From: an uncultured Clostridia bacterium
Lineage (GTDB): Bacteria > Bacillota > Clostridia > Oscillospirales > Feifaniaceae
Direction of reading: 5' to 3'
Assembly: GCA_944376235.1 (NCBI GenBank)
Contig: CALWCA010000003.1
Coordinates: 1-64,000, forward strand
DNA length: 64,000 nt
Shown here: positions 1 to 64,000 of the stretch, one piece after another
How the letters are laid out: each line of letters begins with the position of its first letter
Position numbering within the stretch: position 1 is the stretch's first letter
Notes under the pieces: model-generated
What the model was told of the DNA's origin: nothing
What the model saw: the letters and a program-made list of their open reading frames with translations, nothing else
Databases searched by the model: none
Translations under genes and position numbers: made by a program

Positions 1-48
1 GGACTGAAAATCCCCGTGTCGGTGGTTCGATTCCGCCCGGAGGCACCA
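1..48 (+). tRNA. tRNA-Phe (GAA), 3' part only
   Basis: The window opens inside a tRNA. The visible part has half of the anticodon stem, a loop reading CTGAAAA (anticodon GAA, phenylalanine), a five-base variable region, a T arm with the TTCGATT loop, the 3' acceptor strand CGGAGGC, discriminator A and an encoded CCA. The 5' half lies outside the window. It sits four bases before tRNA-Gly, so both probably belong to one tRNA transcript. Confidence 0.9.
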
Positions 49-51
49 TAA

Positions 52-127
52 GCGGATGTAGCTCATCTGGTAGAGCGCGACCTTGCCAAGGTCGAGGTAG
101 CGAGTTCGAGCCTCGTCATCCGCTCCA
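52..127 (+). tRNA. tRNA-Gly (GCC)
   Basis: A complete cloverleaf can be folded by eye. The acceptor stem GCGGATG pairs with CATCCGC, the anticodon stem CGACC/GGTCG carries loop TTGCCAA (anticodon GCC, glycine), and the T loop is TTCGAGC. CCA is encoded. It is the last tRNA of the cluster and is followed directly by a strong terminator. Confidence 0.96.
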
Positions 128-130
128 GAC

Positions 131-166
131 AAAACCGGGGCAAAGCGTATGCTTTGCCCCGGTTTT
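131..166 (+). terminator. Rho-independent terminator of the tRNA cluster
   Basis: Perfect inverted repeat of 16 bases (131-146 with 151-166) around a four-base loop. The left arm begins with AAAA and the right arm ends with TTTT, so it could work in both directions. It lies three bases after the tRNA-Gly CCA end. Confidence 0.9.
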
Positions 167-233
167 CTGCTGAAAAACACGGGAGGGCACAAAAAGACGG
201 GCCTTGCCGCAGACAAAGAGGGGAGAGGGCGGC

Positions 234-971
234 ATGTACGAAAACAAGTATGATGAAAAGGTGTTTTTCGAAAAATACGGTCAAATGCTGCGATCACAGA
301 AGGGGCTTGCGGGCGCTGCCGAGTGGGGCACACTGCGCGGGCTGCTGCCCTCCTTTGAGGGAAAGCGGGTGCTCGACCTTGGCTGCGGGTATGGTTGGCA
401 CTGCATTTATGCCGCACAGCAGGGTGCGCTTCGGGTGGTTGGAGTGGACATTTCGGAGAAAATGCTGGAAATTGCCCGGGAAAAAACCAAAGAGCCCCAG
501 GTGGAATATCTGCGCCTCCCCATGGAGGAAATCGCCTTTGAAAAGGAGAGCTTTGATCTGGTGCTCAGTTCTTTGGCGCTGCACTATGTGGCCGATTTTG
601 AAGGTCTGCTTGGGAAAATCCACAGGCTTTTGGTGCCGGGCGGCACATTGGTGTTTTCGGTCGAGCACCCCGTTTTTACGGCGCAGGGCCCGCAGGACTG
701 GTGTTATGGGGAAAAAGGAGAGATTTTGCACTACCCGGTGGATAGCTATTTTTACGAGGGGGAGCGTCAAGCCGTTTTTTTGGGTGAGCCAGTGGTGAAA
801 TATCACCGGACTCTGACGGGATATCTGGATACGCTTTTGACAAAGGGCTTTGAGCTCGAGCGTGTCGTGGAGCCCATGCCCCCGAAGGACATGCTGGATT
901 TGCCGGGAATGCTTGACGAGATGCGCCGCCCCATGATGCTGATTGTCAGAGCCCGGAAAAGAAACATATGA
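234..971 (+). CDS. Class I SAM-dependent methyltransferase
   Basis: 245-residue protein of the Rossmann-fold methyltransferase family (methyltransferase_11/UbiE-like). Motif I, VLDLGCGYG, is at residues 46-54 and binds S-adenosylmethionine; an acidic residue in VGVDISEKM follows strand 2. A post-core segment, LVPGGTLVFSVEHP, is typical of the family. The ATG at 234 is preceded by GGGGAGAGGG; a TTG 30 bases upstream is possible but lacks a ribosome site. The substrate cannot be told from sequence; these stand-alone enzymes act on small molecules, tRNA or proteins. It stands alone between the tRNA cluster and a convergent LysR gene. Confidence 0.9.
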   Translation: MYENKYDEKVFFEKYGQMLRSQKGLAGAAEWGTLRGLLPSFEGKRVLDLGCGYGWHCIYAAQQGALRVVGVDISEKMLEIAREKTKEPQVEYLRLPMEEIAFEKESFDLVLSSLALHYVADFEGLLGKIHRLLVPGGTLVFSVEHPVFTAQGPQDWCYGEKGEILHYPVDSYFYEGERQAVFLGEPVVKYHRTLTGYLDTLLTKGFELERVVEPMPPKDMLDLPGMLDEMRRPMMLIVRARKRNI

Positions 972-1002
972 ATAAAGCCCCTTTTCAAAAAGAGGAAGCG
1001 GC

Positions 1003-1045
1003 GCAGGGGCCCGGCCGGGAAGTTTTTTCCCGGCCGGGCCCCTGC
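1003..1045. terminator. GC-rich 17-bp hairpin between convergent genes
   Basis: Perfect 17-base arms (1003-1019 with 1029-1045) enclose a nine-base loop that contains six T. It lies between the ends of the methyltransferase (+) and the LysR gene (-). No good U tract follows on the plus strand; on the minus strand a short T-rich stretch follows some 12 bases later. Probably a shared terminator, but of unusual form. Confidence 0.5.
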
Positions 1046-1136
1046 ACTTTTGCTGCCGGACACATGAAAAACAGGCGCCAAGCTGCCCCGGAAGGGTGCG
1101 TAGGAGCGTTGGAAAAAGGATGTATCAGGGGGCAGG

Positions 1137-2042
1137 TCAGGAGGTCTTATACAGCTTTCCGGTTTCGTTGTAGGCGGCGGCAATGTCCTTGAGAATCTCA
1201 ACATGCTCAAAGTCGGGGCGGTAGACCATGTTGGTCTCACGGATCATAGAGAGGTTTTCAATGGGAAGCACGGTGATTTTCTTTTTTTTCAACTCGTCGA
1301 GGCAGACGCTTTTGGGCAGGATCGAGACGCCGAAGTCGCGGCGGATGAGATCCTTGATGGTGGCAATATTGTCCACCTCCAGCACCACATGGAATTCGTC
1401 GATGGACATGTTGTGGCTCTCCAGATGAGAGACAAAGAGGTTGCGCGTGGCCGAGGTGGGCAGCCGCAAAATCATGCGTTCTTTTTTGATGTCTCTCAAA
1501 GTCACGCTGCTTCTGGAAGCAAGCGGGTTGTTGTTGGAAACAGCAAGCACCAGGAAATCGGTGTCCAGCAGAATCGAACGAAATTCCCCTTTGGGAGCCG
1601 ATGCGTCAATCATGGCCAGGTCGAGCTCGTAATTGCGCAGCTTATCATAAAGATTGTTGATGGTATCCGTAATAATTTTTATGGAAACTCCTTCATGAGC
1701 AGTGCAGTATTTTGCCAGTGCCTCTGCGATAAAATTGCTTTCCGCCGTATGGGTCACGCCCACTGTGAGCCGGGTAATGTGGCGCTGCTCATCCTTGAGC
1801 TCCTGGGAAAGCTGCTCTCGGATCGCCTGCAGGCGGCGGGCGTATTTAAGGACGATTTCTCCCTCTGCAGTAGGTCTTAAGCCTGTCTCAGAGCGAAAAA
1901 AGAGCTTGACCCCCAGCTCCCTCTCGAGCTGCTTGATATGGTGGCTTACGGCGGGCTGCGTCAGGGAAAGCAGCTCGGCGGCACGCGTAAAGCTGCCGGT
2001 CTCGTGCACCTTGAGCAGGGTATAAAGTTTCGAATCGATCAT
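1137..2042 (-). CDS. LysR family transcriptional regulator
   Basis: 301-residue LysR-type regulator, the usual length. The N-terminal winged helix-turn-helix spans about residues 1-60, with the characteristic SFTRAAELLSLTQPAVSHH recognition region; the rest is the periplasmic-binding-protein-like effector domain. ATG at 2042 is preceded by AAAGGGG. It is divergent from the antiporter gene at 2187 across 144 bases that hold an inverted repeat, so autoregulation and control of the antiporter are likely (inference from the usual layout of this family). The effector is unknown. Confidence 0.93.
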   Translation of the reverse strand: MIDSKLYTLLKVHETGSFTRAAELLSLTQPAVSHHIKQLERELGVKLFFRSETGLRPTAEGEIVLKYARRLQAIREQLSQELKDEQRHITRLTVGVTHTAESNFIAEALAKYCTAHEGVSIKIITDTINNLYDKLRNYELDLAMIDASAPKGEFRSILLDTDFLVLAVSNNNPLASRSSVTLRDIKKERMILRLPTSATRNLFVSHLESHNMSIDEFHVVLEVDNIATIKDLIRRDFGVSILPKSVCLDELKKKKITVLPIENLSMIRETNMVYRPDFEHVEILKDIAAAYNETGKLYKTS

Positions 2043-2119
2043 CGGGAAAACATCCCCTTTCTGACGAAAAAATAAAAAATTTTTATAGAATTAAAATATA
2101 TCATGATTTTATTTTATCT

Positions 2120-2150
2120 CAAGTTGTGATTATGATAGTAGCACAACTTG
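2120..2150. promoter_or_regulatory. Inverted-repeat operator with embedded promoter for the antiporter
   Basis: CAAGTTGTG at 2120-2128 is mirrored exactly by CACAACTTG at 2142-2150, with 13 bases between. TATGAT at 2131-2136, inside the spacer, is a plausible -10 box for the rightward gene; no good -35 was found. Position in the divergent AT-rich region beside a LysR gene suggests a LysR-type binding site. Confidence 0.6.
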
Positions 2151-2186
2151 AAACCATGTGCAAGGTCTTGGAAAGGGAGATGCGAT

Positions 2187-3452
2187 ATGTGTGAATGGCT
2201 GAGCGGATGCAGCGAGGTGGCAACGGTGCTTTTGAGCCTGTGCATGATGCTCTTTATGGGTTTCTTGGTGACGCGGGCAACCAAACTGCTGCGCCTTCCC
2301 AATGTCAGTGGATATATCATTGCGGGAATTTTGCTGGGCCCCTGTGTGCTTCACGCGGTGCCCGACACCTTTTTAAGTGGGATCGGATTTGTCAGCGACC
2401 TGGCGCTGTCCTTTATCGCCTTTGGGGTAGGGGGTTATTTTACAAAGGAAACCTTCTCACAATCCAAGGGCAACACGCTGGTGATCACGCTGTTCGAAGC
2501 GTTGCTGGCGGGCGTTTTGGTGACCCTTGGCATGCGTTTCCTTTTTCATATGGATTGGAGCTTTTCTCTGCTTTTGGGAGCCATTGCAACGGCTACGGCG
2601 CCGGCCAGCACCATGATGACCATTCGGCAGTATCAGGCAAGCGGCCCCTTTGTCAGCACGCTTTTGCAGGTGGTTTCGCTCGACGACGTGGTTTGCCTGT
2701 GTGTCTTCAGCGTGGCGACGGCGGTGGTAAGAGCGGGGGAGGACGGGGTGTTTTCCCTGGCAAAAATCGGACTTCCGCTTCTTTCCAATGCGGCGATGCT
2801 GCTGTTTGGAGCCCTTTGCGGGGTGGTGCTCAAGCTGCTGCTGCGGGAGCGGCGCAGTGCGGACAACAGGCTGATTCTCACGGTGGCTATGGTGCTCGCC
2901 GTCTCGGGGGTCTGCGCCCTGCTCGACGTTTCGCCTCTGCTCTCCTGCATGGCGCTTGGAGCAAGCTATATCAACCTTACGGGGGACCGGCATCTGTATG
3001 AGCAGGTCGACGATTTCACGCCGCCAATCCTGGCGCTTTTTTTCATTGTGTCGGGGATGAATCTCAACGTGAGCTCGTTGCGTCAATTCGGATTGGTTGG
3101 AATCGGATACTTTTTCATTCGCATTGTCGGCAAGTATATTGGGGCCTATGCGGGCTGTGACGTGACGGGCTGCGACGCCTCCTTGCGCAATTGGCTGGGT
3201 GTGGCGCTGGTGCCGCAGGCGGGCGTGGCGATCGGGCTTGCCTTTTTGGGGCAGCGCCTGCTGCCGGAGGCCGTCGGGGAGCTGCTGCTCACCATTATCT
3301 TGTCTTCCTCGGTGCTTTATGAGCTGATTGGGCCTGCCAGCGCAAAGGCGGCGCTCTTTTGTTCGGGGGCCATTCCAAGGCCTCAGAGAGCGCACAAGAC
3401 GTTTTTTTTACGCAAGAGGACGGGCTACAGCCAAGAGCTTCTAAAAAAGTGA
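2187..3452 (+). CDS. CPA2-type cation/proton antiporter membrane protein
   Basis: 421-residue polytopic membrane protein, about 12 helices, of the monovalent cation:proton antiporter-2 / NhaA-like fold (Na_H_Exchanger family). The N-terminal signature LLRLPNVSGYIIAGILLGP is typical; a charged half-helix region follows at about residues 150-180 (ATAPASTMMTIRQY, SLDDVVCL). There is no C-terminal TrkA-N/RCK domain, so it is a stand-alone transporter unit. ATG at 2187 follows AAAGGGAG; a TTG 39 bases upstream has no ribosome site and overlaps the operator. It likely exchanges Na+ or K+ for H+, and expression is probably controlled by the divergent LysR protein. Confidence 0.85.
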   Translation: MCEWLSGCSEVATVLLSLCMMLFMGFLVTRATKLLRLPNVSGYIIAGILLGPCVLHAVPDTFLSGIGFVSDLALSFIAFGVGGYFTKETFSQSKGNTLVITLFEALLAGVLVTLGMRFLFHMDWSFSLLLGAIATATAPASTMMTIRQYQASGPFVSTLLQVVSLDDVVCLCVFSVATAVVRAGEDGVFSLAKIGLPLLSNAAMLLFGALCGVVLKLLLRERRSADNRLILTVAMVLAVSGVCALLDVSPLLSCMALGASYINLTGDRHLYEQVDDFTPPILALFFIVSGMNLNVSSLRQFGLVGIGYFFIRIVGKYIGAYAGCDVTGCDASLRNWLGVALVPQAGVAIGLAFLGQRLLPEAVGELLLTIILSSSVLYELIGPASAKAALFCSGAIPRPQRAHKTFFLRKRTGYSQELLKK

Positions 3453-3474
3453 ATCCCCTTGAGGGCTGCCCGCG

Positions 3475-3525
3475 AAAAAGCAGCCAACGGCACTGGGCCA
3501 AATGCCCTGCCGTTGGCTGCTTTTT
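3475..3525. terminator. Bidirectional Rho-independent terminator
   Basis: 18-base arms (3475-3492 and 3508-3525) with AAAAA on the left end and TTTTT on the right end, so it can end both the rightward antiporter transcript and the leftward P-loop gene transcript. Confidence 0.92.
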
Positions 3526-3558
3526 GCTTTTATGATGATGGACAAGAAAAATAATTGC

Positions 3559-3975
3559 TTAGAATTTGGTGATAAACTGATGCAGTTTCTCGGGGATCTC
3601 GGAGATGTCGGCCGAAACGGTGGATGTCAGCGTGAGATTGTTGGCCGTGGTCAAGGCATCCATCGAAAGGAAGAAGGCCGTCATGGCTTCAAAATCAGTG
3701 CCGCAGAGCTTGGTAATGGAATCCACAAAAATATCGGTGCAGTCATAGTCGCCGGCCATGATTCCGCAGACGAAACCTGCCATGACGGGATAGCTGTCAA
3801 CCAGGAATTCGTCGGCCCGGATGAGACGGACCTGCGGCTTGATGTCATAGGTCAGGGAGTTGCCCTTTTCGATGCAGACAACATTGCCCTTGCTGGTATC
3901 GGATGCCTGATGAACCAGATCCACTAAATGCTTGGTTTTGCCCGTTCCTTTTTTTCCAACGATTAACTTCACCAT
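3559..3975 (-). CDS. Small P-loop NTP-binding protein of unknown function
   Basis: 138 residues. A perfect Walker A, GKKGTGKT, lies at residues 7-14, and a likely Walker B (CTDIFVDSI) near residue 80. The rest resembles the short ATP-binding proteins often labelled PilT-like in Clostridia, but no PilT- or ATPase-specific motif beyond the P loop is visible. The ATG at 3975 has a modest ribosome site (GGAG). It has its own strong promoter and is bounded by a bidirectional terminator, so it is monocistronic. Its function cannot be assigned; it may sense or bind nucleotide rather than act as a motor because of its small size. Confidence 0.8.
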   Translation of the reverse strand: MVKLIVGKKGTGKTKHLVDLVHQASDTSKGNVVCIEKGNSLTYDIKPQVRLIRADEFLVDSYPVMAGFVCGIMAGDYDCTDIFVDSITKLCGTDFEAMTAFFLSMDALTTANNLTLTSTVSADISEIPEKLHQFITKF

Positions 3976-4028
3976 ATCAAATTACTCCTATCTTAAAAAG
4001 CATTGCGGCGAATGTTTCTTTATCATGT

Positions 4029-4057
4029 ATTATACAGGAAAAGGACAGGCAAATCAA
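4029..4057 (-). promoter_or_regulatory. Sigma-A promoter of the P-loop gene
   Basis: On the minus strand TTGATT (4057-4052) and a consensus TATAAT (4034-4029) are separated by 17 bases, about 55 bases before the start codon at 3975. Confidence 0.85.
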
Positions 4058-4081
4058 CATCAACTTTCAGGCAATCTGCAA

Positions 4082-5230
4082 TTATTGTGCCATCATCAGC
4101 ATGCCGAGATATCGGGTGAACTGCTGCAGGAGGGTTCTGCGCGGCACGGCGTGGGCGGCCACAATCCGTCCGCGCCCGAGCTCATTTTCTCCCAGGCGGA
4201 AAACCACCTCTCCCACGGTCTGCCCGTCCTCCACCGGTGCAGTAAGCCGTTCCTGAACGGTGACGGAGGCATCCACCACGCGCGTGTCCCCTTTTTCCAG
4301 CACGGTGGTTACGCTGTCCGGAATGCACAGCAGCTCCACCTCCTCAAGCGTGCCGCCGTCAACCGGGATGGGGGCCAGCCGCTCAACCGGCAGCACCGTT
4401 TTCTCATAGTTTGCAAAGCCAAAGTCCAAAAGCTGAGCGGCCGACTTAAAGCGCTCGGCCGTGGAGGGGGCTGCCATGACGACGGCGATAAGCTGCATGT
4501 CGCCGCGAACGGCCGAGGCAGACAGGCAGTATTTTGCAAGGTCGGTCGAGCCCGTTTTGAGACCGGTGGTGCCGGAGTAGGAGCGCAGCAGCTTGTTCGT
4601 ATTGGCAAGCTCAAAGGCGCCGCCGCGCAGCGAGTCCATCCAGATGGTGGTGTAGTCTGTGATCCAAGAGTGCTTTTCAAGGAGCTCTGCCGACATCAGG
4701 GCAATGTCGTGGGCCGTGGTGAGATGGCCGGCTTCGTCCAGCCCGTGACAGTTGACAAAATGGGTGTTTTCCATGCCCAGCTCTTCGGCCTTCTGGTTCA
4801 TGAGGGCCACAAAGCCTTCGGTGCTGCCTGCGACATGTTCTGCCATGGCGGTTGCGGCGTCATTTCCCGAGGCGACGACGATGGCTTTAAGCAGATCCCG
4901 TACGCTCATGGCCTCTCCCACCTCCAGATAGATCTGGGAGCCCCCCATGGAGGCGGCGTTTTCGCTGGCAGTCACCATGTCGTCCATGGAAATACGGCCG
5001 GAGTCGACGGCCTCGGCCACCAGCAGGATGGTCATGATTTTGGTCACGCTGGCAGGCGGGAGCGGGGTATTGGCATCCTTTTCATAGAGGATTTTGCCGG
5101 TAGAGGACTCCATTAAAATTGCGCTGGGCGCGCTGATTTCGGGCGGCACCGGAGCTGCTGCGGCAGGCAGGCACAGCACGGCCGACAGGAGCAGTGCGGC
5201 AAGCAAAGAAAAAAGCCGTTTGACAGGCAT
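4082..5230 (-). CDS. D-alanyl-D-alanine carboxypeptidase (PBP5/DacA-like)
   Basis: 382-residue S11-family penicillin-binding protein that trims the terminal D-Ala from peptidoglycan pentapeptides outside the membrane. A signal peptide covers residues 1-26. All three catalytic motifs are present: SVTK at 61-64, SGN at 121-123 and KTG at 225-227. The C-terminal beta-rich domain ends in a hydrophobic tail, as in PBP5. ATG at 5230 follows GGAGGGG. It is probably the working D,D-carboxypeptidase of this region, in contrast to the motif-deficient homologue at 37181-38515. Confidence 0.95.
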   Translation of the reverse strand: MPVKRLFSLLAALLLSAVLCLPAAAAPVPPEISAPSAILMESSTGKILYEKDANTPLPPASVTKIMTILLVAEAVDSGRISMDDMVTASENAASMGGSQIYLEVGEAMSVRDLLKAIVVASGNDAATAMAEHVAGSTEGFVALMNQKAEELGMENTHFVNCHGLDEAGHLTTAHDIALMSAELLEKHSWITDYTTIWMDSLRGGAFELANTNKLLRSYSGTTGLKTGSTDLAKYCLSASAVRGDMQLIAVVMAAPSTAERFKSAAQLLDFGFANYEKTVLPVERLAPIPVDGGTLEEVELLCIPDSVTTVLEKGDTRVVDASVTVQERLTAPVEDGQTVGEVVFRLGENELGRGRIVAAHAVPRRTLLQQFTRYLGMLMMAQ

Positions 5231-5580
5231 AAAGACCCCTCCGTTTCAATATCGGCCACGGCGCCCAGTTAAGCTGCCGGTGTGCGCGGCCGCTTCTTTT
5301 GGCTATCATATGCATTTGTTCAGGCTCTCATGTGCAAAGAGCACGCAGGAAATTTTGAAGGATTTTCAAAAAAGGGTACCCAAGGTTTCGCCTTCATGAT
5401 ATACTACCTTCGATGGACAAAAGACGGTGCCGCCGGCAGGCTTTGGGTAGTGCTGCGCCAGTTTGGACGAAGAAGCTCTGCAAGGGTCAAACGTCATGCA
5501 GCGCCAGGGGCTTTGCCGTCTTCCCTTTCTTTAGGAAGGGGGATTGGAGATTCAAGCTATCGTCTGTCAAAGGAGGAGCC
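5231..5580. other. Intergenic region with a possible structured leader for the M20 gene
   Basis: 350 bases between divergent genes. The left part holds the ribosome site and presumably the promoter of the carboxypeptidase gene. A TATACT-like element near 5400 could be a -10 box for rightward transcription, which would give a leader of about 170 bases. Within it AAGACGG (5421-5427) can pair with CCGTCTT (5516-5522), closing a GC-rich domain, and a small hairpin near 5521-5540 precedes AAAGGAGGAG. No known riboswitch was recognised and no protein gene is convincing. Confidence 0.4.
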
Positions 5581-6753
5581 ATGAACCAGATCAAAGCATT
5601 GGCACACAGCGTTTATCCGCAGATGGTGGAGGTACGCCGTGCGCTGCACCGGCACCCTGAGCCCAGCATGCAGGAATTTGAGACCACACGCCGGCTGGCG
5701 GCCGAAATGGACAGACTTGGCGTTCCCTACAGGCTGACCGAACCGACGGGACTGATTGCGCAAATCGAGGGAGCAAGGCCCGGTGCACGGGTGGCCCTGC
5801 GCGCCGATATCGACGCGCTGAGCATCGGGGAAAAGACAGGGCTGCCCTTCGCCTCGCAGGAGCCGGGAATGATGCACGCCTGCGGACACGATGCGCATGC
5901 CGCCATGCTGGTGGGCGCCGCGGAGATTTTGATGGCCTGCAGGGATTCCTTTGCAGGCTCAGTACGCCTGCTGTTCCAGCCGGCGGAGGAGACGGGCCAG
6001 GGGGCCCGGCTTTTGATTGAGCAGGGGGCGCTCGAGGGCGTCTCCATGACCTTTGGGCTTCACCTGCTGGCCGGATTCAAGCCGGGATGGCTTTCTGCGT
6101 CGACAGGGGCCAGCGCGCCGGCCGCATCGCGCTTTACCATAAAGATCCGGGGAAAGACCACGCATGGGGCGCGGCCCGAGGCGGGGGTGGACGCCACGCT
6201 GGCGGCAAGCGCCCTGGTCATGAATTTGCAGTCCATTGTCAGCAGGGAAATGTCTCCCAAGCAGCAGGTGGTGGTCACGGTGGGACAGCTTCACAGTGGC
6301 ACCCGCTTCAATATCGTTTCGGGGGAGGCCTATCTGGACGGGACGGTGCGCTGTTACGACAGGGACATCCACCATGCCATGCCGGGGATTTTCGCGCGCA
6401 TCGTCCAAAACACGGCGGCGACCTACCGGTGTGAGGCTGAGCTCTCCTACGAAAAGATGGTGGAGGTGCTGGTCAACGACGAGCAGGGCTCCCGGTTTGT
6501 CTATGAGGCGGCAAAAAAGGTGGTGGATGACCCCTCTTTCGCCACCATGGGAGACACCCACATGTCGGGCTCGGACGACTTTTCCGAGTATACGATGGCG
6601 GGACGCGGCGCCTTTGCCACACTGGGCGCGGGAAAGAGTCATCCCCATCATTCGGAATTTTTCGACATTGAGGAGCCGGTGATGACGGTGGGCGCCGCCT
6701 ATTTTGCACAGGTGGCGATGGATTTTCTCAACGCGAGCACGCAGGAAGGATGA
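5581..6753 (+). CDS. M20 family metallo-amidohydrolase (N-acyl amino acid / hippurate hydrolase type)
   Basis: 390-residue cytosolic peptidase-M20D protein, normal length. Metal-site motifs are intact: MHACGHDAHAAM with Cys101, His103 and His106, the general-base pair EE at 136-137, and a late HPHHSEFF segment. A dimerisation domain lies in the middle (about 180-295). These enzymes cleave N-acyl or N-acetyl amino acids and related amides; the true substrate is not visible. The open frame extends upstream, but AGGAGGAG eight bases before ATG 5581 fixes the start. Four bases separate it from the next gene, so the two are one operon. Confidence 0.92.
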   Translation: MNQIKALAHSVYPQMVEVRRALHRHPEPSMQEFETTRRLAAEMDRLGVPYRLTEPTGLIAQIEGARPGARVALRADIDALSIGEKTGLPFASQEPGMMHACGHDAHAAMLVGAAEILMACRDSFAGSVRLLFQPAEETGQGARLLIEQGALEGVSMTFGLHLLAGFKPGWLSASTGASAPAASRFTIKIRGKTTHGARPEAGVDATLAASALVMNLQSIVSREMSPKQQVVVTVGQLHSGTRFNIVSGEAYLDGTVRCYDRDIHHAMPGIFARIVQNTAATYRCEAELSYEKMVEVLVNDEQGSRFVYEAAKKVVDDPSFATMGDTHMSGSDDFSEYTMAGRGAFATLGAGKSHPHHSEFFDIEEPVMTVGAAYFAQVAMDFLNASTQEG

Positions 6754-6757
6754 GAGC

Positions 6758-7672
6758 ATGAAAATAGCGGTAGTGGGCCTGGGCGGCGTGGGCGGCTTTG
6801 TGGGCGGCGCCCTGGCGAGAGTGCAGCCCAAGACCTGTTTTTTGGCCAGAGGGGAAAACCTGGCCGTGATTTTGAAAGAGGGGCTGACGGTGGAATCCGG
6901 CCGCCTGGGACGGTTTTGCGTGGTGCCGGTGCTGGCCACCGACGACGCACGGGAAATCGGCGTGGCCGACGCCGTGATCTTGGCGGTTAAGGGCTATGAT
7001 TTGGAGCAGGCCTGCCGTCAGATTGCGCCCATGATCGGGCCGCGCACGGTGGTGCTGCCCCTGCTCAACGGGGTGACGGTGTCGCAGGTGATGGAGCCCC
7101 TGCTGCCTGACTGTATTCTGGCGGACGGGTGCATCAACGTGTTCAGTCATCTGGCGCAGCCGGGAAAAGTGCGCCAGCAGGGCGAGGGCTGCCGCATTGT
7201 TTTGGGCATGATGAATGCCAAGCTGCCGCCAGAGCTTTTGGCGCTGGGCCTTGAGCTTGAGCATGCCGGCATCCCCGTGGAGGCGACAAGGAACATTGCG
7301 CAGGCAAGCTGGATCAAGTATACGCTCATGTGCGGCAACAGCGTGGCCCTTACAAGATTTGACGTGCCGGCTGGAGGCATCCAGCAGGATATGCAAAAGC
7401 TCGATTTTTTGCGCAGCGCCTATCGTGAGCTGGTGAGCGTGGCAAAGGCGAGGGGCGTCGAGATGCCCGAGGGATTGGTGGAGCAGTATATGGACAACTT
7501 CATGGCTCTTCCCCCCGATACGATGACCTCTCTTTACCGCGATCTCAAGCAGGGGAAAAAGAAAAATGAGCTTTCGCACATCGTGGGCCGGCTGGTCGAG
7601 CTGGCAAGGGAAGCGGGCGTTGCGGTCCCCTGCCATGAGGCCGTGCTGGAACAGTACAGGGAGTTTCTCTGA
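6758..7672 (+). CDS. 2-dehydropantoate 2-reductase family protein
   Basis: 304-residue ketopantoate reductase (PanE/ApbA) homologue. The N-terminal NADP-binding motif is GLGGVGG (about residues 7-13) and the C-terminal helical domain has the conserved SWIKYTLMCGNS segment with the presumed catalytic Lys. True PanE makes pantoate for coenzyme A; the family also has members acting on other 2-keto acids, and no other pantothenate gene is nearby. It is co-transcribed with the M20 hydrolase, which could instead suggest a role with an amino-acid-derived keto acid (inference). Confidence 0.85.
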   Translation: MKIAVVGLGGVGGFVGGALARVQPKTCFLARGENLAVILKEGLTVESGRLGRFCVVPVLATDDAREIGVADAVILAVKGYDLEQACRQIAPMIGPRTVVLPLLNGVTVSQVMEPLLPDCILADGCINVFSHLAQPGKVRQQGEGCRIVLGMMNAKLPPELLALGLELEHAGIPVEATRNIAQASWIKYTLMCGNSVALTRFDVPAGGIQQDMQKLDFLRSAYRELVSVAKARGVEMPEGLVEQYMDNFMALPPDTMTSLYRDLKQGKKKNELSHIVGRLVELAREAGVAVPCHEAVLEQYREFL

Positions 7673-7722
7673 GCAGTGGATGAAAAGAGCGAAAAATCTG
7701 CGGTAAAGGTGATGATGGCATC

Positions 7723-8409
7723 TTGGAAAAAGATGCAGGGAGGAAAGCCTGCCTGCCCCGGTATGCAGGCCTTGCGGTGGACGCCGTTTTGGCAGGTGTG
7801 GCGCTTGGCATTGCCTGCACCGCCAATGTGGCGGTGCGCCCCACCGCGCTGGGGGCGCTGCTCTTTTCGGTGGGCATGTTTACCATTGCAAGCTGCGACA
7901 TGGCGCTGTTTACGGGAAAGCTGTGCTTTTTGCTGGAGAAGACGGGGCCGGGGCTTGCGGAGCTGCTGCTGTGCTGGCTGGGAAATTTGCTTGGCGTGTC
8001 GGCGGTGGGCTACGCGCTGCGCCTGACCAGGCTGGCGCCGGTGATTGCCGCAAGAGCCGCCGTCTTTTGTGAAGAGCGGCTTTGCGACAGAGCGGTCAGC
8101 ATTTTTTTGCTTGGCGTTTTCTGCAACTTTTTGATCTGTATGGGCGTCCAAAACTACAAGCACAAAAGCGACGTGCTGGGACGGTATGTCGGCCTCTTTT
8201 TGAGCGTGACGGTGTTTGTCTCCTGCGGCTATGAGCAGAGCATCGCCGACATGTACTATTTTTCACTGGCCAATTTGTGGGGGGCGGGAGCTCTGCGCGT
8301 GGTGCTGCTGGCCTCCCTGGGGAATTTGGCGGGCGGCCTTTTGATGCCTGCTGCCGCCGGCTGGAAGGAAAAAATAAGCAAGTCCTCAAGCGGGCTGCCG
8401 TCCTTATGA
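7723..8409 (+). CDS. Formate/nitrite transporter (FNT) family channel with Gln in place of the central His
   Basis: 228-residue polytopic protein of the FocA/NirC fold, slightly short for the family (250-280). The second-helix segment ending in DMALFTGK matches the family's ELFTGN, and the late GNLAGG motif is present. The family signature GFEHSxANM reads GYEQSIADM, so the pore His (His209 in FocA) is Gln172. The start is TTG at 7723, nine bases after AAAGGTGAT; no ATG or GTG is available in frame after the upstream stop. It lies 50 bases after the ketopantoate-reductase-like gene and may share its transcript. It probably moves a small monovalent anion such as formate, nitrite or hydrosulfide. 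Confidence 0.82.
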   Translation: MEKDAGRKACLPRYAGLAVDAVLAGVALGIACTANVAVRPTALGALLFSVGMFTIASCDMALFTGKLCFLLEKTGPGLAELLLCWLGNLLGVSAVGYALRLTRLAPVIAARAAVFCEERLCDRAVSIFLLGVFCNFLICMGVQNYKHKSDVLGRYVGLFLSVTVFVSCGYEQSIADMYYFSLANLWGAGALRVVLLASLGNLAGGLLMPAAAGWKEKISKSSSGLPSL

Positions 8410-8603
8410 GAGGGCTGCGTTTTTGGAAACGGGGCGAGGGAAAGCGGCGCCGCAAAGGCATGCCGGTGCGCACCGCCCCTGAAGAGAGGCTTTTGTCAAG
8501 GGGGAAAGCAGCCCTGCTGCAGCCCCTTTGGGGGAGGCCGGGCGATTCAGACAGGCGTTTTCGTCCCGCGTCCGGCTTTTCAAAAGAAATGGGAGGAATG
8601 AAC

Positions 8604-10829
8604 ATGAAAAAGAAACTGTTGTCGGGAGCTCTTGTGATGGCCATGGTGCTCTCACTGGCTGCCGCGACGCCCCTGTCGGCACTGGCCGACGTGACGGGCG
8701 GCGTGGATGTCGCGGGGCTGACGCAGGGAGCCGCCCTGTCGGCCCAGACCAGCTATGTCATTCGCGACTGGGACGGGCTGGTCAGGCTGTCGGAGCTGGT
8801 GGGAGCCGGGATGGACTTTTCCGGCTGCCGCGTTTATTTGACGGTAGACCTCAACGGCACGGGGAAATCCTTTGCCCCGATCGGACTTTACGCCTATCCC
8901 TATGAGACGGCGGTGCCCTTTAACGGCCTGTTTGACGGGCAGGGGCACGTCATCTCCGGCCTGTCCGGCGTGCAGGGCCTGTTCGGCTGCATCGGCAAGG
9001 AGGGCGTGGTGCGCAACCTGACGGTGGATTCCGATTTGGAGGCCGAGAGCTATGTAGGCGGCGTGGCGGTCTATAACTACGGGCTGGTGGAGCGCTGCGT
9101 CAACAAGGGCGACATCTCCAACACCGACAAGACCTCGGCGGCCGGCGGCATGGTGGGCGCCAACTACGGCACGGTGCGCAGCTGCTCCAACGAGGGCACC
9201 ATTTCAGGCCACAAGGTGGGCGGAATGGTCGGCATTCACCCCACCGGCGCCGTCAATCCCGTGGTGGAGATCTGCAACAATTCGGGCATGGTGGACGGCA
9301 CCAGCAATTCGGGCGGCATGGTGGGCGCCAGCATTGTCACGGCGACGGTGCAAAACTGTGAGAATACGGGCTCGGTCAGGGGAGAAGGCGGCATAGGGGG
9401 CATTGTCGGCATGGCCGGCAACACCACGGTGAGAAACTGTGTCAACCACGCCGAAATCGGCGGCACGGGGGACATGGGCGGCATTGTTGGAACCGCTGTC
9501 TACGGCTCTGCCATTTACAACTGCTACAGCAGCGGCCGCGCCGAGGGAATCGGAAGAGCGGGCGGCCTTGTGGGCCAAAAGGCCGATGGGATCCTCCAAA
9601 ACTGCTATTGGCTCAACGACATCACAGGGGCGCCGGCCCTTGGCATGAGCGACGCTGTGGGATACGACTACAATTCGGTGCAGACCGTCAACTGCAGCGC
9701 CTTTGACTTTGACAGGGCGCTGTGGTCGCCCTCCGGCACCAACGGCGTGTTTATGGGAGAGGCAAACTCCGGCATGGTTTATACCGAGCTTACGCAGGCG
9801 CTCAACGGCTGGGTGCAGTCCTACGCACGGCAGACCTGTTTTCGCTGGGAGCTTGACACCGCGAAAAGCAACTACCCGTCGCTGCTCGAGCAGGCCATCA
9901 CGCCCTCGGCCACGCCCGCAACGGGGGGCTATGGCGGCAGCGTGAGCGTCGCGCTGGAGAGCGATACGCAGGGGGCGGCCATCTACTATACGGTGGACGG
10001 CAGCACGCCGACCTTGTCTTCCGCGCGCTATACCGGCCGCATCCTGATTTCACAGACCACAACGCTCAAGGCCATGGCGGTTCAGACCGGGATGGAAAAC
10101 AGCCCCGTCATGACCGAGATTTACACCGTGACCGAGGGCGCGGATGAGACCCTTTCGCCCGGCATGGTGGCTCTTCGCACCGAAGGGGAGCGGCAGATCG
10201 TGGTGCGCAAGTCCCTGGTGCAAAACGGGAAAATCAGCGTGCCGGACGGCGACGTCACGGGCCTTTCCGCCGCAGACCTGGGCAAGAGCTTTGCCGACAC
10301 CGACGGTCACTGGTGTGCCGATGCCGTGGCCTTTGTGACGGCGCGCAATCTCTTTTTGGGGGTCAGCGAGACCGAGTTTGCGCCTGACAGCGCCATGACG
10401 CGCGGCATGCTGGTCACGGTGATGCACCGTCTGGAGGACGAGCCGCAGGGACAGGGGGAGAGCTTTTCCGACGTGCCTGCCGGGGCCTATTATGAAAACG
10501 GCGTGCGCTGGGCAAGCGGCACGGGGCTTGTCGCCGGCGTGGGAGAGGGCCTGTTCATGCCGGACAGCCCCATCACCCGGGAGCAGATGATCACCATTCT
10601 CTACCGCTATGCTGTTTCGCAGGGGTATGACGTGTCGCAGGCTGCGGATCTTTCGGACTATGCCGACGCGTCGGAGCTGTCGGACTATGCGCAGGATGCA
10701 ATGAAGTGGGCTGTTGGAAGCGGCATCTTTTTCAGCGAGAGCGGGGAGCTTGACGCAAGAGACAATGCAACGCGTGCGCAGGTGGCCCAAATGCTCATGA
10801 ATTTCGGCATCCGTTACTGGGCCGGTTGA
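8604..10829 (+). CDS. Secreted GLUG-repeat protein with chitobiase-C-like and three SLH domains
   Basis: 741-residue surface protein. A signal peptide covers residues 1-29. About residues 115-365 hold repeated GGMVG/GGIVG plus NxG units of the GLUG type, predicted to form a beta-helix as in adhesins and IgA-protease-like proteins. Residues about 431-509 resemble the chitobiase/beta-hexosaminidase C-terminal domain (IYYTVDGSTPT). Three S-layer homology modules start near 562, 620 and 682; such modules anchor proteins to cell-wall secondary polymers. The ATG at 8604 follows GGGAGG with seven bases; ATGs at 8589 and 8598 are in frame but badly spaced. Role as a surface structure or adhesin is inference. 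Confidence 0.9.
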   Translation: MKKKLLSGALVMAMVLSLAAATPLSALADVTGGVDVAGLTQGAALSAQTSYVIRDWDGLVRLSELVGAGMDFSGCRVYLTVDLNGTGKSFAPIGLYAYPYETAVPFNGLFDGQGHVISGLSGVQGLFGCIGKEGVVRNLTVDSDLEAESYVGGVAVYNYGLVERCVNKGDISNTDKTSAAGGMVGANYGTVRSCSNEGTISGHKVGGMVGIHPTGAVNPVVEICNNSGMVDGTSNSGGMVGASIVTATVQNCENTGSVRGEGGIGGIVGMAGNTTVRNCVNHAEIGGTGDMGGIVGTAVYGSAIYNCYSSGRAEGIGRAGGLVGQKADGILQNCYWLNDITGAPALGMSDAVGYDYNSVQTVNCSAFDFDRALWSPSGTNGVFMGEANSGMVYTELTQALNGWVQSYARQTCFRWELDTAKSNYPSLLEQAITPSATPATGGYGGSVSVALESDTQGAAIYYTVDGSTPTLSSARYTGRILISQTTTLKAMAVQTGMENSPVMTEIYTVTEGADETLSPGMVALRTEGERQIVVRKSLVQNGKISVPDGDVTGLSAADLGKSFADTDGHWCADAVAFVTARNLFLGVSETEFAPDSAMTRGMLVTVMHRLEDEPQGQGESFSDVPAGAYYENGVRWASGTGLVAGVGEGLFMPDSPITREQMITILYRYAVSQGYDVSQAADLSDYADASELSDYAQDAMKWAVGSGIFFSESGELDARDNATRAQVAQMLMNFGIRYWAG

Positions 10830-10855
10830 CAAGAAACAGCCGCTTTTGTTACACT
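10826..10855 (+). promoter_or_regulatory. Promoter of the 97-residue gene, overlapping the previous stop codon
   Basis: Consensus TTGACA at 10826-10831 shares bases with the TGA stop of the SLH protein. TACACT at 10850-10855 follows after 18 bases. The next start codon is 94 bases downstream. Confidence 0.7.
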
Positions 10856-10948
10856 GTTATGTGGAAGGCCCGCGCAGGGGACGGTATTGCCCGGCTGCCC
10901 GGGCCGACAGGGACAATAGAAATCACGAAACGAAAGAAGGAACTGCCC

Positions 10949-11242
10949 ATGCCCAGCTATCTGGACGAAGATATCGAAAAGAAACTGTTTACCATTCTCC
11001 ACAAGAAATATCCCGAGCGGTGCGGCGAGATTTCCGAGACCAATCAGTGGGAAGCGAAGGTTGAGGGAATGCGCGGTGTTTCGGTCGGCGAGGGCGTAAT
11101 GGTCTTTGCACGCGGGGAAGGCCATGTGACCGAAGTTGGGGACGGTTATGCCATGATTTTGCTGACGGATCGCAGGGATGCGCCTCATCCCGGGGATGAG
11201 GTTGTCTCCACGGGCAAGCCGGCGGAGGGCTTCGAAGGCTGA
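10949..11242 (+). CDS. Hypothetical protein, 97 residues
   Basis: A soluble, acidic small protein that I do not recognise. The first part is helical and charged; the middle has Gly/Val-rich short strands (GVSVGEGVMVFARGEGHV) that suggest a small beta domain. No cysteine pairs beyond a single Cys and no signal peptide are visible. ATG 10949 is preceded by AAAGAAGG. It has its own promoter and another promoter lies just after it, so it is probably transcribed alone or with the next membrane gene by read-through. Confidence 0.7.
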   Translation: MPSYLDEDIEKKLFTILHKKYPERCGEISETNQWEAKVEGMRGVSVGEGVMVFARGEGHVTEVGDGYAMILLTDRRDAPHPGDEVVSTGKPAEGFEG

Positions 11243-11277
11243 CCGGGACCCGCAGGGCATGTGTGCCTGCAAGCGCT

Positions 11278-11305
11278 TTGAACGGGGCTTTTGAGCTGGT
11301 ACACT
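11278..11305 (+). promoter_or_regulatory. Promoter of the small membrane protein gene
   Basis: TTGAAC at 11278-11283, a 16-base spacer and TACACT at 11300-11305. The start codon is at 11348. Confidence 0.6.
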
Positions 11306-11347
11306 CTTCTTTCCGGGGAAGAGAAAAAACCTTTGTGTCCGGAGGGG

Positions 11348-11752
11348 ATGAGCATGCGGCTTTGGAAAACGCTTCCGATTACGAGCGAGGATTGGTACAG
11401 CAGAACGGTTGCGGCCTGCTCTTACCTTGGCCTTTTGCTGATGCCGGCCCTGTATGCGTCGAGGGACGACGACTATATCGCCTTCCATGCAAATCAGGGG
11501 CTGACGATGCTGCTGGCCGAGGCTGTCTATGTGCTGCTGCTTTTGGCGGCGGGACGGGCGGGGTTCCTGCTGCTGCCGTGGCAGTATTACCGCAAATGGA
11601 CGCTGCTTTTGCGGTGGGCGCTGCTTGCCCCTGCGCCCTTTTGCCTGCTGGGTGTGGTGCGGGCGATGAGGGGCAAGGCGACGACCATGCCCATCATCGG
11701 CTGGATTCGCCTGCTGCGGGGCTCTCCCGCTCTCAAAGAGAAAAAGCAATGA
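11348..11752 (+). CDS. Small integral membrane protein (DUF4870/Tic20-like)
   Basis: 134 residues with about three or four membrane helices. The loop DDDYIAFHANQGLTMLL after the first helix resembles the conserved F-H-x-x-Q-G motif of DUF4870/Tic20-like membrane proteins, which have no settled function in bacteria. The ATG at 11348 has GGAGGGG directly upstream with short spacing; a second ATG two codons later (11354) has better spacing and could be the true start. It is followed by two terminators. Confidence 0.7.
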   Translation: MSMRLWKTLPITSEDWYSRTVAACSYLGLLLMPALYASRDDDYIAFHANQGLTMLLAEAVYVLLLLAAGRAGFLLLPWQYYRKWTLLLRWALLAPAPFCLLGVVRAMRGKATTMPIIGWIRLLRGSPALKEKKQ

Positions 11753-11760
11753 AAAAGAAG

Positions 11761-11796
11761 AAGACGGGCGCAGAGAAACCCTTGCGCCCGTCTTGT
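11761..11796 (+). terminator. Rho-independent terminator after the small membrane gene
   Basis: 12-base perfect arms (11761-11772 and 11783-11794) separated by ten bases, followed by a T-rich stretch (GTTCTTT). Confidence 0.85.
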
Positions 11797-11824
11797 TCTT
11801 TATCAAGACAAACGTTTCTAAAAG

Positions 11825-11849
11825 GCGGGGTGGCACCCGCTTTTTTTTT
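11825..11849 (+). terminator. Second short terminator with nine T
   Basis: GCGGG (11825-11829) pairs with CCCGC (11836-11840), followed by nine T at 11841-11849. It lies 30 bases after the first terminator and insulates addBA from upstream transcription. Confidence 0.75.
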
Positions 11850-12048
11850 GAGGCGTTTTCCATTGGAGAACGTCTTAAAACATGCCTTTTTGATGGCAGT
11901 GCGGCAAAAGGGAACGGGGCTGTTTTTTACAGGGTGAAGCGGACTTTGAAAAAAGAGAGAGGGGGCTTTGGAAAGGCAAAAGCTTTTTCTTTTCCGGGGC
12001 CGGCGGATGTGGTAAAATAGCAGCAAGAGGAAAGGGGGCGTTGAGGCC

Positions 12049-15000
12049 TTGCTGCAACTGGTGTATGGAATGCCCGGGACAAACCGCAACCATGCGTTGG
12101 CGCAGGAGCTTTTCAAACGGAAGGGGAATCGGCCCTGTTTGGTGCTGGTGCCAGAGCAGCTGTCGGTCACGATGGAGCGCCGGCTGCTGGAAGAGCTTGG
12201 GGACGAGCTCTCGCTTTGGGTGGAGGTGCTCAGCTTCCGGCGGCTCCCCGACTATGTGTTTGACCGGCTGGGCGGCCGCGCACGTCAAACGCTCAGCGAG
12301 GGAGGCGTGCGCATTTTGCTCTCCGGCGTGCTGAGCCCGCTTCGCCCCGATTTGCGCCACTTCGGGCAGCTTTCGCAAAAGGCCGATTTCATTGAGCTGC
12401 TGCGCGCCCAGTTTCAGGAATTTGCGGCCTATGAGACCGATGCCGACGAGCTGATGGAGCTGTCGTGCCGTCTTCCCGAGAAGGAACTGGGAGATAAGCT
12501 GCACGATTTGGCGCTGCTGTATCAGGCCATGCTGGGCCGCATGAGCGAGAACAAAAGCGCTGAGTTTGCACTGGATGCCGCCTGTGATTTGCTCAGGCAA
12601 AGCAACCTCTTTTCGGGTACGGATGTGTTTTTGTGGCATTTCAAGGGCTTTACGCCGCAGGAGCTTGCGGCCGTTGAACTCATGCTGGCCTCGGGCAGCA
12701 CGGTGACGGTTTGCCTGCTTGGAGAGCAGGAGGGCGAATCGGAACTCTTTGCCCCCTGCCGCACGACGGCGCGGCAGCTGCGCTCCATGGCGCAGGAGGT
12801 GGGGTGCGGGCTGCTGGAGGAGCGGACGCTGACCGAGACACAGCCGCACAGTGCGGAATTGGCGTATCTGGAGCGGCATCTTTTTCAGGAGCAGCGCGCC
12901 GCGTCCTGGGAGCAGCCCACACAGGATTTGAAGGTGGCAAGGGCCATGACGCAGACGGCGCAGGCCGAATATATTGCGGCACGGATCTGCATGCTGGCGC
13001 AGCAGGGCTGCCGTTGGCGGGAAATGGCCGTTGTGGTTCGGGAAACGCCTCAAAGCGGCATTCTGGAAGCCGCCTTTCGAAAGTTTGGCATTCCCTTTCA
13101 AATGGACAGCAGAGGATATCTGGCAGACAAGCCGCTTGCGGCGCTGCTTTTTTCGGCCATTCAGGTGGTGACGGGAGGCTATGTATGCGACGATGTGATG
13201 GCCTATCTCAAGACGGGGATGGCCGGCCTGAGCATGGACGAGGTGGATCGTCTGGAGAGCTACGCTTCGGCGTGGGAGCTGCGCGGACGGCGCTGGACGG
13301 CGCCCTTCTCCCTGCACCCCGACGGGTTTGACGGGGTTTTTGACGAGCAGGCAAGAAAGCGCCTCTGGCGGCTCGAACAGCTGCGCCTTCGTGCCGTCGC
13401 GCCCCTGGAACGGCTGTGCGAGAGCCTGAGGCAGGGCGGCGCCCACAACATTTCCTGCGCGTTGTACGCGCTGCTTGAGGATGTCGGTGTGCAGGGGCAG
13501 CTTGAGGCGCTCACCCAGCGCGCGAGGGCGGCGGGAGAGGAGGCGCAGGCGCTGGAATACGAGCAGACATACGAAACCGTCATCTCCCTGCTGGAACAGA
13601 TGGAGGCGCTGGCCGAGCCTGAGGTGACGGCCCCGCGCTATGCCGAGCTGCTGCGGCTTGCGGCGTCGCAGAGCCGCCTTGGCATCATTCCGGCGACGCT
13701 CGACTGCGTACTTGTGCTGGGAGCGGACCGGGTCATGCCCGGTATGGTGAAGCACGCCTTTGTCATGGATTTCACGCAGGACTCTTTTCCAAAGGCTGTG
13801 GCGCAGGAGGGGCTTTTGAGTGAGCGGGACAGGCAGAGCCTGCGCAGCCACCAGGTGTCGCTCTCGGCCTCCGGCGAGCAGGAGGCCTTGGAGGAGAGCT
13901 ATTACGCCTATGTGGCCATGATGGCGCCCACACAGACGCTCACGCTGACCTATTCCCTGCAGGAGGGCGGGGAGCAAAAGCGCCCTTCCCCCTATCTCAT
14001 GGCCATCAAGAGCCTGTTTCCCGGGCTGACGCAGGTGGATGTGGAGGCGTGGAGCAGGACGCCGGAGTCCATTTGTGCGCCGGCCCAGGCCCTGGAGCGC
14101 TTTTTGTCCCTGCAGGAGGGAGACCCGTTGAAACAGCCCCTGAAAGAGGCGCTGCTTCGGGACGGGGAAATGAAACAGCGCCTGCTGCGCATGGAAGAGG
14201 CAATTGCGAAAACGGGCGAAAACCCGGCCTTTTCCGACCCCGCCCTGGCAAGGACGCTTTATGGCCACGGCCGGGCAATTTCTCCGACCTCTTTGGAAAA
14301 ATATTCCCAGTGCCCCTTTTCGCATTTTTGTCGGTATGGGCTTTCTCTCAAGCCAAAGAAAAAGCATGTGTTTGACGCGCTGCAGGCAGGGACCTTCCTG
14401 CACCGGGTGATGGAGCTTTTTTTCAAGGGGCTTTCGGAGCAGGAGAGGAAAACCCTGTCGCAGCAGCAGATCCGCGAGCGGGTGGACGCTGCAATTTCAA
14501 AGTATGTGCAGGAGTGCCTGCCCGACTACGACCAGAGGGAAGCCCGTTTTCAAAGGCTCTTTGAGCGCCTGCACCAGATCCTTTATCATACGGTCAGCGT
14601 CTTGCTCGACGAGCTGAAAAACAGCGACTTTGTGCCCATGGATTTCGAGCTTTCGGTTGGCGGCGACATCCCCCCTCTGACCATCGGGGAGGGAGACGAC
14701 GGGGTGCTGGTTCGCGGGAAAATAGACCGTGTTGACGGCCTGCGCCGGCCCGAGGGGCTCTATCTGCGCGTTGTGGATTACAAATCGGGCAAAAAGCGCA
14801 TGGACTATGCCGAGATTTGCCAGGGCATCGGCCTTCAAACGCTGCTCTATCTGCTGGCCCTGCTCAAAAACGGGGAGGGACGCTACGGGGAAACGCTGCT
14901 TCCGGCAGGGGTGGTCTACGTTCCGGTGCGCCTTGACGTTGTATCGGCTGACAGCAGGGAGATTTCCGAGGGCGAGCTGCGGGCCAGGCGAAAGCCGCGC

Positions 15001-15390
15001 CGAAACGGGCTGCTGCTTGCAGACGAGCAGCTTTTGAAGGCCATGGACAAAAGCGGCGCCTATGATTATTTGCCGGTGGCCGCAAAAAAGAAGGATCAGG
15101 AGCTGCTCATTGACTGGAAAGCCTCTTCGCTGGCATCTTTGCCGCAGATGGAGACGCTCATGCAGTATATGGAGCATGTTCTGCAGCAGACGGCGCAGGC
15201 GCTGCGCGAGGGGGGCGTTTCCATTGACCCCGTGCGCAGCCTCTCGCCGGACGGGGTCGACGCCTGCCGGTTTTGCGAGATGCGGGCGGTGTGCCGCTTT
15301 GAAGGGCAGCCGCGAGTGCTTTCTCCCATGGGTGCAGCGCAGTTTTGGGAGTGGATCACGGCCAAAGAGGGGGGGAACGCGCATGAGTGA
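12049..15390 (+). CDS. addB: ATP-dependent helicase/nuclease subunit B (AddB)
   Basis: 1113-residue AddB, the partner of AddA in the double-strand-break processing complex that replaces RecBCD in Firmicutes. The C-terminal RecB-type nuclease domain has the catalytic DYKSG motif (Asp910, Lys912). The four Fe-S cysteines are visible: Cys755 in YSQCPF and Cys1073, Cys1076 and Cys1082 near the end. The N-terminal P loop is degenerate: residues 7-14 read GMPGTNRN where G-x4-G-K-S/T is expected. The TTG start at 12049 follows AAAGGGGG; no ATG is nearby. A TAAAAT near 12013 may be the -10 box. It overlaps addA by eight bases. Confidence 0.95.
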   Translation: MLQLVYGMPGTNRNHALAQELFKRKGNRPCLVLVPEQLSVTMERRLLEELGDELSLWVEVLSFRRLPDYVFDRLGGRARQTLSEGGVRILLSGVLSPLRPDLRHFGQLSQKADFIELLRAQFQEFAAYETDADELMELSCRLPEKELGDKLHDLALLYQAMLGRMSENKSAEFALDAACDLLRQSNLFSGTDVFLWHFKGFTPQELAAVELMLASGSTVTVCLLGEQEGESELFAPCRTTARQLRSMAQEVGCGLLEERTLTETQPHSAELAYLERHLFQEQRAASWEQPTQDLKVARAMTQTAQAEYIAARICMLAQQGCRWREMAVVVRETPQSGILEAAFRKFGIPFQMDSRGYLADKPLAALLFSAIQVVTGGYVCDDVMAYLKTGMAGLSMDEVDRLESYASAWELRGRRWTAPFSLHPDGFDGVFDEQARKRLWRLEQLRLRAVAPLERLCESLRQGGAHNISCALYALLEDVGVQGQLEALTQRARAAGEEAQALEYEQTYETVISLLEQMEALAEPEVTAPRYAELLRLAASQSRLGIIPATLDCVLVLGADRVMPGMVKHAFVMDFTQDSFPKAVAQEGLLSERDRQSLRSHQVSLSASGEQEALEESYYAYVAMMAPTQTLTLTYSLQEGGEQKRPSPYLMAIKSLFPGLTQVDVEAWSRTPESICAPAQALERFLSLQEGDPLKQPLKEALLRDGEMKQRLLRMEEAIAKTGENPAFSDPALARTLYGHGRAISPTSLEKYSQCPFSHFCRYGLSLKPKKKHVFDALQAGTFLHRVMELFFKGLSEQERKTLSQQQIRERVDAAISKYVQECLPDYDQREARFQRLFERLHQILYHTVSVLLDELKNSDFVPMDFELSVGGDIPPLTIGEGDDGVLVRGKIDRVDGLRRPEGLYLRVVDYKSGKKRMDYAEICQGIGLQTLLYLLALLKNGEGRYGETLLPAGVVYVPVRLDVVSADSREISEGELRARRKPRRNGLLLADEQLLKAMDKSGAYDYLPVAAKKKDQELLIDWKASSLASLPQMETLMQYMEHVLQQTAQALREGGVSIDPVRSLSPDGVDACRFCEMRAVCRFEGQPRVLSPMGAAQFWEWITAKEGGNAHE

Positions 15391-18300
15391 GGTGCACTGG
15401 ACATCGGAGCAGAGGTCTGCCATTGAGGCAAGGGGGCATACGCTGCTGGTGAGCGCCGCGGCAGGCTCCGGAAAGACGGCGGTGCTGGTGCAGCGCATTT
15501 TGGAGCAGGTGCTTGACCCGAAGGATCCCTGCGATGTGACCGACTTTCTCGTTGTCACCTTCACCCGCGCTGCCGCTTCGGAAATGCGGGAAAAGATGAC
15601 AAAGGCCATTTACGAAGAGCTCGAACGCCGGCCGGGCAGCCGCCGGCTTGAGCGTCAGCTTGCCCTGATGCCCTCTGCGGCCTTTGAGACCATTGACGGG
15701 TTTTATTACAGACTGGTTCGCGAGTATGCCGGGAAACTGGGGATTTCCCCGGCGGCGCGCATTGCTTCGGAGGCAGAGCTGACGCTGCTGTATGAATCGG
15801 TGCGCGAGGAGCTGCTGGAGGAGTACTACGGGAAAAAAGACGAGGATTTTTTGCAGGCGGTGGATTATTTTTCAGGGTCAAGGGACGATTCCAAATTCCT
15901 TGAAGTGGTCGATCAGCTGCGCCGGCTCACCTCGGCATATCCGCAGCGCGACGCTTTTTTGGAGCGTCAGGTGCAGCTCTATGAGTCTCCGCCTGCCTTT
16001 GAGCAGACGCCCTACGGGAAGGCGCTGCTCGAGACGGCGGCGCTGCGCATCGAATATGCACAGCTCTTGCTGCAGGAGGCCATGGAAGCGGCGCAGCAGG
16101 ATGAGGTGCTCGAACAGAAGTATCTTCCGGCGCTGACGGTCTATGAGCAGGCGCTTAGCGATCTGCAAAAAGCCGTGGAGCGGGGGGATTTCGACGGGGC
16201 CTTTCATTTGCTGAAAGCCTTTGAGCCGCCCCGCTTTGCCCCCGCCGCAAAGGCGGACAAGGTGCTGAGAGAGCAGGTGAGCGGGCGAAGGGATCTCGTC
16301 AAAAAACAGATGATCCAGCTCAAAGACAAATGCTTTTTTCTCACCGCCGGCCAGGCAGGGCAGGATGCAAAAGCCCTAAGCGGCGCGCTGCGCGGCCTGT
16401 GCGGCTTTACGGGAGAGCTTGAGCGGCGTTTTTCAACGGCCAAAAACGAGCGCAGGATTCTTGATTTTTCCGACCTCTCGCACCTGCTGTATGACCTGCT
16501 GGTGGAGAGCGTGCAGGACGGCGTGATCAGGCCGACCGATACGGCGCGGGAAATTTCAAAGCGGTATCGCGAGATCCTTGTCGACGAGTATCAGGACACC
16601 AACGAGCTTCAGGACGTTATCTTCCGCGCCATTGCGAGGCGGGAAAGAAATCTCTTTTTTGTGGGCGACGCCAAGCAGTCCATCTATCTGTTCCGGCAGG
16701 CCGAGCCCCGCATTTTTGTGGAGAAACGGCGCACCTTTGCCCCTGTGTCGCAGCAGGACGCCCCCTGCAGGCAGCTGACGCTTTCCACCAATTTCCGCAG
16801 CTGCCGCAGCGTGGTGGAGTTTGTCAACGCCGTCTTCGAGCAGGCCATGAGCGAGGAGCTGGGAGGCCTTTCCTATCAGGGGGAGGCGCTTTGCTTTGGC
16901 GCGCCCTACCAAACGGAGCAGGATGTGCCGGTGGAGCTGCGGCTGCTCGCCAAGGAGCAGGGGCAGCAGGAGAGCGCGCAGCAGGAGGAAGGGGAGTCCT
17001 TTGACGAGGCGGAATATGTGGCGCGCCTGGTGCAAGAGCTTTTGTCCACCGCCCTTGTCACAGAAAAGGACGGTACGCGCCGCGCGGCCCGTAAGCAGGA
17101 CATCGTCATTCTCATGCGTTCTGTCAAGGATGCGGCGCCTCTGCTTGAAAAGGCCCTTGCACAGCATGGCATTGCCGCTTACAGCGACACGCCGGAGGCC
17201 TTTTTTTCCCGCCCCGAAGTGCTGCTTCTGATGTCGCTGCTGGAGTGCATCGACAACCCCCTGCAGGACGTTGCGCTGGCCGCCGTGCTGCGCTCGCCGC
17301 TCTGCGGGCTCTCCCCGGACGAGCTGGCGCAAATCCGGCTGAGCCTGCCCGACCGCCCCTTTTACGATGCCGCAAGGGCTGCGGCCGGCAGCATGCCGGC
17401 GCTTTCCCTTTTCCTGGAGCAGCTCGGACGCTGGAGAGAGCTTGCCAGGCGGGAGCCGGTGGAAAAGCTGCTGTATACCGTGATTGAGGAAACGGGGCTG
17501 ATGGCGATTGTTTCGGCGATGCCCATGGGGGAGCTGCGCTGTGAAAACGTCCGGCAGCTTGTTGCGTATGCGGCCGAATACGAAAGCACGGCCTATCGGG
17601 GGCTCTTCCGCTTTAACCGCTATCTGGAAGGGCTGCGGCGCAGCGGACGGGATCTGCCTGCGGCCAGGCTCAGTGAGGACAGCGACCTGGTGCGCATCAT
17701 GAGCATTCACAAATCCAAGGGGCTTGAATTTCCCATTGTGATTTTGTGCGGGCTGGGAAAGGCGCGCAATAAAACCGATATGCGGCAGAAATTCGTGCTC
17801 AACGGCGAGGTCGGCGTGGGGCTCAAGCTGCGCGATACGCAGCGCCTTGTGGAGTTCGATACGCTGCAAAGGGCAGGGGTGCTGTGCAAAAACGAGCGCG
17901 AAGCCCTGGCCGAGGAGCTGCGCTGCCTTTATGTTGCAATGACCCGGGCCAGGGAACGCCTGCTGCTGGTGGTGGACGCCAGGAAAAGAGGCCTCTCAAA
18001 GCTCGAGCCCGTTGTGTTAAAAAGCGGACGCATCCACCCTGTGCAGCTGCTGGACGCAGCCAGCCTGGGGGAGCTTCTCCTGCTGACGCTGCAGACCACC
18101 GATGCGGGGAAATCCATCTGCCGGCATTACGGGCTGCAGGAATGCAGGGTGTACAGGGAAATCCCTTGTCAGGTCTATGTGGAGCGCGGGGAGAGTTTTA
18201 CACAGGAGCAGTGCGATGCCGCACCGCCGCAGCAATGCCGGACGGGGCAGGGGAGCCCCCCCTTCTCGGGATGGGCGCCGCTGCCCGAGAGTGGGGCCGA

Positions 18301-18997
18301 GAGGCTGCCCGCCAAGCTCACCGTGACGCGGCTCAAGGACATGCTGCATGCCGGGCAGGATTCCGATACCCCTGCGGGAGAGCGTGTCAGCGCCTATCGC
18401 CTGCAAAAAGCGGTCTTTCGCAGGCCCTCTTTCGTGGCCAGGCAGCAGGCCCCCACCCCGACCGAAGCGGGCACGGCCATGCATGAGCTGGTGCAGTTTG
18501 CCTATTTCAGAGGGCTTGCCGAGGACCCCTATACGGAAATCGACTATTTGGTGGAACGGGGGTTTTTGAGCGCAAGGCAGAGGGAATTGATTTCGATTGA
18601 CATGGTAAAAGCCTTTACAGACAGTCTGCTCTTTTCCAGGCTGCTCGACGCCAGGTGGCTCAAGCGGGAGCTGAAATTCACCGTGCTGGCAGAGGCGGGG
18701 GAGCTGCTGCCAGGCTTGAACGAGCGGCAGAGGGGGGAAAAGCTGCTGCTGCAGGGGGTGATCGACTGCATTTATGAAGGGGACGAAGGGATTGTGCTGG
18801 TCGATTACAAAACCGACCGCGTGCGTGCGGCACAGGTTTTGGTGCAGCGATATCAAAATCAGCTGCGCCTGTATGCCGACGCCTACTTTCGGATGACGGG
18901 GCAGCGTGTGGCAAGGGCGGTGATCTACTCCTTTTCCCTGGGCTGCGAAATAGAAGTCCCTCTCAAGGAGCAGCAGGACGGGCATTCGCGCAAATAG
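15383..18997 (+). CDS. addA: ATP-dependent helicase/nuclease subunit A (AddA)
   Basis: 1204-residue UvrD-type helicase with a C-terminal nuclease, the motor of the AddAB complex that resects DNA ends for RecA. Walker A is AAAGSGKT at 25-32, the Walker B/motif II sequence VDEYQDT includes Asp401-Glu402, motif VI is YVAMTRAR, and the nuclease site is DYKTD (Asp1141, Lys1143). All key residues are intact, unlike the P loop of its partner. ATG 15383 lies inside the last codons of addB, consistent with translational coupling. Confidence 0.96.
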   Translation: MSEVHWTSEQRSAIEARGHTLLVSAAAGSGKTAVLVQRILEQVLDPKDPCDVTDFLVVTFTRAAASEMREKMTKAIYEELERRPGSRRLERQLALMPSAAFETIDGFYYRLVREYAGKLGISPAARIASEAELTLLYESVREELLEEYYGKKDEDFLQAVDYFSGSRDDSKFLEVVDQLRRLTSAYPQRDAFLERQVQLYESPPAFEQTPYGKALLETAALRIEYAQLLLQEAMEAAQQDEVLEQKYLPALTVYEQALSDLQKAVERGDFDGAFHLLKAFEPPRFAPAAKADKVLREQVSGRRDLVKKQMIQLKDKCFFLTAGQAGQDAKALSGALRGLCGFTGELERRFSTAKNERRILDFSDLSHLLYDLLVESVQDGVIRPTDTAREISKRYREILVDEYQDTNELQDVIFRAIARRERNLFFVGDAKQSIYLFRQAEPRIFVEKRRTFAPVSQQDAPCRQLTLSTNFRSCRSVVEFVNAVFEQAMSEELGGLSYQGEALCFGAPYQTEQDVPVELRLLAKEQGQQESAQQEEGESFDEAEYVARLVQELLSTALVTEKDGTRRAARKQDIVILMRSVKDAAPLLEKALAQHGIAAYSDTPEAFFSRPEVLLLMSLLECIDNPLQDVALAAVLRSPLCGLSPDELAQIRLSLPDRPFYDAARAAAGSMPALSLFLEQLGRWRELARREPVEKLLYTVIEETGLMAIVSAMPMGELRCENVRQLVAYAAEYESTAYRGLFRFNRYLEGLRRSGRDLPAARLSEDSDLVRIMSIHKSKGLEFPIVILCGLGKARNKTDMRQKFVLNGEVGVGLKLRDTQRLVEFDTLQRAGVLCKNEREALAEELRCLYVAMTRARERLLLVVDARKRGLSKLEPVVLKSGRIHPVQLLDAASLGELLLLTLQTTDAGKSICRHYGLQECRVYREIPCQVYVERGESFTQEQCDAAPPQQCRTGQGSPPFSGWAPLPESGAERLPAKLTVTRLKDMLHAGQDSDTPAGERVSAYRLQKAVFRRPSFVARQQAPTPTEAGTAMHELVQFAYFRGLAEDPYTEIDYLVERGFLSARQRELISIDMVKAFTDSLLFSRLLDARWLKRELKFTVLAEAGELLPGLNERQRGEKLLLQGVIDCIYEGDEGIVLVDYKTDRVRAAQVLVQRYQNQLRLYADAYFRMTGQRVARAVIYSFSLGCEIEVPLKEQQDGHSRK

Positions 18998-19316
18998 GAA
19001 AGAGGAAAAAAGCAAAAGGCGCCCATTTCTGCCCATGCCCGGCGGGAAAAGGGGCCCTTGGAGGGCCCTGCCCTGTTAAAGGGGGCCGGGGAGAAAAAAC
19101 TTTTGAAAGCGCCTTGTTCCGGCCGAGCGGGCCGTGCTATACTTTTACGAAAAGAACGCCCCCGGCCGGCAAGCTCCAGGACAAGCCGCATGAGGCGGCC
19201 CGGCGGGGGAGAGAGCTGCGCCATGTCCCGGGAAATGATTGCGGCGCGCAGCCATGGATAAAAGTTGTCGAAACTCTTGAAATTTTGAAGAATTTGAAGA
19301 AAAGGAGCCGGAGAAC
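18998..19316 (+). other. Intergenic region with two-hairpin leader before the hydroxyacid operon
   Basis: 319 bases without a gene. The first part after addA contains a GGGCCC-based hairpin near 19055 without a U tract. After the promoter, a GC-rich arm at 19158-19169 can pair imperfectly with 19199-19209 around an inner GCCGC/GCGGC hairpin (19185-19199). A second stem pairs GCTGCGC (19215-19221) with GCGCAGC (19246-19252). An A-rich stretch and AAAGGAG precede the ATG. No known RNA family was recognised. Confidence 0.45.
19114..19143 (+). promoter_or_regulatory. Extended -10 promoter of the hydroxyacid operon
   Basis: TTGTTC at 19114-19119, 18 bases, then TATACT at 19138-19143 preceded by TGC, an extended -10. 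It would start a leader of about 165 bases. Confidence 0.6.
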
Positions 19317-20363
19317 ATGAGTGAGAGCAGCAACCCCTTGACCTGGAAGGAAGTGTGCGACGTTGCACGCAGGGACATGCTGACCTGCAAGGTGTGCAGG
19401 GAGTGCAACGGGGAGGCCTGCCGGGGCGTGATGCCGGGGCCGGGAGGAAAGGGCACGGGTGTCGGCTTTGTGCGCAGCTATCAGAAGCTGCAGGAAATCA
19501 AGCTGCACCTGGACACCATTTACGAGTACGGCGAGATCGACATGTCGTTTGTCTTTTTCGGTAAGAAGTTTGCAGCGCCCTTTTTTGTCGCGCCCCTGGC
19601 GGGAAGCCAGAACCAATACGGGCCCAAGTATCAGAGCGTGGAGTTTGGAAGAACGCTGCTGCGCTCGACCTCGCAGGAGGGGGGCCTGACCTTTTTGCCC
19701 GACGGCCCGGGGAAAATGTTTGAGGAGACCTGCTCGCTGTGCGAGGCCTTTCCCGGCAATGCGGTGCCCACCATCAAGCCCTGGCCGATTGACGTGATGC
19801 TGGAGAAATTCAAGCGCAGCCAGCAGGCGGGCGCATTTGCCGTGTGCACCGACCTCGACGGCGCCGGCCTGGCGCTCGTGCAGGGCGGCGCGGTGCCGGT
19901 CATGCCGCACACGGTCAAGGAGCTTTCAAAGCTGTGCGCATCGGTCACGCTGCCCGTGATTGTCAAGGGCGTGATGACGCCTGCCGGGGCCAAAAAGTGC
20001 CTGGAGGCGGGGGTCAGCGCCATCGTGGTGTCCAACCACGGCGGCCGTGTGCTCGAGCAGGCGCCTGCGCCGGTGGAGATGCTGTCCGCCATTGTCGACG
20101 CGGTGGGCGGGAAAATGGAGATCCTGATTGACGGGGCCATCCGCACCGGCGCCGACCTCTTCAAGATCCGGGGCCTGGGCGCCACGGCGGCGCTCATTGG
20201 CCGTCCGTATGCCGTGGCGGTCTACGGGGGCGACAGCGTCGGCGTGAGCTGCTACTCCAACAAGCTCAAATTTGAGCTACGCGAGGCCATGATGATGACA
20301 GGCGCCCTCACGCTCGACGACATCACCAAAGACAAGCTGTTTTTGCCCGAATGGGCCAAATAA
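19317..20363 (+). CDS. FMN-dependent alpha-hydroxy-acid oxidase/dehydrogenase family protein
   Basis: 348-residue TIM-barrel protein of the lactate/glycolate oxidase (LldD) family, which oxidises L-2-hydroxy acids to 2-keto acids. Family residues are present: Lys in IVKGVMTPAGA, the catalytic His and substrate Arg in SNHGGR, and the phosphate-binding DGAIRTGAD and GLGATAALIGRPY segments. The N-terminus has a Cys cluster (Cys14, 24, 27, 30, 35) seen in anaerobe members and absent from classical flavocytochromes; it may bind metal. In a strict anaerobe oxygen is an unlikely acceptor. ATG 19317 follows AAAGGAG. It is the first gene of a three-gene operon with two 2-hydroxyacid dehydrogenases. 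Confidence 0.88.
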   Translation: MSESSNPLTWKEVCDVARRDMLTCKVCRECNGEACRGVMPGPGGKGTGVGFVRSYQKLQEIKLHLDTIYEYGEIDMSFVFFGKKFAAPFFVAPLAGSQNQYGPKYQSVEFGRTLLRSTSQEGGLTFLPDGPGKMFEETCSLCEAFPGNAVPTIKPWPIDVMLEKFKRSQQAGAFAVCTDLDGAGLALVQGGAVPVMPHTVKELSKLCASVTLPVIVKGVMTPAGAKKCLEAGVSAIVVSNHGGRVLEQAPAPVEMLSAIVDAVGGKMEILIDGAIRTGADLFKIRGLGATAALIGRPYAVAVYGGDSVGVSCYSNKLKFELREAMMMTGALTLDDITKDKLFLPEWAK

Positions 20364-20389
20364 CGACATTGGGAAAGGAAAAACGGGCA

Positions 20390-21352
20390 ATGAAGCTTTT
20401 TGTGGCCGACAATTACAACCTGACGCAGCAGGAGCTCGACGAATTTCGCGCCATGGGATATGAAATCACGGTGGCAAGGCCCGACCAGGCGCCCAGCGAG
20501 GTCTGCGAAAACCATGAGGAGATGGAAGTGGCGCTGTGCGAGCACTTTTATCTGAAGGCGCACCTGGGGGAGATGCCCAATCTGCGCATGGTGCAAATGA
20601 CCGTTGCGGGGCTGGACCTCATGCCGGCCGTGGTTTTTGAGACCTATCCGAACACCAAATTCTACAGTGGCAGCGGCACCTACGGGGTGTCGCTGGCCGA
20701 GTGGAGCGTGGGCGAGACGCTTCAGATCCTGCGCCAGAGCGCCCTCTTTGAGGGCTACCAGAGGGAGCATCAGTGGAAGTGGGACGGCAGCGAGCAGACA
20801 GGTGAGCTCTGGGGGAAAACCGTTCTGGTGCTGGGCACCGGCGACATCGGTCGGGCCTGTGCCAGGCGCTACAAGGCCTTTGACTGCACGGTCATCGGCC
20901 TCAATACCGACGGCAGGCCGGTGCAGGACTTTGACGGGAGCTGCACCCGCGACGACCTGCCCCATGTGCTGCCCCTGTGCGACGTGGTGTGCGTGGCCAT
21001 CCCCCGCACCGACAAGACGCTGCACATGCTCGACGCCGGGACGATGTCTTGTATGAAGCAGGGAGCGGTGCTGGTCGTCAATTCGCGCGGGCGCATTGTC
21101 GACGAGGACAAGATGTGCCAAATGCTGGACTCGGGGCACCTGCGCGGCGCCGCGCTCGACTGCTTTGACACCGAGCCCCTTCCTGCAGATTCTCCCCTGT
21201 GGGAGCAGAAAAACCTCATCATCTATCCCCACTGCGGCGGCGTGACCATGGGGCTGCGGGAGAGATACATCGAGCGGTACAAGAGCAATCTTGCCCTGTA
21301 TGCGCAGGGTAAGCAGCCGGTCGGGCTCATCCACTATGAGCGCGGCTATTGA
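20390..21352 (+). CDS. D-2-hydroxyacid dehydrogenase (NAD-dependent), first of a pair
   Basis: 320 residues. The NAD-binding domain carries VLGTGDIG and the catalytic Arg, Glu and His are recognisable in NSRGRIVDE, CFDTEP and YPHCGG. The family reduces 2-keto acids to D-2-hydroxy acids or the reverse; substrates range from glyoxylate and pyruvate to phosphohydroxypyruvate. ATG 20390 follows GGGAAAGGA, 27 bases after the oxidase gene. It is a divergent paralogue of the next gene (similar order of motifs, SCMKQGAVLV shared exactly), so the pair probably arose by duplication. Confidence 0.9.
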   Translation: MKLFVADNYNLTQQELDEFRAMGYEITVARPDQAPSEVCENHEEMEVALCEHFYLKAHLGEMPNLRMVQMTVAGLDLMPAVVFETYPNTKFYSGSGTYGVSLAEWSVGETLQILRQSALFEGYQREHQWKWDGSEQTGELWGKTVLVLGTGDIGRACARRYKAFDCTVIGLNTDGRPVQDFDGSCTRDDLPHVLPLCDVVCVAIPRTDKTLHMLDAGTMSCMKQGAVLVVNSRGRIVDEDKMCQMLDSGHLRGAALDCFDTEPLPADSPLWEQKNLIIYPHCGGVTMGLRERYIERYKSNLALYAQGKQPVGLIHYERGY

Positions 21353-21370
21353 GCGGGGAGGGACAAGACC

Positions 21371-22348
21371 ATGAGCGAAACCAAGAAACTGCTGCTGACG
21401 GCGCTGCCTGTGACGCCGGAGCAAAAACAGGCCCTCGAGGCCCTGGGGTATGACATCGACATCTGCCCCGACAACCAGCCCGTGCCGGCCGACATTGCGG
21501 CGCAGGCACAGGTCATCGTCTGCTTCCGGCTGTTCGGGAGCAACGCCCTGAGCGATTTTCCAAAGCTGCGCTATGTGCAGTCCGTGGCGACGGGGGTGGA
21601 GGCGTTGCCCCTCAAGGAGCTTGCCAAAACCGACATCCGGGTGGGAAAGGGCAAAAACCTCTACAGCATCCCCATGGCCGAGTGGACTGTCTGCCGCCTG
21701 CTGGAGTATTATAAGAAAAGCCGCCATTTTGCAGCGCTGCAGCGAGAGCACAAGTGGGAGAAGGCGAGCTGGGTCGACTATAAGAGCAATCTGGAGGAGC
21801 TTTTTGGCAAGAAGGTGGGCATCTGCGGCACGGGGGACATCGCCTTAGCGCTGTGCCGCCTGCTGCGCGGCTTTGAGGTCTCCTCCATTGTGGGCATGAA
21901 CAGCGACGGACGCCCCGTGGAGGGCTACGACGCCTGCTTTGCGCCGCACCAGCTCTGCGACATGGTCAAAGACTGCGACATCGTGGTGTCGCTGGCCCCT
22001 CTGACGCCGCAGTCTGAGGGGATGTTTGACGAGAAGGTCATCTCCTGCATGAAGCAGGGGGCGGTGCTGGTCAGCCTGTCGCGCGGCAAGCTGGTGAACA
22101 CCGCCGCCGTGCGCCGGGGGCTGGAAAGCGGCCGCCTGGGCGCCCTGATTGCCGACGTGGTGGCCGAGGAGCCGCTCAAGCCCGACAATCCCCTGTGGGA
22201 CATGGAAAACGTCTACCTCACGCCCCACAACTCCTTCATCACCGACCAGAGGTATGTGCGCCTGTTTGAGCTTGTTTACCAGAACCTCAAGCACTATGCG
22301 CTGACCGGAAAGCCCCGGGACGAGGTGGATTTGTCCAAGGGATATTGA
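21371..22348 (+). CDS. D-2-hydroxyacid dehydrogenase (NAD-dependent), second of a pair
   Basis: 325 residues, same family and fold as the preceding gene. The NAD motif is GICGTGDIA, the catalytic Arg lies in LSRGKLVN, the Glu in VVAEEP and the His in LTPHNSF. The ribosome site GGGGAGGG lies about ten bases before ATG 21371. Eighteen bases separate it from the first dehydrogenase. Together with the FMN enzyme the operon could interconvert L- and D-2-hydroxy acids through a common keto acid (inference). Confidence 0.9.
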   Translation: MSETKKLLLTALPVTPEQKQALEALGYDIDICPDNQPVPADIAAQAQVIVCFRLFGSNALSDFPKLRYVQSVATGVEALPLKELAKTDIRVGKGKNLYSIPMAEWTVCRLLEYYKKSRHFAALQREHKWEKASWVDYKSNLEELFGKKVGICGTGDIALALCRLLRGFEVSSIVGMNSDGRPVEGYDACFAPHQLCDMVKDCDIVVSLAPLTPQSEGMFDEKVISCMKQGAVLVSLSRGKLVNTAAVRRGLESGRLGALIADVVAEEPLKPDNPLWDMENVYLTPHNSFITDQRYVRLFELVYQNLKHYALTGKPRDEVDLSKGY

Positions 22349-22468
22349 GGGTATCCGCGCGGCTTTTTGAAGACGCCAGCTTACATCCATCCTCTGCTTC
22401 AAAGGACAGGGCGCGGCGGGAAAAATCGTCAAAATCGTTTACGCAAGTCGCTGTTTTTTCTTCTCAGC

Positions 22469-22499
22469 TTCACAAAACGGTCATATTCCACGCTATAAT
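22469..22499 (+). promoter_or_regulatory. Probable promoter of the HtrA gene
   Basis: Consensus TATAAT at 22494-22499. The best -35 candidate is TTCACA at 22469-22474 with a long 19-base spacer, so the -35 is uncertain. The start codon is 62 bases downstream. Confidence 0.5.
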
Positions 22500-22560
22500 A
22501 GGGGATGAAAGAAAAGAAAGACCGCAGCCATGAAGGACATCGGTGAAAGGAGAAGAAACA

Positions 22561-23817
22561 ATGATGTTTTACAGCGACGAAGATTTGGATTTTTACGAGC
22601 ACGAAATTGACTTGACTGCTCTGAAGAAGAGGCAGGAAGAACAGGCCAAAAAGGAAGAACAGGAAAGAGAGCGCCTGCGGGAAGAGCAGGCCAGAAAAGA
22701 GGAGAGCCAGACCAAGCGGCGCACCTGGGCGCGTCGTCTGACGGGGCTTGCCGCCGCGCTGGCGGTGTCGGTCACGTCGGTGGCGAGCTATGACTGGCTG
22801 GTGGCGCAGCCGCGCATCGAAGAGCTCGAAACCCAGCGCGACGAAATGCAGACCCAGCTCCAGGAGCTGTCGGGCAGCGCGTCGGTGTCGGGCATCTCGA
22901 GTGTTGTCTATGGAAATGAGCTCACGGTGCCGCAGATTATTGCCAAGGCCAGGCCTTCGGTGGTGGCCATCAGCACGGTGAGCGGCTGGTCGACCGGGAC
23001 CGGCTCCGGCGTGATTATGACGGAGGACGGAACCATTCTGACCAACGCCCATGTGGTGAGCGGGGCGCAGTCCATCACGGTTCGCGTCATGGACGGCACC
23101 GAGTATGAGGCCACGCTGCTCGGCATGGACGAGAAGACCGACCTTGCCGTCATCAAGATTGACGCCACGGGCCTGACTCCGGCGGAGTTTGGCGACTCCT
23201 CTTCGATTGTGCAGGGCGAAATCGCCGTTGCCATCGGAAACCCCCTGGGCCTTGCCTTTGAGGGCTCGGTGACGCAGGGCATCATCTCAGCTGTCAGCCG
23301 CGAAATTGAGGTCGACGGACGCACCATGACCTACATCCAGACCGATGCAGCCATCAACCCCGGCAACTCGGGCGGCGCACTGGTCAACGGCTCGGGTCAG
23401 GTCATCGGCATCAATTCGGTCAAGGTGTCTTCAAGCGACGTGGAGGGGCTCGGCTTTGCCATCCCCATCAGCGTGGCGCTGCCCATTGCCGAGCAGCTCA
23501 CCACCTACGGCTACGTCACGGGGCGTCCCAGCATCGGCATCGGCGGCGAGGACGTGACCGACTATATGGTCTATTACTATCGCATTCCCAGAGGCGTGCT
23601 GGTCGGCCTTGTGACGCCTGATTCGGGCGCCGAGGCAGGCGGCGTTGAGGTGGGAGACGTCATCGTGGGCCTCAACGGCGTGTCAGTCTCCACCATGGAC
23701 GAACTGACAAACGAGAAGGACAAATACAGCCCTGGCGACACCGTGACGCTGACCGTTTACCGCAGCGGCGAATATGTGGAGCTCGACGTGGTGCTGGGAG
23801 AATCGACGGGAGGTTGA
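22561..23817 (+). CDS. Membrane-anchored HtrA/DegP-like serine protease with PDZ domain
   Basis: 418 residues. A charged, coiled-coil-like cytosolic head (about 20-55, rich in E, K, Q and R) is followed by one membrane helix (about 56-80), a trypsin-like domain with His164, Asp194 and Ser270 (GNSGGA), and a C-terminal PDZ domain (about 325-415). This is the Firmicute HtrA layout; the protease faces outward and degrades misfolded secreted proteins. ATG 22561 follows AAAGGAGAAG; a GTG six codons upstream overlaps the ribosome site. The next gene begins four bases after the stop and may be co-expressed. Confidence 0.95.
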   Translation: MMFYSDEDLDFYEHEIDLTALKKRQEEQAKKEEQERERLREEQARKEESQTKRRTWARRLTGLAAALAVSVTSVASYDWLVAQPRIEELETQRDEMQTQLQELSGSASVSGISSVVYGNELTVPQIIAKARPSVVAISTVSGWSTGTGSGVIMTEDGTILTNAHVVSGAQSITVRVMDGTEYEATLLGMDEKTDLAVIKIDATGLTPAEFGDSSSIVQGEIAVAIGNPLGLAFEGSVTQGIISAVSREIEVDGRTMTYIQTDAAINPGNSGGALVNGSGQVIGINSVKVSSSDVEGLGFAIPISVALPIAEQLTTYGYVTGRPSIGIGGEDVTDYMVYYYRIPRGVLVGLVTPDSGAEAGGVEVGDVIVGLNGVSVSTMDELTNEKDKYSPGDTVTLTVYRSGEYVELDVVLGESTGG

Positions 23818-23821
23818 CGCC

Positions 23822-24496
23822 TTGGAGGACAGCATTTGCTCCTGCCGGCTTTTTAGAGGGCTCGAGGGAGAACAGCTCAGGGAGGCGCTGGATTTTTTCG
23901 GCGCGCGTGAGGTGGCCTACAAAAAAGGGGAGCAGCTCATCCGCATCGGAGACGCCATGCCCTGCTTTGGCCTGGTGCTGGAGGGCGCCGTGTCGGTGTG
24001 CAGCACCGACATCAACGGCAACCGCATGATCATGGCCAGCGTGACCAAGGGGGAGACCTTTGGAGAGTCGCTCTCTTTCCTGCAGGTTCGGGAAAGCCCC
24101 ATCTATGCTCAGGCAGACACCGACTGCCGGATTTTGTGGCTGTCCACCAGGCCCCTGCATGCCATGCAGGGGCAGCAGGAGCCCGAGGGCTGCGCCTTTA
24201 CCGGGCGCTTCATCGCCATGCTGGCCGAGCGCACGCTCTCCATGAACAACCGCATTCAGGTGCTGTCCAAAAAGAGCCTGCGCGAAAAGCTGATGACCTT
24301 TTTCACCCAGAGGGTGCAGGAGAGCGGAAGCTTTGCATTTGAAATTTCCATGGATCGGAGCGCCATGGCCGACTATCTTGGCGTCGACCGCAGCGCCCTG
24401 TCGCGCGAGCTCTCACGCCTTCGGGACGAAGGGGCGCTGAAATTTCGCAAAAATCATTTTGAAATTGTGGATCGCAGGCTGCTTGATCAGCCCTGA
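23822..24496 (+). CDS. Crp/Fnr family transcriptional regulator
   Basis: 224 residues: an N-terminal cyclic-nucleotide-binding-type beta barrel (about 10-125) and a C-terminal winged helix with recognition segment MADYLGVDRSALSRELSRLRDEG. The barrel lacks the Arg-Ser pair needed for cAMP binding by true Crp. Three Cys lie in the first 20 residues (CSCR near the start), so redox or metal sensing is possible but unproven. The TTG start at 23822 is set by GGGAGG eight bases upstream, inside the end of the HtrA gene. Targets are unknown. Confidence 0.92.
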   Translation: MEDSICSCRLFRGLEGEQLREALDFFGAREVAYKKGEQLIRIGDAMPCFGLVLEGAVSVCSTDINGNRMIMASVTKGETFGESLSFLQVRESPIYAQADTDCRILWLSTRPLHAMQGQQEPEGCAFTGRFIAMLAERTLSMNNRIQVLSKKSLREKLMTFFTQRVQESGSFAFEISMDRSAMADYLGVDRSALSRELSRLRDEGALKFRKNHFEIVDRRLLDQP

Positions 24497-24509
24497 CATA
24501 TGTGCGGCG

Positions 24510-24543
24510 AAGCTGCCGCAGAGCATTTGCTCTGCGGCAGCTT
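24510..24543 (+). terminator. Terminator of the htrA-crp transcript
   Basis: Perfect 16-base arms (24510-24525 and 24528-24543) with a two-base tip in the formal pairing, so the real loop is a few bases larger. The tail is only moderately T-rich (TTGTTG). Confidence 0.75.
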
Positions 24544-24577
24544 TGTTGCAATTGCAATGGAGTCGTGGCCGCAGCTC

Positions 24578-24586
24578 TGCTACAAT
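24578..24586 (+). promoter_or_regulatory. Extended -10 element before hydF
   Basis: TGCTACAAT forms an extended -10 box (TGnTATAAT type) 74 bases before the hydF start. No convincing -35 hexamer is visible. Confidence 0.5.
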
Positions 24587-24659
24587 AAAAGCGTAGTAAG
24601 AAAGCTGAGGGCGGCGCAGGGCCTTCCTGTGCGCTGCAAAGGAGAGGAGAGAAAAAGGC

Positions 24660-25856
24660 ATGAGTCTCAATAGCACACCCAGTGCAAACCGTCTGCACAT
24701 TGGCATATTCGGAAAGAGAAATGCAGGAAAATCCTCGCTCATCAACGCTCTGACGGGGCAGAAGACGGCGCTGGTTTCCCCGGTGGCGGGAACCACGACC
24801 GACCCTGTCTACAAGGCGATGGAGCTGCGCGGCGTGGGGCCGGTGGTCTTTATCGACACGGCGGGCCTCGACGACGAGGGCGAGCTTGGCGCGCTGCGGG
24901 TGGAAAAGACGCGGCAGGCTGCGGACAAAACCGATATTGCGCTTTTGGTTTTGGACGCCGTACCCGACGTGGAGCTGGAGTGGCTTGCGCTTTTTCAGGA
25001 CAAGAAAATTCCCGTGTTGGTCGTGCTCGGGAAAACCGATACGCTGCCCGACCCGCAGGCCGCCGCAGGCGCCCTGCAGGAGCGCCTTGGACTGCGGGTG
25101 CTGCCGGTCAGCGCACAGGAGGGCACCGGCATCGAGGCGCTGCGCGCCGCCATCGTCGAGAGCCTGCCGGCCGACTATGATGCCATCAGCATCACGGGAG
25201 ATTTGGCAAACCGGGGGGACACCGTGCTGCTGGTCATGCCGCAGGACATTCAGGCGCCCAAGGGCCGCCTGATCCTGCCGCAGGTGCAGACCATCCGGGA
25301 GCTGCTCGACAAGGGCTGCACCGCCGTCTGCACCACGGCCGACCGCATTGACGAGGCGCTGGCTGCCCTGGCAAAGCCGCCTGAGCTCATCATCACCGAT
25401 TCGCAGGTCTTTCCCCTTGTTGAAAAAAAACGCCCGTCCGAGAGCCGCTTTACCTCCTTTTCCATTCTCATGGCGGCCTACAAGGGCGACATCGAACAAT
25501 TTGCCGCAGGGGCAAAGACCATCGGCGAGCTGACCGAGAGCTCCCGGGTTCTGATTGCCGAGGCCTGCACCCACGCCCCCATGGAGGAGGACATCGGCAG
25601 AGTCAAGATCCCCGCCCTGCTGCGCAAGAGGATCGGGCAGGGGCTGGCTATCGACTTCGTGCGCGGCGCCGACTTTCCAGCCGATTTGTCGGGCTATGAC
25701 CTGGTGATTCACTGCGGGGCCTGCATGTTCAACCGCAGACATGTGCTGTCGCGCCTGTCGCAGGCGCAGCGCCAGGGAGTGCCCATGTGCAATTACGGCA
25801 TCGCCATCGCCTATCTGACCGGAATTTTAGACAAGGTGACGCTGCCTCGGCAATAA
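24660..25856 (+). CDS. hydF: [FeFe]-hydrogenase H-cluster maturation GTPase HydF
   Basis: 398 residues, normal length. HydF is the scaffold on which the HydE/HydG products assemble the 2Fe subcluster before transfer to the hydrogenase. The GTPase domain has GKRNAGKS (18-25) and PVAGTTTDPV. The C-terminal cluster ligands are C303-x-H305, His351-Cys352 and Cys355, matching the family C-x-H...H-C-x2-C pattern. ATG 24660 follows a purine-rich leader with GGAGAGGAG. hydE, hydG and the hydrogenase itself are not in this window. Confidence 0.96.
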   Translation: MSLNSTPSANRLHIGIFGKRNAGKSSLINALTGQKTALVSPVAGTTTDPVYKAMELRGVGPVVFIDTAGLDDEGELGALRVEKTRQAADKTDIALLVLDAVPDVELEWLALFQDKKIPVLVVLGKTDTLPDPQAAAGALQERLGLRVLPVSAQEGTGIEALRAAIVESLPADYDAISITGDLANRGDTVLLVMPQDIQAPKGRLILPQVQTIRELLDKGCTAVCTTADRIDEALAALAKPPELIITDSQVFPLVEKKRPSESRFTSFSILMAAYKGDIEQFAAGAKTIGELTESSRVLIAEACTHAPMEEDIGRVKIPALLRKRIGQGLAIDFVRGADFPADLSGYDLVIHCGACMFNRRHVLSRLSQAQRQGVPMCNYGIAIAYLTGILDKVTLPRQ

Positions 25857-26155
25857 AAAAAACAGGATGTTTTGATTTTTTCATTTTGGAAAAATAGCGC
25901 GGCACCGCGCAAGACGGACAGGTGATTTTCCACAAAAAACACACAAAAAAGGGCCTGAGGGTCGGTGCTTTTTTCGCCGGCCCTCAATTTCTTGGTGGTT
26001 TTGTCATACTGCGGCCCCGAAAACGGGGGGAATTTATGTGGAACTTGATATGTAGAATTTAAGGGATGCCTGTGATATCCTGAGATATGACAGACAGCTC
26101 TATGCATCGTTAGGAGCGTTTTCAACAAAGCAGTGCAATCAAAGGAGATGGTTTT
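25857..26155. other. 299-base gap between hydF and pyc
   Basis: AT-rich region without a protein gene. A hairpin at 25957-25985 has 11-base arms with two G-U pairs on one strand and six T in its loop. On the minus strand it is followed, six bases later, by six T, so it looks like a leftward terminator although no leftward gene is known here. A pyc promoter must lie in the right part, but only partial matches (TTGATA at 26045; TAGAAT near 26053) were found. Confidence 0.45.
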
Positions 26156-29100
26156 TTGTCTGAGTATCGATTTAACAAAGTGATGGCGGCAAATCGCGGA
26201 GAGATTGCCATCCGCATTTTCCGTGCCTGTCATGACTTGGGCATCCGCACACTTGCCATTTACTCCAAGGAAGATACACTGGGACTGTTTCGTACAAAGG
26301 CGGACGAAGCCTATCTCATCGGAGAAAACAGGAGCCCTCTGGGGGCTTACCTGGCCATCGACGAGATCATTCCTCTTGCCAAGCGCCGCAAGGTCGAGGC
26401 CATTCATCCCGGCTACGGGTTCCTGTCGGAGAATGCCCAGTTTGCCAAGGCCTGCGAAGAAGCCGGGATCACATTCATCGGGCCGCCTTCCAATGTTTTG
26501 GCCAAAATGGGCGACAAGCTTGAGGCCAAGAAAATCGCCGTGTCCTGCGGCGTGCCGGTTATTCCCGGCTCCAATGTTCCCCTGACCAGCGCCGAGGAGG
26601 CTCTGGAAAAGGCCAAAGAATTCGGATTTCCCATCATTTTGAAGGCGGCCTCGGGCGGCGGCGGACGCGGTATGCGCCTGTGCGAAAAGCCCGAGGACGT
26701 TGCGCCTGCTTTTGAGCTGGTGCGCAGTGAAGCCAAAAAGGCTTTCGGCAACGACGATATTTTTATTGAGAAGTATCTTGTTGAGCCCAAGCACATCGAG
26801 GTTCAGATTCTGGCCGACCAGTATGGCTGCATCCGCCATCTGGGCGAGCGCGACTGCTCGCTGCAGCGCCGCTACCAGAAGGTCGTGGAATTTGCCCCGG
26901 CCTGGAGCGTGCCGCAGGAGATTCGCGACAAGCTCTATGAAGACGCCGTGAAGATTGCAAAGGCGGTCGACTATGTCAACGCCGGTACGGTGGAATTCCT
27001 GGTCGACAAAAACGGAAACCACTATTTTATCGAAATGAACCCGCGTATCCAGGTGGAGCATACCGTCACCGAGATGGTGACCGGAATCGACGTGGTGCGC
27101 GCCCAGATTCTCATTGCGGCCGGTGCGCCTCTGTCCCATCCCGAGATTGGCTTGGCCGAGCAGTCCGACCTGCACATCAACGGCTACGCCATCCAGTGCC
27201 GTGTCACCACGGAAGATCCGGCCAACAACTTCGCGCCCGACAACGGCAAGATCACGGCGTACTATTCGGGCGGCGGCCCCGGCGTCCGTCTTGACGGTGG
27301 CAACGTCACCACGGGTTCGGTCATTTCGCCCTATTACGACTCCCTGCTGGTCAAGGTGACCACCTGGGACCGCACCTTTGAGGCGGTGTGCCGCAAGGCG
27401 CTGCGCACCATCAACGAGGAGCATGTGCGCGGCGTCAAGACCAACATCCCCTTTGTCACCAACATTCTGCTGCACCCCACCTTCCTGGCGGGCAAGTGCC
27501 ACACCAAGTTTATCGACACCACGCCCGAGCTCTTCGATCTGGTTGACTCGCGCGACCGCGCCAACCGCATCCTCAAGTATATTGCCCTGCAGCAGGTGGC
27601 CGACCCCGATGCGCAGCGCAGCATCCACGAGCCGCCGCGCTATCCCGAGGCGACCCGCGAGATTACGCCCGAGATGGGCCTCAAGCACCTGCTTGACACC
27701 AAGGGCCCCGAGGCCTTCTCCAAGTGGGTGCTCGAGCAGAAAAAGCTGCTCATCACCGACACCACCATGAGAGACGCGCACCAGTCGCTGCTCTCCACCC
27801 GTATGCGCACCCGCGACATGGTCAAGGGCGCCGAGGGCATGGCCGACGTGCTCAACGACTGCTTCTCGCTGGAGATGTGGGGCGGCGCCACCTTTGACAC
27901 CGCCTACCGTTTCCTCTACGAATCTCCCTGGGAGCGTCTGCGTCTGCTGCGCGAGAAAATTCCCAACATCCCCTTCCAGATGCTGCTGCGCGGCTCCAAC
28001 CTGGTGGGCTATGCCAGCTATCCCGACAACGTGGTGCGCGCCTTTGTGGCCGAGTCGGCCCGCTGCGGCATCGACGTTTTCCGCGTGTTTGACTCGCTCA
28101 ACTGGATTCCCAGCATGGAAGTGGCTATGGACGAAGTCCTCAAGCAGGGAAAGCTGCTGGAGGCCACCGTCTGCTACACCGGCGACATCCTCGACCCCAC
28201 GCGTGACAAGTACACCCTCAAGTACTATGTCGACTTTGCCAAGGAGCTCGAGCGCCGCGGCGCCCACACCATCTGCATCAAGGACATGTCCGGCCTGCTC
28301 AAGCCCTATGCCGCCAGAGAGCTGGTCAAGGCGCTCAAGCAGGAGGTCGGCGTCCCGATTCACCTGCACAGCCACAACACCACAGACAACCAGATTGCCG
28401 CCTACATGATGGCCGCCGAGGCCGGCGTGGATATCGTCGACTGCGCCATTGCGCCACTGTCGAGCCTCACCAGCCAGCCCTCGCTCAACTCGCTTGTCGA
28501 GGCGCTGCGCGGACAGGAGCGCGACACCGGGCTTGACCCGCGCGGCCTGGAGCGTCTGGGCGACTACTGGGGCGACGTGCGTCTGCGCTACAAGAACTTT
28601 GACAACGGCCTTGTTTCGCCGCTCACCGAAATCTACCGCTACCAGATTCCGGGCGGCCAGTACACCAACCTGCGTCCCCAGGTGGAGGCGCTGGGCCTTG
28701 GCGCCCGCTTTGACGAGGTGCGCGAGATGTTCCGCACCGTCAACGACATGCTGGGCGACATCGTGAAGGTCACGCCCTCCTCCAAGATGGTGGGAGACCT
28801 TGCCATCTTCATGGTGCAAAACGACCTCACGCCCGAGAACATCGTGGAAAAGGGCAAGTCGCTTGCCTTCCCCGACTCTGTGGTCAGCTACTTCAAGGGC
28901 ATGATGGGACAGCCCACCAACGGCTTCCCCGAGGATTTGCAGAAGGTCGTGCTCAAGGGCGAGGAGCCCATCACCTGCCGTCCGGGCGAGCTGCTCGACC
29001 CGGTGGACTGGGACGAACTCGAGAAAAAGGTCAAGGAGTTCAGCCCCGATGCTTCGTGGCGTGACGTGATCTCCTATGCCATGTATCCCAAGGTGCTCGA

Positions 29101-29587
29101 GGACTTCTTTGCCAAGCGCAAGGAGTTTGGCTATCTCGTGCGCATGGGAAGCCACATCTTCTTCAACGGCATGGCCGTGGGCGAAACCACCAAGGTCAAC
29201 ATCGAAGACGGCAAGACGCTTGTCATCAAGTATCTGGGCCTTGGCGACCGCAATGAAGACGGCACCCGCACCGTGCAGTTTGAGCTCAACGGCATGCGCC
29301 GTGAGATCGACGTTCCCGACCCGCAGGCGGCGGACACCGGCAAGAAGGTGGTCATGGCCGATCTGAACGACAAGGGCCAGGTGGGCGCTTCGATTCCGGG
29401 CATGGTGTCCAAAATCAGCGTCAAGAAGGGCGAGACCGTCAAGGAGAACCAGGTTCTGGCCACCATCGAGGCCATGAAGATGGAGACCAGCGTGGTCGCC
29501 CGTATGGACGGCACCGTCGAAGAGGTGCTCATCGAGCCCGGCCGCTCGGTCAAGGCAGGCGAGCTGCTCTTCACCATCAAGGCGTAA
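26156..29587 (+). CDS. pyc: Pyruvate carboxylase
   Basis: 1143-residue, single-chain biotin enzyme that makes oxaloacetate from pyruvate, bicarbonate and ATP. Order: biotin carboxylase/ATP-grasp domain (about 1-450, with the glycine-rich ASGGGGRGMR loop), carboxyltransferase TIM barrel (about 520-800, DTTMRDAHQSLL), the tetramerisation/allosteric part, and a C-terminal biotin carrier with EAMKMET and biotinyl Lys1108. The TTG start at 26156 is eight bases from AAAGGAG. The coding strand is strongly biased to C- and G-ending codons, which points to high expression. A clear terminator follows. Confidence 0.97.
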   Translation: MSEYRFNKVMAANRGEIAIRIFRACHDLGIRTLAIYSKEDTLGLFRTKADEAYLIGENRSPLGAYLAIDEIIPLAKRRKVEAIHPGYGFLSENAQFAKACEEAGITFIGPPSNVLAKMGDKLEAKKIAVSCGVPVIPGSNVPLTSAEEALEKAKEFGFPIILKAASGGGGRGMRLCEKPEDVAPAFELVRSEAKKAFGNDDIFIEKYLVEPKHIEVQILADQYGCIRHLGERDCSLQRRYQKVVEFAPAWSVPQEIRDKLYEDAVKIAKAVDYVNAGTVEFLVDKNGNHYFIEMNPRIQVEHTVTEMVTGIDVVRAQILIAAGAPLSHPEIGLAEQSDLHINGYAIQCRVTTEDPANNFAPDNGKITAYYSGGGPGVRLDGGNVTTGSVISPYYDSLLVKVTTWDRTFEAVCRKALRTINEEHVRGVKTNIPFVTNILLHPTFLAGKCHTKFIDTTPELFDLVDSRDRANRILKYIALQQVADPDAQRSIHEPPRYPEATREITPEMGLKHLLDTKGPEAFSKWVLEQKKLLITDTTMRDAHQSLLSTRMRTRDMVKGAEGMADVLNDCFSLEMWGGATFDTAYRFLYESPWERLRLLREKIPNIPFQMLLRGSNLVGYASYPDNVVRAFVAESARCGIDVFRVFDSLNWIPSMEVAMDEVLKQGKLLEATVCYTGDILDPTRDKYTLKYYVDFAKELERRGAHTICIKDMSGLLKPYAARELVKALKQEVGVPIHLHSHNTTDNQIAAYMMAAEAGVDIVDCAIAPLSSLTSQPSLNSLVEALRGQERDTGLDPRGLERLGDYWGDVRLRYKNFDNGLVSPLTEIYRYQIPGGQYTNLRPQVEALGLGARFDEVREMFRTVNDMLGDIVKVTPSSKMVGDLAIFMVQNDLTPENIVEKGKSLAFPDSVVSYFKGMMGQPTNGFPEDLQKVVLKGEEPITCRPGELLDPVDWDELEKKVKEFSPDASWRDVISYAMYPKVLEDFFAKRKEFGYLVRMGSHIFFNGMAVGETTKVNIEDGKTLVIKYLGLGDRNEDGTRTVQFELNGMRREIDVPDPQAADTGKKVVMADLNDKGQVGASIPGMVSKISVKKGETVKENQVLATIEAMKMETSVVARMDGTVEEVLIEPGRSVKAGELLFTIKA

Positions 29588-29615
29588 CCCCCGATATCCC
29601 AGGCTGCATGTTTGC

Positions 29616-29656
29616 AAAGGGAGCTTTTCTCAAGGATTTGGGAAAAGCTCCCTTTT
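29616..29656 (+). terminator. Rho-independent terminator of pyc
   Basis: Arms at about 29616-29629 and 29642-29655, AAAGGGAGCTTTTC-type, end in TTTT. It lies 29 bases after the pyc stop codon. Confidence 0.88.
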
Positions 29657-29960
29657 CTTGCGCGCCGTGAAAAAGGGCTCTCCCGGCTGCCGGGGAAAGC
29701 CCTAAAGCACAAAAAGAAGGCGGCAGGGGTCTTTTTGCCGGCCCTGCTTCGCAGAGGCGCCGGAGCAGCAGGGAAATTTCAAAAAGGGCAGGGGCGGGCG
29801 GCGCAGCCCTGCGCCAGGGAAGGCGCGCCGCTTTTGCAGAGGAGGTCAAAGCAAAAGGGAAAAAAGGGTTTTCTCTGGAAAGCGGGCAAAAAATGTGATA
29901 TGATAAATTTCTTAAGGGGGAGAAAAACGGGAAGGGGGCCGGCGCCCCTCTTTCCCCCCG
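29657..29960. other. Hairpin-rich spacer between pyc terminator and ybaK
   Basis: About 300 bases with no supportable gene. AGGGCT at 29674-29679 pairs with AGCCCT at 29698-29703, enclosing further CCCGG/CCGGG pairing. More GC-rich self-complementary segments follow up to about 29840. TATGAT at 29899-29904, with TGGAAA 17 bases upstream, is a possible promoter for ybaK. Confidence 0.4.
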
Positions 29961-29985
29961 GGATTTGAGAAGGGAGAAGAGCGCA

Positions 29986-30480
29986 GTGGCGGGAAAGAAG
30001 GATGGGCACACACCCCCTAAAACCAACGCCGTACGCCTGCTCGAGCAGGCGAAGGTCCCCTTTGAGCAGCATTTTTACGGGGAGACGGGGGCCGTCAGCG
30101 GGATGGAGGTTGCGCAGGCGCTTGGCCAGGATCCCCGGCAGGTGCTCAAAACACTTGTCACGCAGGGCCGGTCGGGGGAGCACTATGTATTTGTCATCCC
30201 TGCCTGCGGGGAGCTGGATTTGAAGAAGGCGGCAAAAGCCGTGGGGGAGAAGTCGATTGAGATGCTGCGGGCAAAGGAGCTGCTGCCGCTCACCGGCTAT
30301 GTCCACGGGGGATGCTCTCCCGTCGGCATGAAAAAGCGCTTTGTCACGGTGATTGATGAAAGCGCCGGGGCCTTTGACAGGGTCATGGTCAACGGCGGGG
30401 CCATCGGCTGCCAGGTGGAGCTGCGCCTTGAGGACTTGGCGCGGCTTGTGCCCTTTAAGACGGCAGACGTCGTGGTCTAA
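29986..30480 (+). CDS. ybaK: YbaK/EbsC family aminoacyl-tRNA deacylase (Cys-tRNA(Pro) type)
   Basis: 164 residues, the full length of the single-domain trans-editing family. YbaK hydrolyses Cys mischarged on tRNA-Pro. Conserved features: the HFYGE segment, KTLV with the catalytic Lys region, and GYVHGGCSPVGMKK. The GTG start at 29986 is nine bases from AAGGGAG; the frame stays open slightly upstream with a weaker TTG. It is followed by a separate promoter. Confidence 0.93.
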   Translation: MAGKKDGHTPPKTNAVRLLEQAKVPFEQHFYGETGAVSGMEVAQALGQDPRQVLKTLVTQGRSGEHYVFVIPACGELDLKKAAKAVGEKSIEMLRAKELLPLTGYVHGGCSPVGMKKRFVTVIDESAGAFDRVMVNGGAIGCQVELRLEDLARLVPFKTADVVV

Positions 30481-30499
30481 TCCCCTTTTTGGGCCGCGC

Positions 30500-30528
30500 T
30501 TGTCTTTTGCCGGTGTTTGTGCTATGTT
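30500..30528 (+). promoter_or_regulatory. Promoter of the yqeG operon
   Basis: TTGTCT at 30500-30505, 17 bases, then TATGTT at 30523-30528 with TGC directly before (extended -10). The start codon is 40 bases downstream. Confidence 0.6.
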
Positions 30529-30567
30529 TGTCTTTAACGATATCTCCCAAAAATCAAGGAGGAACGC

Positions 30568-31077
30568 ATGGGTAAGGGGCTGTTTCCCGACTGCTATTTT
30601 CATAGCATTTACGATATCACCCCGGAGTTTTTGAAAGGAAAGGGCATCCGGGGCGTGATTTTGGATATTGACAACACACTGGTCTTTTACGGGGTCTACC
30701 GCCCCACGGCGCGCAACACCGCCTGGCTCAACGGCCTGACGCAGGCCGGCCTTGCGGTGGCCTTTGTCAGCAACGGGCGTCAGCAGAGGGTGGAGGAGTA
30801 TAACCGGGACTTCGGGTTTTACTTTTCCTTTCGCTCGGGCAAGCCCAAAAAGGCGGGATTTTTGAAAGCGGCGCAGGCAATGAATCTTGCACCGTGTCAG
30901 ATTGCCGTGGTTGGGGACCAGATTTACACCGACATTCTGGGCGGCAACCGCGTGGGCATGTTCACCTGTCTGGTGCAGCCCATCAAGCCGGAGCCGTGGC
31001 TGCGCTTTCGGCTCAAGCGGGCGCTGGAGCGCCCCGTTGTCAGAAGACTGAAGCACACGAAGGAGGAGACGCCATGA
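30568..31077 (+). CDS. yqeG: YqeG family HAD IIIA-type phosphatase
   Basis: 169 residues. HAD motif I is DIDNT (nucleophile Asp33, acid/base Asp35), motif II is the S in VAFVSNG, the Lys follows in GKPKKAGF and the acidic motif is VVGDQIYTDI. YqeG proteins are widespread in Firmicutes and resemble mitochondrial phosphatidylglycerophosphate phosphatase, but their role is not settled. ATG 30568 follows AAGGAGG. Its stop overlaps the next start (ATGA), and three genes to 33004 form one overlapping set. Confidence 0.93.
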   Translation: MGKGLFPDCYFHSIYDITPEFLKGKGIRGVILDIDNTLVFYGVYRPTARNTAWLNGLTQAGLAVAFVSNGRQQRVEEYNRDFGFYFSFRSGKPKKAGFLKAAQAMNLAPCQIAVVGDQIYTDILGGNRVGMFTCLVQPIKPEPWLRFRLKRALERPVVRRLKHTKEETP

Positions 31078-31943
31078 CGGCGAAATTCGGTCCTGCCGGG
31101 AATTCCGACGCCTTTTACGAGGCCGGCAACAAGGCCACGCTGCAGATTCCCGGATACCTTGAGAGCCTGGGGCTGACGGCCTACGAATACCAGTGCGGAC
31201 GCGGTGTCACGGTGGGGGAGGAGACTGCCAGAAAGCTGGGCGCCAAGGCGGCGGAGCACGGCATCACGCTGTCGCTGCACGCGCCCTACTACATCTCCTT
31301 GTCGAGCGTGGAGCCCGAGAAGCGCGAGGCCAGCATCGGCTACCTGCTGGCCTCGGCGAGGGCGCTGGACTGGATGGGCGGCAGCCGTGTGATTTTGCAC
31401 AGCGGCTCCTGCGGGAAAATGTCCAGGGAGCAGGCGCTCTCCCTGGCCTGTGAAACGCTGGCCCGCGCCCGCGCCGCCCTTGACGAGGCGGGCTATGCCC
31501 ACATTGTGCTGTGCCCCGAGACCATGGGGAAAATCAATCAGCTCGGCACGCTCGAAGAGGTGCTCACGCTGTGCGAGCTCGACGAGCGCATGCTGCCCTG
31601 CATCGACTTTGGACACCTCAACGCCCGGACGCTGGGCGCCGTCAGGACACAAGAGGACTATGCCGCCATTCTGGACGCCGTGGAGCAGCGCCTCGGGAAA
31701 GAGCGGGCGCGCAGCTTCCACAGCCACTTTTCCAAGATTGAATACACGGCAGGCGGGGAGAAGCGCCACCTGACCTTTGCCACGGACACGGGCTTTGGGC
31801 CTGATTTTGAGCCTCTGGCGCGGCTTGTTGTGCAAAGGGGGCTTTCCCCCACCATCATTTGCGAATCGGCGGGAACGCAGGATTTGGACGCCCTTGCCAT
31901 GCAGCAGACCTTAAAACAGATTGAGGAGGAGATGGCATCGTGA
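31074..31943 (+). CDS. Endonuclease IV-like TIM-barrel protein
   Basis: 289 residues of the AP endonuclease 2/xylose isomerase-like superfamily, close to deoxyribonuclease IV (Nfo). Candidate zinc ligands appear in order: LHAPYY, ILHSG, CPETMGK, CIDFGHLN, FHSHFSKI and ICESAG. Nfo cuts DNA at abasic sites; this protein may do so or be a relative with another substrate. ATG 31074 overlaps the yqeG stop by four bases with AGGAGGAG upstream. It overlaps the next gene too, supporting translational coupling. Confidence 0.85.
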   Translation: MTAKFGPAGNSDAFYEAGNKATLQIPGYLESLGLTAYEYQCGRGVTVGEETARKLGAKAAEHGITLSLHAPYYISLSSVEPEKREASIGYLLASARALDWMGGSRVILHSGSCGKMSREQALSLACETLARARAALDEAGYAHIVLCPETMGKINQLGTLEEVLTLCELDERMLPCIDFGHLNARTLGAVRTQEDYAAILDAVEQRLGKERARSFHSHFSKIEYTAGGEKRHLTFATDTGFGPDFEPLARLVVQRGLSPTIICESAGTQDLDALAMQQTLKQIEEEMAS

Positions 31944-33004
31944 AACAGCCCGGGAGACTGACGCGCTTTCAGCAATCCCTGCCCGCGCAGGCGGCCATTG
32001 TCACGTCCAACCTGAACCGGTATTACCTGAGCGGTTTTTTGGGCACGGCGGGCACGCTGCTGGTGATAAAAGACAAGGTGTTCTACCTGGCGGACGGCCG
32101 GTATTTCGAGGCGGTATCGCAGAAAGTGCCTTTTGCAAAGGCGGTGCTGGTGAAAAGCAAGGGCTGGGACGAGCTGGCGGCGCTGTGCGCCGAGCTTGGC
32201 ATCGGGCAGCTTGCCTTTGAGGATTTGGAGATGACGGTGGCCTCCTACCGCGCGCTGGAAAAGGCGATGCCGGGGGTTTCGCTTGTCGGGCTTGCCGATG
32301 CGCTGCCGCGCCAGAGGGCCATCAAGGATGAGCAGGAGCTCTCGCTCATTCAAAAAGCCCAGTCCGTTACCGACAGGGCCTATCAGGAGCTGCTCAACTT
32401 TATCCGTGCAGGGGTCACGGAGCGGGAGGTGGCACACCGTCTGGAGGAGCTGATGGCCGGCTTTGGAGGCCAGGGCCTTGCCTTTGACACCATTGCCGTG
32501 GCCGGCACCCATTCTTCGCAGCCCCACGGCCGCCCCTCCGACTATGTGCTTGCCGACGGCGACTTTCTCACGCTGGATTTCGGCGCGGCTTACGAGGGCT
32601 ACTGCAGTGACATGACCCGCACCGTGGCCATTGGGCACGCCACCGACGAGATGCGCCTTGTCTACGGCACGGTGCTGGAGGCCCAGCAGAGGGCAATTGA
32701 GATGATTGCGGCGGGCGTCTCCTGCCGTGAGGTGGACGCCCTGGCGCGCAGCGTTATGCAAAAACAGGGCTTTGAGCAGTATTTTGTGCACAGCCTGGGC
32801 CACTCCTTCGGCATGGAAATCCACGAGCAGCCCGGCCTGTCGCAGGCCAGCGAGCAGACGCTTGAGGCCGGCATGGTCATGACGGTGGAGCCCGGAATCT
32901 ATCTTCCGGGACGCTTTGGCGTGCGCATTGAGGACGATGTCTTTGTCACGCAGACAGGCTGCATCAATCTGACGGCTTCGCCCAAAGAGCTGCTGATTTT
33001 GTAA
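31940..33004 (+). CDS. M24 family aminopeptidase (Xaa-Pro aminopeptidase/PepQ-like)
   Basis: 354 residues: an N-terminal creatinase-like domain (1-125) and the pita-bread metallopeptidase domain. The five metal ligands are in LDFGAAY..CSDMTRT (two Asp), HSLGHSFG (His), TVEPGIY (Glu) and RIEDDV (Glu). The enzyme removes or cleaves residues next to proline. The GTG start at 31940 overlaps the preceding TGA and has AGGAGGAG upstream. It sits just before efp, a neighbourhood common in Firmicutes. Confidence 0.94.
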   Translation: MKQPGRLTRFQQSLPAQAAIVTSNLNRYYLSGFLGTAGTLLVIKDKVFYLADGRYFEAVSQKVPFAKAVLVKSKGWDELAALCAELGIGQLAFEDLEMTVASYRALEKAMPGVSLVGLADALPRQRAIKDEQELSLIQKAQSVTDRAYQELLNFIRAGVTEREVAHRLEELMAGFGGQGLAFDTIAVAGTHSSQPHGRPSDYVLADGDFLTLDFGAAYEGYCSDMTRTVAIGHATDEMRLVYGTVLEAQQRAIEMIAAGVSCREVDALARSVMQKQGFEQYFVHSLGHSFGMEIHEQPGLSQASEQTLEAGMVMTVEPGIYLPGRFGVRIEDDVFVTQTGCINLTASPKELLIL

Positions 33005-33033
33005 AAAAAGTCGGGGTTTTGGCAAGATTTCAG

Positions 33034-33062
33034 TTGCATGGCGCTTCGATTTAGGGTACAAT
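33034..33062 (+). promoter_or_regulatory. Sigma-A promoter of efp
   Basis: TTGCAT at 33034-33039, 17-base spacer, TACAAT at 33057-33062. The same two hexamers and spacing occur before the ComEA-like gene at 38566. Confidence 0.88.
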
Positions 33063-33117
33063 ATCTGGAGTGAGTGTAAGCATTGCCTCAACAAAAACAA
33101 GGAGGTTCCTGATAACC

Positions 33118-33675
33118 ATGGTTTCTGCAGGCGATTTTAGAAACGGCGTCACCTTTGAAATGGACGGAGGCGTTTACCAGATTATCGAGTTCCAGCATGT
33201 CAAGCCCGGAAAGGGTGCCGCTTTTGTGCGCACCAAGATTCGCAACGTCATCACGGGCGCCGTGGTGGAAAAAACGTTTAGCCCCACAGACAAGTATCCC
33301 ACTGCGTTTGTGGAGAGAAAGGACATGGAGTATCTGTATAACGACGGGTCGCTTTACTACTTCATGGACCTTGAGACCTTTGAAAATATCCCCATCAATG
33401 CCGATATTCTGCCCGACAGCTTCAAGTTTGTCAAGGAAAACGAGCAGGTCAAAATCCTCTCTTACAAAGGGAATGTTTTTGGCGTGGAGCCCCCGTTTTT
33501 TGTGGAGCTCGTGATCACCCACACCGAGCCCGGCTTCAAGGGCGATACCGCCCAGGGAGGCACCAAGCCCGCCGAGCTGGAAACCGGCGCCGTGGTCAAG
33601 GTTCCCCTCTTCATCAACGAGGGGGAGAAGATCCGAATCGACACCCGCACCGGAGAATATATGGAGCGCGCCTGA
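33118..33675 (+). CDS. efp: Elongation factor P
   Basis: 185 residues, exactly the family size. EF-P binds stalled ribosomes and speeds peptide bonds at consecutive prolines. The loop KPGKGAAF holds the Lys equivalent to the modified residue of other EF-Ps. Three beta-barrel domains follow in the normal way, ending [16 protein letters not shown] 33118 is 11 bases from AAGGAGG, a rather long spacing, but no closer in-frame start exists. Confidence 0.98.
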
Positions 33676-33748
33676 CCGGCAGTGCTCTGCGCAACGAAGG
33701 CCCGTGGGGATGTGTCCTTGCGGGAATGACAGGAAAGGAGAAGAAAGC

Positions 33749-34183
33749 ATGAACCTGACTGAGAAAGTTGCATACCTCAAAGGCCTGATGGACGGCATGG
33801 AGATCGACCTTGAGACCAAGGAGGGCAAGCTGTTTGCCGCCATTGCCGATGTGCTGGAGGATCTGGCGCTCTCCGTGAGCGATTTGGACGACGAAGTGAC
33901 CGAGCTGAGTAGTGCCGTCGACGAGATTGACGAGGATCTCGCCGAGGTCGAAGAAGTCGTGTTCGACGACGAGGACGACGAGGAGTATTTCGAAGTGGAG
34001 TGCCCGGTGTGCGGCGAGGAGTTTTATGTCGACGCCGAAACCGTGATGGAGGGCGAAGCCGTCTGCCCCGAGTGCGGCACCGAAATCGAAGTGGAAGTCG
34101 AAGGCGAGGTCGACGATGACGACGAGGACGAGGACGACGAGGAGTGCGCGTGCGGCGGCGACTGCGGCTGCAAAAATCACTGA
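33749..34183 (+). CDS. CD1247-type protein with acidic linker and zinc ribbon
   Basis: 144 residues. The first 55 residues (NLTEKVAYLKGLMDGMEID...) match the CD1247 N-terminal domain found in Clostridia and may form a coiled coil. A zinc ribbon follows at about 87-113 (CPVCGEE...CPECG), then a run of Asp/Glu and a Cys-rich end with CACGGDCGCK. The high acidity is striking. ATG 33749 follows AAAGGAGAAG. Position 73 bases after efp suggests co-transcription. The function is unknown. Confidence 0.85.
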   Translation: MNLTEKVAYLKGLMDGMEIDLETKEGKLFAAIADVLEDLALSVSDLDDEVTELSSAVDEIDEDLAEVEEVVFDDEDDEEYFEVECPVCGEEFYVDAETVMEGEAVCPECGTEIEVEVEGEVDDDDEDEDDEECACGGDCGCKNH

Positions 34184-34206
34184 GATTCCATAAAATAAGT
34201 ACGGCA

Positions 34207-34245
34207 GATGGCCTGCACGGAAGTTTTGCCGTGCAGGCCATCTTT
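34207..34245 (+). terminator. Rho-independent terminator after the CD1247-type gene
   Basis: 14-base perfect arms (34207-34220 and 34229-34242), loop AAGTTTTG, followed by TTTC. It ends the efp transcript. Confidence 0.85.
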
Positions 34246-34279
34246 CAGCTCCGGAGAATCAGGAAAGGAGAGAGCCTAC

Positions 34280-35278
34280 ATGAACCCTCGAAGAAGGCCT
34301 TTGATTCTGGATGTGGACACGGGCAGCGACGATGCGCTGGCCATTCTCACGGCGCTGCTGTCACCTGAATATTTTGAGGTGCTTGGCATCTGCACGGTAC
34401 ACGGCAACCGCCCCCTGCCCAACACCACCGAAAACACGCTGCGGGTGGTGCAGCTGCTCGGCAGCGACGTCCCCGTCATCCAAGGATGCGCCAAACCCAT
34501 TGTGGCCGGCATTGATAAGCTTCGCGGCCTGCGCGCCAGGGCCAACGAAAAGCAGCTCGACGGACAGGAAAAAGTGGCGTATCATGCCGAATACCTCGAT
34601 TTGCCCTCTTCTTCCCGGGGCCCTCTTCCGGGGACTTGCGCTTCGCTGTGGTACATCGACACGCTCATGAAGGCCGGCCGGAAGGTCACGCTTGTCATGG
34701 TGGGACCTTTGACCAATTTTGCCCTGGCCTACCGGACAGAGCCGCGCATTCTCGAGCATGTGGAGGAAATCGTCATCATGGGCGGCGGGCACGACCAGCA
34801 CAACGCCACCGGCGCCTCGGAATTCAACATTTTTATGGACCCCGAGGCGGCCGCCATTGTGTTTGAGTGCGGTGAGCATGTCCCGCTCACGGTCATGCCG
34901 CTTGACGCCACCCATCACGCAAACATGCGCCCGCGTCACGAGGCCATTTTCAGAAGCTGGGGCAGCGCCGTGGGGGACTTTGTGGCCGAGATGATTCGCG
35001 ACAGGCTGGACGCCTACAACGTCATGCAGCCTCTGCACGAGCCCGACATCGCCCCCATCCACGACGCCCTTTGTCTGATTTACCTCATTGACCCCAGTGT
35101 CATCACACTCAAAAAGAGGGTGCGCGGCGACGTGGTGTGCGGCGGCATTGCCGACGGGGCAACGCTGTTTGACACCCGCTATTTTACCGACGCGCCCAAA
35201 AACTGCACCGTCTGCCTTGCCACAGACGAAGACAAATTTGCAAAGCTGTTCATTGAGATTTTTTCAAGGGCAAAATAG
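34280..35278 (+). CDS. Nucleoside hydrolase (IunH/RihA family)
   Basis: 332 residues. The calcium-binding signature DVDTGSDDA lies at residues 10-18, and further family residues are seen in VHGNRPLPNTTEN, GPLTNFALA, EFNIFMDPEAA and the late HDALCL. The enzyme splits ribonucleosides into base and ribose for salvage. ATG 34280 follows AAAGGAG. No base transporter or kinase is adjacent. Specificity between purine and pyrimidine nucleosides cannot be read from the sequence. Confidence 0.94.
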   Translation: MNPRRRPLILDVDTGSDDALAILTALLSPEYFEVLGICTVHGNRPLPNTTENTLRVVQLLGSDVPVIQGCAKPIVAGIDKLRGLRARANEKQLDGQEKVAYHAEYLDLPSSSRGPLPGTCASLWYIDTLMKAGRKVTLVMVGPLTNFALAYRTEPRILEHVEEIVIMGGGHDQHNATGASEFNIFMDPEAAAIVFECGEHVPLTVMPLDATHHANMRPRHEAIFRSWGSAVGDFVAEMIRDRLDAYNVMQPLHEPDIAPIHDALCLIYLIDPSVITLKKRVRGDVVCGGIADGATLFDTRYFTDAPKNCTVCLATDEDKFAKLFIEIFSRAK

Positions 35279-35424
35279 AAAAAAGAGGGAAAGCTGGCAA
35301 AAATGCGTTGCTTAGTCGGGAGAAAGGCCCCTTGCAGGCAGGGCTTCTTTTTGATGGGGCATGCGGATGCAGCAAGGCTCTCTGTAAGGACGGCGCAGCG
35401 CTGAGTCCAAACGGACGATAAAAA

Positions 35425-35467
35425 GAAACTGCCGCAGCGCACTCTTTTGGGTGCGCTGCGGCAGTTT
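35425..35467 (-). terminator. Terminator of spoIIID
   Basis: 18-base arms (35425-35442 and 35450-35467 approximately). Read leftward the stem is followed by TTTCTTTTTATC, a good U tract, nine bases after the spoIIID stop codon. Confidence 0.87.
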
Positions 35468-35475
35468 CAAGCTTT

Positions 35476-35724
35476 TCAAACACCTTTATACTTTTCCCGT
35501 GTGGCGCGTCCCCCACGGATGTGCCGTTCTTTGAGATTTTGCTCCAAAATGGGGCGCACTTCCTCATAGAGCGCTTTGTTGACCTTGAGCAATCTGTCTG
35601 TCACGTCCTTGTGGCAGGTTGATTTGGAAACGCCGAATTCCTTTGCCGCCGCGCGAACCGTGGCCTTGTTTTCGATGATGTAATGCGCAAGTGCGACTGC
35701 ACGTTCCTCTGGAAACCCTTTCAA
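35476..35724 (-). CDS. spoIIID: Sporulation transcriptional regulator SpoIIID
   Basis: 82 residues. SpoIIID is the mother-cell DNA-binding protein that modulates the sigma-E regulon during endospore formation. The sequence is diagnostic: FPEERAVALAHYIIENKATV, then a helix-turn-helix around EFGVSKSTCHKDVTDRL and a basic C-terminal tail. Translation starts at a TTG (35724) eight bases after a perfect AGGAGG; the frame extends far upstream without a better start. This gene is direct evidence that the organism belongs to a spore-forming lineage. Confidence 0.97.
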   Translation of the reverse strand: MKGFPEERAVALAHYIIENKATVRAAAKEFGVSKSTCHKDVTDRLLKVNKALYEEVRPILEQNLKERHIRGGRATREKYKGV

Positions 35725-35839
35725 TGCGGCACCCTCCTGACTGATTATTGCATTGCGGAGCCGGCCACAACGCCGCGCTTCGTTTGGTAAAACGGCTCCT
35801 TGCAACCAATATATGAGACAAAAAGAGGGACTATGCCTT

Positions 35840-35869
35840 TTGACACAGACAAAGCGGATATGGTATGAT
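35840..35869 (+). promoter_or_regulatory. Strong sigma-A promoter of the third 2-hydroxyacid dehydrogenase
   Basis: Consensus TTGACA at 35840-35845, 18 bases, TATGAT at 35864-35869. The ATG is at 35978, leaving a leader of about 100 bases that contains short GC-rich self-complementary segments. Confidence 0.85.
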
Positions 35870-35977
35870 AAAGTATCAGAAACTGGAAAAACAAAACATT
35901 CCCGGAGCCTGATGTTGGGGCGGGCAGCCCTGCGCGGGCCTTCCCGGGCGTGAACGTTTGACAAAGGAGTGGAAAAC

Positions 35978-36922
35978 ATGAAACTGGTGATTATCGAGCC
36001 TCTGGGTGTGGAGAAGGAAAAGCTGCTGACCATGGCAAAGGATGCGCTGGGAGACCGGGTGGAGATTGTCTACCACGACACCCGTGTGACCGATACCGAC
36101 GAGCTCATCGCCAGAGGCCGTGACGCCGATATCATCGCGGTCTCCAACCTTCCCCTGAACGAGCAGGTCATCCGGGGCTGCGCCAATCTGAAAATGCTGG
36201 CCGTTGCCTTTACCGGGGTGGATCACATCGCCATGGACGCCTGCAGGGAAAAGGGCGTCACGGTCTGCAACTGCGCCGGCTACTCCACGGCGGCCGTTGC
36301 CGATCTGGTCTTTGGCATGCTCATCTGCCTTTACCGCAACGTCATCCCGTGCGATGAGAGATGCCGTCAGGGCGGCACCAAGGACGGCCTGATCGGCTTT
36401 GAGCTCGAGGGCAAGAAGTTCGGCGTGGTGGGTACCGGGGCAATCGGCCTTCAGGTGGCCCGCATTGCAAACGCCTTCGGCTGCGAGGTTTTGGCTTACA
36501 GCCGCACGGTCAAGAACGTGGAGGGTGTGAAATACGTCGATCTCGACACGCTGCTGTCCACCTGCGACATTGTCTCGCTGCACACGCCGCTCACCGATCA
36601 AACCAGGGGCCTGATCGGCAAAGAGCAGCTTGCCAAAATGAAGAAGAACGCCGTGCTCATCAACACCTCCCGCGGCCCTGTGGTCGACGAGGAGGCGCTG
36701 GCGCAGGCGCTCAACGACGGCGTCATTGCCGGTGCCTGTGTGGACGTCTTCAAGGAGGAACCCCCGCTTGACCCCTCCAAGCCTTTGCTGAGCGCCAAGA
36801 ATATTCTGGTGACGCCTCATGTGGGCTTTGCCACCAAGGAGGCGCTGGTCAAGAGGGCCGTGATCGTGTTTGACAACATCGTGGCCTTTTTGGACGGCAA
36901 GCCGCAAAACGTGGTGGGCTAA
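35978..36922 (+). CDS. D-2-hydroxyacid dehydrogenase (phosphoglycerate/hydroxypyruvate dehydrogenase type)
   Basis: 314 residues. The NAD domain carries VVGTGAIG, and the catalytic residues lie in NTSRGPVVDE (Arg), CVDVFKEEP (Glu) and VTPHVGF (His). It is closer to the canonical SerA/GhrB consensus than the paired enzymes at 20390-22348. There is no ACT domain, so feedback by serine is unlikely. ATG 35978 is eight bases from AAAGGAG; a GTG nine bases upstream overlaps that site. It is transcribed alone from a strong promoter. Confidence 0.92.
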   Translation: MKLVIIEPLGVEKEKLLTMAKDALGDRVEIVYHDTRVTDTDELIARGRDADIIAVSNLPLNEQVIRGCANLKMLAVAFTGVDHIAMDACREKGVTVCNCAGYSTAAVADLVFGMLICLYRNVIPCDERCRQGGTKDGLIGFELEGKKFGVVGTGAIGLQVARIANAFGCEVLAYSRTVKNVEGVKYVDLDTLLSTCDIVSLHTPLTDQTRGLIGKEQLAKMKKNAVLINTSRGPVVDEEALAQALNDGVIAGACVDVFKEEPPLDPSKPLLSAKNILVTPHVGFATKEALVKRAVIVFDNIVAFLDGKPQNVVG

Positions 36923-36957
36923 GGGACGTTTTTGCAGTATTTGAGTAGTTGAGCAAA

Positions 36958-36993
36958 AAGGGCCGCAGGCTGTTGCCTGCGGCCCTTGCTTGT
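36958..36993 (+). terminator. Rho-independent terminator
   Basis: 13-base arms (36958-36970 and 36975-36987) with loop TGTT, then TGCTTGT. It lies 36 bases after the dehydrogenase stop. The rest of the gap to 37181 shows no gene. Confidence 0.82.
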
Positions 36994-37180
36994 AAAAAAA
37001 GGGGAGCTTTGCTGATCCCGGCAGGGGAAAAAGACTTTTTAGGAAAAGGAGAGGCTGCCTCGCAGACGCAGCGCCTGCCGGGACGCGCGTGCAAAGAGAG
37101 GCGACGGCTTATTTGACATCCGTGCGGCGCCTGGCGCAGGCGGCTGTTGACATAAGCCCTCCAGACCTTTTGCAGTGTGG

Positions 37181-38515
37181 CTACCGATACCGCTTGGGGC
37201 GGCGGGGCCGTGGCCTGCGGGTGCGGCGGCGCTTGTTGAGCAGCAGCGTGAGCCCGAAATAGAGCAGCGCAAAAAGGAAGACGACGGCAAAGGTGATTTT
37301 GGCATATTTTCCCGACAGGAAAGAGCCGATGCGGTGCAGCACCAGCAGCAGCAGGCTGCGCTCGACCTCTGACTGAGCATACAGATTGCAGCGTGCATAT
37401 TCCACGTCCTTGCAAGAGAAAACGGCCTGTCCGAGCACCTGGTTTTTGGAAACGGGGGCTTCCACCGTTTCTGGCACAAGATATTCCACGGTCAGATCCT
37501 CCGGGGAAATTTCCGTGGGGATGACGGCATACAAATCCTCTGACGCCACCAGCGCCACGCTGTCCTTTGCGGCAGACAGCGACACGGCAACCTCGCAGAC
37601 GGGAGTCTGCGCCGTCTGCAGCACCGTGTATTGCAGGTTGTCGTAGCACCAGTCCATCAGCGAGATGGCGTCGGTGTAGTGATGCTTTGTTCCACTCTCC
37701 TCATCGCGCGTGGAGCCCAAAATCACGGTGATCAGCTGCATGCCGCCCTTGTCGGAGTAGGCGGCCAGGTTGTAGCCAGCCTCGGTGGAGGTGCCGGTCA
37801 TCACGCCGTCGGCATAGCGGTAGTAGTAGTCTTCTATTTCGCGGCGGTCAACCGAGCTGATAACCAGGGCGTTGTTGGAAAAATAATAGCGGTCGCCTGA
37901 GAGGTTCGTTTTGGAGATACGCTTATACTGCGTTGAAACAATGTCGCAAAAGATTTGGTTCTTCATGGCATACTGAACCAGCTTTGCCATGTCGGAAGCG
38001 GTGGTGTATTGCAGCGCATCGTCTCTGCCATAGGTGTTGACGAAATGCGTATTATTCATAGAAAGGGCCTCTGCCTTTTGGTTCATGAGCTCGACAAAGG
38101 AGTCGATGTCGCCGCTCACGCCCTCGGCCAGCGTGTTGGCGGCATCGGCGGCGGAGGGCAGCAGCAGGCAGTAGAGAAGCTGCTCCACGGTCAGGACCTC
38201 TCCCTCCTTGAGGCCGGCCGTGGCAACCCCCGAGAGGTTTTCCAGCGCGGTGGCAGAGACCTCCAGCGTTTGGGAGAGATCGGTAAAGTGTTCAAGCGCC
38301 AAAACGGCGGTCATGATTTTGACAAGGGAGGAGCAGGCAAGCTGCCGGTCGGGGTTTTTTGCGTAGAGCACGAGGTTGGTGTCGGGGTGAATGACAAGGG
38401 CAGCCTCGCAGAAAAGCTCAGGCAACGCAGCCAGGGCGCTGGCCGAGGGGCTTAGAGAAAAACAGAGAAGGACGATCAAAAACAGGCACACCGCGCGCCT
38501 GAAGCGGCAATGCAT
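37181..38515 (-). CDS. D-Ala-D-Ala carboxypeptidase homologue with two lost active-site motifs
   Basis: 444-residue S11/DacF-like protein: signal peptide or membrane anchor at about 8-30, the penicillin-binding fold, a C-terminal beta domain, then a second membrane helix near 415-435 and a very basic tail. The first motif is kept (Ser63-Leu-Val-Lys66). The second motif reads Ser121-Ala-Ala123 where S-x-N is expected, and the third reads Met239-Thr-Gly241 where K-T-G is expected. In the homologue at 4082 all three are intact. It is probably a non-catalytic or altered enzyme. ATG 38515 is 11 bases from AGGAGG. Confidence 0.9.
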   Translation of the reverse strand: MHCRFRRAVCLFLIVLLCFSLSPSASALAALPELFCEAALVIHPDTNLVLYAKNPDRQLACSSLVKIMTAVLALEHFTDLSQTLEVSATALENLSGVATAGLKEGEVLTVEQLLYCLLLPSAADAANTLAEGVSGDIDSFVELMNQKAEALSMNNTHFVNTYGRDDALQYTTASDMAKLVQYAMKNQIFCDIVSTQYKRISKTNLSGDRYYFSNNALVISSVDRREIEDYYYRYADGVMTGTSTEAGYNLAAYSDKGGMQLITVILGSTRDEESGTKHHYTDAISLMDWCYDNLQYTVLQTAQTPVCEVAVSLSAAKDSVALVASEDLYAVIPTEISPEDLTVEYLVPETVEAPVSKNQVLGQAVFSCKDVEYARCNLYAQSEVERSLLLLVLHRIGSFLSGKYAKITFAVVFLFALLYFGLTLLLNKRRRTRRPRPRRPKRYR

Positions 38516-38565
38516 TTTCCGACACACCTCCTTTCGGGGGAAAACGACAAAATTTTGCAAAATCA

Positions 38566-38594
38566 TTGCATTTTTGAGGGGATGACGATACAAT
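38566..38594 (+). promoter_or_regulatory. Sigma-A promoter of the ComEA-like gene
   Basis: TTGCAT at 38566-38571, exactly 17 bases, TACAAT at 38589-38594. It fires away from the divergent carboxypeptidase homologue; GTG 38634 is 40 bases downstream. Confidence 0.88.
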
Positions 38595-38633
38595 AGACGA
38601 ATATGTAAGAACCTGCAAAAAGGGGGACGCGCT

Positions 38634-38990
38634 GTGAAAGGGGCACGGCTGCACATGCTGGCGGTGACGGCAGTCACGCTTGTCTGCCTTTTGCTTGCCG
38701 GACGGCTTTTTCCAAACGGAAGACCGGGGCGCACAACCGAAATCGACACCGGGTTTGTTCACGACCGTCAGCAAACGCAGGAGCTCGAGCGGCAGCTTCT
38801 CATCAATGTCAATGAGGCGGATTTCGAGCAGATGCAAAACATTTCCGGCGTGGGCCCTGTTTTGGCGCAGGCCATTTTGGACTACAGGGAGCAGCACGGG
38901 CCCTTTGAGAGCTTGGAGCAGCTCAAGCAAGTGAGCGGCATCGGGGATGCCAAGCTCGAGCAGATGCGCCCTTACTGCTTCGTCGAATGA
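38634..38990 (+). CDS. Membrane-anchored helix-hairpin-helix protein (ComEA-like)
   Basis: 118 residues. One membrane helix (about 7-26) is followed by a linker and a double helix-hairpin-helix (about 56-115) with INVNEADFEQMQNISGVG and LKQVSGIGDAKL, the ComEA signature. ComEA binds incoming DNA in competent cells, outside the membrane. There is no comEC or comEB next to it and it lacks the SLBB domain present in many ComEA proteins, so a DNA-uptake role is only an inference. GTG 38634 follows AAAAAGGGGG. Confidence 0.88.
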   Translation: MKGARLHMLAVTAVTLVCLLLAGRLFPNGRPGRTTEIDTGFVHDRQQTQELERQLLINVNEADFEQMQNISGVGPVLAQAILDYREQHGPFESLEQLKQVSGIGDAKLEQMRPYCFVE

Positions 38991-39002
38991 GAAAGCGGCA
39001 AC

Positions 39003-39042
39003 AGCCGTCCGCCCGAAGAGAATTCGGACGGACGGCTATTTT
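39003..39042. terminator. Terminator between convergent genes
   Basis: AGCCGTCCG (39003-39011) pairs with CGGACGGCT (39029-39037), followed by ATTTTC on the plus strand. On the minus strand the tail is weaker. It ends the ComEA-like transcript and possibly the glmS transcript. Confidence 0.7.
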
Positions 39043-39051
39043 CATGCCGCG

Positions 39052-39264
39052 TCAAAGGATGGAAAAATCCTCTGCCTCATAGTGGGGGAGGGCAACAGGT
39101 TTTGAAGGCACGCGCTTTAAGGGGTCGTAGCGAAATTTCCGGCAGGAGTAGCCGTCGGTCACAACGCCACGGTAGCGGCAGTTGATGTGTTCGGTATCTT
39201 TGATCTGCTGCCCGTGCTCACAGTAAACGCAGCGGGGGATGACATTTTTTCCATAGAGCTTCAT
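39052..39264 (-). CDS. Small Cys-rich (probable zinc) protein, conserved in Clostridia
   Basis: 70 residues. It has CVYCEHG, a lone Cys at INCRYRG and YSCRKF, a four-Cys pattern likely to bind zinc, followed by the segment FRYDPLKRVP. I recall close relatives as hypothetical proteins in Clostridia but no function. ATG 39264 follows AAAGGGA; an upstream in-frame ATG at 39297 has no good ribosome site. It lies 44 bases after glmS on the same strand and is probably in the same transcript. Confidence 0.75.
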   Translation of the reverse strand: MKLYGKNVIPRCVYCEHGQQIKDTEHINCRYRGVVTDGYSCRKFRYDPLKRVPSKPVALPHYEAEDFSIL

Positions 39265-39308
39265 CGTGGTTTTCCCTTTCGTTGCTTGCGGGGGCATCCG
39301 TATGGCGG

Positions 39309-41135
39309 CTACTCCACCGTGACCGATTTTGCCAGGTTGCGCGGCTTGTCAACGTCGCATCCCCGCAGCACGGCAATGTGGTAGGAGATGAGCTGAAGCG
39401 GGATCACGGAAAGCGACGGCATCACCTCGTTGGGCGCCTGCGGGAGCACGATGAGATCGTCGGCAAAATACAGGAGGGATTCGGCAGGCGGTGTGCAGAT
39501 GGCCAGAATGCGCGCGTTGCGGGCGTTGACCTCCTTGAGGTTGGAGACCGTTTTTTCAATCAGATGGGACTGCGTCACAAGGCCGATGACCGGCATGTTG
39601 TCCGTAATCAGCGAGATGGTACCGTGCTTGAGCTCGCCGGCCGCGTAGGCCTCGCTGTGAATGTAGGAGATCTCTTTGAGCTTGAGGGAGCCCTCCAGAG
39701 AGGCGGCATAGTCGAGGCATCGGCCCAGGAAAAAGAGATCCTCATATCCGCAATAGGATTTGGCGATGCGCTCAAATTCCGGCTCGCGCGCGATCAAAGA
39801 GGAGACGAGCTCGGGCAGCCTGAGCAGCGTTCCGGTGAAGGAACGAAATGCCGCATCGTCCATCAGCCCTCTGACATAGGCCATGCGCGCCGCAATCATG
39901 TAGCCGACGGCAATCTGTGCGCTGTAGGCCTTGGTGGTGGCAACGGCAATCTCGGGCCCCGTCCAGGTATAGACCACATAGTCGCTTTCCCTGGCAATGG
40001 AGGAGCCCACCACGTTGACAATGGAGAGCACCTTGGAGCCGCAGGCTTTGGCCATTTTGAGGGCCGCCAGCGTGTCGAGCGTCTCGCCCGACTGGGAGAT
40101 GACAATGGTGAGATCGTCCTCGGTGAGCAGGGGCTGCCTGCCGCGAAACTCGCTGGCAATCTCCACGTCCACCCGCACACGGCACAGCTTTTCAATGACG
40201 TATTTTGTCACCATGCCGGCATGCATGGCCGAGCCGCAGGCCAGGATGGTGATGCTTTTGGCGTCCTTGAGCAGGGAGTCGGGAAGCTCGGCGTCGTCAA
40301 AGCAGACCTTGCCGTCGCGGATACGCGGCAGCATGGTGGCCTTGAGAATCGAGGGCGTTTCATGGATCTCCTTGATCATGAAATGCGGATAGCCGCCCTT
40401 TTCGGCCGCCTCATAGTTCCAGGTGACGGTGAGAGGCGTTTTTTCGATGGGATTCTTGTCAATATCCACCACGGTGACTTTGTCTGCCTCGAGAATGGCA
40501 ATTTCCCCGGGCTCCATGACAAGATATTTCTTTGTGTACTTGATGAATGCGGGAATGTCGCTTGCCATGAAATTTTCCCCTTCGCCCAGTCCGATTAAAA
40601 GGGGGTTTTCCTGCCGCACACAGATGATTTTCCCGGGCTCATCCTTGCAGATGATGCCAAAGGCATAGGTCCCCCGGATATCGCCCAGGGCCTTGATCAC
40701 GGCATCGAGAAAATTGCCCGTCTGCTTGTAGTAGTAATCCATCAGGTGGGCGGCGGTTTCGGTGTCGGTCTGGGACGCGAAGGTATAGCCCTGCTCTGTC
40801 AAAAAGGCCTTGAGCTCCTGATAGTTCTCGATGATGCCGTTGTGCAAAAGAGAGATGTGTTCGCTGCTGTGGGGATGGGCGTTTTCGTCGGTGGGGCCGC
40901 CATGCGTCGCCCAACGGGTGTGCCCGATCCCGCAGTGGGTTTCCACATCCCAGTAGTTTTCCATTTTCTTTTCCAGGTTTTCAATGCGGCCGGCGGCCTT
41001 GACCGTCTCGATCACGCCGTCGTGAAAAAAAGCAACGCCGGAAGAGTCGTATCCGCGATATTCCAGCGTCTTGAGCGCGTCAACCAATAAGCGGGCGCAG
41101 TTTTTCCTGCCCACATATCCGATAATTCCACACAT
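39309..41135 (-). CDS. glmS: Glutamine-fructose-6-phosphate aminotransferase (isomerising)
   Basis: 608 residues, full length. GlmS makes glucosamine-6-phosphate, the first step to UDP-GlcNAc for peptidoglycan. The N-terminal glutaminase starts M-C-G-I with catalytic Cys2 and has HTRWATHGG; two SIS domains (about 285-420 and 455-600) bind the sugar phosphate, and the end DKPRNLAKSVTVE is classic. ATG 41135 follows GGAGGA; an ATG six codons upstream would move the Cys from position 2 and is excluded. Expression is controlled by the upstream ribozyme. Confidence 0.98.
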   Translation of the reverse strand: MCGIIGYVGRKNCARLLVDALKTLEYRGYDSSGVAFFHDGVIETVKAAGRIENLEKKMENYWDVETHCGIGHTRWATHGGPTDENAHPHSSEHISLLHNGIIENYQELKAFLTEQGYTFASQTDTETAAHLMDYYYKQTGNFLDAVIKALGDIRGTYAFGIICKDEPGKIICVRQENPLLIGLGEGENFMASDIPAFIKYTKKYLVMEPGEIAILEADKVTVVDIDKNPIEKTPLTVTWNYEAAEKGGYPHFMIKEIHETPSILKATMLPRIRDGKVCFDDAELPDSLLKDAKSITILACGSAMHAGMVTKYVIEKLCRVRVDVEIASEFRGRQPLLTEDDLTIVISQSGETLDTLAALKMAKACGSKVLSIVNVVGSSIARESDYVVYTWTGPEIAVATTKAYSAQIAVGYMIAARMAYVRGLMDDAAFRSFTGTLLRLPELVSSLIAREPEFERIAKSYCGYEDLFFLGRCLDYAASLEGSLKLKEISYIHSEAYAAGELKHGTISLITDNMPVIGLVTQSHLIEKTVSNLKEVNARNARILAICTPPAESLLYFADDLIVLPQAPNEVMPSLSVIPLQLISYHIAVLRGCDVDKPRNLAKSVTVE

Positions 41136-41240
41136 AGGGATGAAATCCTCCAAAGAAACATTGTATCAAAATTCCCCCTCACACCCTCCGCACGGAGAAA
41201 AGACGATTTGCCGCAGCAGGGGGCCTGGCTGGGGCATTGA

Positions 41241-41390
41241 TTTTCCGGTGCTGCACGATTTGTGCTGCGGTTGCCCGCAGTTTTGCATGCAGCTCTCGAC
41301 AACGGAACCTGCCGAAGGGCACCCGCCGAACGACTCGATCAACCCTTTCCTCGTCCACCGAAGCATGTGAAAACTCCGGTTCCGGCGCTT
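41241..41390 (-). ncRNA. glmS ribozyme (glucosamine-6-phosphate-activated self-cleaving leader)
   Basis: Read leftward, the mRNA leader contains the conserved elements of the glmS ribozyme in the right order: AGCGCCGGAAC (cleavage expected between A41389 and G41388), GACGAGG (41355-41349), ATCGAG (41339-41334) and TCGGCGGGTGCCC (41329-41317). P3 forms from TTCCG and CGGAA, and the P4 domain from GCTGCAT and GTGCAGC with an inner CTGCGG/CCGCAG hairpin. Known ribozymes of this class sit before glmS, bind glucosamine-6-phosphate as cofactor and trigger mRNA decay. The match was made by eye to remembered family sequences. Confidence 0.92.
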
Positions 41391-41477
41391 TTCTGCCAGT
41401 GGGAAGGCAGTTTGTTTTGGGGAATGATGCCGGCACAAGCGCATAAAAGTTTGCAACCACCTCCTCATATTCCTCAA

Positions 41478-41506
41478 ATTATACAACAGGATACGGCAAA
41501 AAGCAA
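41478..41506 (-). promoter_or_regulatory. Sigma-A promoter of glmS
   Basis: Read leftward: TTGCTT (41506-41501), 17 bases, TATAAT (41483-41478). Transcription should start near 41470, about 80 bases before the ribozyme cleavage site. Confidence 0.88.
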
Positions 41507-41522
41507 TTCCATTCGGGCATGT

Positions 41523-42623
41523 TCACAAATCGTTTCTTTTTTGTGCCCGTATTTTCTTGCGCATGGCGGCGTCCGTGACCATGGAGAAGACCATCACGAC
41601 GCCCACGCTGACCAGAAAAGAGCCCACTGTCAGGGCGGTGAGGATGGCAAAGCTCGAGAGCGTGAGCTCAGGGGTGATGGGCAGCATGACCGAGATGTCC
41701 TGCGGGAAAAAGGGGGAGAGCAGCAGGGTCAGCAGCAGGGCAATGGCTCCCTGGAGCAGCTTTCCGTAGCAATAAGGAGTGAGGGAAAGGCCGCTTCCCT
41801 CGAGAACGCTTGCCACCTGGCAGAAGATGGACAGCCCTGCCGTTCCGATGAGAAAGCTCTGCAGGGCCAGGCGCAGGTAGGGGGCTTGTGCCAGCGTGCT
41901 GACCTTTGTTACGCCGTTTGTCATTTCAAGCAGGCCGGAGAGCAGTACGCCTGCGGTGCCGTTCCCGGTGGGAAGCAGGGAGATGACGACGCCAAAAAAA
42001 ATGACGAAAGCCGCGATAAAAAGGCAGGTCATTGCACTGTTCTTCACGGCGCTGACAAAGGCGGGAAAAAGAGGCTTTGCCTCAGACGTGCCCCTTGGAC
42101 GGGAGTCTCTGGGCATGGGGGAGCCGATCGACAGCAGCATGCCCGAAAGCAGCGCCGCCGCAATATGGCAGCCATAAAGCATCCACCCCACCTTGGGGGA
42201 ATCCCACAGCGCCGCCCCGACGACACCGACAACGAAGGCGGGGCCTGAATTGTTGCACAGCGCCACAAGGCGCTCTGCCTGCTCGGTGCTGCAGCCTCCC
42301 TCCTCATAGAGCCTGCGGGCCGCCGCGGCACCGACGGGATAGCCCGACAGCACGCCCAGCAGCAAGACGGGCGCGGCCTCGCGGGGCTGCCGGAACAGCC
42401 GGGGCATCATGCCGCCCAGCAGCCGCCCCGCCGCATTTGTGACACGCAGGCTGATGAGCAGGTCTGCGACAATCAAAAAGGGAAAGAGCGTGGGGAGAAC
42501 GCTGACAAAGGCCAGGCGTGCGCTTTCCCTTGCCGCCGCCGCCACCTCTGTGGGGAAGATGAGCAGGGAAGCCGCGCCCATCCCCAGCAGCGTGACAAGC
42601 AGGGCCTGGCGAAAACGAAACAC
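41523..42623 (-). CDS. ylbJ: Sporulation integral membrane protein YlbJ
   Basis: 366 residues with about eight or more membrane helices. It matches the YlbJ/SpoVM-type nucleoside-recognition (Gate) membrane family: VLSGYPVGA, ALCNNSGPAFVVGVVG and a late FLIGTAGLSIFCQ segment. In Bacillus subtilis ylbJ is made under sigma-E and is needed for heat-resistant spores. The GTG at 42623 is seven bases from GGAGG; the frame is open far upstream without a better start. It is divergent from yqfC and lies directly upstream of the glmS promoter. Confidence 0.9.
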   Translation of the reverse strand: MFRFRQALLVTLLGMGAASLLIFPTEVAAAARESARLAFVSVLPTLFPFLIVADLLISLRVTNAAGRLLGGMMPRLFRQPREAAPVLLLGVLSGYPVGAAAARRLYEEGGCSTEQAERLVALCNNSGPAFVVGVVGAALWDSPKVGWMLYGCHIAAALLSGMLLSIGSPMPRDSRPRGTSEAKPLFPAFVSAVKNSAMTCLFIAAFVIFFGVVISLLPTGNGTAGVLLSGLLEMTNGVTKVSTLAQAPYLRLALQSFLIGTAGLSIFCQVASVLEGSGLSLTPYCYGKLLQGAIALLLTLLLSPFFPQDISVMLPITPELTLSSFAILTALTVGSFLVSVGVVMVFSMVTDAAMRKKIRAQKRNDL

Positions 42624-42690
42624 CGAAATCCCTCCTTTTGGAATCGAGATGCTTATACCTATGTGGACGGGTTGGCAAACATGCCTGTCT

Positions 42691-42720
42691 GGTATGGCCA
42701 GAAAGATGCCCTCATACACT
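42691..42720. promoter_or_regulatory. Probable sigma-E promoter(s) shared by yqfC and ylbJ
   Basis: On the plus strand CATACACT at 42713-42720 fits the sigma-E -10 consensus CATACAnT completely; GGTATGG at 42691-42697, 15 bases upstream, is a partial -35. The segment is roughly palindromic, so the minus strand also offers GTGTATG and CATACCAG as weaker -35 and -10 boxes toward ylbJ. Confidence 0.55.
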
Positions 42721-42789
42721 GGGGAGAAGAGAAAAAAAGGCAGTCGGGGCCTTGGTGCCGCTGCGTCAAAGGGAAGAGGGAGGTGCCCC

Positions 42790-43077
42790 ATGGGCAAGAA
42801 GGAGAAAAAACGGGGGCTGACGGAAATGGTCGCACATGAGCTGGAAGTGCCGCTCGACGCCATGACGCTGCTGCCCCGCATTGAGTGTGTCGGAGACAGG
42901 GAATTGACGGTGGAGGGGCATCGCGGCATCCTGGAATACGGGGAAACCTGTATTAGGCTGTCGGGCGGAAGCATCGTGCTCAATATCCAGGGGCAGGGGC
43001 TTGAGCTGACGGGGATGACCCCGACAAGGGCCCGGGTGTCGGGCACGATCAAAAGGCTTAGCTTTGAGCGGGCATAG
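42790..43077 (+). CDS. yqfC: Sporulation protein YqfC
   Basis: 95 residues of the YabP/YqfC family. The core LPRIECVGDRELTVEGHRGI and a following beta-rich part ending in GTIKRLSFE are typical. It is expressed in the mother cell during sporulation in Bacillus; its biochemical role is not known. ATG 42790 is seven bases from GGGAGG. It is the first gene of a run that continues through mutS2, with a sigma-E-like promoter 70 bases upstream. Confidence 0.9.
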   Translation: MGKKEKKRGLTEMVAHELEVPLDAMTLLPRIECVGDRELTVEGHRGILEYGETCIRLSGGSIVLNIQGQGLELTGMTPTRARVSGTIKRLSFERA

Positions 43078-43103
43078 CACAGGATAAAACGGAGGGGACG
43101 GCT

Positions 43104-44282
43104 GTGAGGGAATGGTTTAAGTCGGCGCTGTCGGGCCGGGTGACAATCCGGGTAACGGGATTTTTTCTCGAGAGGTTTTTGAATCTCACGGCAAAGCGCG
43201 GCCTTCCCACCTGGGACGTGCACCGCATCAGCGAGACCGAAATGCTGCTCACCACAACGCCTGCCGCCTTTCGGCGCATGAGAGACGCCGCCTTTCGCGC
43301 AGGGGTGCGCGTGAAGGTTGCCGGGAAAAGCGGACTGCCCTTTTGGCTGCGCCCCTATCGTCGGCGAAAGGCCCTGCTGCTCGGACTGGTTCTTTTTCTG
43401 CTCATGCCCCTTGTGGCCAGCCAGTTTCTGTGGAGCGTGACGGTGGAGGGCTGCGAGCAGCTCGAGCCGTCGCAGGTGCTGGAGGTGCTCGAGGGGCTTG
43501 GCGTAAAGCGGGGGGCCTTTTTGCCGGGGCTTGACACCGAGCGCATCGAAACCCAGGCTGCGCTGGAGCTGGATCAGCTTTCATTTATTGCCATCAATCT
43601 CAAGGGGACGACGGCGCAGGTGCAGGTGCGCGAGCGGGTTCCTGTGCCTGACAGCCGCGACCCGCAGGAAATCCGAAACCTTGTCGCCTCCCGGGACGGG
43701 CAGATCGAGGTGCTGGAGGTCTATGAGGGCGTCGCCATGGTCTCAAGGGGGGACACGGTGCAAAAAGGGGATCTGCTGGTGAGCGGGGCCATCCCCAGCG
43801 AGCAGGTGGGCACCCGGTATGTGGCCTCCGACGCCCGCATTTTGGCGCGAACCTGGAAGACGGGCACCATCGAGGCCAAGCGGGTGGCCACGGCGCAGTG
43901 GCCCACCGGGCGGCAGCAGATGCGCCACACGCTGCTTATCGGCGACTTTTCAATAAATTTGTATTGGAACAGTGGTATTTCCATGGCCGAGTATGTTACA
44001 CTGTATCGGGAAAAGTACTTTACGCTGCCATGGGGCGTGACGCTGCCCATTGGCCTGAGGACACAGGCGCTGTGCGAAACGGCGACCATCTCACGGGTGC
44101 AGTCGGACGAAGAGCTCGAGCAGCTCTGCCTTGCCAAGCTGCAGGATGTGGTGGATTCGCTTGAGGTGGAGCAGGTGCTGGCAACGACGCACAGCCTGGA
44201 GATCACCGGGGAAGGGGCGACCATGGAGTTTGAGGTCACATGCCTTGAATCCATCGCACAGCCGCAGCCCTTCACCCCGTGA
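43104..44282 (+). CDS. yqfD: Sporulation protein YqfD
   Basis: 392 residues. A cytosolic N-terminal domain (1-90, SGRVTIRVTGFFLERFLN) is followed by one membrane helix (about 92-110) and a large outside domain, the layout of YqfD/SpoIV-type proteins needed for sporulation. The motif EQVGTRYVASDARILART is conserved in the family. GTG 43104 follows GGAGGGG. It is 26 bases after yqfC, and the two genes are nearly always paired. Confidence 0.92.
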   Translation: MREWFKSALSGRVTIRVTGFFLERFLNLTAKRGLPTWDVHRISETEMLLTTTPAAFRRMRDAAFRAGVRVKVAGKSGLPFWLRPYRRRKALLLGLVLFLLMPLVASQFLWSVTVEGCEQLEPSQVLEVLEGLGVKRGAFLPGLDTERIETQAALELDQLSFIAINLKGTTAQVQVRERVPVPDSRDPQEIRNLVASRDGQIEVLEVYEGVAMVSRGDTVQKGDLLVSGAIPSEQVGTRYVASDARILARTWKTGTIEAKRVATAQWPTGRQQMRHTLLIGDFSINLYWNSGISMAEYVTLYREKYFTLPWGVTLPIGLRTQALCETATISRVQSDEELEQLCLAKLQDVVDSLEVEQVLATTHSLEITGEGATMEFEVTCLESIAQPQPFTP

Positions 44283-44343
44283 AAGACGCCCGGGCAGGGC
44301 GGCTGCACCTCATGCAGGGAAAAATAAAAGGAGAAGAACGCGA

Positions 44344-45351
44344 GTGCTCACAGAACAGATTGTAACCTTTGACCGCCTGGAGGAGCTGACCCATGTGCTG
44401 GGCAGTGTTGACGAGAACCTTGACGCGCTCGAGCGCGCCTTTGACGTACACATGACCTTCCGGGAAGGCGGCATCAAAATCATGGGGGAGAGCGAGGCTG
44501 TGGCCCTGGCCGCGCGCGCTCTGGAATCGCTCATGCAGATGGCCTCCAAGGGAGAGCAGATCGACACGGCCCGGGTCAACTATGTGGTGGGGCTGACCAG
44601 AGAGGGAGAGGAAGACAAGCTGCGCGAGCTGGGCGGAGACGTCATCTGCGTCACGGCCAAGGGCAAGCCCATCAAGGCCAAGACACTCGGGCAGCAGAAA
44701 TATATCGACGCCATTCGGAAAAACACCATCGTGCTGGGGATCGGGCCGGCCGGAACCGGCAAGACCTATCTTGCCGTCGCCATGGCGGTGGCCGCCTTCC
44801 GGGAGCACAAGGTCAACCGCCTAATCATTACCCGTCCGGCTATTGAGGCGGGGGAGAAGCTGGGTTTTTTGCCCGGAGACCTCCAAAGCAAGGTCGACCC
44901 CTACCTGCGCCCGCTCTACGACGCCCTGTTTGACATGCTGGGCGGCGAGAGCTTTCAAAAGTATATGGAACGGGGCTCCATTGAAGTGGCGCCGCTCGCC
45001 TACATGCGCGGCCGCACGCTCGACGATTCCTTTATCATCCTCGACGAGGCGCAGAACACCACCGTGGAGCAGATGAAAATGTTTCTCACCCGCCTTGGCA
45101 GCAATTCCAAGGCGGTGATTACGGGGGACATCACGCAAATTGATTTGCCGCATGACACGCGAAGCGGCCTGATTGACGCCTCGCGCGTGCTGCGAGACGT
45201 GGAGGACATCGGAATCATCACCCTGTCGCAGCGCGACGTGGTGCGTCATCAGCTGGTGCAAAAAATCATCGAGGCCTATGAGAAGGCTGCGCAGGCCAGG
45301 CAGTCGCATGCGCAGCGCGGGCCAAAAAGGGGCGCAAGAGATGGCAGGTAA
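44344..45351 (+). CDS. phoH: PhoH family ATPase (PhoH-like/YqfE type)
   Basis: 335 residues. An N-terminal KH-like region is followed by the P-loop domain with GPAGTGKT (134-141), a Walker B LDEAQN near 235 and GDITQIDLP. PhoH-like proteins are linked to RNA metabolism and are usually next to ybeY, as here; the enzymatic role is not firmly known. GTG 44344 follows AAAGGAGAAG. The gene ends 11 bases inside ybeY. Confidence 0.95.
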
Positions 45352-45883
45352 ATGCCGTGTGGAGTTTTCCAACCGTCAAAAGGATATGCCGGCGGACAAG
45401 CAGGTGCGCGATTTGATTCGCGCCTGCTGCGCGCAGACGCTGCGCTACGAGGGGGTGGCATTTGCCTGCCTTGTTTCGGTGAGCTTTGTCACAAAGGACG
45501 AGATTCAGGCCCTCAATGCCGAAAGCCGCAAGGTGGACGCCGTGACCGACGTGCTCAGCTTTCCCCTGGAGGAATTTTCAAAGGGTGTGCCGGAGGGCTA
45601 CCGGCCGGTGATTTCCCCCCTGCCGCTCGGGGACATCGTGCTGTGCCCGGCGAAAGCCGTGGAGCAGGCTGAGCAATACGGGCATTCGCTCGTGCGGGAG
45701 ATAGCATTCCTGAGCGTCCACTCCATGCTGCATCTGCTGGGGTACGACCACATGACGAAAGAGGACGAGCGGCAGATGTTTGAGCGGCAGGAGGCCATTC
45801 TGCGGGAGTTGTCCATTTCAAGGGACGGGCCGGGAGACGGGGCCGGTGCCGCAAGAGGAAAGGAAGGCGCAGGGGACAGATGA
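45341..45883 (+). CDS. ybeY: rRNA maturation endoribonuclease YbeY
   Basis: 180 residues. YbeY is a zinc-dependent RNase for 16S rRNA 3'-end maturation and ribosome quality control. The metal motif is HSMLHLLGYDH (canonical H-G-x-L-H-L-x-G-Y-D-H with Ser for Gly, a change also seen in other Clostridia). The C-terminal tail is longer and Gly/Arg-rich. ATG 45341 overlaps phoH, and its stop overlaps the era start (ATGA). Confidence 0.96.
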   Translation: MAGKCRVEFSNRQKDMPADKQVRDLIRACCAQTLRYEGVAFACLVSVSFVTKDEIQALNAESRKVDAVTDVLSFPLEEFSKGVPEGYRPVISPLPLGDIVLCPAKAVEQAEQYGHSLVREIAFLSVHSMLHLLGYDHMTKEDERQMFERQEAILRELSISRDGPGDGAGAARGKEGAGDR

Positions 45884-46782
45884 GCGGTGCAGAGTATAAG
45901 CAGCAGGTGACGCATTCGGGATTTGTGGCCATCGTGGGCCGGCCAAACGTCGGCAAATCGACGCTGCTCAACCGGCTGGTGGGGCAGAAGGTGGCCATTG
46001 TCAGCAGCCGGCCGCAGACCACGAGAAACCGTGTGCTGGGCGTTTTGACGAAGGGGGAGTGCCAGATGGTTTTTTTGGACACTCCCGGCCTGCATGCGCC
46101 AAGAAACAAGCTGGGGGACTTCATGATGCGCCAGGCGGACAGCGCCGTGCGGTCGGTGGATCTGGCGGTGCTGGTGGTGGAGCCCAGCGACAAAATAGAG
46201 GAGGCAGAGCTTGCGGTGCTGCGGCGCTGCGGCTGTCCCGTGCTGCTGGCCATCAACAAGATTGACATCGTCAAAAAAGAGACGCTGCTGTCGGTGATTG
46301 CGGCCTATGCCGGCGTCTTTGATTTTGCGGCGGTGGTGCCCATCTCGGCGCTCACGGGGGAAGGGGTGGAGGAGCTGTATGAGGAGCTTGCCTCCCGCCT
46401 GGAGGAAGGCCCTGCCTTTTTCCCGGAAGACGCCGTGACCGACCAGACCGAGCGTCAGCTTGTGGCCGAATTTATCCGGGAAAAGGCGCTGCGTACGCTG
46501 GACAAGGAGGTGCCGCACGGCATCGCCGTGGAAATCGAGTCCTTTGAGCAAAAAAATGAGGATCTGGTGCACATTGGCGCCGTGATTTACTGTGAAAAGG
46601 AGTCGCACAAGGCAATTATCATCGGCAAGGGCGGCGCCATGCTCAAAAAAATCGCCTCGGCCGCCAGAGTGGACATGGAAAGGCTGCTGGGGTGCAGGGT
46701 GTATTTGGAGATTTTCGTAAAGGTCAAGCTCAACTGGCGACAGAGCGACGCCTTTTTGAAAAACATGGGCTATGTGGAGTAG
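45880..46782 (+). CDS. era: GTPase Era
   Basis: 300 residues, full length. Era binds the 3' end of 16S rRNA and assists 30S assembly. G1 is GRPNVGKS (20-27), G3 DTPG (near 65), G4 NKID and G5 SAL. The C-terminal KH domain has IIIGKGGAMLKKI. ATG 45880 overlaps the ybeY stop. In many Firmicutes dgkA and cdd lie between ybeY and era; here they are absent. Confidence 0.98.
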   Translation: MSGAEYKQQVTHSGFVAIVGRPNVGKSTLLNRLVGQKVAIVSSRPQTTRNRVLGVLTKGECQMVFLDTPGLHAPRNKLGDFMMRQADSAVRSVDLAVLVVEPSDKIEEAELAVLRRCGCPVLLAINKIDIVKKETLLSVIAAYAGVFDFAAVVPISALTGEGVEELYEELASRLEEGPAFFPEDAVTDQTERQLVAEFIREKALRTLDKEVPHGIAVEIESFEQKNEDLVHIGAVIYCEKESHKAIIIGKGGAMLKKIASAARVDMERLLGCRVYLEIFVKVKLNWRQSDAFLKNMGYVE

Positions 46783-46787
46783 GACAG

Positions 46788-47558
46788 ATGGAATTTTCGG
46801 CAAGAGGACTGGTGCTGGCCGAGCGCACCGTGGGAGAGTGGGACAAGAGCCTGACGCTGCTGTGTGAGGGGATCGGCAAAATGAGCGCCTGGGCAAAGGG
46901 GGCAAAGAGGGTCAAAAGCCCCCTGCTTTCAGCCTGCTCGATGTTCACCTTCGGCAGCTACAGCTTTGTCAAAAAAGGGGAGAGGGTCACCGTGACCTCG
47001 GCACAGCCGGAGGAGACCTTTTTTGGCCTGCGCGGGGATGTGCGCAGGCTGGCGCTTGCCGCCTATCTGTGTGAGCTGTGCAAAACGCTGTGCGCCGAGC
47101 AGCAGCCGGAGGATGCGCTTTTATCTCTCACGCTCAACGCCCTCTACGTCCTTTCCGCAGCAAAGGTGCAAGAGGAGATTGTCAAGCCGGCTTTTGAGCT
47201 GCGAAGCCTTGCCCAGAGCGGGTTTTTGCCCTCCCTTGAAAGCGGCTGCATGGTGTGCGGCGAACAGGGCGGGCCGATGTCCTTTTCCCCGTCGGCCGGG
47301 GGGATTTTGTGCGAAAAGCATGCCGGAACGCAAAGGGATTGCGCGCCGCTTTCGCCCTCGGTGTTCTCGGCCATGCGGTATGTCTGCACCTGTGACGCGA
47401 AAAAGCTTTATTCCTTTCGGCTGCCGGAAATCCCTCTCAGAGAGTTTGGGGAGATGGGCGAGACCTATGTGAAAACAACGCTGGGAATGCAGTTGCAAAC
47501 GCTGCAATTTTACCGGCTGCTGTGCGACGACATCAGAAAAATCGAGGAGAATCAATGA
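46788..47558 (+). CDS. recO: DNA repair protein RecO
   Basis: 256 residues. RecO has an N-terminal OB fold (FSARGLVLAERTVGEWDKSLTLL) and a helical C-terminal domain with a likely zinc site (CMVCGE...LCEKH). It helps RecA load on SSB-coated single-stranded DNA. ATG 46788 begins five bases after era with only a weak ribosome site, so translation is probably coupled. The stop overlaps the mutS2 start. Confidence 0.95.
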   Translation: MEFSARGLVLAERTVGEWDKSLTLLCEGIGKMSAWAKGAKRVKSPLLSACSMFTFGSYSFVKKGERVTVTSAQPEETFFGLRGDVRRLALAAYLCELCKTLCAEQQPEDALLSLTLNALYVLSAAKVQEEIVKPAFELRSLAQSGFLPSLESGCMVCGEQGGPMSFSPSAGGILCEKHAGTQRDCAPLSPSVFSAMRYVCTCDAKKLYSFRLPEIPLREFGEMGETYVKTTLGMQLQTLQFYRLLCDDIRKIEENQ

Positions 47559-49951
47559 ATCAGACTGTGACGGAACTGGATCAAAAAGCGCGTCTGACGC
47601 TGGAATATGACAAGGTGCTGGACATGCTGGCCGAGCAGACGGGGTGTGACGGCGCGCGCGAAAGGGCAAAGCAGCTGACGCCTGCCGCCGAGCTTGACGA
47701 AGTCAAAGAGCGTCTTGCGCTGACCGAGCAGGCGAGGCTTTTGATTGGCAGAAAGGGCAGCCCCCCGATTTACGGGGTCAAGGACATTGTGCCTGCTCTT
47801 GAGCGGGCCCAGAAGGGGGCGGCGCTTTCGCCCAGAGAACTGCTGCGGGTGGCCACGGTGCTTCGCGCCGCGCGCGCCCTGCAAAGCTACATTGAGCAGG
47901 ACACCGAGGATACGCCGGGCATCCGCGAGATGTTTTCGCTTCTCGCGCCTCAAAAGACGCTCGAGGAGCGTATTACAACGGCCATTCTCTCGGAAGACGA
48001 GATCTCCGATGCGGCGTCTCCGGAGCTGGCCTCTATTCGAAGAAAGATCATGGCGGCTTCGGCGCGCATCAAGGAGACGCTTCAGCACATGATCCGCACC
48101 CCTGCTTACCAGAAGTATTTGCAAGAGCCCATCGTCACGCTGCGCGGGGACCGCTATGTGCTGCCGGTCAAGACCGAATACCGCGCCGAGGTGCCCGGTC
48201 TGGTGCACGACGTGTCGGGCTCCGGGGCGACCTGCTTTGTGGAGCCCATGGCCGTGGTGGAGGCAAACAACGACCTCAAGGTGCTGCACGTCAGGGAGGC
48301 CGACGAAATCGAGCGCATCCTGCTGGAGCTGTCGGCCTTTGTCGCGGCGCAGGAGCGGGAGATTGCGCTCAACTATGACCTCATTGTGGGCATTGACTTT
48401 GTGTTTGCCAAGGCGCGGCTGGCCTACGCGATGGACGCCGTGCAGCCGGGGATCAGCGAGCGCGGGGAGGTGGAGCTGCTGCGTGCGCGCCACCCGCTCA
48501 TCGACAAGGACAAGGTGGTGCCCATTGACATCCATCTGGGCAAGGGCATTGACACCATGATTGTCACCGGCCCCAACACGGGCGGCAAGACCGTGACGCT
48601 CAAGACGCTGGGGCTCATGCACCTTATGGCGGCCTCGGGGATTCACATCCCGGCGGCGCAGGGCAGCACGGTTGCGGTTTTTGCCCATATTTTCAGCGAC
48701 ATCGGCGATGAGCAGAGCATCGAGCAGTCGCTGTCCACCTTTTCCAGCCATATGGTCAACCTCATTGCCATTTTGGAGAAGGCCGACCGGGACAGCCTGG
48801 TGCTGCTTGACGAGCTGGGCGCCGGGACCGACCCCATTGAGGGCGCGGCGCTGGCCACGGCCATTTTGGAGCGCCTGCGGGAAAAGGGGGCACACATCGC
48901 CGCCACCACCCACTATCCCGAGCTCAAGACCTTTGCCCTCAACACCAAGGGCGTGGTCAACGCGTCGTGCGAGTTTGACGTGGAGACGCTGCGCCCCACC
49001 TACCGGCTGATTTTCGGCATGCCGGGCAAATCCAACGCCTATGCCATCTCGCTGCGCCTGGGGATGGACCCCTCCATCGTGGAGCGCGCAAGGCAGCTCA
49101 CGAGCGGGGAGACGCAGGCCTTTGAAGAGGTGCTCGAGGAGTTTGAGCGGCAAAGGCAGGAGATGGAAAAGCAAAAGGCGGCGGCCGAAAGGGAGCGCGA
49201 GCAGGTCAATTTGATGCGCGCCGAGCTTGAGCTGGAAAAAGAGCACTTCAGGGCGCAAAGGGACAGGGAGCTTGAGCGCGCAACCCAGGAGAGCAGGCGG
49301 CTTGTTGCCATGGCGCGCGAGATGTATAACCGCATCATCCGCGAGCTGGATGAGATCAAAAAGCAAAAGGACGCCGAGAACTTCGGCGACAAGCTGTATG
49401 AGACAAAGCAGAAGCTGCGACGCGACCTGCGCCGTGCGGCGGAGGAGCTCGACCCCGTAACAGCCCTGCCGCAGGAGCCCACCGTTTTGCCAAGGCCCCT
49501 GCGCGTGGGGGATACCGTGCACATCCGCACGCTGGACAAGGATGCCGAGGTTTTGGCCCTGCCCGATGCCAGGGGCATGGTGGCGGTGCGGGCCGGCATC
49601 ATCAACACCAAGGCAAAGCTCACCGATTTGACGCTGGTGGAGGAAAAGGGCAAGGCGGTGGAGCGGTTTCTCTCGTCGAGAAGCGGAGGGGATAAGGCCG
49701 TCACCTCCATGCGCGCGGAGCTCGACCTGCGCGGCAAAAACGGCGACGAGGGCTGCTACGAACTCGACAAATACCTTGACGAGGCCGTGCTGCACGGGCT
49801 GCAGACCGTCACCGTCATTCACGGCAAGGGGACGGGCGCGCTTCGCAATGCGGTGCGCGAATATCTCAAGGGGCATCCCCATGTCAAGAGCTTTCGGCGC
49901 GGCGTCTACGGAGAAGGGGAAGACGGCGTCACGGTGGTGGAGCTGCGCTGA
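47555..49951 (+). CDS. mutS2: Endonuclease MutS2 / ribosome-collision factor
   Basis: 798 residues. MutS core domain with Walker A GPNTGGKT (339-346) and a Walker B LLDELGAGTDP; a long charged coiled coil (about 515-640) and a C-terminal Smr domain (about 720-798, LDLRGKNG and HGKGTG). MutS2 suppresses recombination and, in Bacillus, acts on collided ribosomes. There is no mismatch-recognition domain I. ATG 47555 overlaps the recO stop by four bases. A terminator 44 bases later ends the yqfC-to-mutS2 run. Confidence 0.96.
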   Translation: MNQTVTELDQKARLTLEYDKVLDMLAEQTGCDGARERAKQLTPAAELDEVKERLALTEQARLLIGRKGSPPIYGVKDIVPALERAQKGAALSPRELLRVATVLRAARALQSYIEQDTEDTPGIREMFSLLAPQKTLEERITTAILSEDEISDAASPELASIRRKIMAASARIKETLQHMIRTPAYQKYLQEPIVTLRGDRYVLPVKTEYRAEVPGLVHDVSGSGATCFVEPMAVVEANNDLKVLHVREADEIERILLELSAFVAAQEREIALNYDLIVGIDFVFAKARLAYAMDAVQPGISERGEVELLRARHPLIDKDKVVPIDIHLGKGIDTMIVTGPNTGGKTVTLKTLGLMHLMAASGIHIPAAQGSTVAVFAHIFSDIGDEQSIEQSLSTFSSHMVNLIAILEKADRDSLVLLDELGAGTDPIEGAALATAILERLREKGAHIAATTHYPELKTFALNTKGVVNASCEFDVETLRPTYRLIFGMPGKSNAYAISLRLGMDPSIVERARQLTSGETQAFEEVLEEFERQRQEMEKQKAAAEREREQVNLMRAELELEKEHFRAQRDRELERATQESRRLVAMAREMYNRIIRELDEIKKQKDAENFGDKLYETKQKLRRDLRRAAEELDPVTALPQEPTVLPRPLRVGDTVHIRTLDKDAEVLALPDARGMVAVRAGIINTKAKLTDLTLVEEKGKAVERFLSSRSGGDKAVTSMRAELDLRGKNGDEGCYELDKYLDEAVLHGLQTVTVIHGKGTGALRNAVREYLKGHPHVKSFRRGVYGEGEDGVTVVELR

Positions 49952-49994
49952 AAGGGCAAAAAGGCGCCGATGCGCGGGAACAAAGGCAATGAAG

Positions 49995-50028
49995 AGGCAG
50001 GAAAGAAAGCGGTCTTTCCTGCCTTTTT
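49995..50028 (+). terminator. Rho-independent terminator of mutS2
   Basis: 11-base arms (49995-50005 and 50014-50024), eight-base loop, then TTTTTC. Confidence 0.88.
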
Positions 50029-50151
50029 CAAAGCATTGAAAAAGAATTTTTAGGGAAAAGAGTGGAAAGCATGCGCTTTCCCGATGTAAACTCAAAGAAA
50101 AAAGGAATTTTCAAAAAAATTTTATAGGCTCTTTTTCTGGGAGGAAAATCA

Positions 50152-50160
50152 TGCTATACT
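50152..50160 (+). promoter_or_regulatory. Extended -10 promoter of udk
   Basis: TGCTATACT, an extended -10 box, 31 bases before the start codon, in an AT-rich stretch. No strong -35 is visible. Confidence 0.55.
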
Positions 50161-50191
50161 AAAGCAAAGCAAGGGAAAAGAGGAAGGCGGC

Positions 50192-50818
50192 ATGTACCTT
50201 ATCGGCATCACAGGGCCCTCTGGCTCGGGAAAATCCACGCTGGCGGCAAAGCTGGCAGACAGGCTTTCCTGCCGCACGCTGTGCCTGACGCAGGACATGT
50301 ACTACAAGGACACGCCGCAGCTCTCCGACCGGCAGCGCAGACAGCTCAATTACGACGCGCCGCAGCGCTTTGATTTTGAGTTGCTACAGGGGGATTTGTC
50401 GCGGCTTGCGCAGGAGCAGCCCATCGAGCGCCGCGAATATGATTATGTGCGATACCGGCGCAACGACACGGGGGAGATGATTGGCCCCGCGCCCGTGGTG
50501 ATTTTGGAGGGAATCCATATTTTTTACCGGGAGGAAATTGCCGCGCTTTGCAATTTGAAAATTTTTGTTCAGCTCGATGCAGACCTGTGCCTTTTGCGCC
50601 GTCTGCGCCGCGACCTCTCCGAGCGGGGACGCACGCTGGACAGTGTGGCGCAGCAGTATGAGAGCAGCGTCAAGCCCATGTATGAAAAATATGTGCGAAA
50701 CTATGCGCCGCTTGCCGATCTGGTGATCCCCACTGCGCATGACAATGCCCTTGCCGTCGAAATTCTTGCCCAATATGTCAATCGGCAGACGGCGTCAAAA
50801 GCCTGTCTGCCTCGGTGA
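50192..50818 (+). CDS. udk: Uridine kinase-family protein
   Basis: 208 residues. P loop GPSGSGKST at 8-16, then the nucleoside-binding DMYYKD and NYDAPQRFD segments and a lid with RRLRRDLSERGRT. These features fit uridine/cytidine kinase, which phosphorylates salvaged pyrimidine nucleosides. It is a single gene with its own promoter. Related phosphoribulokinase-like proteins share the fold, but the D-x-YYKD motif favours Udk. ATG 50192 follows GGAAGGCGG with weak pairing. Confidence 0.9.
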   Translation: MYLIGITGPSGSGKSTLAAKLADRLSCRTLCLTQDMYYKDTPQLSDRQRRQLNYDAPQRFDFELLQGDLSRLAQEQPIERREYDYVRYRRNDTGEMIGPAPVVILEGIHIFYREEIAALCNLKIFVQLDADLCLLRRLRRDLSERGRTLDSVAQQYESSVKPMYEKYVRNYAPLADLVIPTAHDNALAVEILAQYVNRQTASKACLPR

Positions 50819-50825
50819 AATCACT

Positions 50826-50857
50826 GCCGCCGACGCTGCACCGGCAGCGTCGGCGGC
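50826..50857. terminator. Perfect 14-bp hairpin after udk
   Basis: Arms 50826-50839 and 50844-50857 with loop ACCG start eight bases after the udk stop. There is no U tract, so termination efficiency is uncertain. The remaining gap to 51010 has AT-rich sequence that probably holds the rpe promoter, not clearly seen. Confidence 0.55.
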
Positions 50858-51009
50858 TATCTGAAGTGGTCGAAACGGCACAAAGCCGCGTGCCACAATA
50901 TCAGCTTATGTCGAAACGCCCGTTTGGCAACAAAAGCTGTGACGTGAAATTTTGAAATATTTTTTATAAAGATAGGGTCTTCCTCTGTCAAAAAGGAGTC
51001 TTTGAAATC

Positions 51010-51708
51010 ATGCCCGAAATTGCCCCTTCGGTTTTGTCTGCAGATTTTGCGCGGCTGGGTCAGGAGCTCGAGGCGCTGGACGCCGCAGGCTGCCGACTCG
51101 TTCACCTTGACGTTATGGACGGTATGTTTGTGCCAAACCTCACCTTCGGCGCCCCTGTTATCAAGGCGCTGCGTCCGCATTCCTCCATGTTTTTTGACAC
51201 GCATCTTATGATTGAGGCTCCCGAGCGTTATTTTGAGGACTTTGTAAAGGCCGGGGCCGACGGCATCACCTTTCACCGGGAGGCAACCGGCAATCCGGCG
51301 CAGGCGCTTGAGAAGCTGCGCGGCATGGGCGTTTTGGCGGGGCTTTCCATCAAGCCCGGGACTCCCGTGGAGGAAATTGAGTCTCTGCTCGGGTTGTGCG
51401 ACCTGGTGCTGGTTATGTCGGTGGAACCGGGGTTTGGGGGCCAGGCATTTCAGCCGCAGGCGCTTGGCAAGCTACGTCAACTGGCGGATCTGCGCGCCCA
51501 GGGGAGATATGATTATATTTTGGAGGTCGACGGGGGCATCAACCCTCAGACCATTGGACAGGTAGTGCAGGCGGGGGCTGACTGGCTGGTGATGGGCAGC
51601 GCTTTTTTTAGCAGAGAGGATTATGCGTCGGCGCTGGCGGAATTCAGGGCGCTGGCGGAATGCCGTGAAGAGGAGAAGGCCCCAGGCGGGAAAGCCGGCT
51701 TGCAGTGA
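51010..51708 (+). CDS. rpe: Ribulose-phosphate 3-epimerase
   Basis: 232 residues. Pentose-phosphate enzyme interconverting ribulose-5-phosphate and xylulose-5-phosphate. Motifs: SVLSADF with the Ser/Asp pair, HLDVMDGMFVPN (metal His and catalytic Asp), DTHLMI, MSVEPGFGGQ and VDGGI (second Asp). A short Lys/Gly-rich tail extends beyond the usual end. ATG 51010 is 12 bases from AAGGAG, a long spacing. The gene is 95 bases before dapL on the same strand. Confidence 0.97.
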   Translation: MPEIAPSVLSADFARLGQELEALDAAGCRLVHLDVMDGMFVPNLTFGAPVIKALRPHSSMFFDTHLMIEAPERYFEDFVKAGADGITFHREATGNPAQALEKLRGMGVLAGLSIKPGTPVEEIESLLGLCDLVLVMSVEPGFGGQAFQPQALGKLRQLADLRAQGRYDYILEVDGGINPQTIGQVVQAGADWLVMGSAFFSREDYASALAEFRALAECREEEKAPGGKAGLQ

Positions 51709-51803
51709 GCTTTTTGAAAGGGGGAGGAGGCCTGTGAACACAGGCGGCCTTCGCCTTTTGGCAGGATAAAGGAAATCAATTTTGAGAAAGGAGAGCACAG
51801 GAT

Positions 51804-53012
51804 ATGGCAAGAGTTGACAGTGCGCTGTATCATCAGAAAGGGGGCGGCCTCTTCCGTATTTTGGGGGAGATGACCGCAAAGACACAGGAGAAATATCCCG
51901 GCCGGCCCATCGTCAAGCTGGGGGTGGGAGATGTCACGCTGCCGCTTGCACCGGCCATTTTGGAGGCGCTGCATGCCGCCGTGGACGAGCAGGGAAAAAA
52001 GGAGAGCTTTCACGGATACACCGGAAACGTCAAAAAGCTGGTGGACGGCATTGTGGAGAAGGACTATGCACAAAGGGGAGTGACCATCTCGCCCAAGGAG
52101 ATTTACGTCACTGACGGTTCGAGCGCGGAGATTTACAACATCACCGATATCTTTGCCTCCGACAGCGAGGTTCTGGTTCCCGACCCCGCCTACCCTGCCT
52201 ATGTGGACGTCAACTCCATGCTGGGGCGCAAAATTCACTACGTCCCCTGCCTGGAGGAAAACGGCTTCATTCCGCAGCCCCCGGACTACAGGGTGGACAT
52301 CGTCTATCTGTGCTCGCCCAACAACCCCACCGGGGCGACCATGACCAAGGCCGACCTTGAAAAGTGGGTGGCCTATGCCAAGGCCAACGGCGCCGTGATT
52401 GTCATGGACAGCGCCTACGAGTCCTTTGTGATGGACGAGAGCCTGCCCAAGACTATTTACGAGGTGGAGGGCGCCAGGGAGTGCGCTGTGGAAATCCGCA
52501 GCTTTTCCAAGACGGCCGGCTTTACCGGCATGCGCTGCAGCTACATCGTCATCCCCACCGACGTGATGATTGACGCCGACGACGGCAAGAAGGTGTCGCT
52601 GCGCTCCATGTATGTCAAAAAGCGCGGCGTGCGCTCCTGCAATCCCTCCTATGTGGTGCAGATGGGCGCTGCCGGATATTATACCGAGGCAGGCCATGCG
52701 CAGTGCATGGAAAACACCCGCTACTACCTCAACAACGGCAAAGTGGTGCGCAAGGTGCTTCAGGAGGCCGGCGTGCCCTGCATCGGCGGAGATAATTCGC
52801 CGTATATTTGGATGAAGTGCCCCGGCGGCATGGGCTCGTGGGAGTTCCTGGAGCTGCTGCTTGACCGGTATGGCGTGGTCATGACGCCGGGCGCGGGCTT
52901 TGGCCCGTCGGGAGAGGGCTTTATGCGCATTTCCTGCTTCGGAGATGCGGATGAGACAAAGCGCGGCATCGAGTATGTGGCGGCTTTGTGCAAGGAAATC
53001 GAAGGTAAGTAA
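51804..53012 (+). CDS. dapL: LL-diaminopimelate aminotransferase
   Basis: 402 residues. DapL converts tetrahydrodipicolinate directly to LL-diaminopimelate, a lysine-pathway shortcut known from plants, Chlamydia and some anaerobes. Class I/II aminotransferase motifs: SPNNPTGA, the PLP-binding Lys236 in SFSKTAGFTGMR and an Arg near the C-terminus (FMRISCFG). The N-terminal INPNY-like ring region GGGLFRILGEM is typical. ATG 51804 follows AAAGGAGAG. It is followed after 30 bases by dapF, the next enzyme in the pathway. Confidence 0.96.
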   Translation: MARVDSALYHQKGGGLFRILGEMTAKTQEKYPGRPIVKLGVGDVTLPLAPAILEALHAAVDEQGKKESFHGYTGNVKKLVDGIVEKDYAQRGVTISPKEIYVTDGSSAEIYNITDIFASDSEVLVPDPAYPAYVDVNSMLGRKIHYVPCLEENGFIPQPPDYRVDIVYLCSPNNPTGATMTKADLEKWVAYAKANGAVIVMDSAYESFVMDESLPKTIYEVEGARECAVEIRSFSKTAGFTGMRCSYIVIPTDVMIDADDGKKVSLRSMYVKKRGVRSCNPSYVVQMGAAGYYTEAGHAQCMENTRYYLNNGKVVRKVLQEAGVPCIGGDNSPYIWMKCPGGMGSWEFLELLLDRYGVVMTPGAGFGPSGEGFMRISCFGDADETKRGIEYVAALCKEIEGK

Positions 53013-53042
53013 AACAGTGCAAAACAAACAAGGAGGAGTTCC

Positions 53043-53915
53043 ATGCGATTGCCGTTTACCAAAATGCACGGTGCGGGAAACGACTATATTTATGTTGACG
53101 CCTTTGCATATGATCTGAAAGACCCTGAGGAATTCGCCCTGCGCATGAGCGACCGGCACAAGGGGATTGGAAGCGACGGGCTGGTGCTGATCGGGCCGTC
53201 GGAAACCTGCGACGTGCGCATGAGAATGTTCAATGCCGACGGCTCGGAGGGCCGCATGTGCGGAAATGCCAGCCGGTGTGTGGGAAAATATGCATATGAG
53301 CATGGCATCTGCCGCAAGGAGAGCATGACCATGGAGACCCTCGCTGGCGTAAAGGTTTTGCACTTGACGACCGAAGGCGACGTGGTGACGTCGGTGACGG
53401 TTGAAATGGGGCAGCCGTTGCTGCATCCGGCCGACATTCCCATGGCGGTGCAGGGCGACAGCTTTATCGACGGGGAAATCGAATGTGCCGGCCGCACCTG
53501 GCGGGGCACGGCCGTCTGCACCGGTCCGGCGCATCTGGTGGTCTTTACCGAGACGCCGGTGAACGAGCTGGACTTCCCTGCGATCGGGCCGCTCTTTGAG
53601 AACCACCCGCTTTTCCCGGATCGGGTCAACACCGATTTTGTCAATGAGATTGGCAACGGTGTGTTCCAGATGCGCGTTTGGGAGCGGGGCAGCGGAGAGA
53701 CGCTGGCCTGCGGTACCGGCGCATCGGCCGTGGCCGTTGCGGCGGTACTGACGGGACGTGCCCGCCGGGATCAGGAGCTTTGCGTGCATCTGAAGGGAGG
53801 GGATCTCTTTGTGACCTGGCATGGGGATGGCGGCATTTCCATGCGGGGCGGCGCAGTCGAGGTTTTCCGGGGAGATGTTGAAATTGAGGACAGCGCCGTG
53901 AACAGACGCACATAA
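53043..53915 (+). CDS. dapF: Diaminopimelate epimerase
   Basis: 290 residues. It turns LL- into meso-diaminopimelate for lysine and peptidoglycan. The two catalytic Cys are Cys73 in RMCGNASRC and Cys223 in LACGTGAS. The start MRLPFTKMHGAGNDY is classic. ATG 53043 follows AAGGAGG. Operon with dapL. Confidence 0.98.
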   Translation: MRLPFTKMHGAGNDYIYVDAFAYDLKDPEEFALRMSDRHKGIGSDGLVLIGPSETCDVRMRMFNADGSEGRMCGNASRCVGKYAYEHGICRKESMTMETLAGVKVLHLTTEGDVVTSVTVEMGQPLLHPADIPMAVQGDSFIDGEIECAGRTWRGTAVCTGPAHLVVFTETPVNELDFPAIGPLFENHPLFPDRVNTDFVNEIGNGVFQMRVWERGSGETLACGTGASAVAVAAVLTGRARRDQELCVHLKGGDLFVTWHGDGGISMRGGAVEVFRGDVEIEDSAVNRRT

Positions 53916-53925
53916 AAGCAACTGT

Positions 53926-53970
53926 ATGCGTTTGGCCCCCGGCGCTTCAAACGCCGGGGGCCAAACGCAT
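53926..53970. terminator. Perfect 19-bp hairpin after dapF
   Basis: Arms 53926-53944 and 53952-53970, loop CTTCAAA. No U run follows, but the stem is very stable and lies 11 bases after the dapF stop. Confidence 0.65.
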
Positions 53971-53995
53971 TATGGCACAAAGTCTTTTCTTTGTC

Positions 53996-54024
53996 TTGAC
54001 CTTTGTATGTTTTACTTTTATAAT
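53996..54024 (+). promoter_or_regulatory. Strong sigma-A promoter of pssA-psd
   Basis: TTGACC at 53996-54001, 17 bases, TATAAT at 54019-54024. A hairpin (about 54033-54058) lies almost at the 5' end of the transcript and may stabilise it. Confidence 0.92.
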
Positions 54025-54090
54025 AAAACAATACACAGGGGCACGAGCGTGCCTGTGTGAGCTCGCGCAATTCGCGGAAGGAGAATTTGC

Positions 54091-54726
54091 TTGAAGCTGG
54101 TTGGCTATTACAATCGATCCGTCTATCTGACCTACCTGGGGCTGGCCTCCTCGGTGTTTGGCATGACATTGGCTGTAAAGGGCAGAATGGGGGCCGCCTT
54201 GTCCTGTCTTCTTTTCAGCGGGCTTTGCGATATGTTTGACGGAACGGTAGCACAGCACACGCCCCGCAGTGACGCCGAAAAGAAATTCGGCATTCAGATT
54301 GACTCCCTTTGCGATGTAATTTGCTTTTGTGCCTTTCCGGCCCTGATGAGCTTTACACTGGGCGCGCAGAGTGTGTGGGCGCTGCTTGCCATGGCTTTTT
54401 TTGTCACCTGCGGCGTGATCCGTTTGGGTTATTTTAACGTACAGGAGGAGATGCGTCAGCAGCAGACCAGTGAGAAGCGCACCTCCTATCGGGGCCTCCC
54501 TGTGACCACGACGGCTCTGATTTTCCCCTTTGCCGTCATCGTGTTTCGTTATATTTCGGTGCCTTTGGAATGGGCGCTGCCCCTTTTGCTGGCCGCCGTT
54601 GGCATGGCCTTTGTCGCCGATATGGCGGTGGTAAAGCCTCAGGGCAAGGCGAAGCTGCTGCTGCTTGGAGCGGGGCTTTTGATTTTTGTGGGCGTTTTGT
54701 TGTCGAGAGGGGGACATGTGAGATGA
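54091..54726 (+). CDS. pssA: CDP-diacylglycerol-serine O-phosphatidyltransferase-type membrane enzyme
   Basis: 211 residues with about six membrane helices. The CDP-alcohol phosphatidyltransferase motif reads D47-x2-D50-G51-x2-A54-Q55...G67-x3-D71-x3-D75; all Asp are kept but the usual Arg after Ala is Gln55. It should make phosphatidylserine from CDP-diacylglycerol and serine. The adjacent decarboxylase gene, overlapping by four bases, strongly supports PssA over PgsA. The TTG start at 54091 is seven bases from AAGGAG. Confidence 0.9.
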   Translation: MKLVGYYNRSVYLTYLGLASSVFGMTLAVKGRMGAALSCLLFSGLCDMFDGTVAQHTPRSDAEKKFGIQIDSLCDVICFCAFPALMSFTLGAQSVWALLAMAFFVTCGVIRLGYFNVQEEMRQQQTSEKRTSYRGLPVTTTALIFPFAVIVFRYISVPLEWALPLLLAAVGMAFVADMAVVKPQGKAKLLLLGAGLLIFVGVLLSRGGHVR

Positions 54727-55562
54727 ACGAGCCGTCAAAGACACAAAAGTTTCTCTACACCACGGTTCCCGGGCGGTGCTTGCTCAAGGTTTTGACCAAT
54801 CCGGGGGTGTCTGCGCTGGGAGGGCGCATTGTCAGCAGCAAAACCTCCCGTCTTGCCATCCCCAGGTTTGTCAAAAAGCACGGCATTGATTTGGAAGAGT
54901 GTGCCACAACAAAATTTTCGTCGTTTAACGACTTTTTCACAAGGGAGCTGCGGGAGGGAGCACGCACCATCCCGGAAGAAAAAGAGCTGCTGATCAGCCC
55001 CTGCGACGCCCATCTGACCGTCCACCCGATCGACCGGGATTCGGGGTTTTCCATCAAAAATGCGCTTTATACCGTGTCGGAGCTGCTGGGGGGAGACGAG
55101 GAGCTGGCAAAGCGGTATGAAGGCGGGGCGTGCTGCGTTTTTCGGCTGACGCCCAGGCAATACCACCGTTATTGCTATATTGACGACGGGGTGAAAGAGG
55201 GAAACCGGAAGATCCGGGGTGTGCTGCACACAGTCCACCCCATTGCAGGCTCCAGATACAGGGTGTATGCCACCAACTCGAGGGAATTTTCCGTGCTGCA
55301 CACGCGCAGCTTCGGAAAGGTTGTCCAGATGGAGGTGGGAGCCCTGATGGTGGGGAAAATCTGCAACTATCATGAGAGGCACGCCTTTACCAGAGGTGAG
55401 GAAAAGGGGCGCTTCGAATTTGGCGGCTCCACCATCGTGCTGTTATTTGAAGAGGGCAGCGTGACCTTTGATCCGCAGGTGCTGGCGGCGTCTCAAAAGG
55501 GCTGTGAGGTCTTGGTGCACTTGGGCGAGCCCATTGGAAAGGCCTGCCGGACGCAGGGATAG
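54723..55562 (+). CDS. psd: Phosphatidylserine decarboxylase proenzyme
   Basis: 279 residues. It converts phosphatidylserine to phosphatidylethanolamine and matures by self-cleavage to form a pyruvoyl group. The cleavage motif is GGST at 234-237 (LGST in E. coli), with Ser236 expected to become pyruvate. Other family parts are SFNDFFTREL and RYCYIDDG. ATG 54723 overlaps the pssA stop. A clear terminator follows. Confidence 0.95.
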   Translation: MNEPSKTQKFLYTTVPGRCLLKVLTNPGVSALGGRIVSSKTSRLAIPRFVKKHGIDLEECATTKFSSFNDFFTRELREGARTIPEEKELLISPCDAHLTVHPIDRDSGFSIKNALYTVSELLGGDEELAKRYEGGACCVFRLTPRQYHRYCYIDDGVKEGNRKIRGVLHTVHPIAGSRYRVYATNSREFSVLHTRSFGKVVQMEVGALMVGKICNYHERHAFTRGEEKGRFEFGGSTIVLLFEEGSVTFDPQVLAASQKGCEVLVHLGEPIGKACRTQG

Positions 55563-55582
55563 CAGCTTGCGGAGATTTGCGG

Positions 55583-55625
55583 GACGACTGTTTCACGGGG
55601 ACAAGGCGAAACAGTCGTCTTTTTT
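55583..55625 (+). terminator. Rho-independent terminator of pssA-psd
   Basis: 12-base arms (55583-55594 and 55608-55619) followed by six T at 55620-55625. Confidence 0.92.
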
Positions 55626-55719
55626 GTGCGTTTTGGGAGCTTTGGGTTGTCATTTTTCCCAAAGCGGTAAAAAACCACAAAGTTTTGTGCTCTTTTGCCG
55701 AAATTCCACCTAGAAATGA

Positions 55720-55747
55720 TTGACAACCCCCGCGTTCATACGATAAA
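55720..55747 (+). promoter_or_regulatory. Promoter of the membrane pyrophosphatase
   Basis: Consensus TTGACA at 55720-55725, 16 bases, GATAAA at 55742-55747. The start codon is 89 bases downstream. Confidence 0.72.
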
Positions 55748-55836
55748 ATGTGTGTTGCGCTTGGACTGACTTTTTGAGAGGACAAGCGCCTGATTTGATG
55801 TGAAATCCCAATTCAATAAAGGAGAGTGCTAAACCC

Positions 55837-57924
<2,088 letters not shown>

Positions 57925-57950
57925 GAAAACCGGCAATTCAAAAGCACGCC

Positions 57951-57990
57951 AAAAGGCGGCGCAGGTTCTAAGACCTGCGCCGCCTTTTTT
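57951..57990 (+). terminator. Rho-independent terminator of hppA
   Basis: 16-base arms (57951-57966 and 57973-57988), loop TCTAAG, then more T. Confidence 0.93.
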
Positions 57991-58051
57991 GTTTCGCCCG
58001 CTTTTGTCTTTTTTGGAGGGGAGAAAAATTTTTCAAAGTGCCCGTTTGGAG

Positions 58052-58080
58052 TTGACAAATACCCCTAGGGGGTATATATT
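58052..58080 (+). promoter_or_regulatory. csoR promoter with CsoR operator in the spacer
   Basis: TTGACA (58052-58057), 17 bases, TATATT (58075-58080). The spacer holds TACCCC, TAG and GGGGTA, the pseudo-palindrome bound by CsoR repressors, at 58060-58074. Binding of copper-free CsoR here would block RNA polymerase. Confidence 0.9.
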
Positions 58081-58114
58081 ATAACTGGATTAAAAAAACA
58101 GGAGGTCACGGACT

Positions 58115-58414
58115 TTGAGTGATTGCTGTGTTAGAAAACGGCGTGAGCCGTGGGAAGAAGGGGAGAAGCGCCGCATGGTCAACCGTCTCTCGCGCATCGA
58201 GGGGCAGATCAAGGGGATCAAGGCCATGGTGGAAGACGACAGGCATTGCGGCGACGTGCTCAACCAGGTTGCGGCAGCTGAAAAAGGGCTGCGGGCCTTT
58301 GGAATTTTGCTGGCAAAAAGCCACTTTTATTCCTGCGTGGAGCCCGATATCCGCGACGGCAACGAGGAGCTTGCGCTGGAATTTTTGGAGATTTTTGAAC
58401 AGCTTGCAAAATAA
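58115..58414 (+). CDS. csoR: CsoR-type copper-sensing repressor
   Basis: 99 residues, all-helical family DUF156. The metal ligands Cys45 (RHCGDVL), His70 and Cys74 (SHFYSC) form the C-H-C copper(I) triad. An additional Cys pair (Cys4-Cys5) lies at the N-terminus. The TTG start at 58115 is nine bases from AGGAGG. The operator in its own promoter and the following copA, 14 bases away, make copper control of the whole operon very likely. Confidence 0.95.
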
Positions 58415-58428
58415 GCGGGAGGTTGTCA

Positions 58429-61146
58429 ATGGCTCAGAAGGATTCTGTACGGCCGAAGGAGGCTTCAAGTAAGATAACGCTGGAATACCGCGTCACGGGC
58501 ATGACCTGCGCCGCCTGCTCTGCAGCGGTGGAGAAGGCGGTGCGGCGGGTGCCGGGGGTGGTTTCGGCAAACGTCAACCTGATCCTGGAGCGGCTGACGG
58601 TGGAGGCCGCGCCGGGTTTTGACGGCGCCGCCGTGTGCGACGCCGTCAAAAAGGCAGGCTATGAGGCGCAGCCCATAGCCGCAGCGCCGCAGACACAGAC
58701 GCTGGAATATCATGTGACGGGCATGAGCTGCGCCGCCTGCTCTGCGGCGGTGGAGAAAGCGGTGCGGCGGGTGCCGGGGGTGGTTTCGGCAAACGTCAAC
58801 CTGATCCTGGAGCGGCTGACGGTGGAGGCGCCGACGGATTTTGACGGCGCCGCCGTGTGCGACGCCGTCAAAAAGGCGGGCTATGAGGCGCAGCCTCTTT
58901 CGCAGGACAAAACGCTGCGCTTTGGCGTGCGGGGCATGACCTGCGCCGCCTGCTCTGCGGCGGTGGAAAAGGCCCTGCGTCGCAAGGAGGGGGTGCGCAG
59001 CGCCTCGGTCAATCTGATTACCAATACGGCAGAAGTGGTCTATGACCCCGCCAAGACACGCCCCAGCGAGCTCAAGGCCGCCGTGGTGCGGGCGGGCTAC
59101 GAGGTGGAGGAGCAGGCAGCGCAGCCCGATGCGGCGCAGATGGATCAGGAGAAGGAGCTGGCGGCCAAGAAGCGGCAGCTCATCGTGGCGGCGGTGTTTG
59201 CCATTCCCGTCTTTTATATTGCAATGGGGCACATGCTGCCCTTTGGCATCAAGCTGCCGCTTCCCGAGGCGCTGGATATGACAAAATACCCCGTGCGCTT
59301 TGTGCTGACGCAGCTTGTGCTGGCCATCCCCGTGCTCATCGCCGGGCGCAGCTTTTACCTTGGCGGCCTGCGCCACCTGTTTGCCGGGGCCCCCAACATG
59401 GACACCCTGGTGGCCATCGGAACGGGCTCGGCCTTTATTTACAGTCTGTATTCCACCTGGCGGGTGCTGCAGGGAGACGTTTCCTTTGTGCATTCGATTT
59501 ACTATGAGTCTGCCACCATGGTGGTGACGCTGGTCATGCTGGGCAAGTATTTCGAGCAGCGTGCCAAGGGAAAGACCTCGCAGGCCATCAAGGCCCTGAT
59601 GAACCTGACGCCCAAGAAGGCGACCTTGCTGCGGGATGGGCAGGAGATTGAAGTGCTGGTGGAAGAGGTGGTCGTGGGAGACCTGCTGCTGGTCAAGCCG
59701 GGAGAGGCCGTCCCGGTGGACGGAGAGGTGGTTTCGGGGGCGTCGGCCGTGGACGAGTCGATGTTGACCGGCGAGAGCCTGCCCATTGAAAAAGAGGTGG
59801 GGGACACCGTGACCGGCGGCTCGCTCAACGGCGAGGGCCTGCTCGAGATGCGCGCCACCGCCGTCGGGAGCGACACGGCGCTTGCCAAGATCATCCGTGT
59901 GGTGGAAGAGGCGCAGGGCAAAAAGGCCCCCATTGCCAAGCTGGCCGACCGGGTTGCCGGGGTGTTTGTGCCTGCCGTCATGGCAGTCGCGGTGGTGTCT
60001 GCGCTGCTGTGGTGGATTGCAGGCAAAGACATTGCCTTTACCCTGACGGTCTTTGTCTCGGTGCTGGTCATCGCCTGCCCCTGTGCGCTGGGACTTGCCA
60101 CGCCGACGGCCATCATGGTGGGCACCGGAAAGGGTGCGGAGCTGGGCATCCTCATCAAAAGCGGCGAGGCGCTGGAAACGGCCGGACATGTGGACATTGT
60201 GGTGCTGGACAAAACCGGCACCATCACCGAAGGAAAGCCGCAGCTCGACGAAGTTGTGGTGTTTGAAGGGCAGGAGGAAGAGCTGTTGCGGCTGACGGCC
60301 TGTGCCGAGCAGGGCTCGGAGCATCCGGTGGCCCGGGCCATCGTGGAGGGCGCGCAGGAAAGGGGCTTGTCTTTGGCAAGACCGGAGGAATTCACCGCCA
60401 TTCCGGGACACGGCATAGAGGCCGTGGTTGAAGGAAGACGTCTGCTGTGCGGAAATCACAAGCTGATGGAGGCAAGGGGCATTGCAAGCGAGGTGGCGGA
60501 GCAGCCCCGTCAAAGGCTGTCTGCCAAGGGGAACATGCTCATGTATGTCGCGGTGGACGGAAAGCTTGCGGCGCTGCTTTCGGCGCGCGACAAGCTCAAG
60601 CCCTCGAGCGTGCAGGCCGTCCGCCGGCTCAAGGACATGGGAATTGAGGTGGTGATGCTGACCGGAGACAACGCCTCCACGGCGCAGGTCATTGCAAAGG
60701 AGGCGGGCATCGACCATGTGATTGCCGACGTTTTGCCCGAGCACAAGGCGCAGGAGGTGGCTGCCCTGAAAGGGAAGGGTCACAAGGTCTGCATGGTGGG
60801 CGACGGCGTCAACGACGCGCCCGCCCTGGTCAGCGCCGACGTGGGCATGGCCATCGGCGGGGGTACCGACGTGGCGGTGGAGTCGGCCTCGGTGGTGCTG
60901 ATGAGCGGAGACCTCGGCGCAGTGCCGACGGCCATCTCCCTGTCGAGGGCGACGGTGAAGAATATCAAAATGAACCTGTTTTGGGCTTTTGGCTACAACA
61001 CGGCCGGGATTCCGGTGGCGGCCGGGCTGCTCTATCTCTTTGGCGGGCCGCTCATGAATCCCATGCTGGCCGGGGCTGCCATGGCGCTGAGCTCGGTCTC
61101 GGTGGTGAGCAATGCCCTGCGCCTGAGGAAGTTTCAGCCGTCCTGA
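58429..61146 (+). CDS. copA: Copper-exporting P1B-type ATPase with three HMA domains
   Basis: 905 residues. Three N-terminal metal-binding domains with CAAC at Cys27/30, Cys101/104 and Cys172/175; the first two are almost identical. The pump core has the transmembrane CPC motif (550-552), TGES, the phosphorylated Asp594 in DKTGTIT and the SEHPVARA loop typical of Cu+ ATPases. It exports Cu+ from the cytosol. ATG 58429 is six bases from GGGAGG. It is in one operon with csoR. Its 3' end overlaps the convergent rhodanese gene by 13 bases. Confidence 0.97.
58480..58896 (+). repeat. Tandem duplication of the HMA-domain coding unit in copA
   Basis: Segment 58480-58674 recurs at 58702-58896 with a period of 222 bases (74 codons). 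I count about 13 differences in 195 bases, and the middle 60 bases are identical. The third HMA domain, 213 bases further, is clearly diverged, so the first two arose by a recent duplication or are kept alike by conversion. Confidence 0.92.
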
Positions 61147-61580
61147 CGGTCTGTCTGCGCAGAGGGACAGTCGGGGCCCAGACGCTCAAGAGCCTCGGCC
61201 AGAGCGCGGATTTCCCCGACGTCACAGGCGGCATGATACCCGAGCTCCAGCAAAAGCAGGGTGGCCGCCCGGCTGCGAGAGCCACTGTCGCAGCACAGGA
61301 AAATGGGCAGCGATCGGTCTGGCGCGAGAGACGCAATGCGCTCTGCCAGCATGCACAGGGGCACATTTCTTGCCCTGGAAAGGGAAAATTCCTCGGTCTC
61401 TTCGGCGTCACGGACATCGAGCAGCAGGATGCGCTCACAGCAGAGCAGACGGTATGCCGCCTGATGGGGCGTGAGCAGCACATATCCCGCCTGCTGCGCC
61501 GGGGGACAGGGGCGCCCAAAGAGCAGCAGCAAAAGCCCCCCGAGCAGAAAGGTCAGGGGGATGAGCAGCAGGTATTCCAC
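61134..61580 (-). CDS. Membrane-anchored rhodanese-like protein
   Basis: 148 residues. A hydrophobic N-terminus (about 3-20, [20 protein letters not shown]) forms an anchor; a single rhodanese domain follows with LLDVRDAEE and the active loop CCDSGSRSR, where Cys is the sulfur-carrying nucleophile. The role could be sulfur transfer or a redox-linked task near the metal pumps. GTG 61580 follows AAAGG nine bases upstream; an ATG start is not available close by. It is convergent with copA and divergent from the next ATPase. Confidence 0.85.
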
Positions 61581-61640
61581 TTTGGCACAACCTTTCAAAT
61601 AGGGTTTGAAAAGACAATCGGCTTGTTTTCTATGGTTCAT

Positions 61641-61663
61641 CTTATGCAGAAGCTGTGCATGAG
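61641..61663. promoter_or_regulatory. Inverted repeat upstream of the Cys/His-rich ATPase
   Basis: CTTATGCA (61641-61648) and TGCATGAG (61656-61663) match as an inverted repeat in seven of eight positions, seven bases apart. It lies in the 117-base divergent gap and could be an operator for a metal sensor; no recognised consensus was matched. TTGAAA at 61606 might be a -35 box, but no good -10 is seen. Confidence 0.35.
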
Positions 61664-61703
61664 GTTTCCATGATATCAAAACAAAGAAAGGGAGAGTATG
61701 ATG

Positions 61704-64000
61704 ATGCACCAGGAGCACAAGAGCTGTGGCTGCGGACATGAGCATAGCCACAAGGGCTGCGGCTGCGGACACGACCACCGTCACGAGCATGGGGACTGCG
61801 GCTGCAAGGGCAACGGGCATACCAAGGCCTGCGCCTGCGGCCACGACCATGGGACGTCCCCGGCGCAAAAGGCCGACAGCACCGGCTGCGGCTGCGGAAA
61901 GCACCATGGAGAGGACGATTCGGGAGGCGGAGGGGACGACGCTTCCGGCCACCCACACCCCACCCCGGCAGGCGGCAATGCGGCTTGTTCCAAGCAGGAG
62001 CCTGCAGGGGCTTGTCACGACGAAATAATGCAGCAGAAGGAGCACTGCGGGTGCGGGCATGACCATGGCCACGGACACGGGCATGAGCACTGCGGGTGCG
62101 GGCACGACCATGGCCACGGACACGGGCATGAGCACTGCGGGTGCGGGCACGACCATGGCCACGGACACGGGCATGAGCACTGCGGGTGCGGGCATGACCA
62201 TGGCCACGGCCATGGCTTTGAGCTTGAGCACAGCTGCGGCTGCGGGCACGACCACGGGCACAGCCACGGCGGGGCACGTTTTCCATGGCCGGCGGCGGTG
62301 GCCGTTCCCCTCTTTGTGGCGGGACTGCTGCTTGAAGATATGTATTCCACGGCCGCGCTGCTGGCAGCCTATGTGCTGGCAGGCTTTGCCCCCATCTGGG
62401 CGGCGGTAAAAAATGCCGTGCGCGGAAATCTGTTTGACGAGAACTTCCTCATGACCATCGCTTCGCTTGGCGCGGTTGTCATTGGGGAATATCCCGAGGC
62501 CTGCGCCGTTATGCTGCTGTATCGGCTGGGCGAGTATCTGCAAAACCGTGCGGTGGACAGCTCCATGCGCTCGATTGACGCGCTGCTGGAACTGCGGCCC
62601 GAGAGGGCGCGCCTGCTGGAAAACGGGGAAGAGCGGGAAGTCAATGCCGACAGGCTGAGGCCGGGGGATTTGATTGTCGTCAGGCCGGGAGACAAGGTGG
62701 CGGCCGACGGCGTTGTTCGCGAGGGCGGAAGCTATCTTGACCTCTCGGCGCTGACGGGAGAGTCCGCCCCGGTGGCGGTCGCCGTGGGAGACACGGTGCT
62801 GTCGGGCGGCATCAACCGGGACGGCCTGCTGACGGTGGAAGTCACCCACGCGGCCGACGCCTCCACGGCGGCCCGCGTCATCCGCCTGGTGGAGCAGGCG
62901 TCGCGCGAGAAGGCGCCGACCGAAAACTTTATCACGAAATTTTCCAGGTGGTATACGCCTGCCGTCTGCGCCCTGGCCGCCCTGCTGGTGGTGATTTTGG
63001 GCGGCTTTGGCATCCAGAGCTGGGGCGACGCCTTTTACAACGCCTGTGTGCTGCTGGTGGTCTCCTGCCCCTGTGCGCTGGCCATCTCGGTCCCGCTCGG
63101 CTTCTTCGCCGGCTTGGGGGCTGCGTCCCGCAGGGGGGTGCTCTTCAAGGGCGGGAACTATCTGGAAGCACTGGGAGAGGTAAAGCATTTTGTGGTGGAT
63201 AAAACCGGCACGCTGACCACCGGAAAGCTGCGGGTTGAGACGGTGGAGCCGGCGGGCACAGACAAGCAGCACCTGCTGGAGACGGCTGCTGCTGCCGAGG
63301 CCTTTTCCAACCACCCCGTGGCCCAGGCCATTTTGGAGGCCTGCCCCGACCATCCCGAGGCAAGCGAGGTCAAGGAGCTGGCGGGGCGCGGCATCTCCTG
63401 TATGGTCGAGGGCAGAAGTGTGCTGTGCGGCAATGCAAGGCTGCTCAAAGAAAACGGGATTGAGGTGCCCGACGAGTCGGCCACCTGCGTCCATGTGGCC
63501 CGCGACGGAGATTATCTGGGGCATATTACGGTCAGGGATGAGCTGCGCGATGACGCGGTGCAGACATTGCGCCGGCTGCGTGAGCTCGGCGTGGAGACCG
63601 TCACCATGCTGACAGGGGACAATGCCCGCGCGGCGGCCCCTGTGGCACAGGCGGCCGGGGTGGACAGGGTGTTTGCCTCGCTGCTGCCGCAGGATAAGGT
63701 TTCGCGCCTTGCCGACATCAAGCGGGAGGCCAAAAAGGGCGCCAAAACCGCCTTTGTGGGCGACGGCATCAACGACGCGCCGGTGCTTGCCATGGCGGAC
63801 GTCGGAATTTCCATGGGCATGGGCACGGCGGCCGCCATCGAGGCTTCCGACGTGGTGCTCACGGAGGAGCGGCTGGGCGGCCTTACCAGCGCCATGGAGA
63901 TTTCGATTGCCACGCGCAGAACGGTGCGTGAGAATATCGTCTTTTCCCTGGGCGTCAAGCTGGCGGTCATGGCCTTTGCGGCGGTGGGGCACGCGACCAT
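61704..64000 (+). CDS. Heavy-metal P1B-type ATPase with a long Cys/His-rich N-terminal tail (3' end outside window)
   Basis: 765 codons are visible and the frame is open at the window end. Residues 1-190 are dominated by CGCGH units and HDHGHGH runs, including four 15-residue repeats (114-173). The pump follows: first helices near 192-235, SALTGES, SCPCALAISVPLG with CPC 455-457, phosphorylated Asp499 in DKTGTLT and late GDGINDAPV. CPC with this context fits the Zn/Cd/Pb (P1B-2, ZntA/CadA-like) group. There is no HMA domain. Three ATG codons occur in a row (61698, 61701, 61704); the last has the best spacing to GGGAG. Divergent from the rhodanese gene. Confidence 0.93.
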   Translation, partial: MHQEHKSCGCGHEHSHKGCGCGHDHRHEHGDCGCKGNGHTKACACGHDHGTSPAQKADSTGCGCGKHHGEDDSGGGGDDASGHPHPTPAGGNAACSKQEPAGACHDEIMQQKEHCGCGHDHGHGHGHEHCGCGHDHGHGHGHEHCGCGHDHGHGHGHEHCGCGHDHGHGHGFELEHSCGCGHDHGHSHGGARFPWPAAVAVPLFVAGLLLEDMYSTAALLAAYVLAGFAPIWAAVKNAVRGNLFDENFLMTIASLGAVVIGEYPEACAVMLLYRLGEYLQNRAVDSSMRSIDALLELRPERARLLENGEEREVNADRLRPGDLIVVRPGDKVAADGVVREGGSYLDLSALTGESAPVAVAVGDTVLSGGINRDGLLTVEVTHAADASTAARVIRLVEQASREKAPTENFITKFSRWYTPAVCALAALLVVILGGFGIQSWGDAFYNACVLLVVSCPCALAISVPLGFFAGLGAASRRGVLFKGGNYLEALGEVKHFVVDKTGTLTTGKLRVETVEPAGTDKQHLLETAAAAEAFSNHPVAQAILEACPDHPEASEVKELAGRGISCMVEGRSVLCGNARLLKENGIEVPDESATCVHVARDGDYLGHITVRDELRDDAVQTLRRLRELGVETVTMLTGDNARAAAPVAQAAGVDRVFASLLPQDKVSRLADIKREAKKGAKTAFVGDGINDAPVLAMADVGISMGMGTAAAIEASDVVLTEERLGGLTSAMEISIATRRTVRENIVFSLGVKLAVMAFAAVGHAT
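62043..62222 (+). repeat. Four tandem 45-bp repeats encoding a Cys/His metal-binding unit
   Basis: Units begin at 62043, 62088, 62133 and 62178. Units 1-3 encode HCGCGHDHGHGHGHE and differ only in a silent base; unit 4 ends with GFE in place of GHE. The near identity at DNA level points to recent slippage or unequal exchange and to likely length variation between strains. Confidence 0.95.

Follow-up and report, generated by a model that had tools for sequence, protein, structure and literature searches.

The pump gene lying across the end of the stretch analysed here (the window, 64,000 nucleotides, positions 1–64000 of contig 3 of G000, a draft genome of 1.54 Mb in 22 contigs and 92.7% complete) probably encodes a Zn/Cd-exporting P1B-2 ATPase whose N-terminus is extended by repeated metal-binding modules of the form C-x-C-G-H-(D/G)-H, a reading to which we attach a probability of about 0.7. 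By analogy with the tail of the plant pump HMA4, the most probable role of this extension is to bind Zn/Cd on the cytosolic side, buffering the metal and feeding or gating the pump. As such, it is an unusually large, repeat-built version of a known P1B-2 metal-binding tail, and no new kind of machine.

The reading frame, on the plus strand, has candidate starts at 61698 and at the in-frame ATGs 61701 and 61704 (the last being the choice of an earlier note on this DNA), and continues past the window to a stop at G000:C3:64079, so that the last 26 of the 793 residues of this zntA/cadA-like protein lie outside the window, whose end is 79 bases short of the stop. In profile searches, which covered the 767 residues inside the window, the ATPase scored 482.7 bits with TIGR01512 (cut-off 313.5), likewise exceeded the cut-offs of TIGR01525 and PF00122, and fell slightly below that of the copper model TIGR01511 (394.2 bits, cut-off 397). 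P1B-2 pumps, the Zn/Cd/Pb class, are characterized by a CPC followed by SxP in TM6, N-x7-K in TM7 and DxG in TM8, and this set (CPCx4SxP, Nx7K, DxG) is complete in the core, residing in the membrane motifs SCPCALAISVP, NIVFSLGVK and DVG. Among 40 aligned proteins CPC457-459, S464, P466, N746 and K754 are invariant, as are residues D501–T505 of the phosphorylation site DKTGT, while conservation reaches 90% or more at D775 and G777. Copper-class pumps carry a CPC with GLATP. The corresponding pattern is not matched by this pump (CPCALAISVP), and YN and MxxSS, belonging to the TM7 and TM8 motifs YN(X)4P and MxxSS that PMC4932525 gives for the P1B-1 (copper) class, are absent from its C-terminal 60 residues. 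The closest solved structures by sequence are those of Shigella sonnei ZntA (4umv and 4umw, with an E-value of 1.4e-115 for 4umv), and the same two entries gave the best E-values in a Foldseek search with the predicted model, at TM-scores of 0.48–0.50 (query length) and an rmsd of about 10–11 Å. The highest TM-scores were obtained for the copper pumps 7r0g and 7xun (0.65, query length, rmsd 4.4–5.2 Å), which we read as the model probably adopting a conformation other than that of the ZntA crystals; the structural comparison thus gives no evidence for zinc over copper. The above-cut-off TIGR01512 score and intact class motifs uphold the earlier identification of a P1B-2-type metal pump with a Cys/His tail, and from them we infer that it exports Zn2+/Cd2+. 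With bacterial ZntA/CadA (4umv/4umw) it shares the catalytic core, the TM6 CPC, and the Lys and Asp conserved in the membrane motifs, but where those pumps are compared at the N-terminal end it has no HMA domain that could be found and instead a 197-residue repeat-built Cys/His tail.

This tail (residues 1–197, positions 61698–62288, plus strand) stands out by composition, with 22 Cys and 45 His compared to 9 Cys and 8 His in the remaining 596 residues; with the latter as background composition, an excess this large has a binomial tail probability of 5e-13 (Cys) or 5e-41 (His). It contains ten C-x-C units, eight of them strict C-x-C-G-H, in keeping with the estimate of about ten CGCGH-type units near the N-terminus made on first inspection. 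Four of the units belong to 45-bp repeats (EHCGCGHDHGHGHGH in translation; 62040–62219, plus strand), the fourth divergent in its last 10 bp, and these are followed by a final 54-bp unit (FELEHSCGCGHDHGHSHG, 62217–62270, plus strand). Tandem Repeats Finder reports a 45-bp period for 62040–62209, with 3.8 copies and 98% matches, bearing out the earlier description of four near-identical 45-bp repeats: copies 1–3 show one silent difference only, whereas copy 4 differs from them at 5–6 sites and ends in Phe. The earlier statement that no HMA domain is present also stands, as a Pfam search of the 767 in-window residues gave no PF00403 match at E≤0.01, the pattern G[M/L][T/S]CxxC has no match in the zinc pump, and the looser pattern [L/M/F]xCxxC has none in its tail. 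An AlphaFold2 model built with 40 sequences is mostly confident for the core from about residue 192, while residues 1–191 are devoid of secondary structure and, residue 47 excepted, have pLDDT values below 50, suggesting that the tail is disordered.

Tails of this kind are common to all four genomes of the genus examined (G000 and its relatives G001, G002 and G003) and to G004, a relative beyond the genus, and hold 12–22 Cys and 27–88 His. Their lengths are 197 (G000), 178 (G002), 279 (G001), 125 (G003) and 188 residues (G004), the last depending on the start taken (297 from the first start codon, 211 from the ATG, 188 from the start chosen by eye). An acidic Gly-rich stretch (e.g., EDDSGGGGDD) is found in G000, G001, G002 and, less closely, in G004, and is absent from G003. 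Two named goat metagenome bins carry the same tails as two of these relatives, Clostridia bacterium RGIG1901 from goat cecum (locus L040; L numbers denote the loci read) that of G001, and RGIG2763 from goat omasum (L041) that of G003.

Beyond this group such tails are sparse. A search of 59 genomes for a P1B-2-type pump yielded 50 best matches that were read, leaving out two genomes with no match at threshold (G006, G053) and seven with lower-scoring matches only (G009, G017, G021, G023, G027, G031, G035). No tail or a short one was found in 32 of the 50, an HMA domain in eight, a C-x-C/His array in five, a short Cys/His tail in four and a His-only tail in one, where the HMA count depends on the pattern used (four HMA and 36 short with the stricter, eight and 32 with the looser). 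All five arrays belong to the genus or to G004, and since the 59 genomes are weighted towards genus and family, 5/50 is not an order-wide frequency. The claim that the tail stands in place of an HMA domain does not fit this distribution, as the relatives mostly lack HMA domains altogether.

A wider view was obtained from a DNA pattern for CGCGHDH, which occurs in 32 of 394 genomes of the order and six of 299 of the phylum (the window's genome being in both sets), while the backward control pattern gave zero in each. For 30 of the 32 order genomes (none for G352 and G027) one locus apiece was read, families being assigned by eye. Twelve encode P1B ATPases (four from the window's genus), and three are fragments with an array or HMA domain at a contig end; the others are nine COG0523-like GTPases with CGCGHDH inside long His stretches (L141, L143-L148, L155, L166), five small acidic zinc-ribbon-like proteins with the motif at the C-terminal end in four (L142, L156, L162, L163, L167), and a short frame that is likely due to chance. 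The five other phylum loci comprise two P1B ATPases (L205, identified by its core, and L206, by two HMA domains and the stretch after them), two instances of a small protein, and one short frame. HDHGH-type stretches are also known from the metallochaperone GTPases HypB, UreG and COG0523 (PMC2770081), and the COG0523-like proteins of the same order contain the CGCGHDH motif itself, but these are GTPases and not pumps, having only a short motif in common with the tail.

The phylogenetic spread of arrays was followed on a tree of 136 cores built with FastTree, including eight order ATPases from outside the genus, in which many inner branches are weak. With an array defined as at least three C-x-C and at least ten His (narrowly missed by L139 and L154), 13 of the 136 rows carry the label, requiring at least seven changes, or six if only starred branches are trusted. 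A shuffled label averages 12.6 changes, so that arrays are also clustered; their rows are nonetheless spread over several well-separated parts of the tree, gains and losses not being told apart. Six of the 13 also have an HMA-like CxxC (L082, L093, L046, L151 and L150 by pattern, L149 by eye), indicating that an array can accompany an HMA domain as well as replace it. Cys/His arrays on P1B pumps are thus uncommon yet recurrent, and of the earlier remark that mixing C-x-C-G-H with HDHGH is unusual, the rarity holds, while the combination recurs and is found together with HMA domains. An in-frame TGA had suggested selenocysteine in the G036 and G054 ATPases, but the loci (L178, L179) showed this codon to be the normal stop at the C-terminus.

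Functionally, the tail would act as a disordered cytosolic arm binding many Zn2+ or Cd2+ ions through Cys and His, with a capacity that we would guess from the 22 Cys and 45 His to be of the order of ten ions. It would lower the free metal close to the membrane, and would either hand ions over at the pump's entry site or, when loaded, relieve inhibition. The closest parallel is the C-terminal extension of plant HMA4, described as binding ~11 Zn with KD <10 nM in a manner that needs its Cys pairs (PMC6255694); it too is a long Cys/His-rich extension of a P1B-2 pump and offers many potential sites, and BjHMA4R, like part of the window's tail, is a repeat region (PMC6394093). It differs in being C-terminal, in using CC pairs rather than C-x-C-G-H, and in belonging to plants, and kinship is not expected. 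According to the same account of HMA4 its His stretch is dispensable, and truncation effects in yeast and in planta conflict (PMC6255694). Many of the 45 His may therefore not matter, and on the HMA4 parallel the C-x-C units would outweigh the His runs. Bacterial precedents are mixed. S. meliloti cells whose ZntA lacked its N-terminus reportedly showed a slight sensitivity to high zinc, and the truncated ZntA failed to rescue an E. coli zntA mutant (PMC4932525, given there as data not shown), while E. coli ZntA can dispense with its Cys-rich N-terminus, to judge by a title cited in PMC9374683. In the mycobacterial PacL1-CtpC zinc platform a His/Asp zinc-binding motif aids a P1B pump at high zinc, but as a single short site on a separate membrane protein (PMC9374683). 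As a counterpoint to any importance of the tail, the 32 genomes noted above do without one.

A possible alternative, which we hold tentatively and consider less probable than buffering, is that the tail primarily senses metal, keeping the pump inhibited until loaded, with the number of units setting the threshold. Metal-binding termini of eukaryotic P1B pumps, ATP7B and Pca1p among them, are described in a review as sensing metal or relieving autoinhibition, and stepwise deletion of the HMA4 tail as raising Zn/Cd tolerance in yeast (PMC10654040). However, these examples are eukaryotic, no residue pattern in the present tail distinguishes a sensor from a buffer, and those 32 of 50 genomes manage with no such domain.

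The tail appears to be variable in size. The nearest genome found, G002, aligns with G000 over 5025 bp of the csoR-copA-zntA region at 95.6% identity, and aside from 2-base overhangs at both alignment ends, which were set apart, internal gaps are confined to the zinc-pump array (15 and 42 bp) and the HMA region of copA (222 bp), all in frame; the zinc-pump gene of G002 is split across two contigs, with a 97% match for its second part. The four 45-bp units and single 54-bp unit of G000 contrast with one 45-bp-like stretch and two units of the 54-bp type in G002. The confinement of the zinc-pump gaps to the array indicates that array size differs between sister species, and a repeat count in related genomes, as the earlier note had proposed, thus revealed a difference in both number and kind of unit. 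The earlier idea that the array can change size is supported insofar as it is repeat-built and differs from that of G002, while slippage as the process is our inference from the sequence. A second, independent case is provided by two Moorena drafts (L067, L106), whose P1B-2 cores are 98.2% identical and gapless but whose tails contain three and four copies, respectively, of a different N-terminal 15-residue unit (HDxCCGNSQ, 45 bp). More generally, none of 21 pairs of cores at 85% to <100% identity has a core gap, and tail lengths in the 12 usable pairs differ by 0 to 15 residues. In one of the other pairs (L112/L116) a contig end truncates a gene, and eight more were set aside because of a nearby contig end or of N runs in the tails of L190, L191, L194, L197 and L201, which may be gaps or withheld sequence. 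All array comparisons are between species, and since the genomes are drafts, some with contig ends or N runs inside arrays, repeat counts may be off. In-frame gain or loss of 45- and 54-bp units, by slippage or unequal recombination, would shift the number of sites and leave the pump unharmed.

Such variability could also be expected if the array were largely neutral, a GC-rich repeat growing and shrinking in a disordered tail with little functional effect. The mismatch density between G000 and G002 (19/240 in the array and 12/1015 in the core, the former partly alignment error), the wide variation in length, and the absence of arrays from most relatives read are consistent with this view. We nevertheless regard it as unlikely, since the gaps relative to G002 preserve both the frame and the C-x-C-G-H pattern, Cys/His arrays recur at several places of the tree that lie far apart, CGCGHDH recurs within the His stretch of COG0523-like GTPases, and the sole difference among copies 1–3 is silent, which a recent origin of the copies could also account for. 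That the observed copy number is an assembly artefact is improbable: these are draft genomes, and some other arrays lie at contig ends or N runs, but that of G000 sits inside a 169 kb contig, that of G002 differs in kind of unit and not in number alone, and the Moorena drafts show three versus four copies of a different 45-bp unit.

The adjacent copA shows a comparable difference. It contains a 222-bp tandem HMA duplication (58477–58895, plus strand; Tandem Repeats Finder, 93% matches, and cross-genome comparison). Two HMA domains are present in copA of G002, G003 and G004, which favours a gain in G000, although the two copies are no closer to each other than the species are; the G001 gene is truncated at a contig end. 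Both neighbouring pumps thus differ from the nearest genome in units, HMA copies in copA and C-x-C-G-H units in the zinc pump. Speculatively, terminal arrays of bacterial P1B pumps might be fast-evolving rheostats, in which gaining or losing in-frame units of 45 to 222 bp resets metal capacity around a fixed core, and the Moorena pair may show the same pattern with another unit. The tail would offer a bacterial and genetically simpler parallel to that of HMA4, with naturally occurring variants that differ in how many sites an almost unchanged pump carries, and comparing these variants would test whether P1B tails buffer, deliver or sense metal, a debated point. Our literature search, from which subscription journals were mostly outside scope, found no title or abstract opening on bacterial P1B-2 pumps with C-x-C-G-H arrays; given this coverage, the absence of such reports is weak evidence of novelty.

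The genomic setting of the pump is one of copper genes, making copper binding by the tail possible. A CsoR/RcnR-family metal-sensing repressor (PF02583, 58115–58414, plus strand) is followed by the copA-like copper ATPase with three HMA domains (58423–61146, plus strand; reading frame, profile and pattern matches), and copA lies directly upstream of the zinc pump, within one contig, in G001, G002, G003 and G004 as well. This arrangement, and the good binding of Cu(I) by Cys-rich sites, would suit a tail serving copper together with the CsoR-CopA genes. Such a role is doubtful, however, in view of a core that has the zinc-type motifs (CPCx4SxP, Nx7K, DxG) and lacks the copper-type CPC motif, and of a copA equipped with three HMA domains of its own. 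Between the two pumps lies a rhodanese-like gene with an N-terminal hydrophobic stretch, divergent from the ATPase (61134–61640, minus strand; family by eye); a similar frame is present in G001, G002 and G004 and missing in G003, where the gap is 130 bp. The inverted repeat TTTCAAA-5-TTTGAAA (7-5-7, 61593–61611), between the rhodanese-like gene and the ATPase, is speculatively a candidate operator, its arms being kept in G002, while visual inspection of the stretches compared from G001 and G003 showed none. A promoter scan of L009 6100-9400 detected nothing promoter-like near the gene start. A long minus-strand frame overlying the ATPase gene is probably the antisense shadow of a GC-rich gene. 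Downstream of the zinc pump are genes for asparagine synthetase and asparaginyl-tRNA synthetase (families by eye). Elsewhere in the genome, a 648-codon frame (G000:C6:11767-13392, L137) with the motif CPCALVLATP encodes a third heavy-metal-type ATPase, which has no Cys/His tail.
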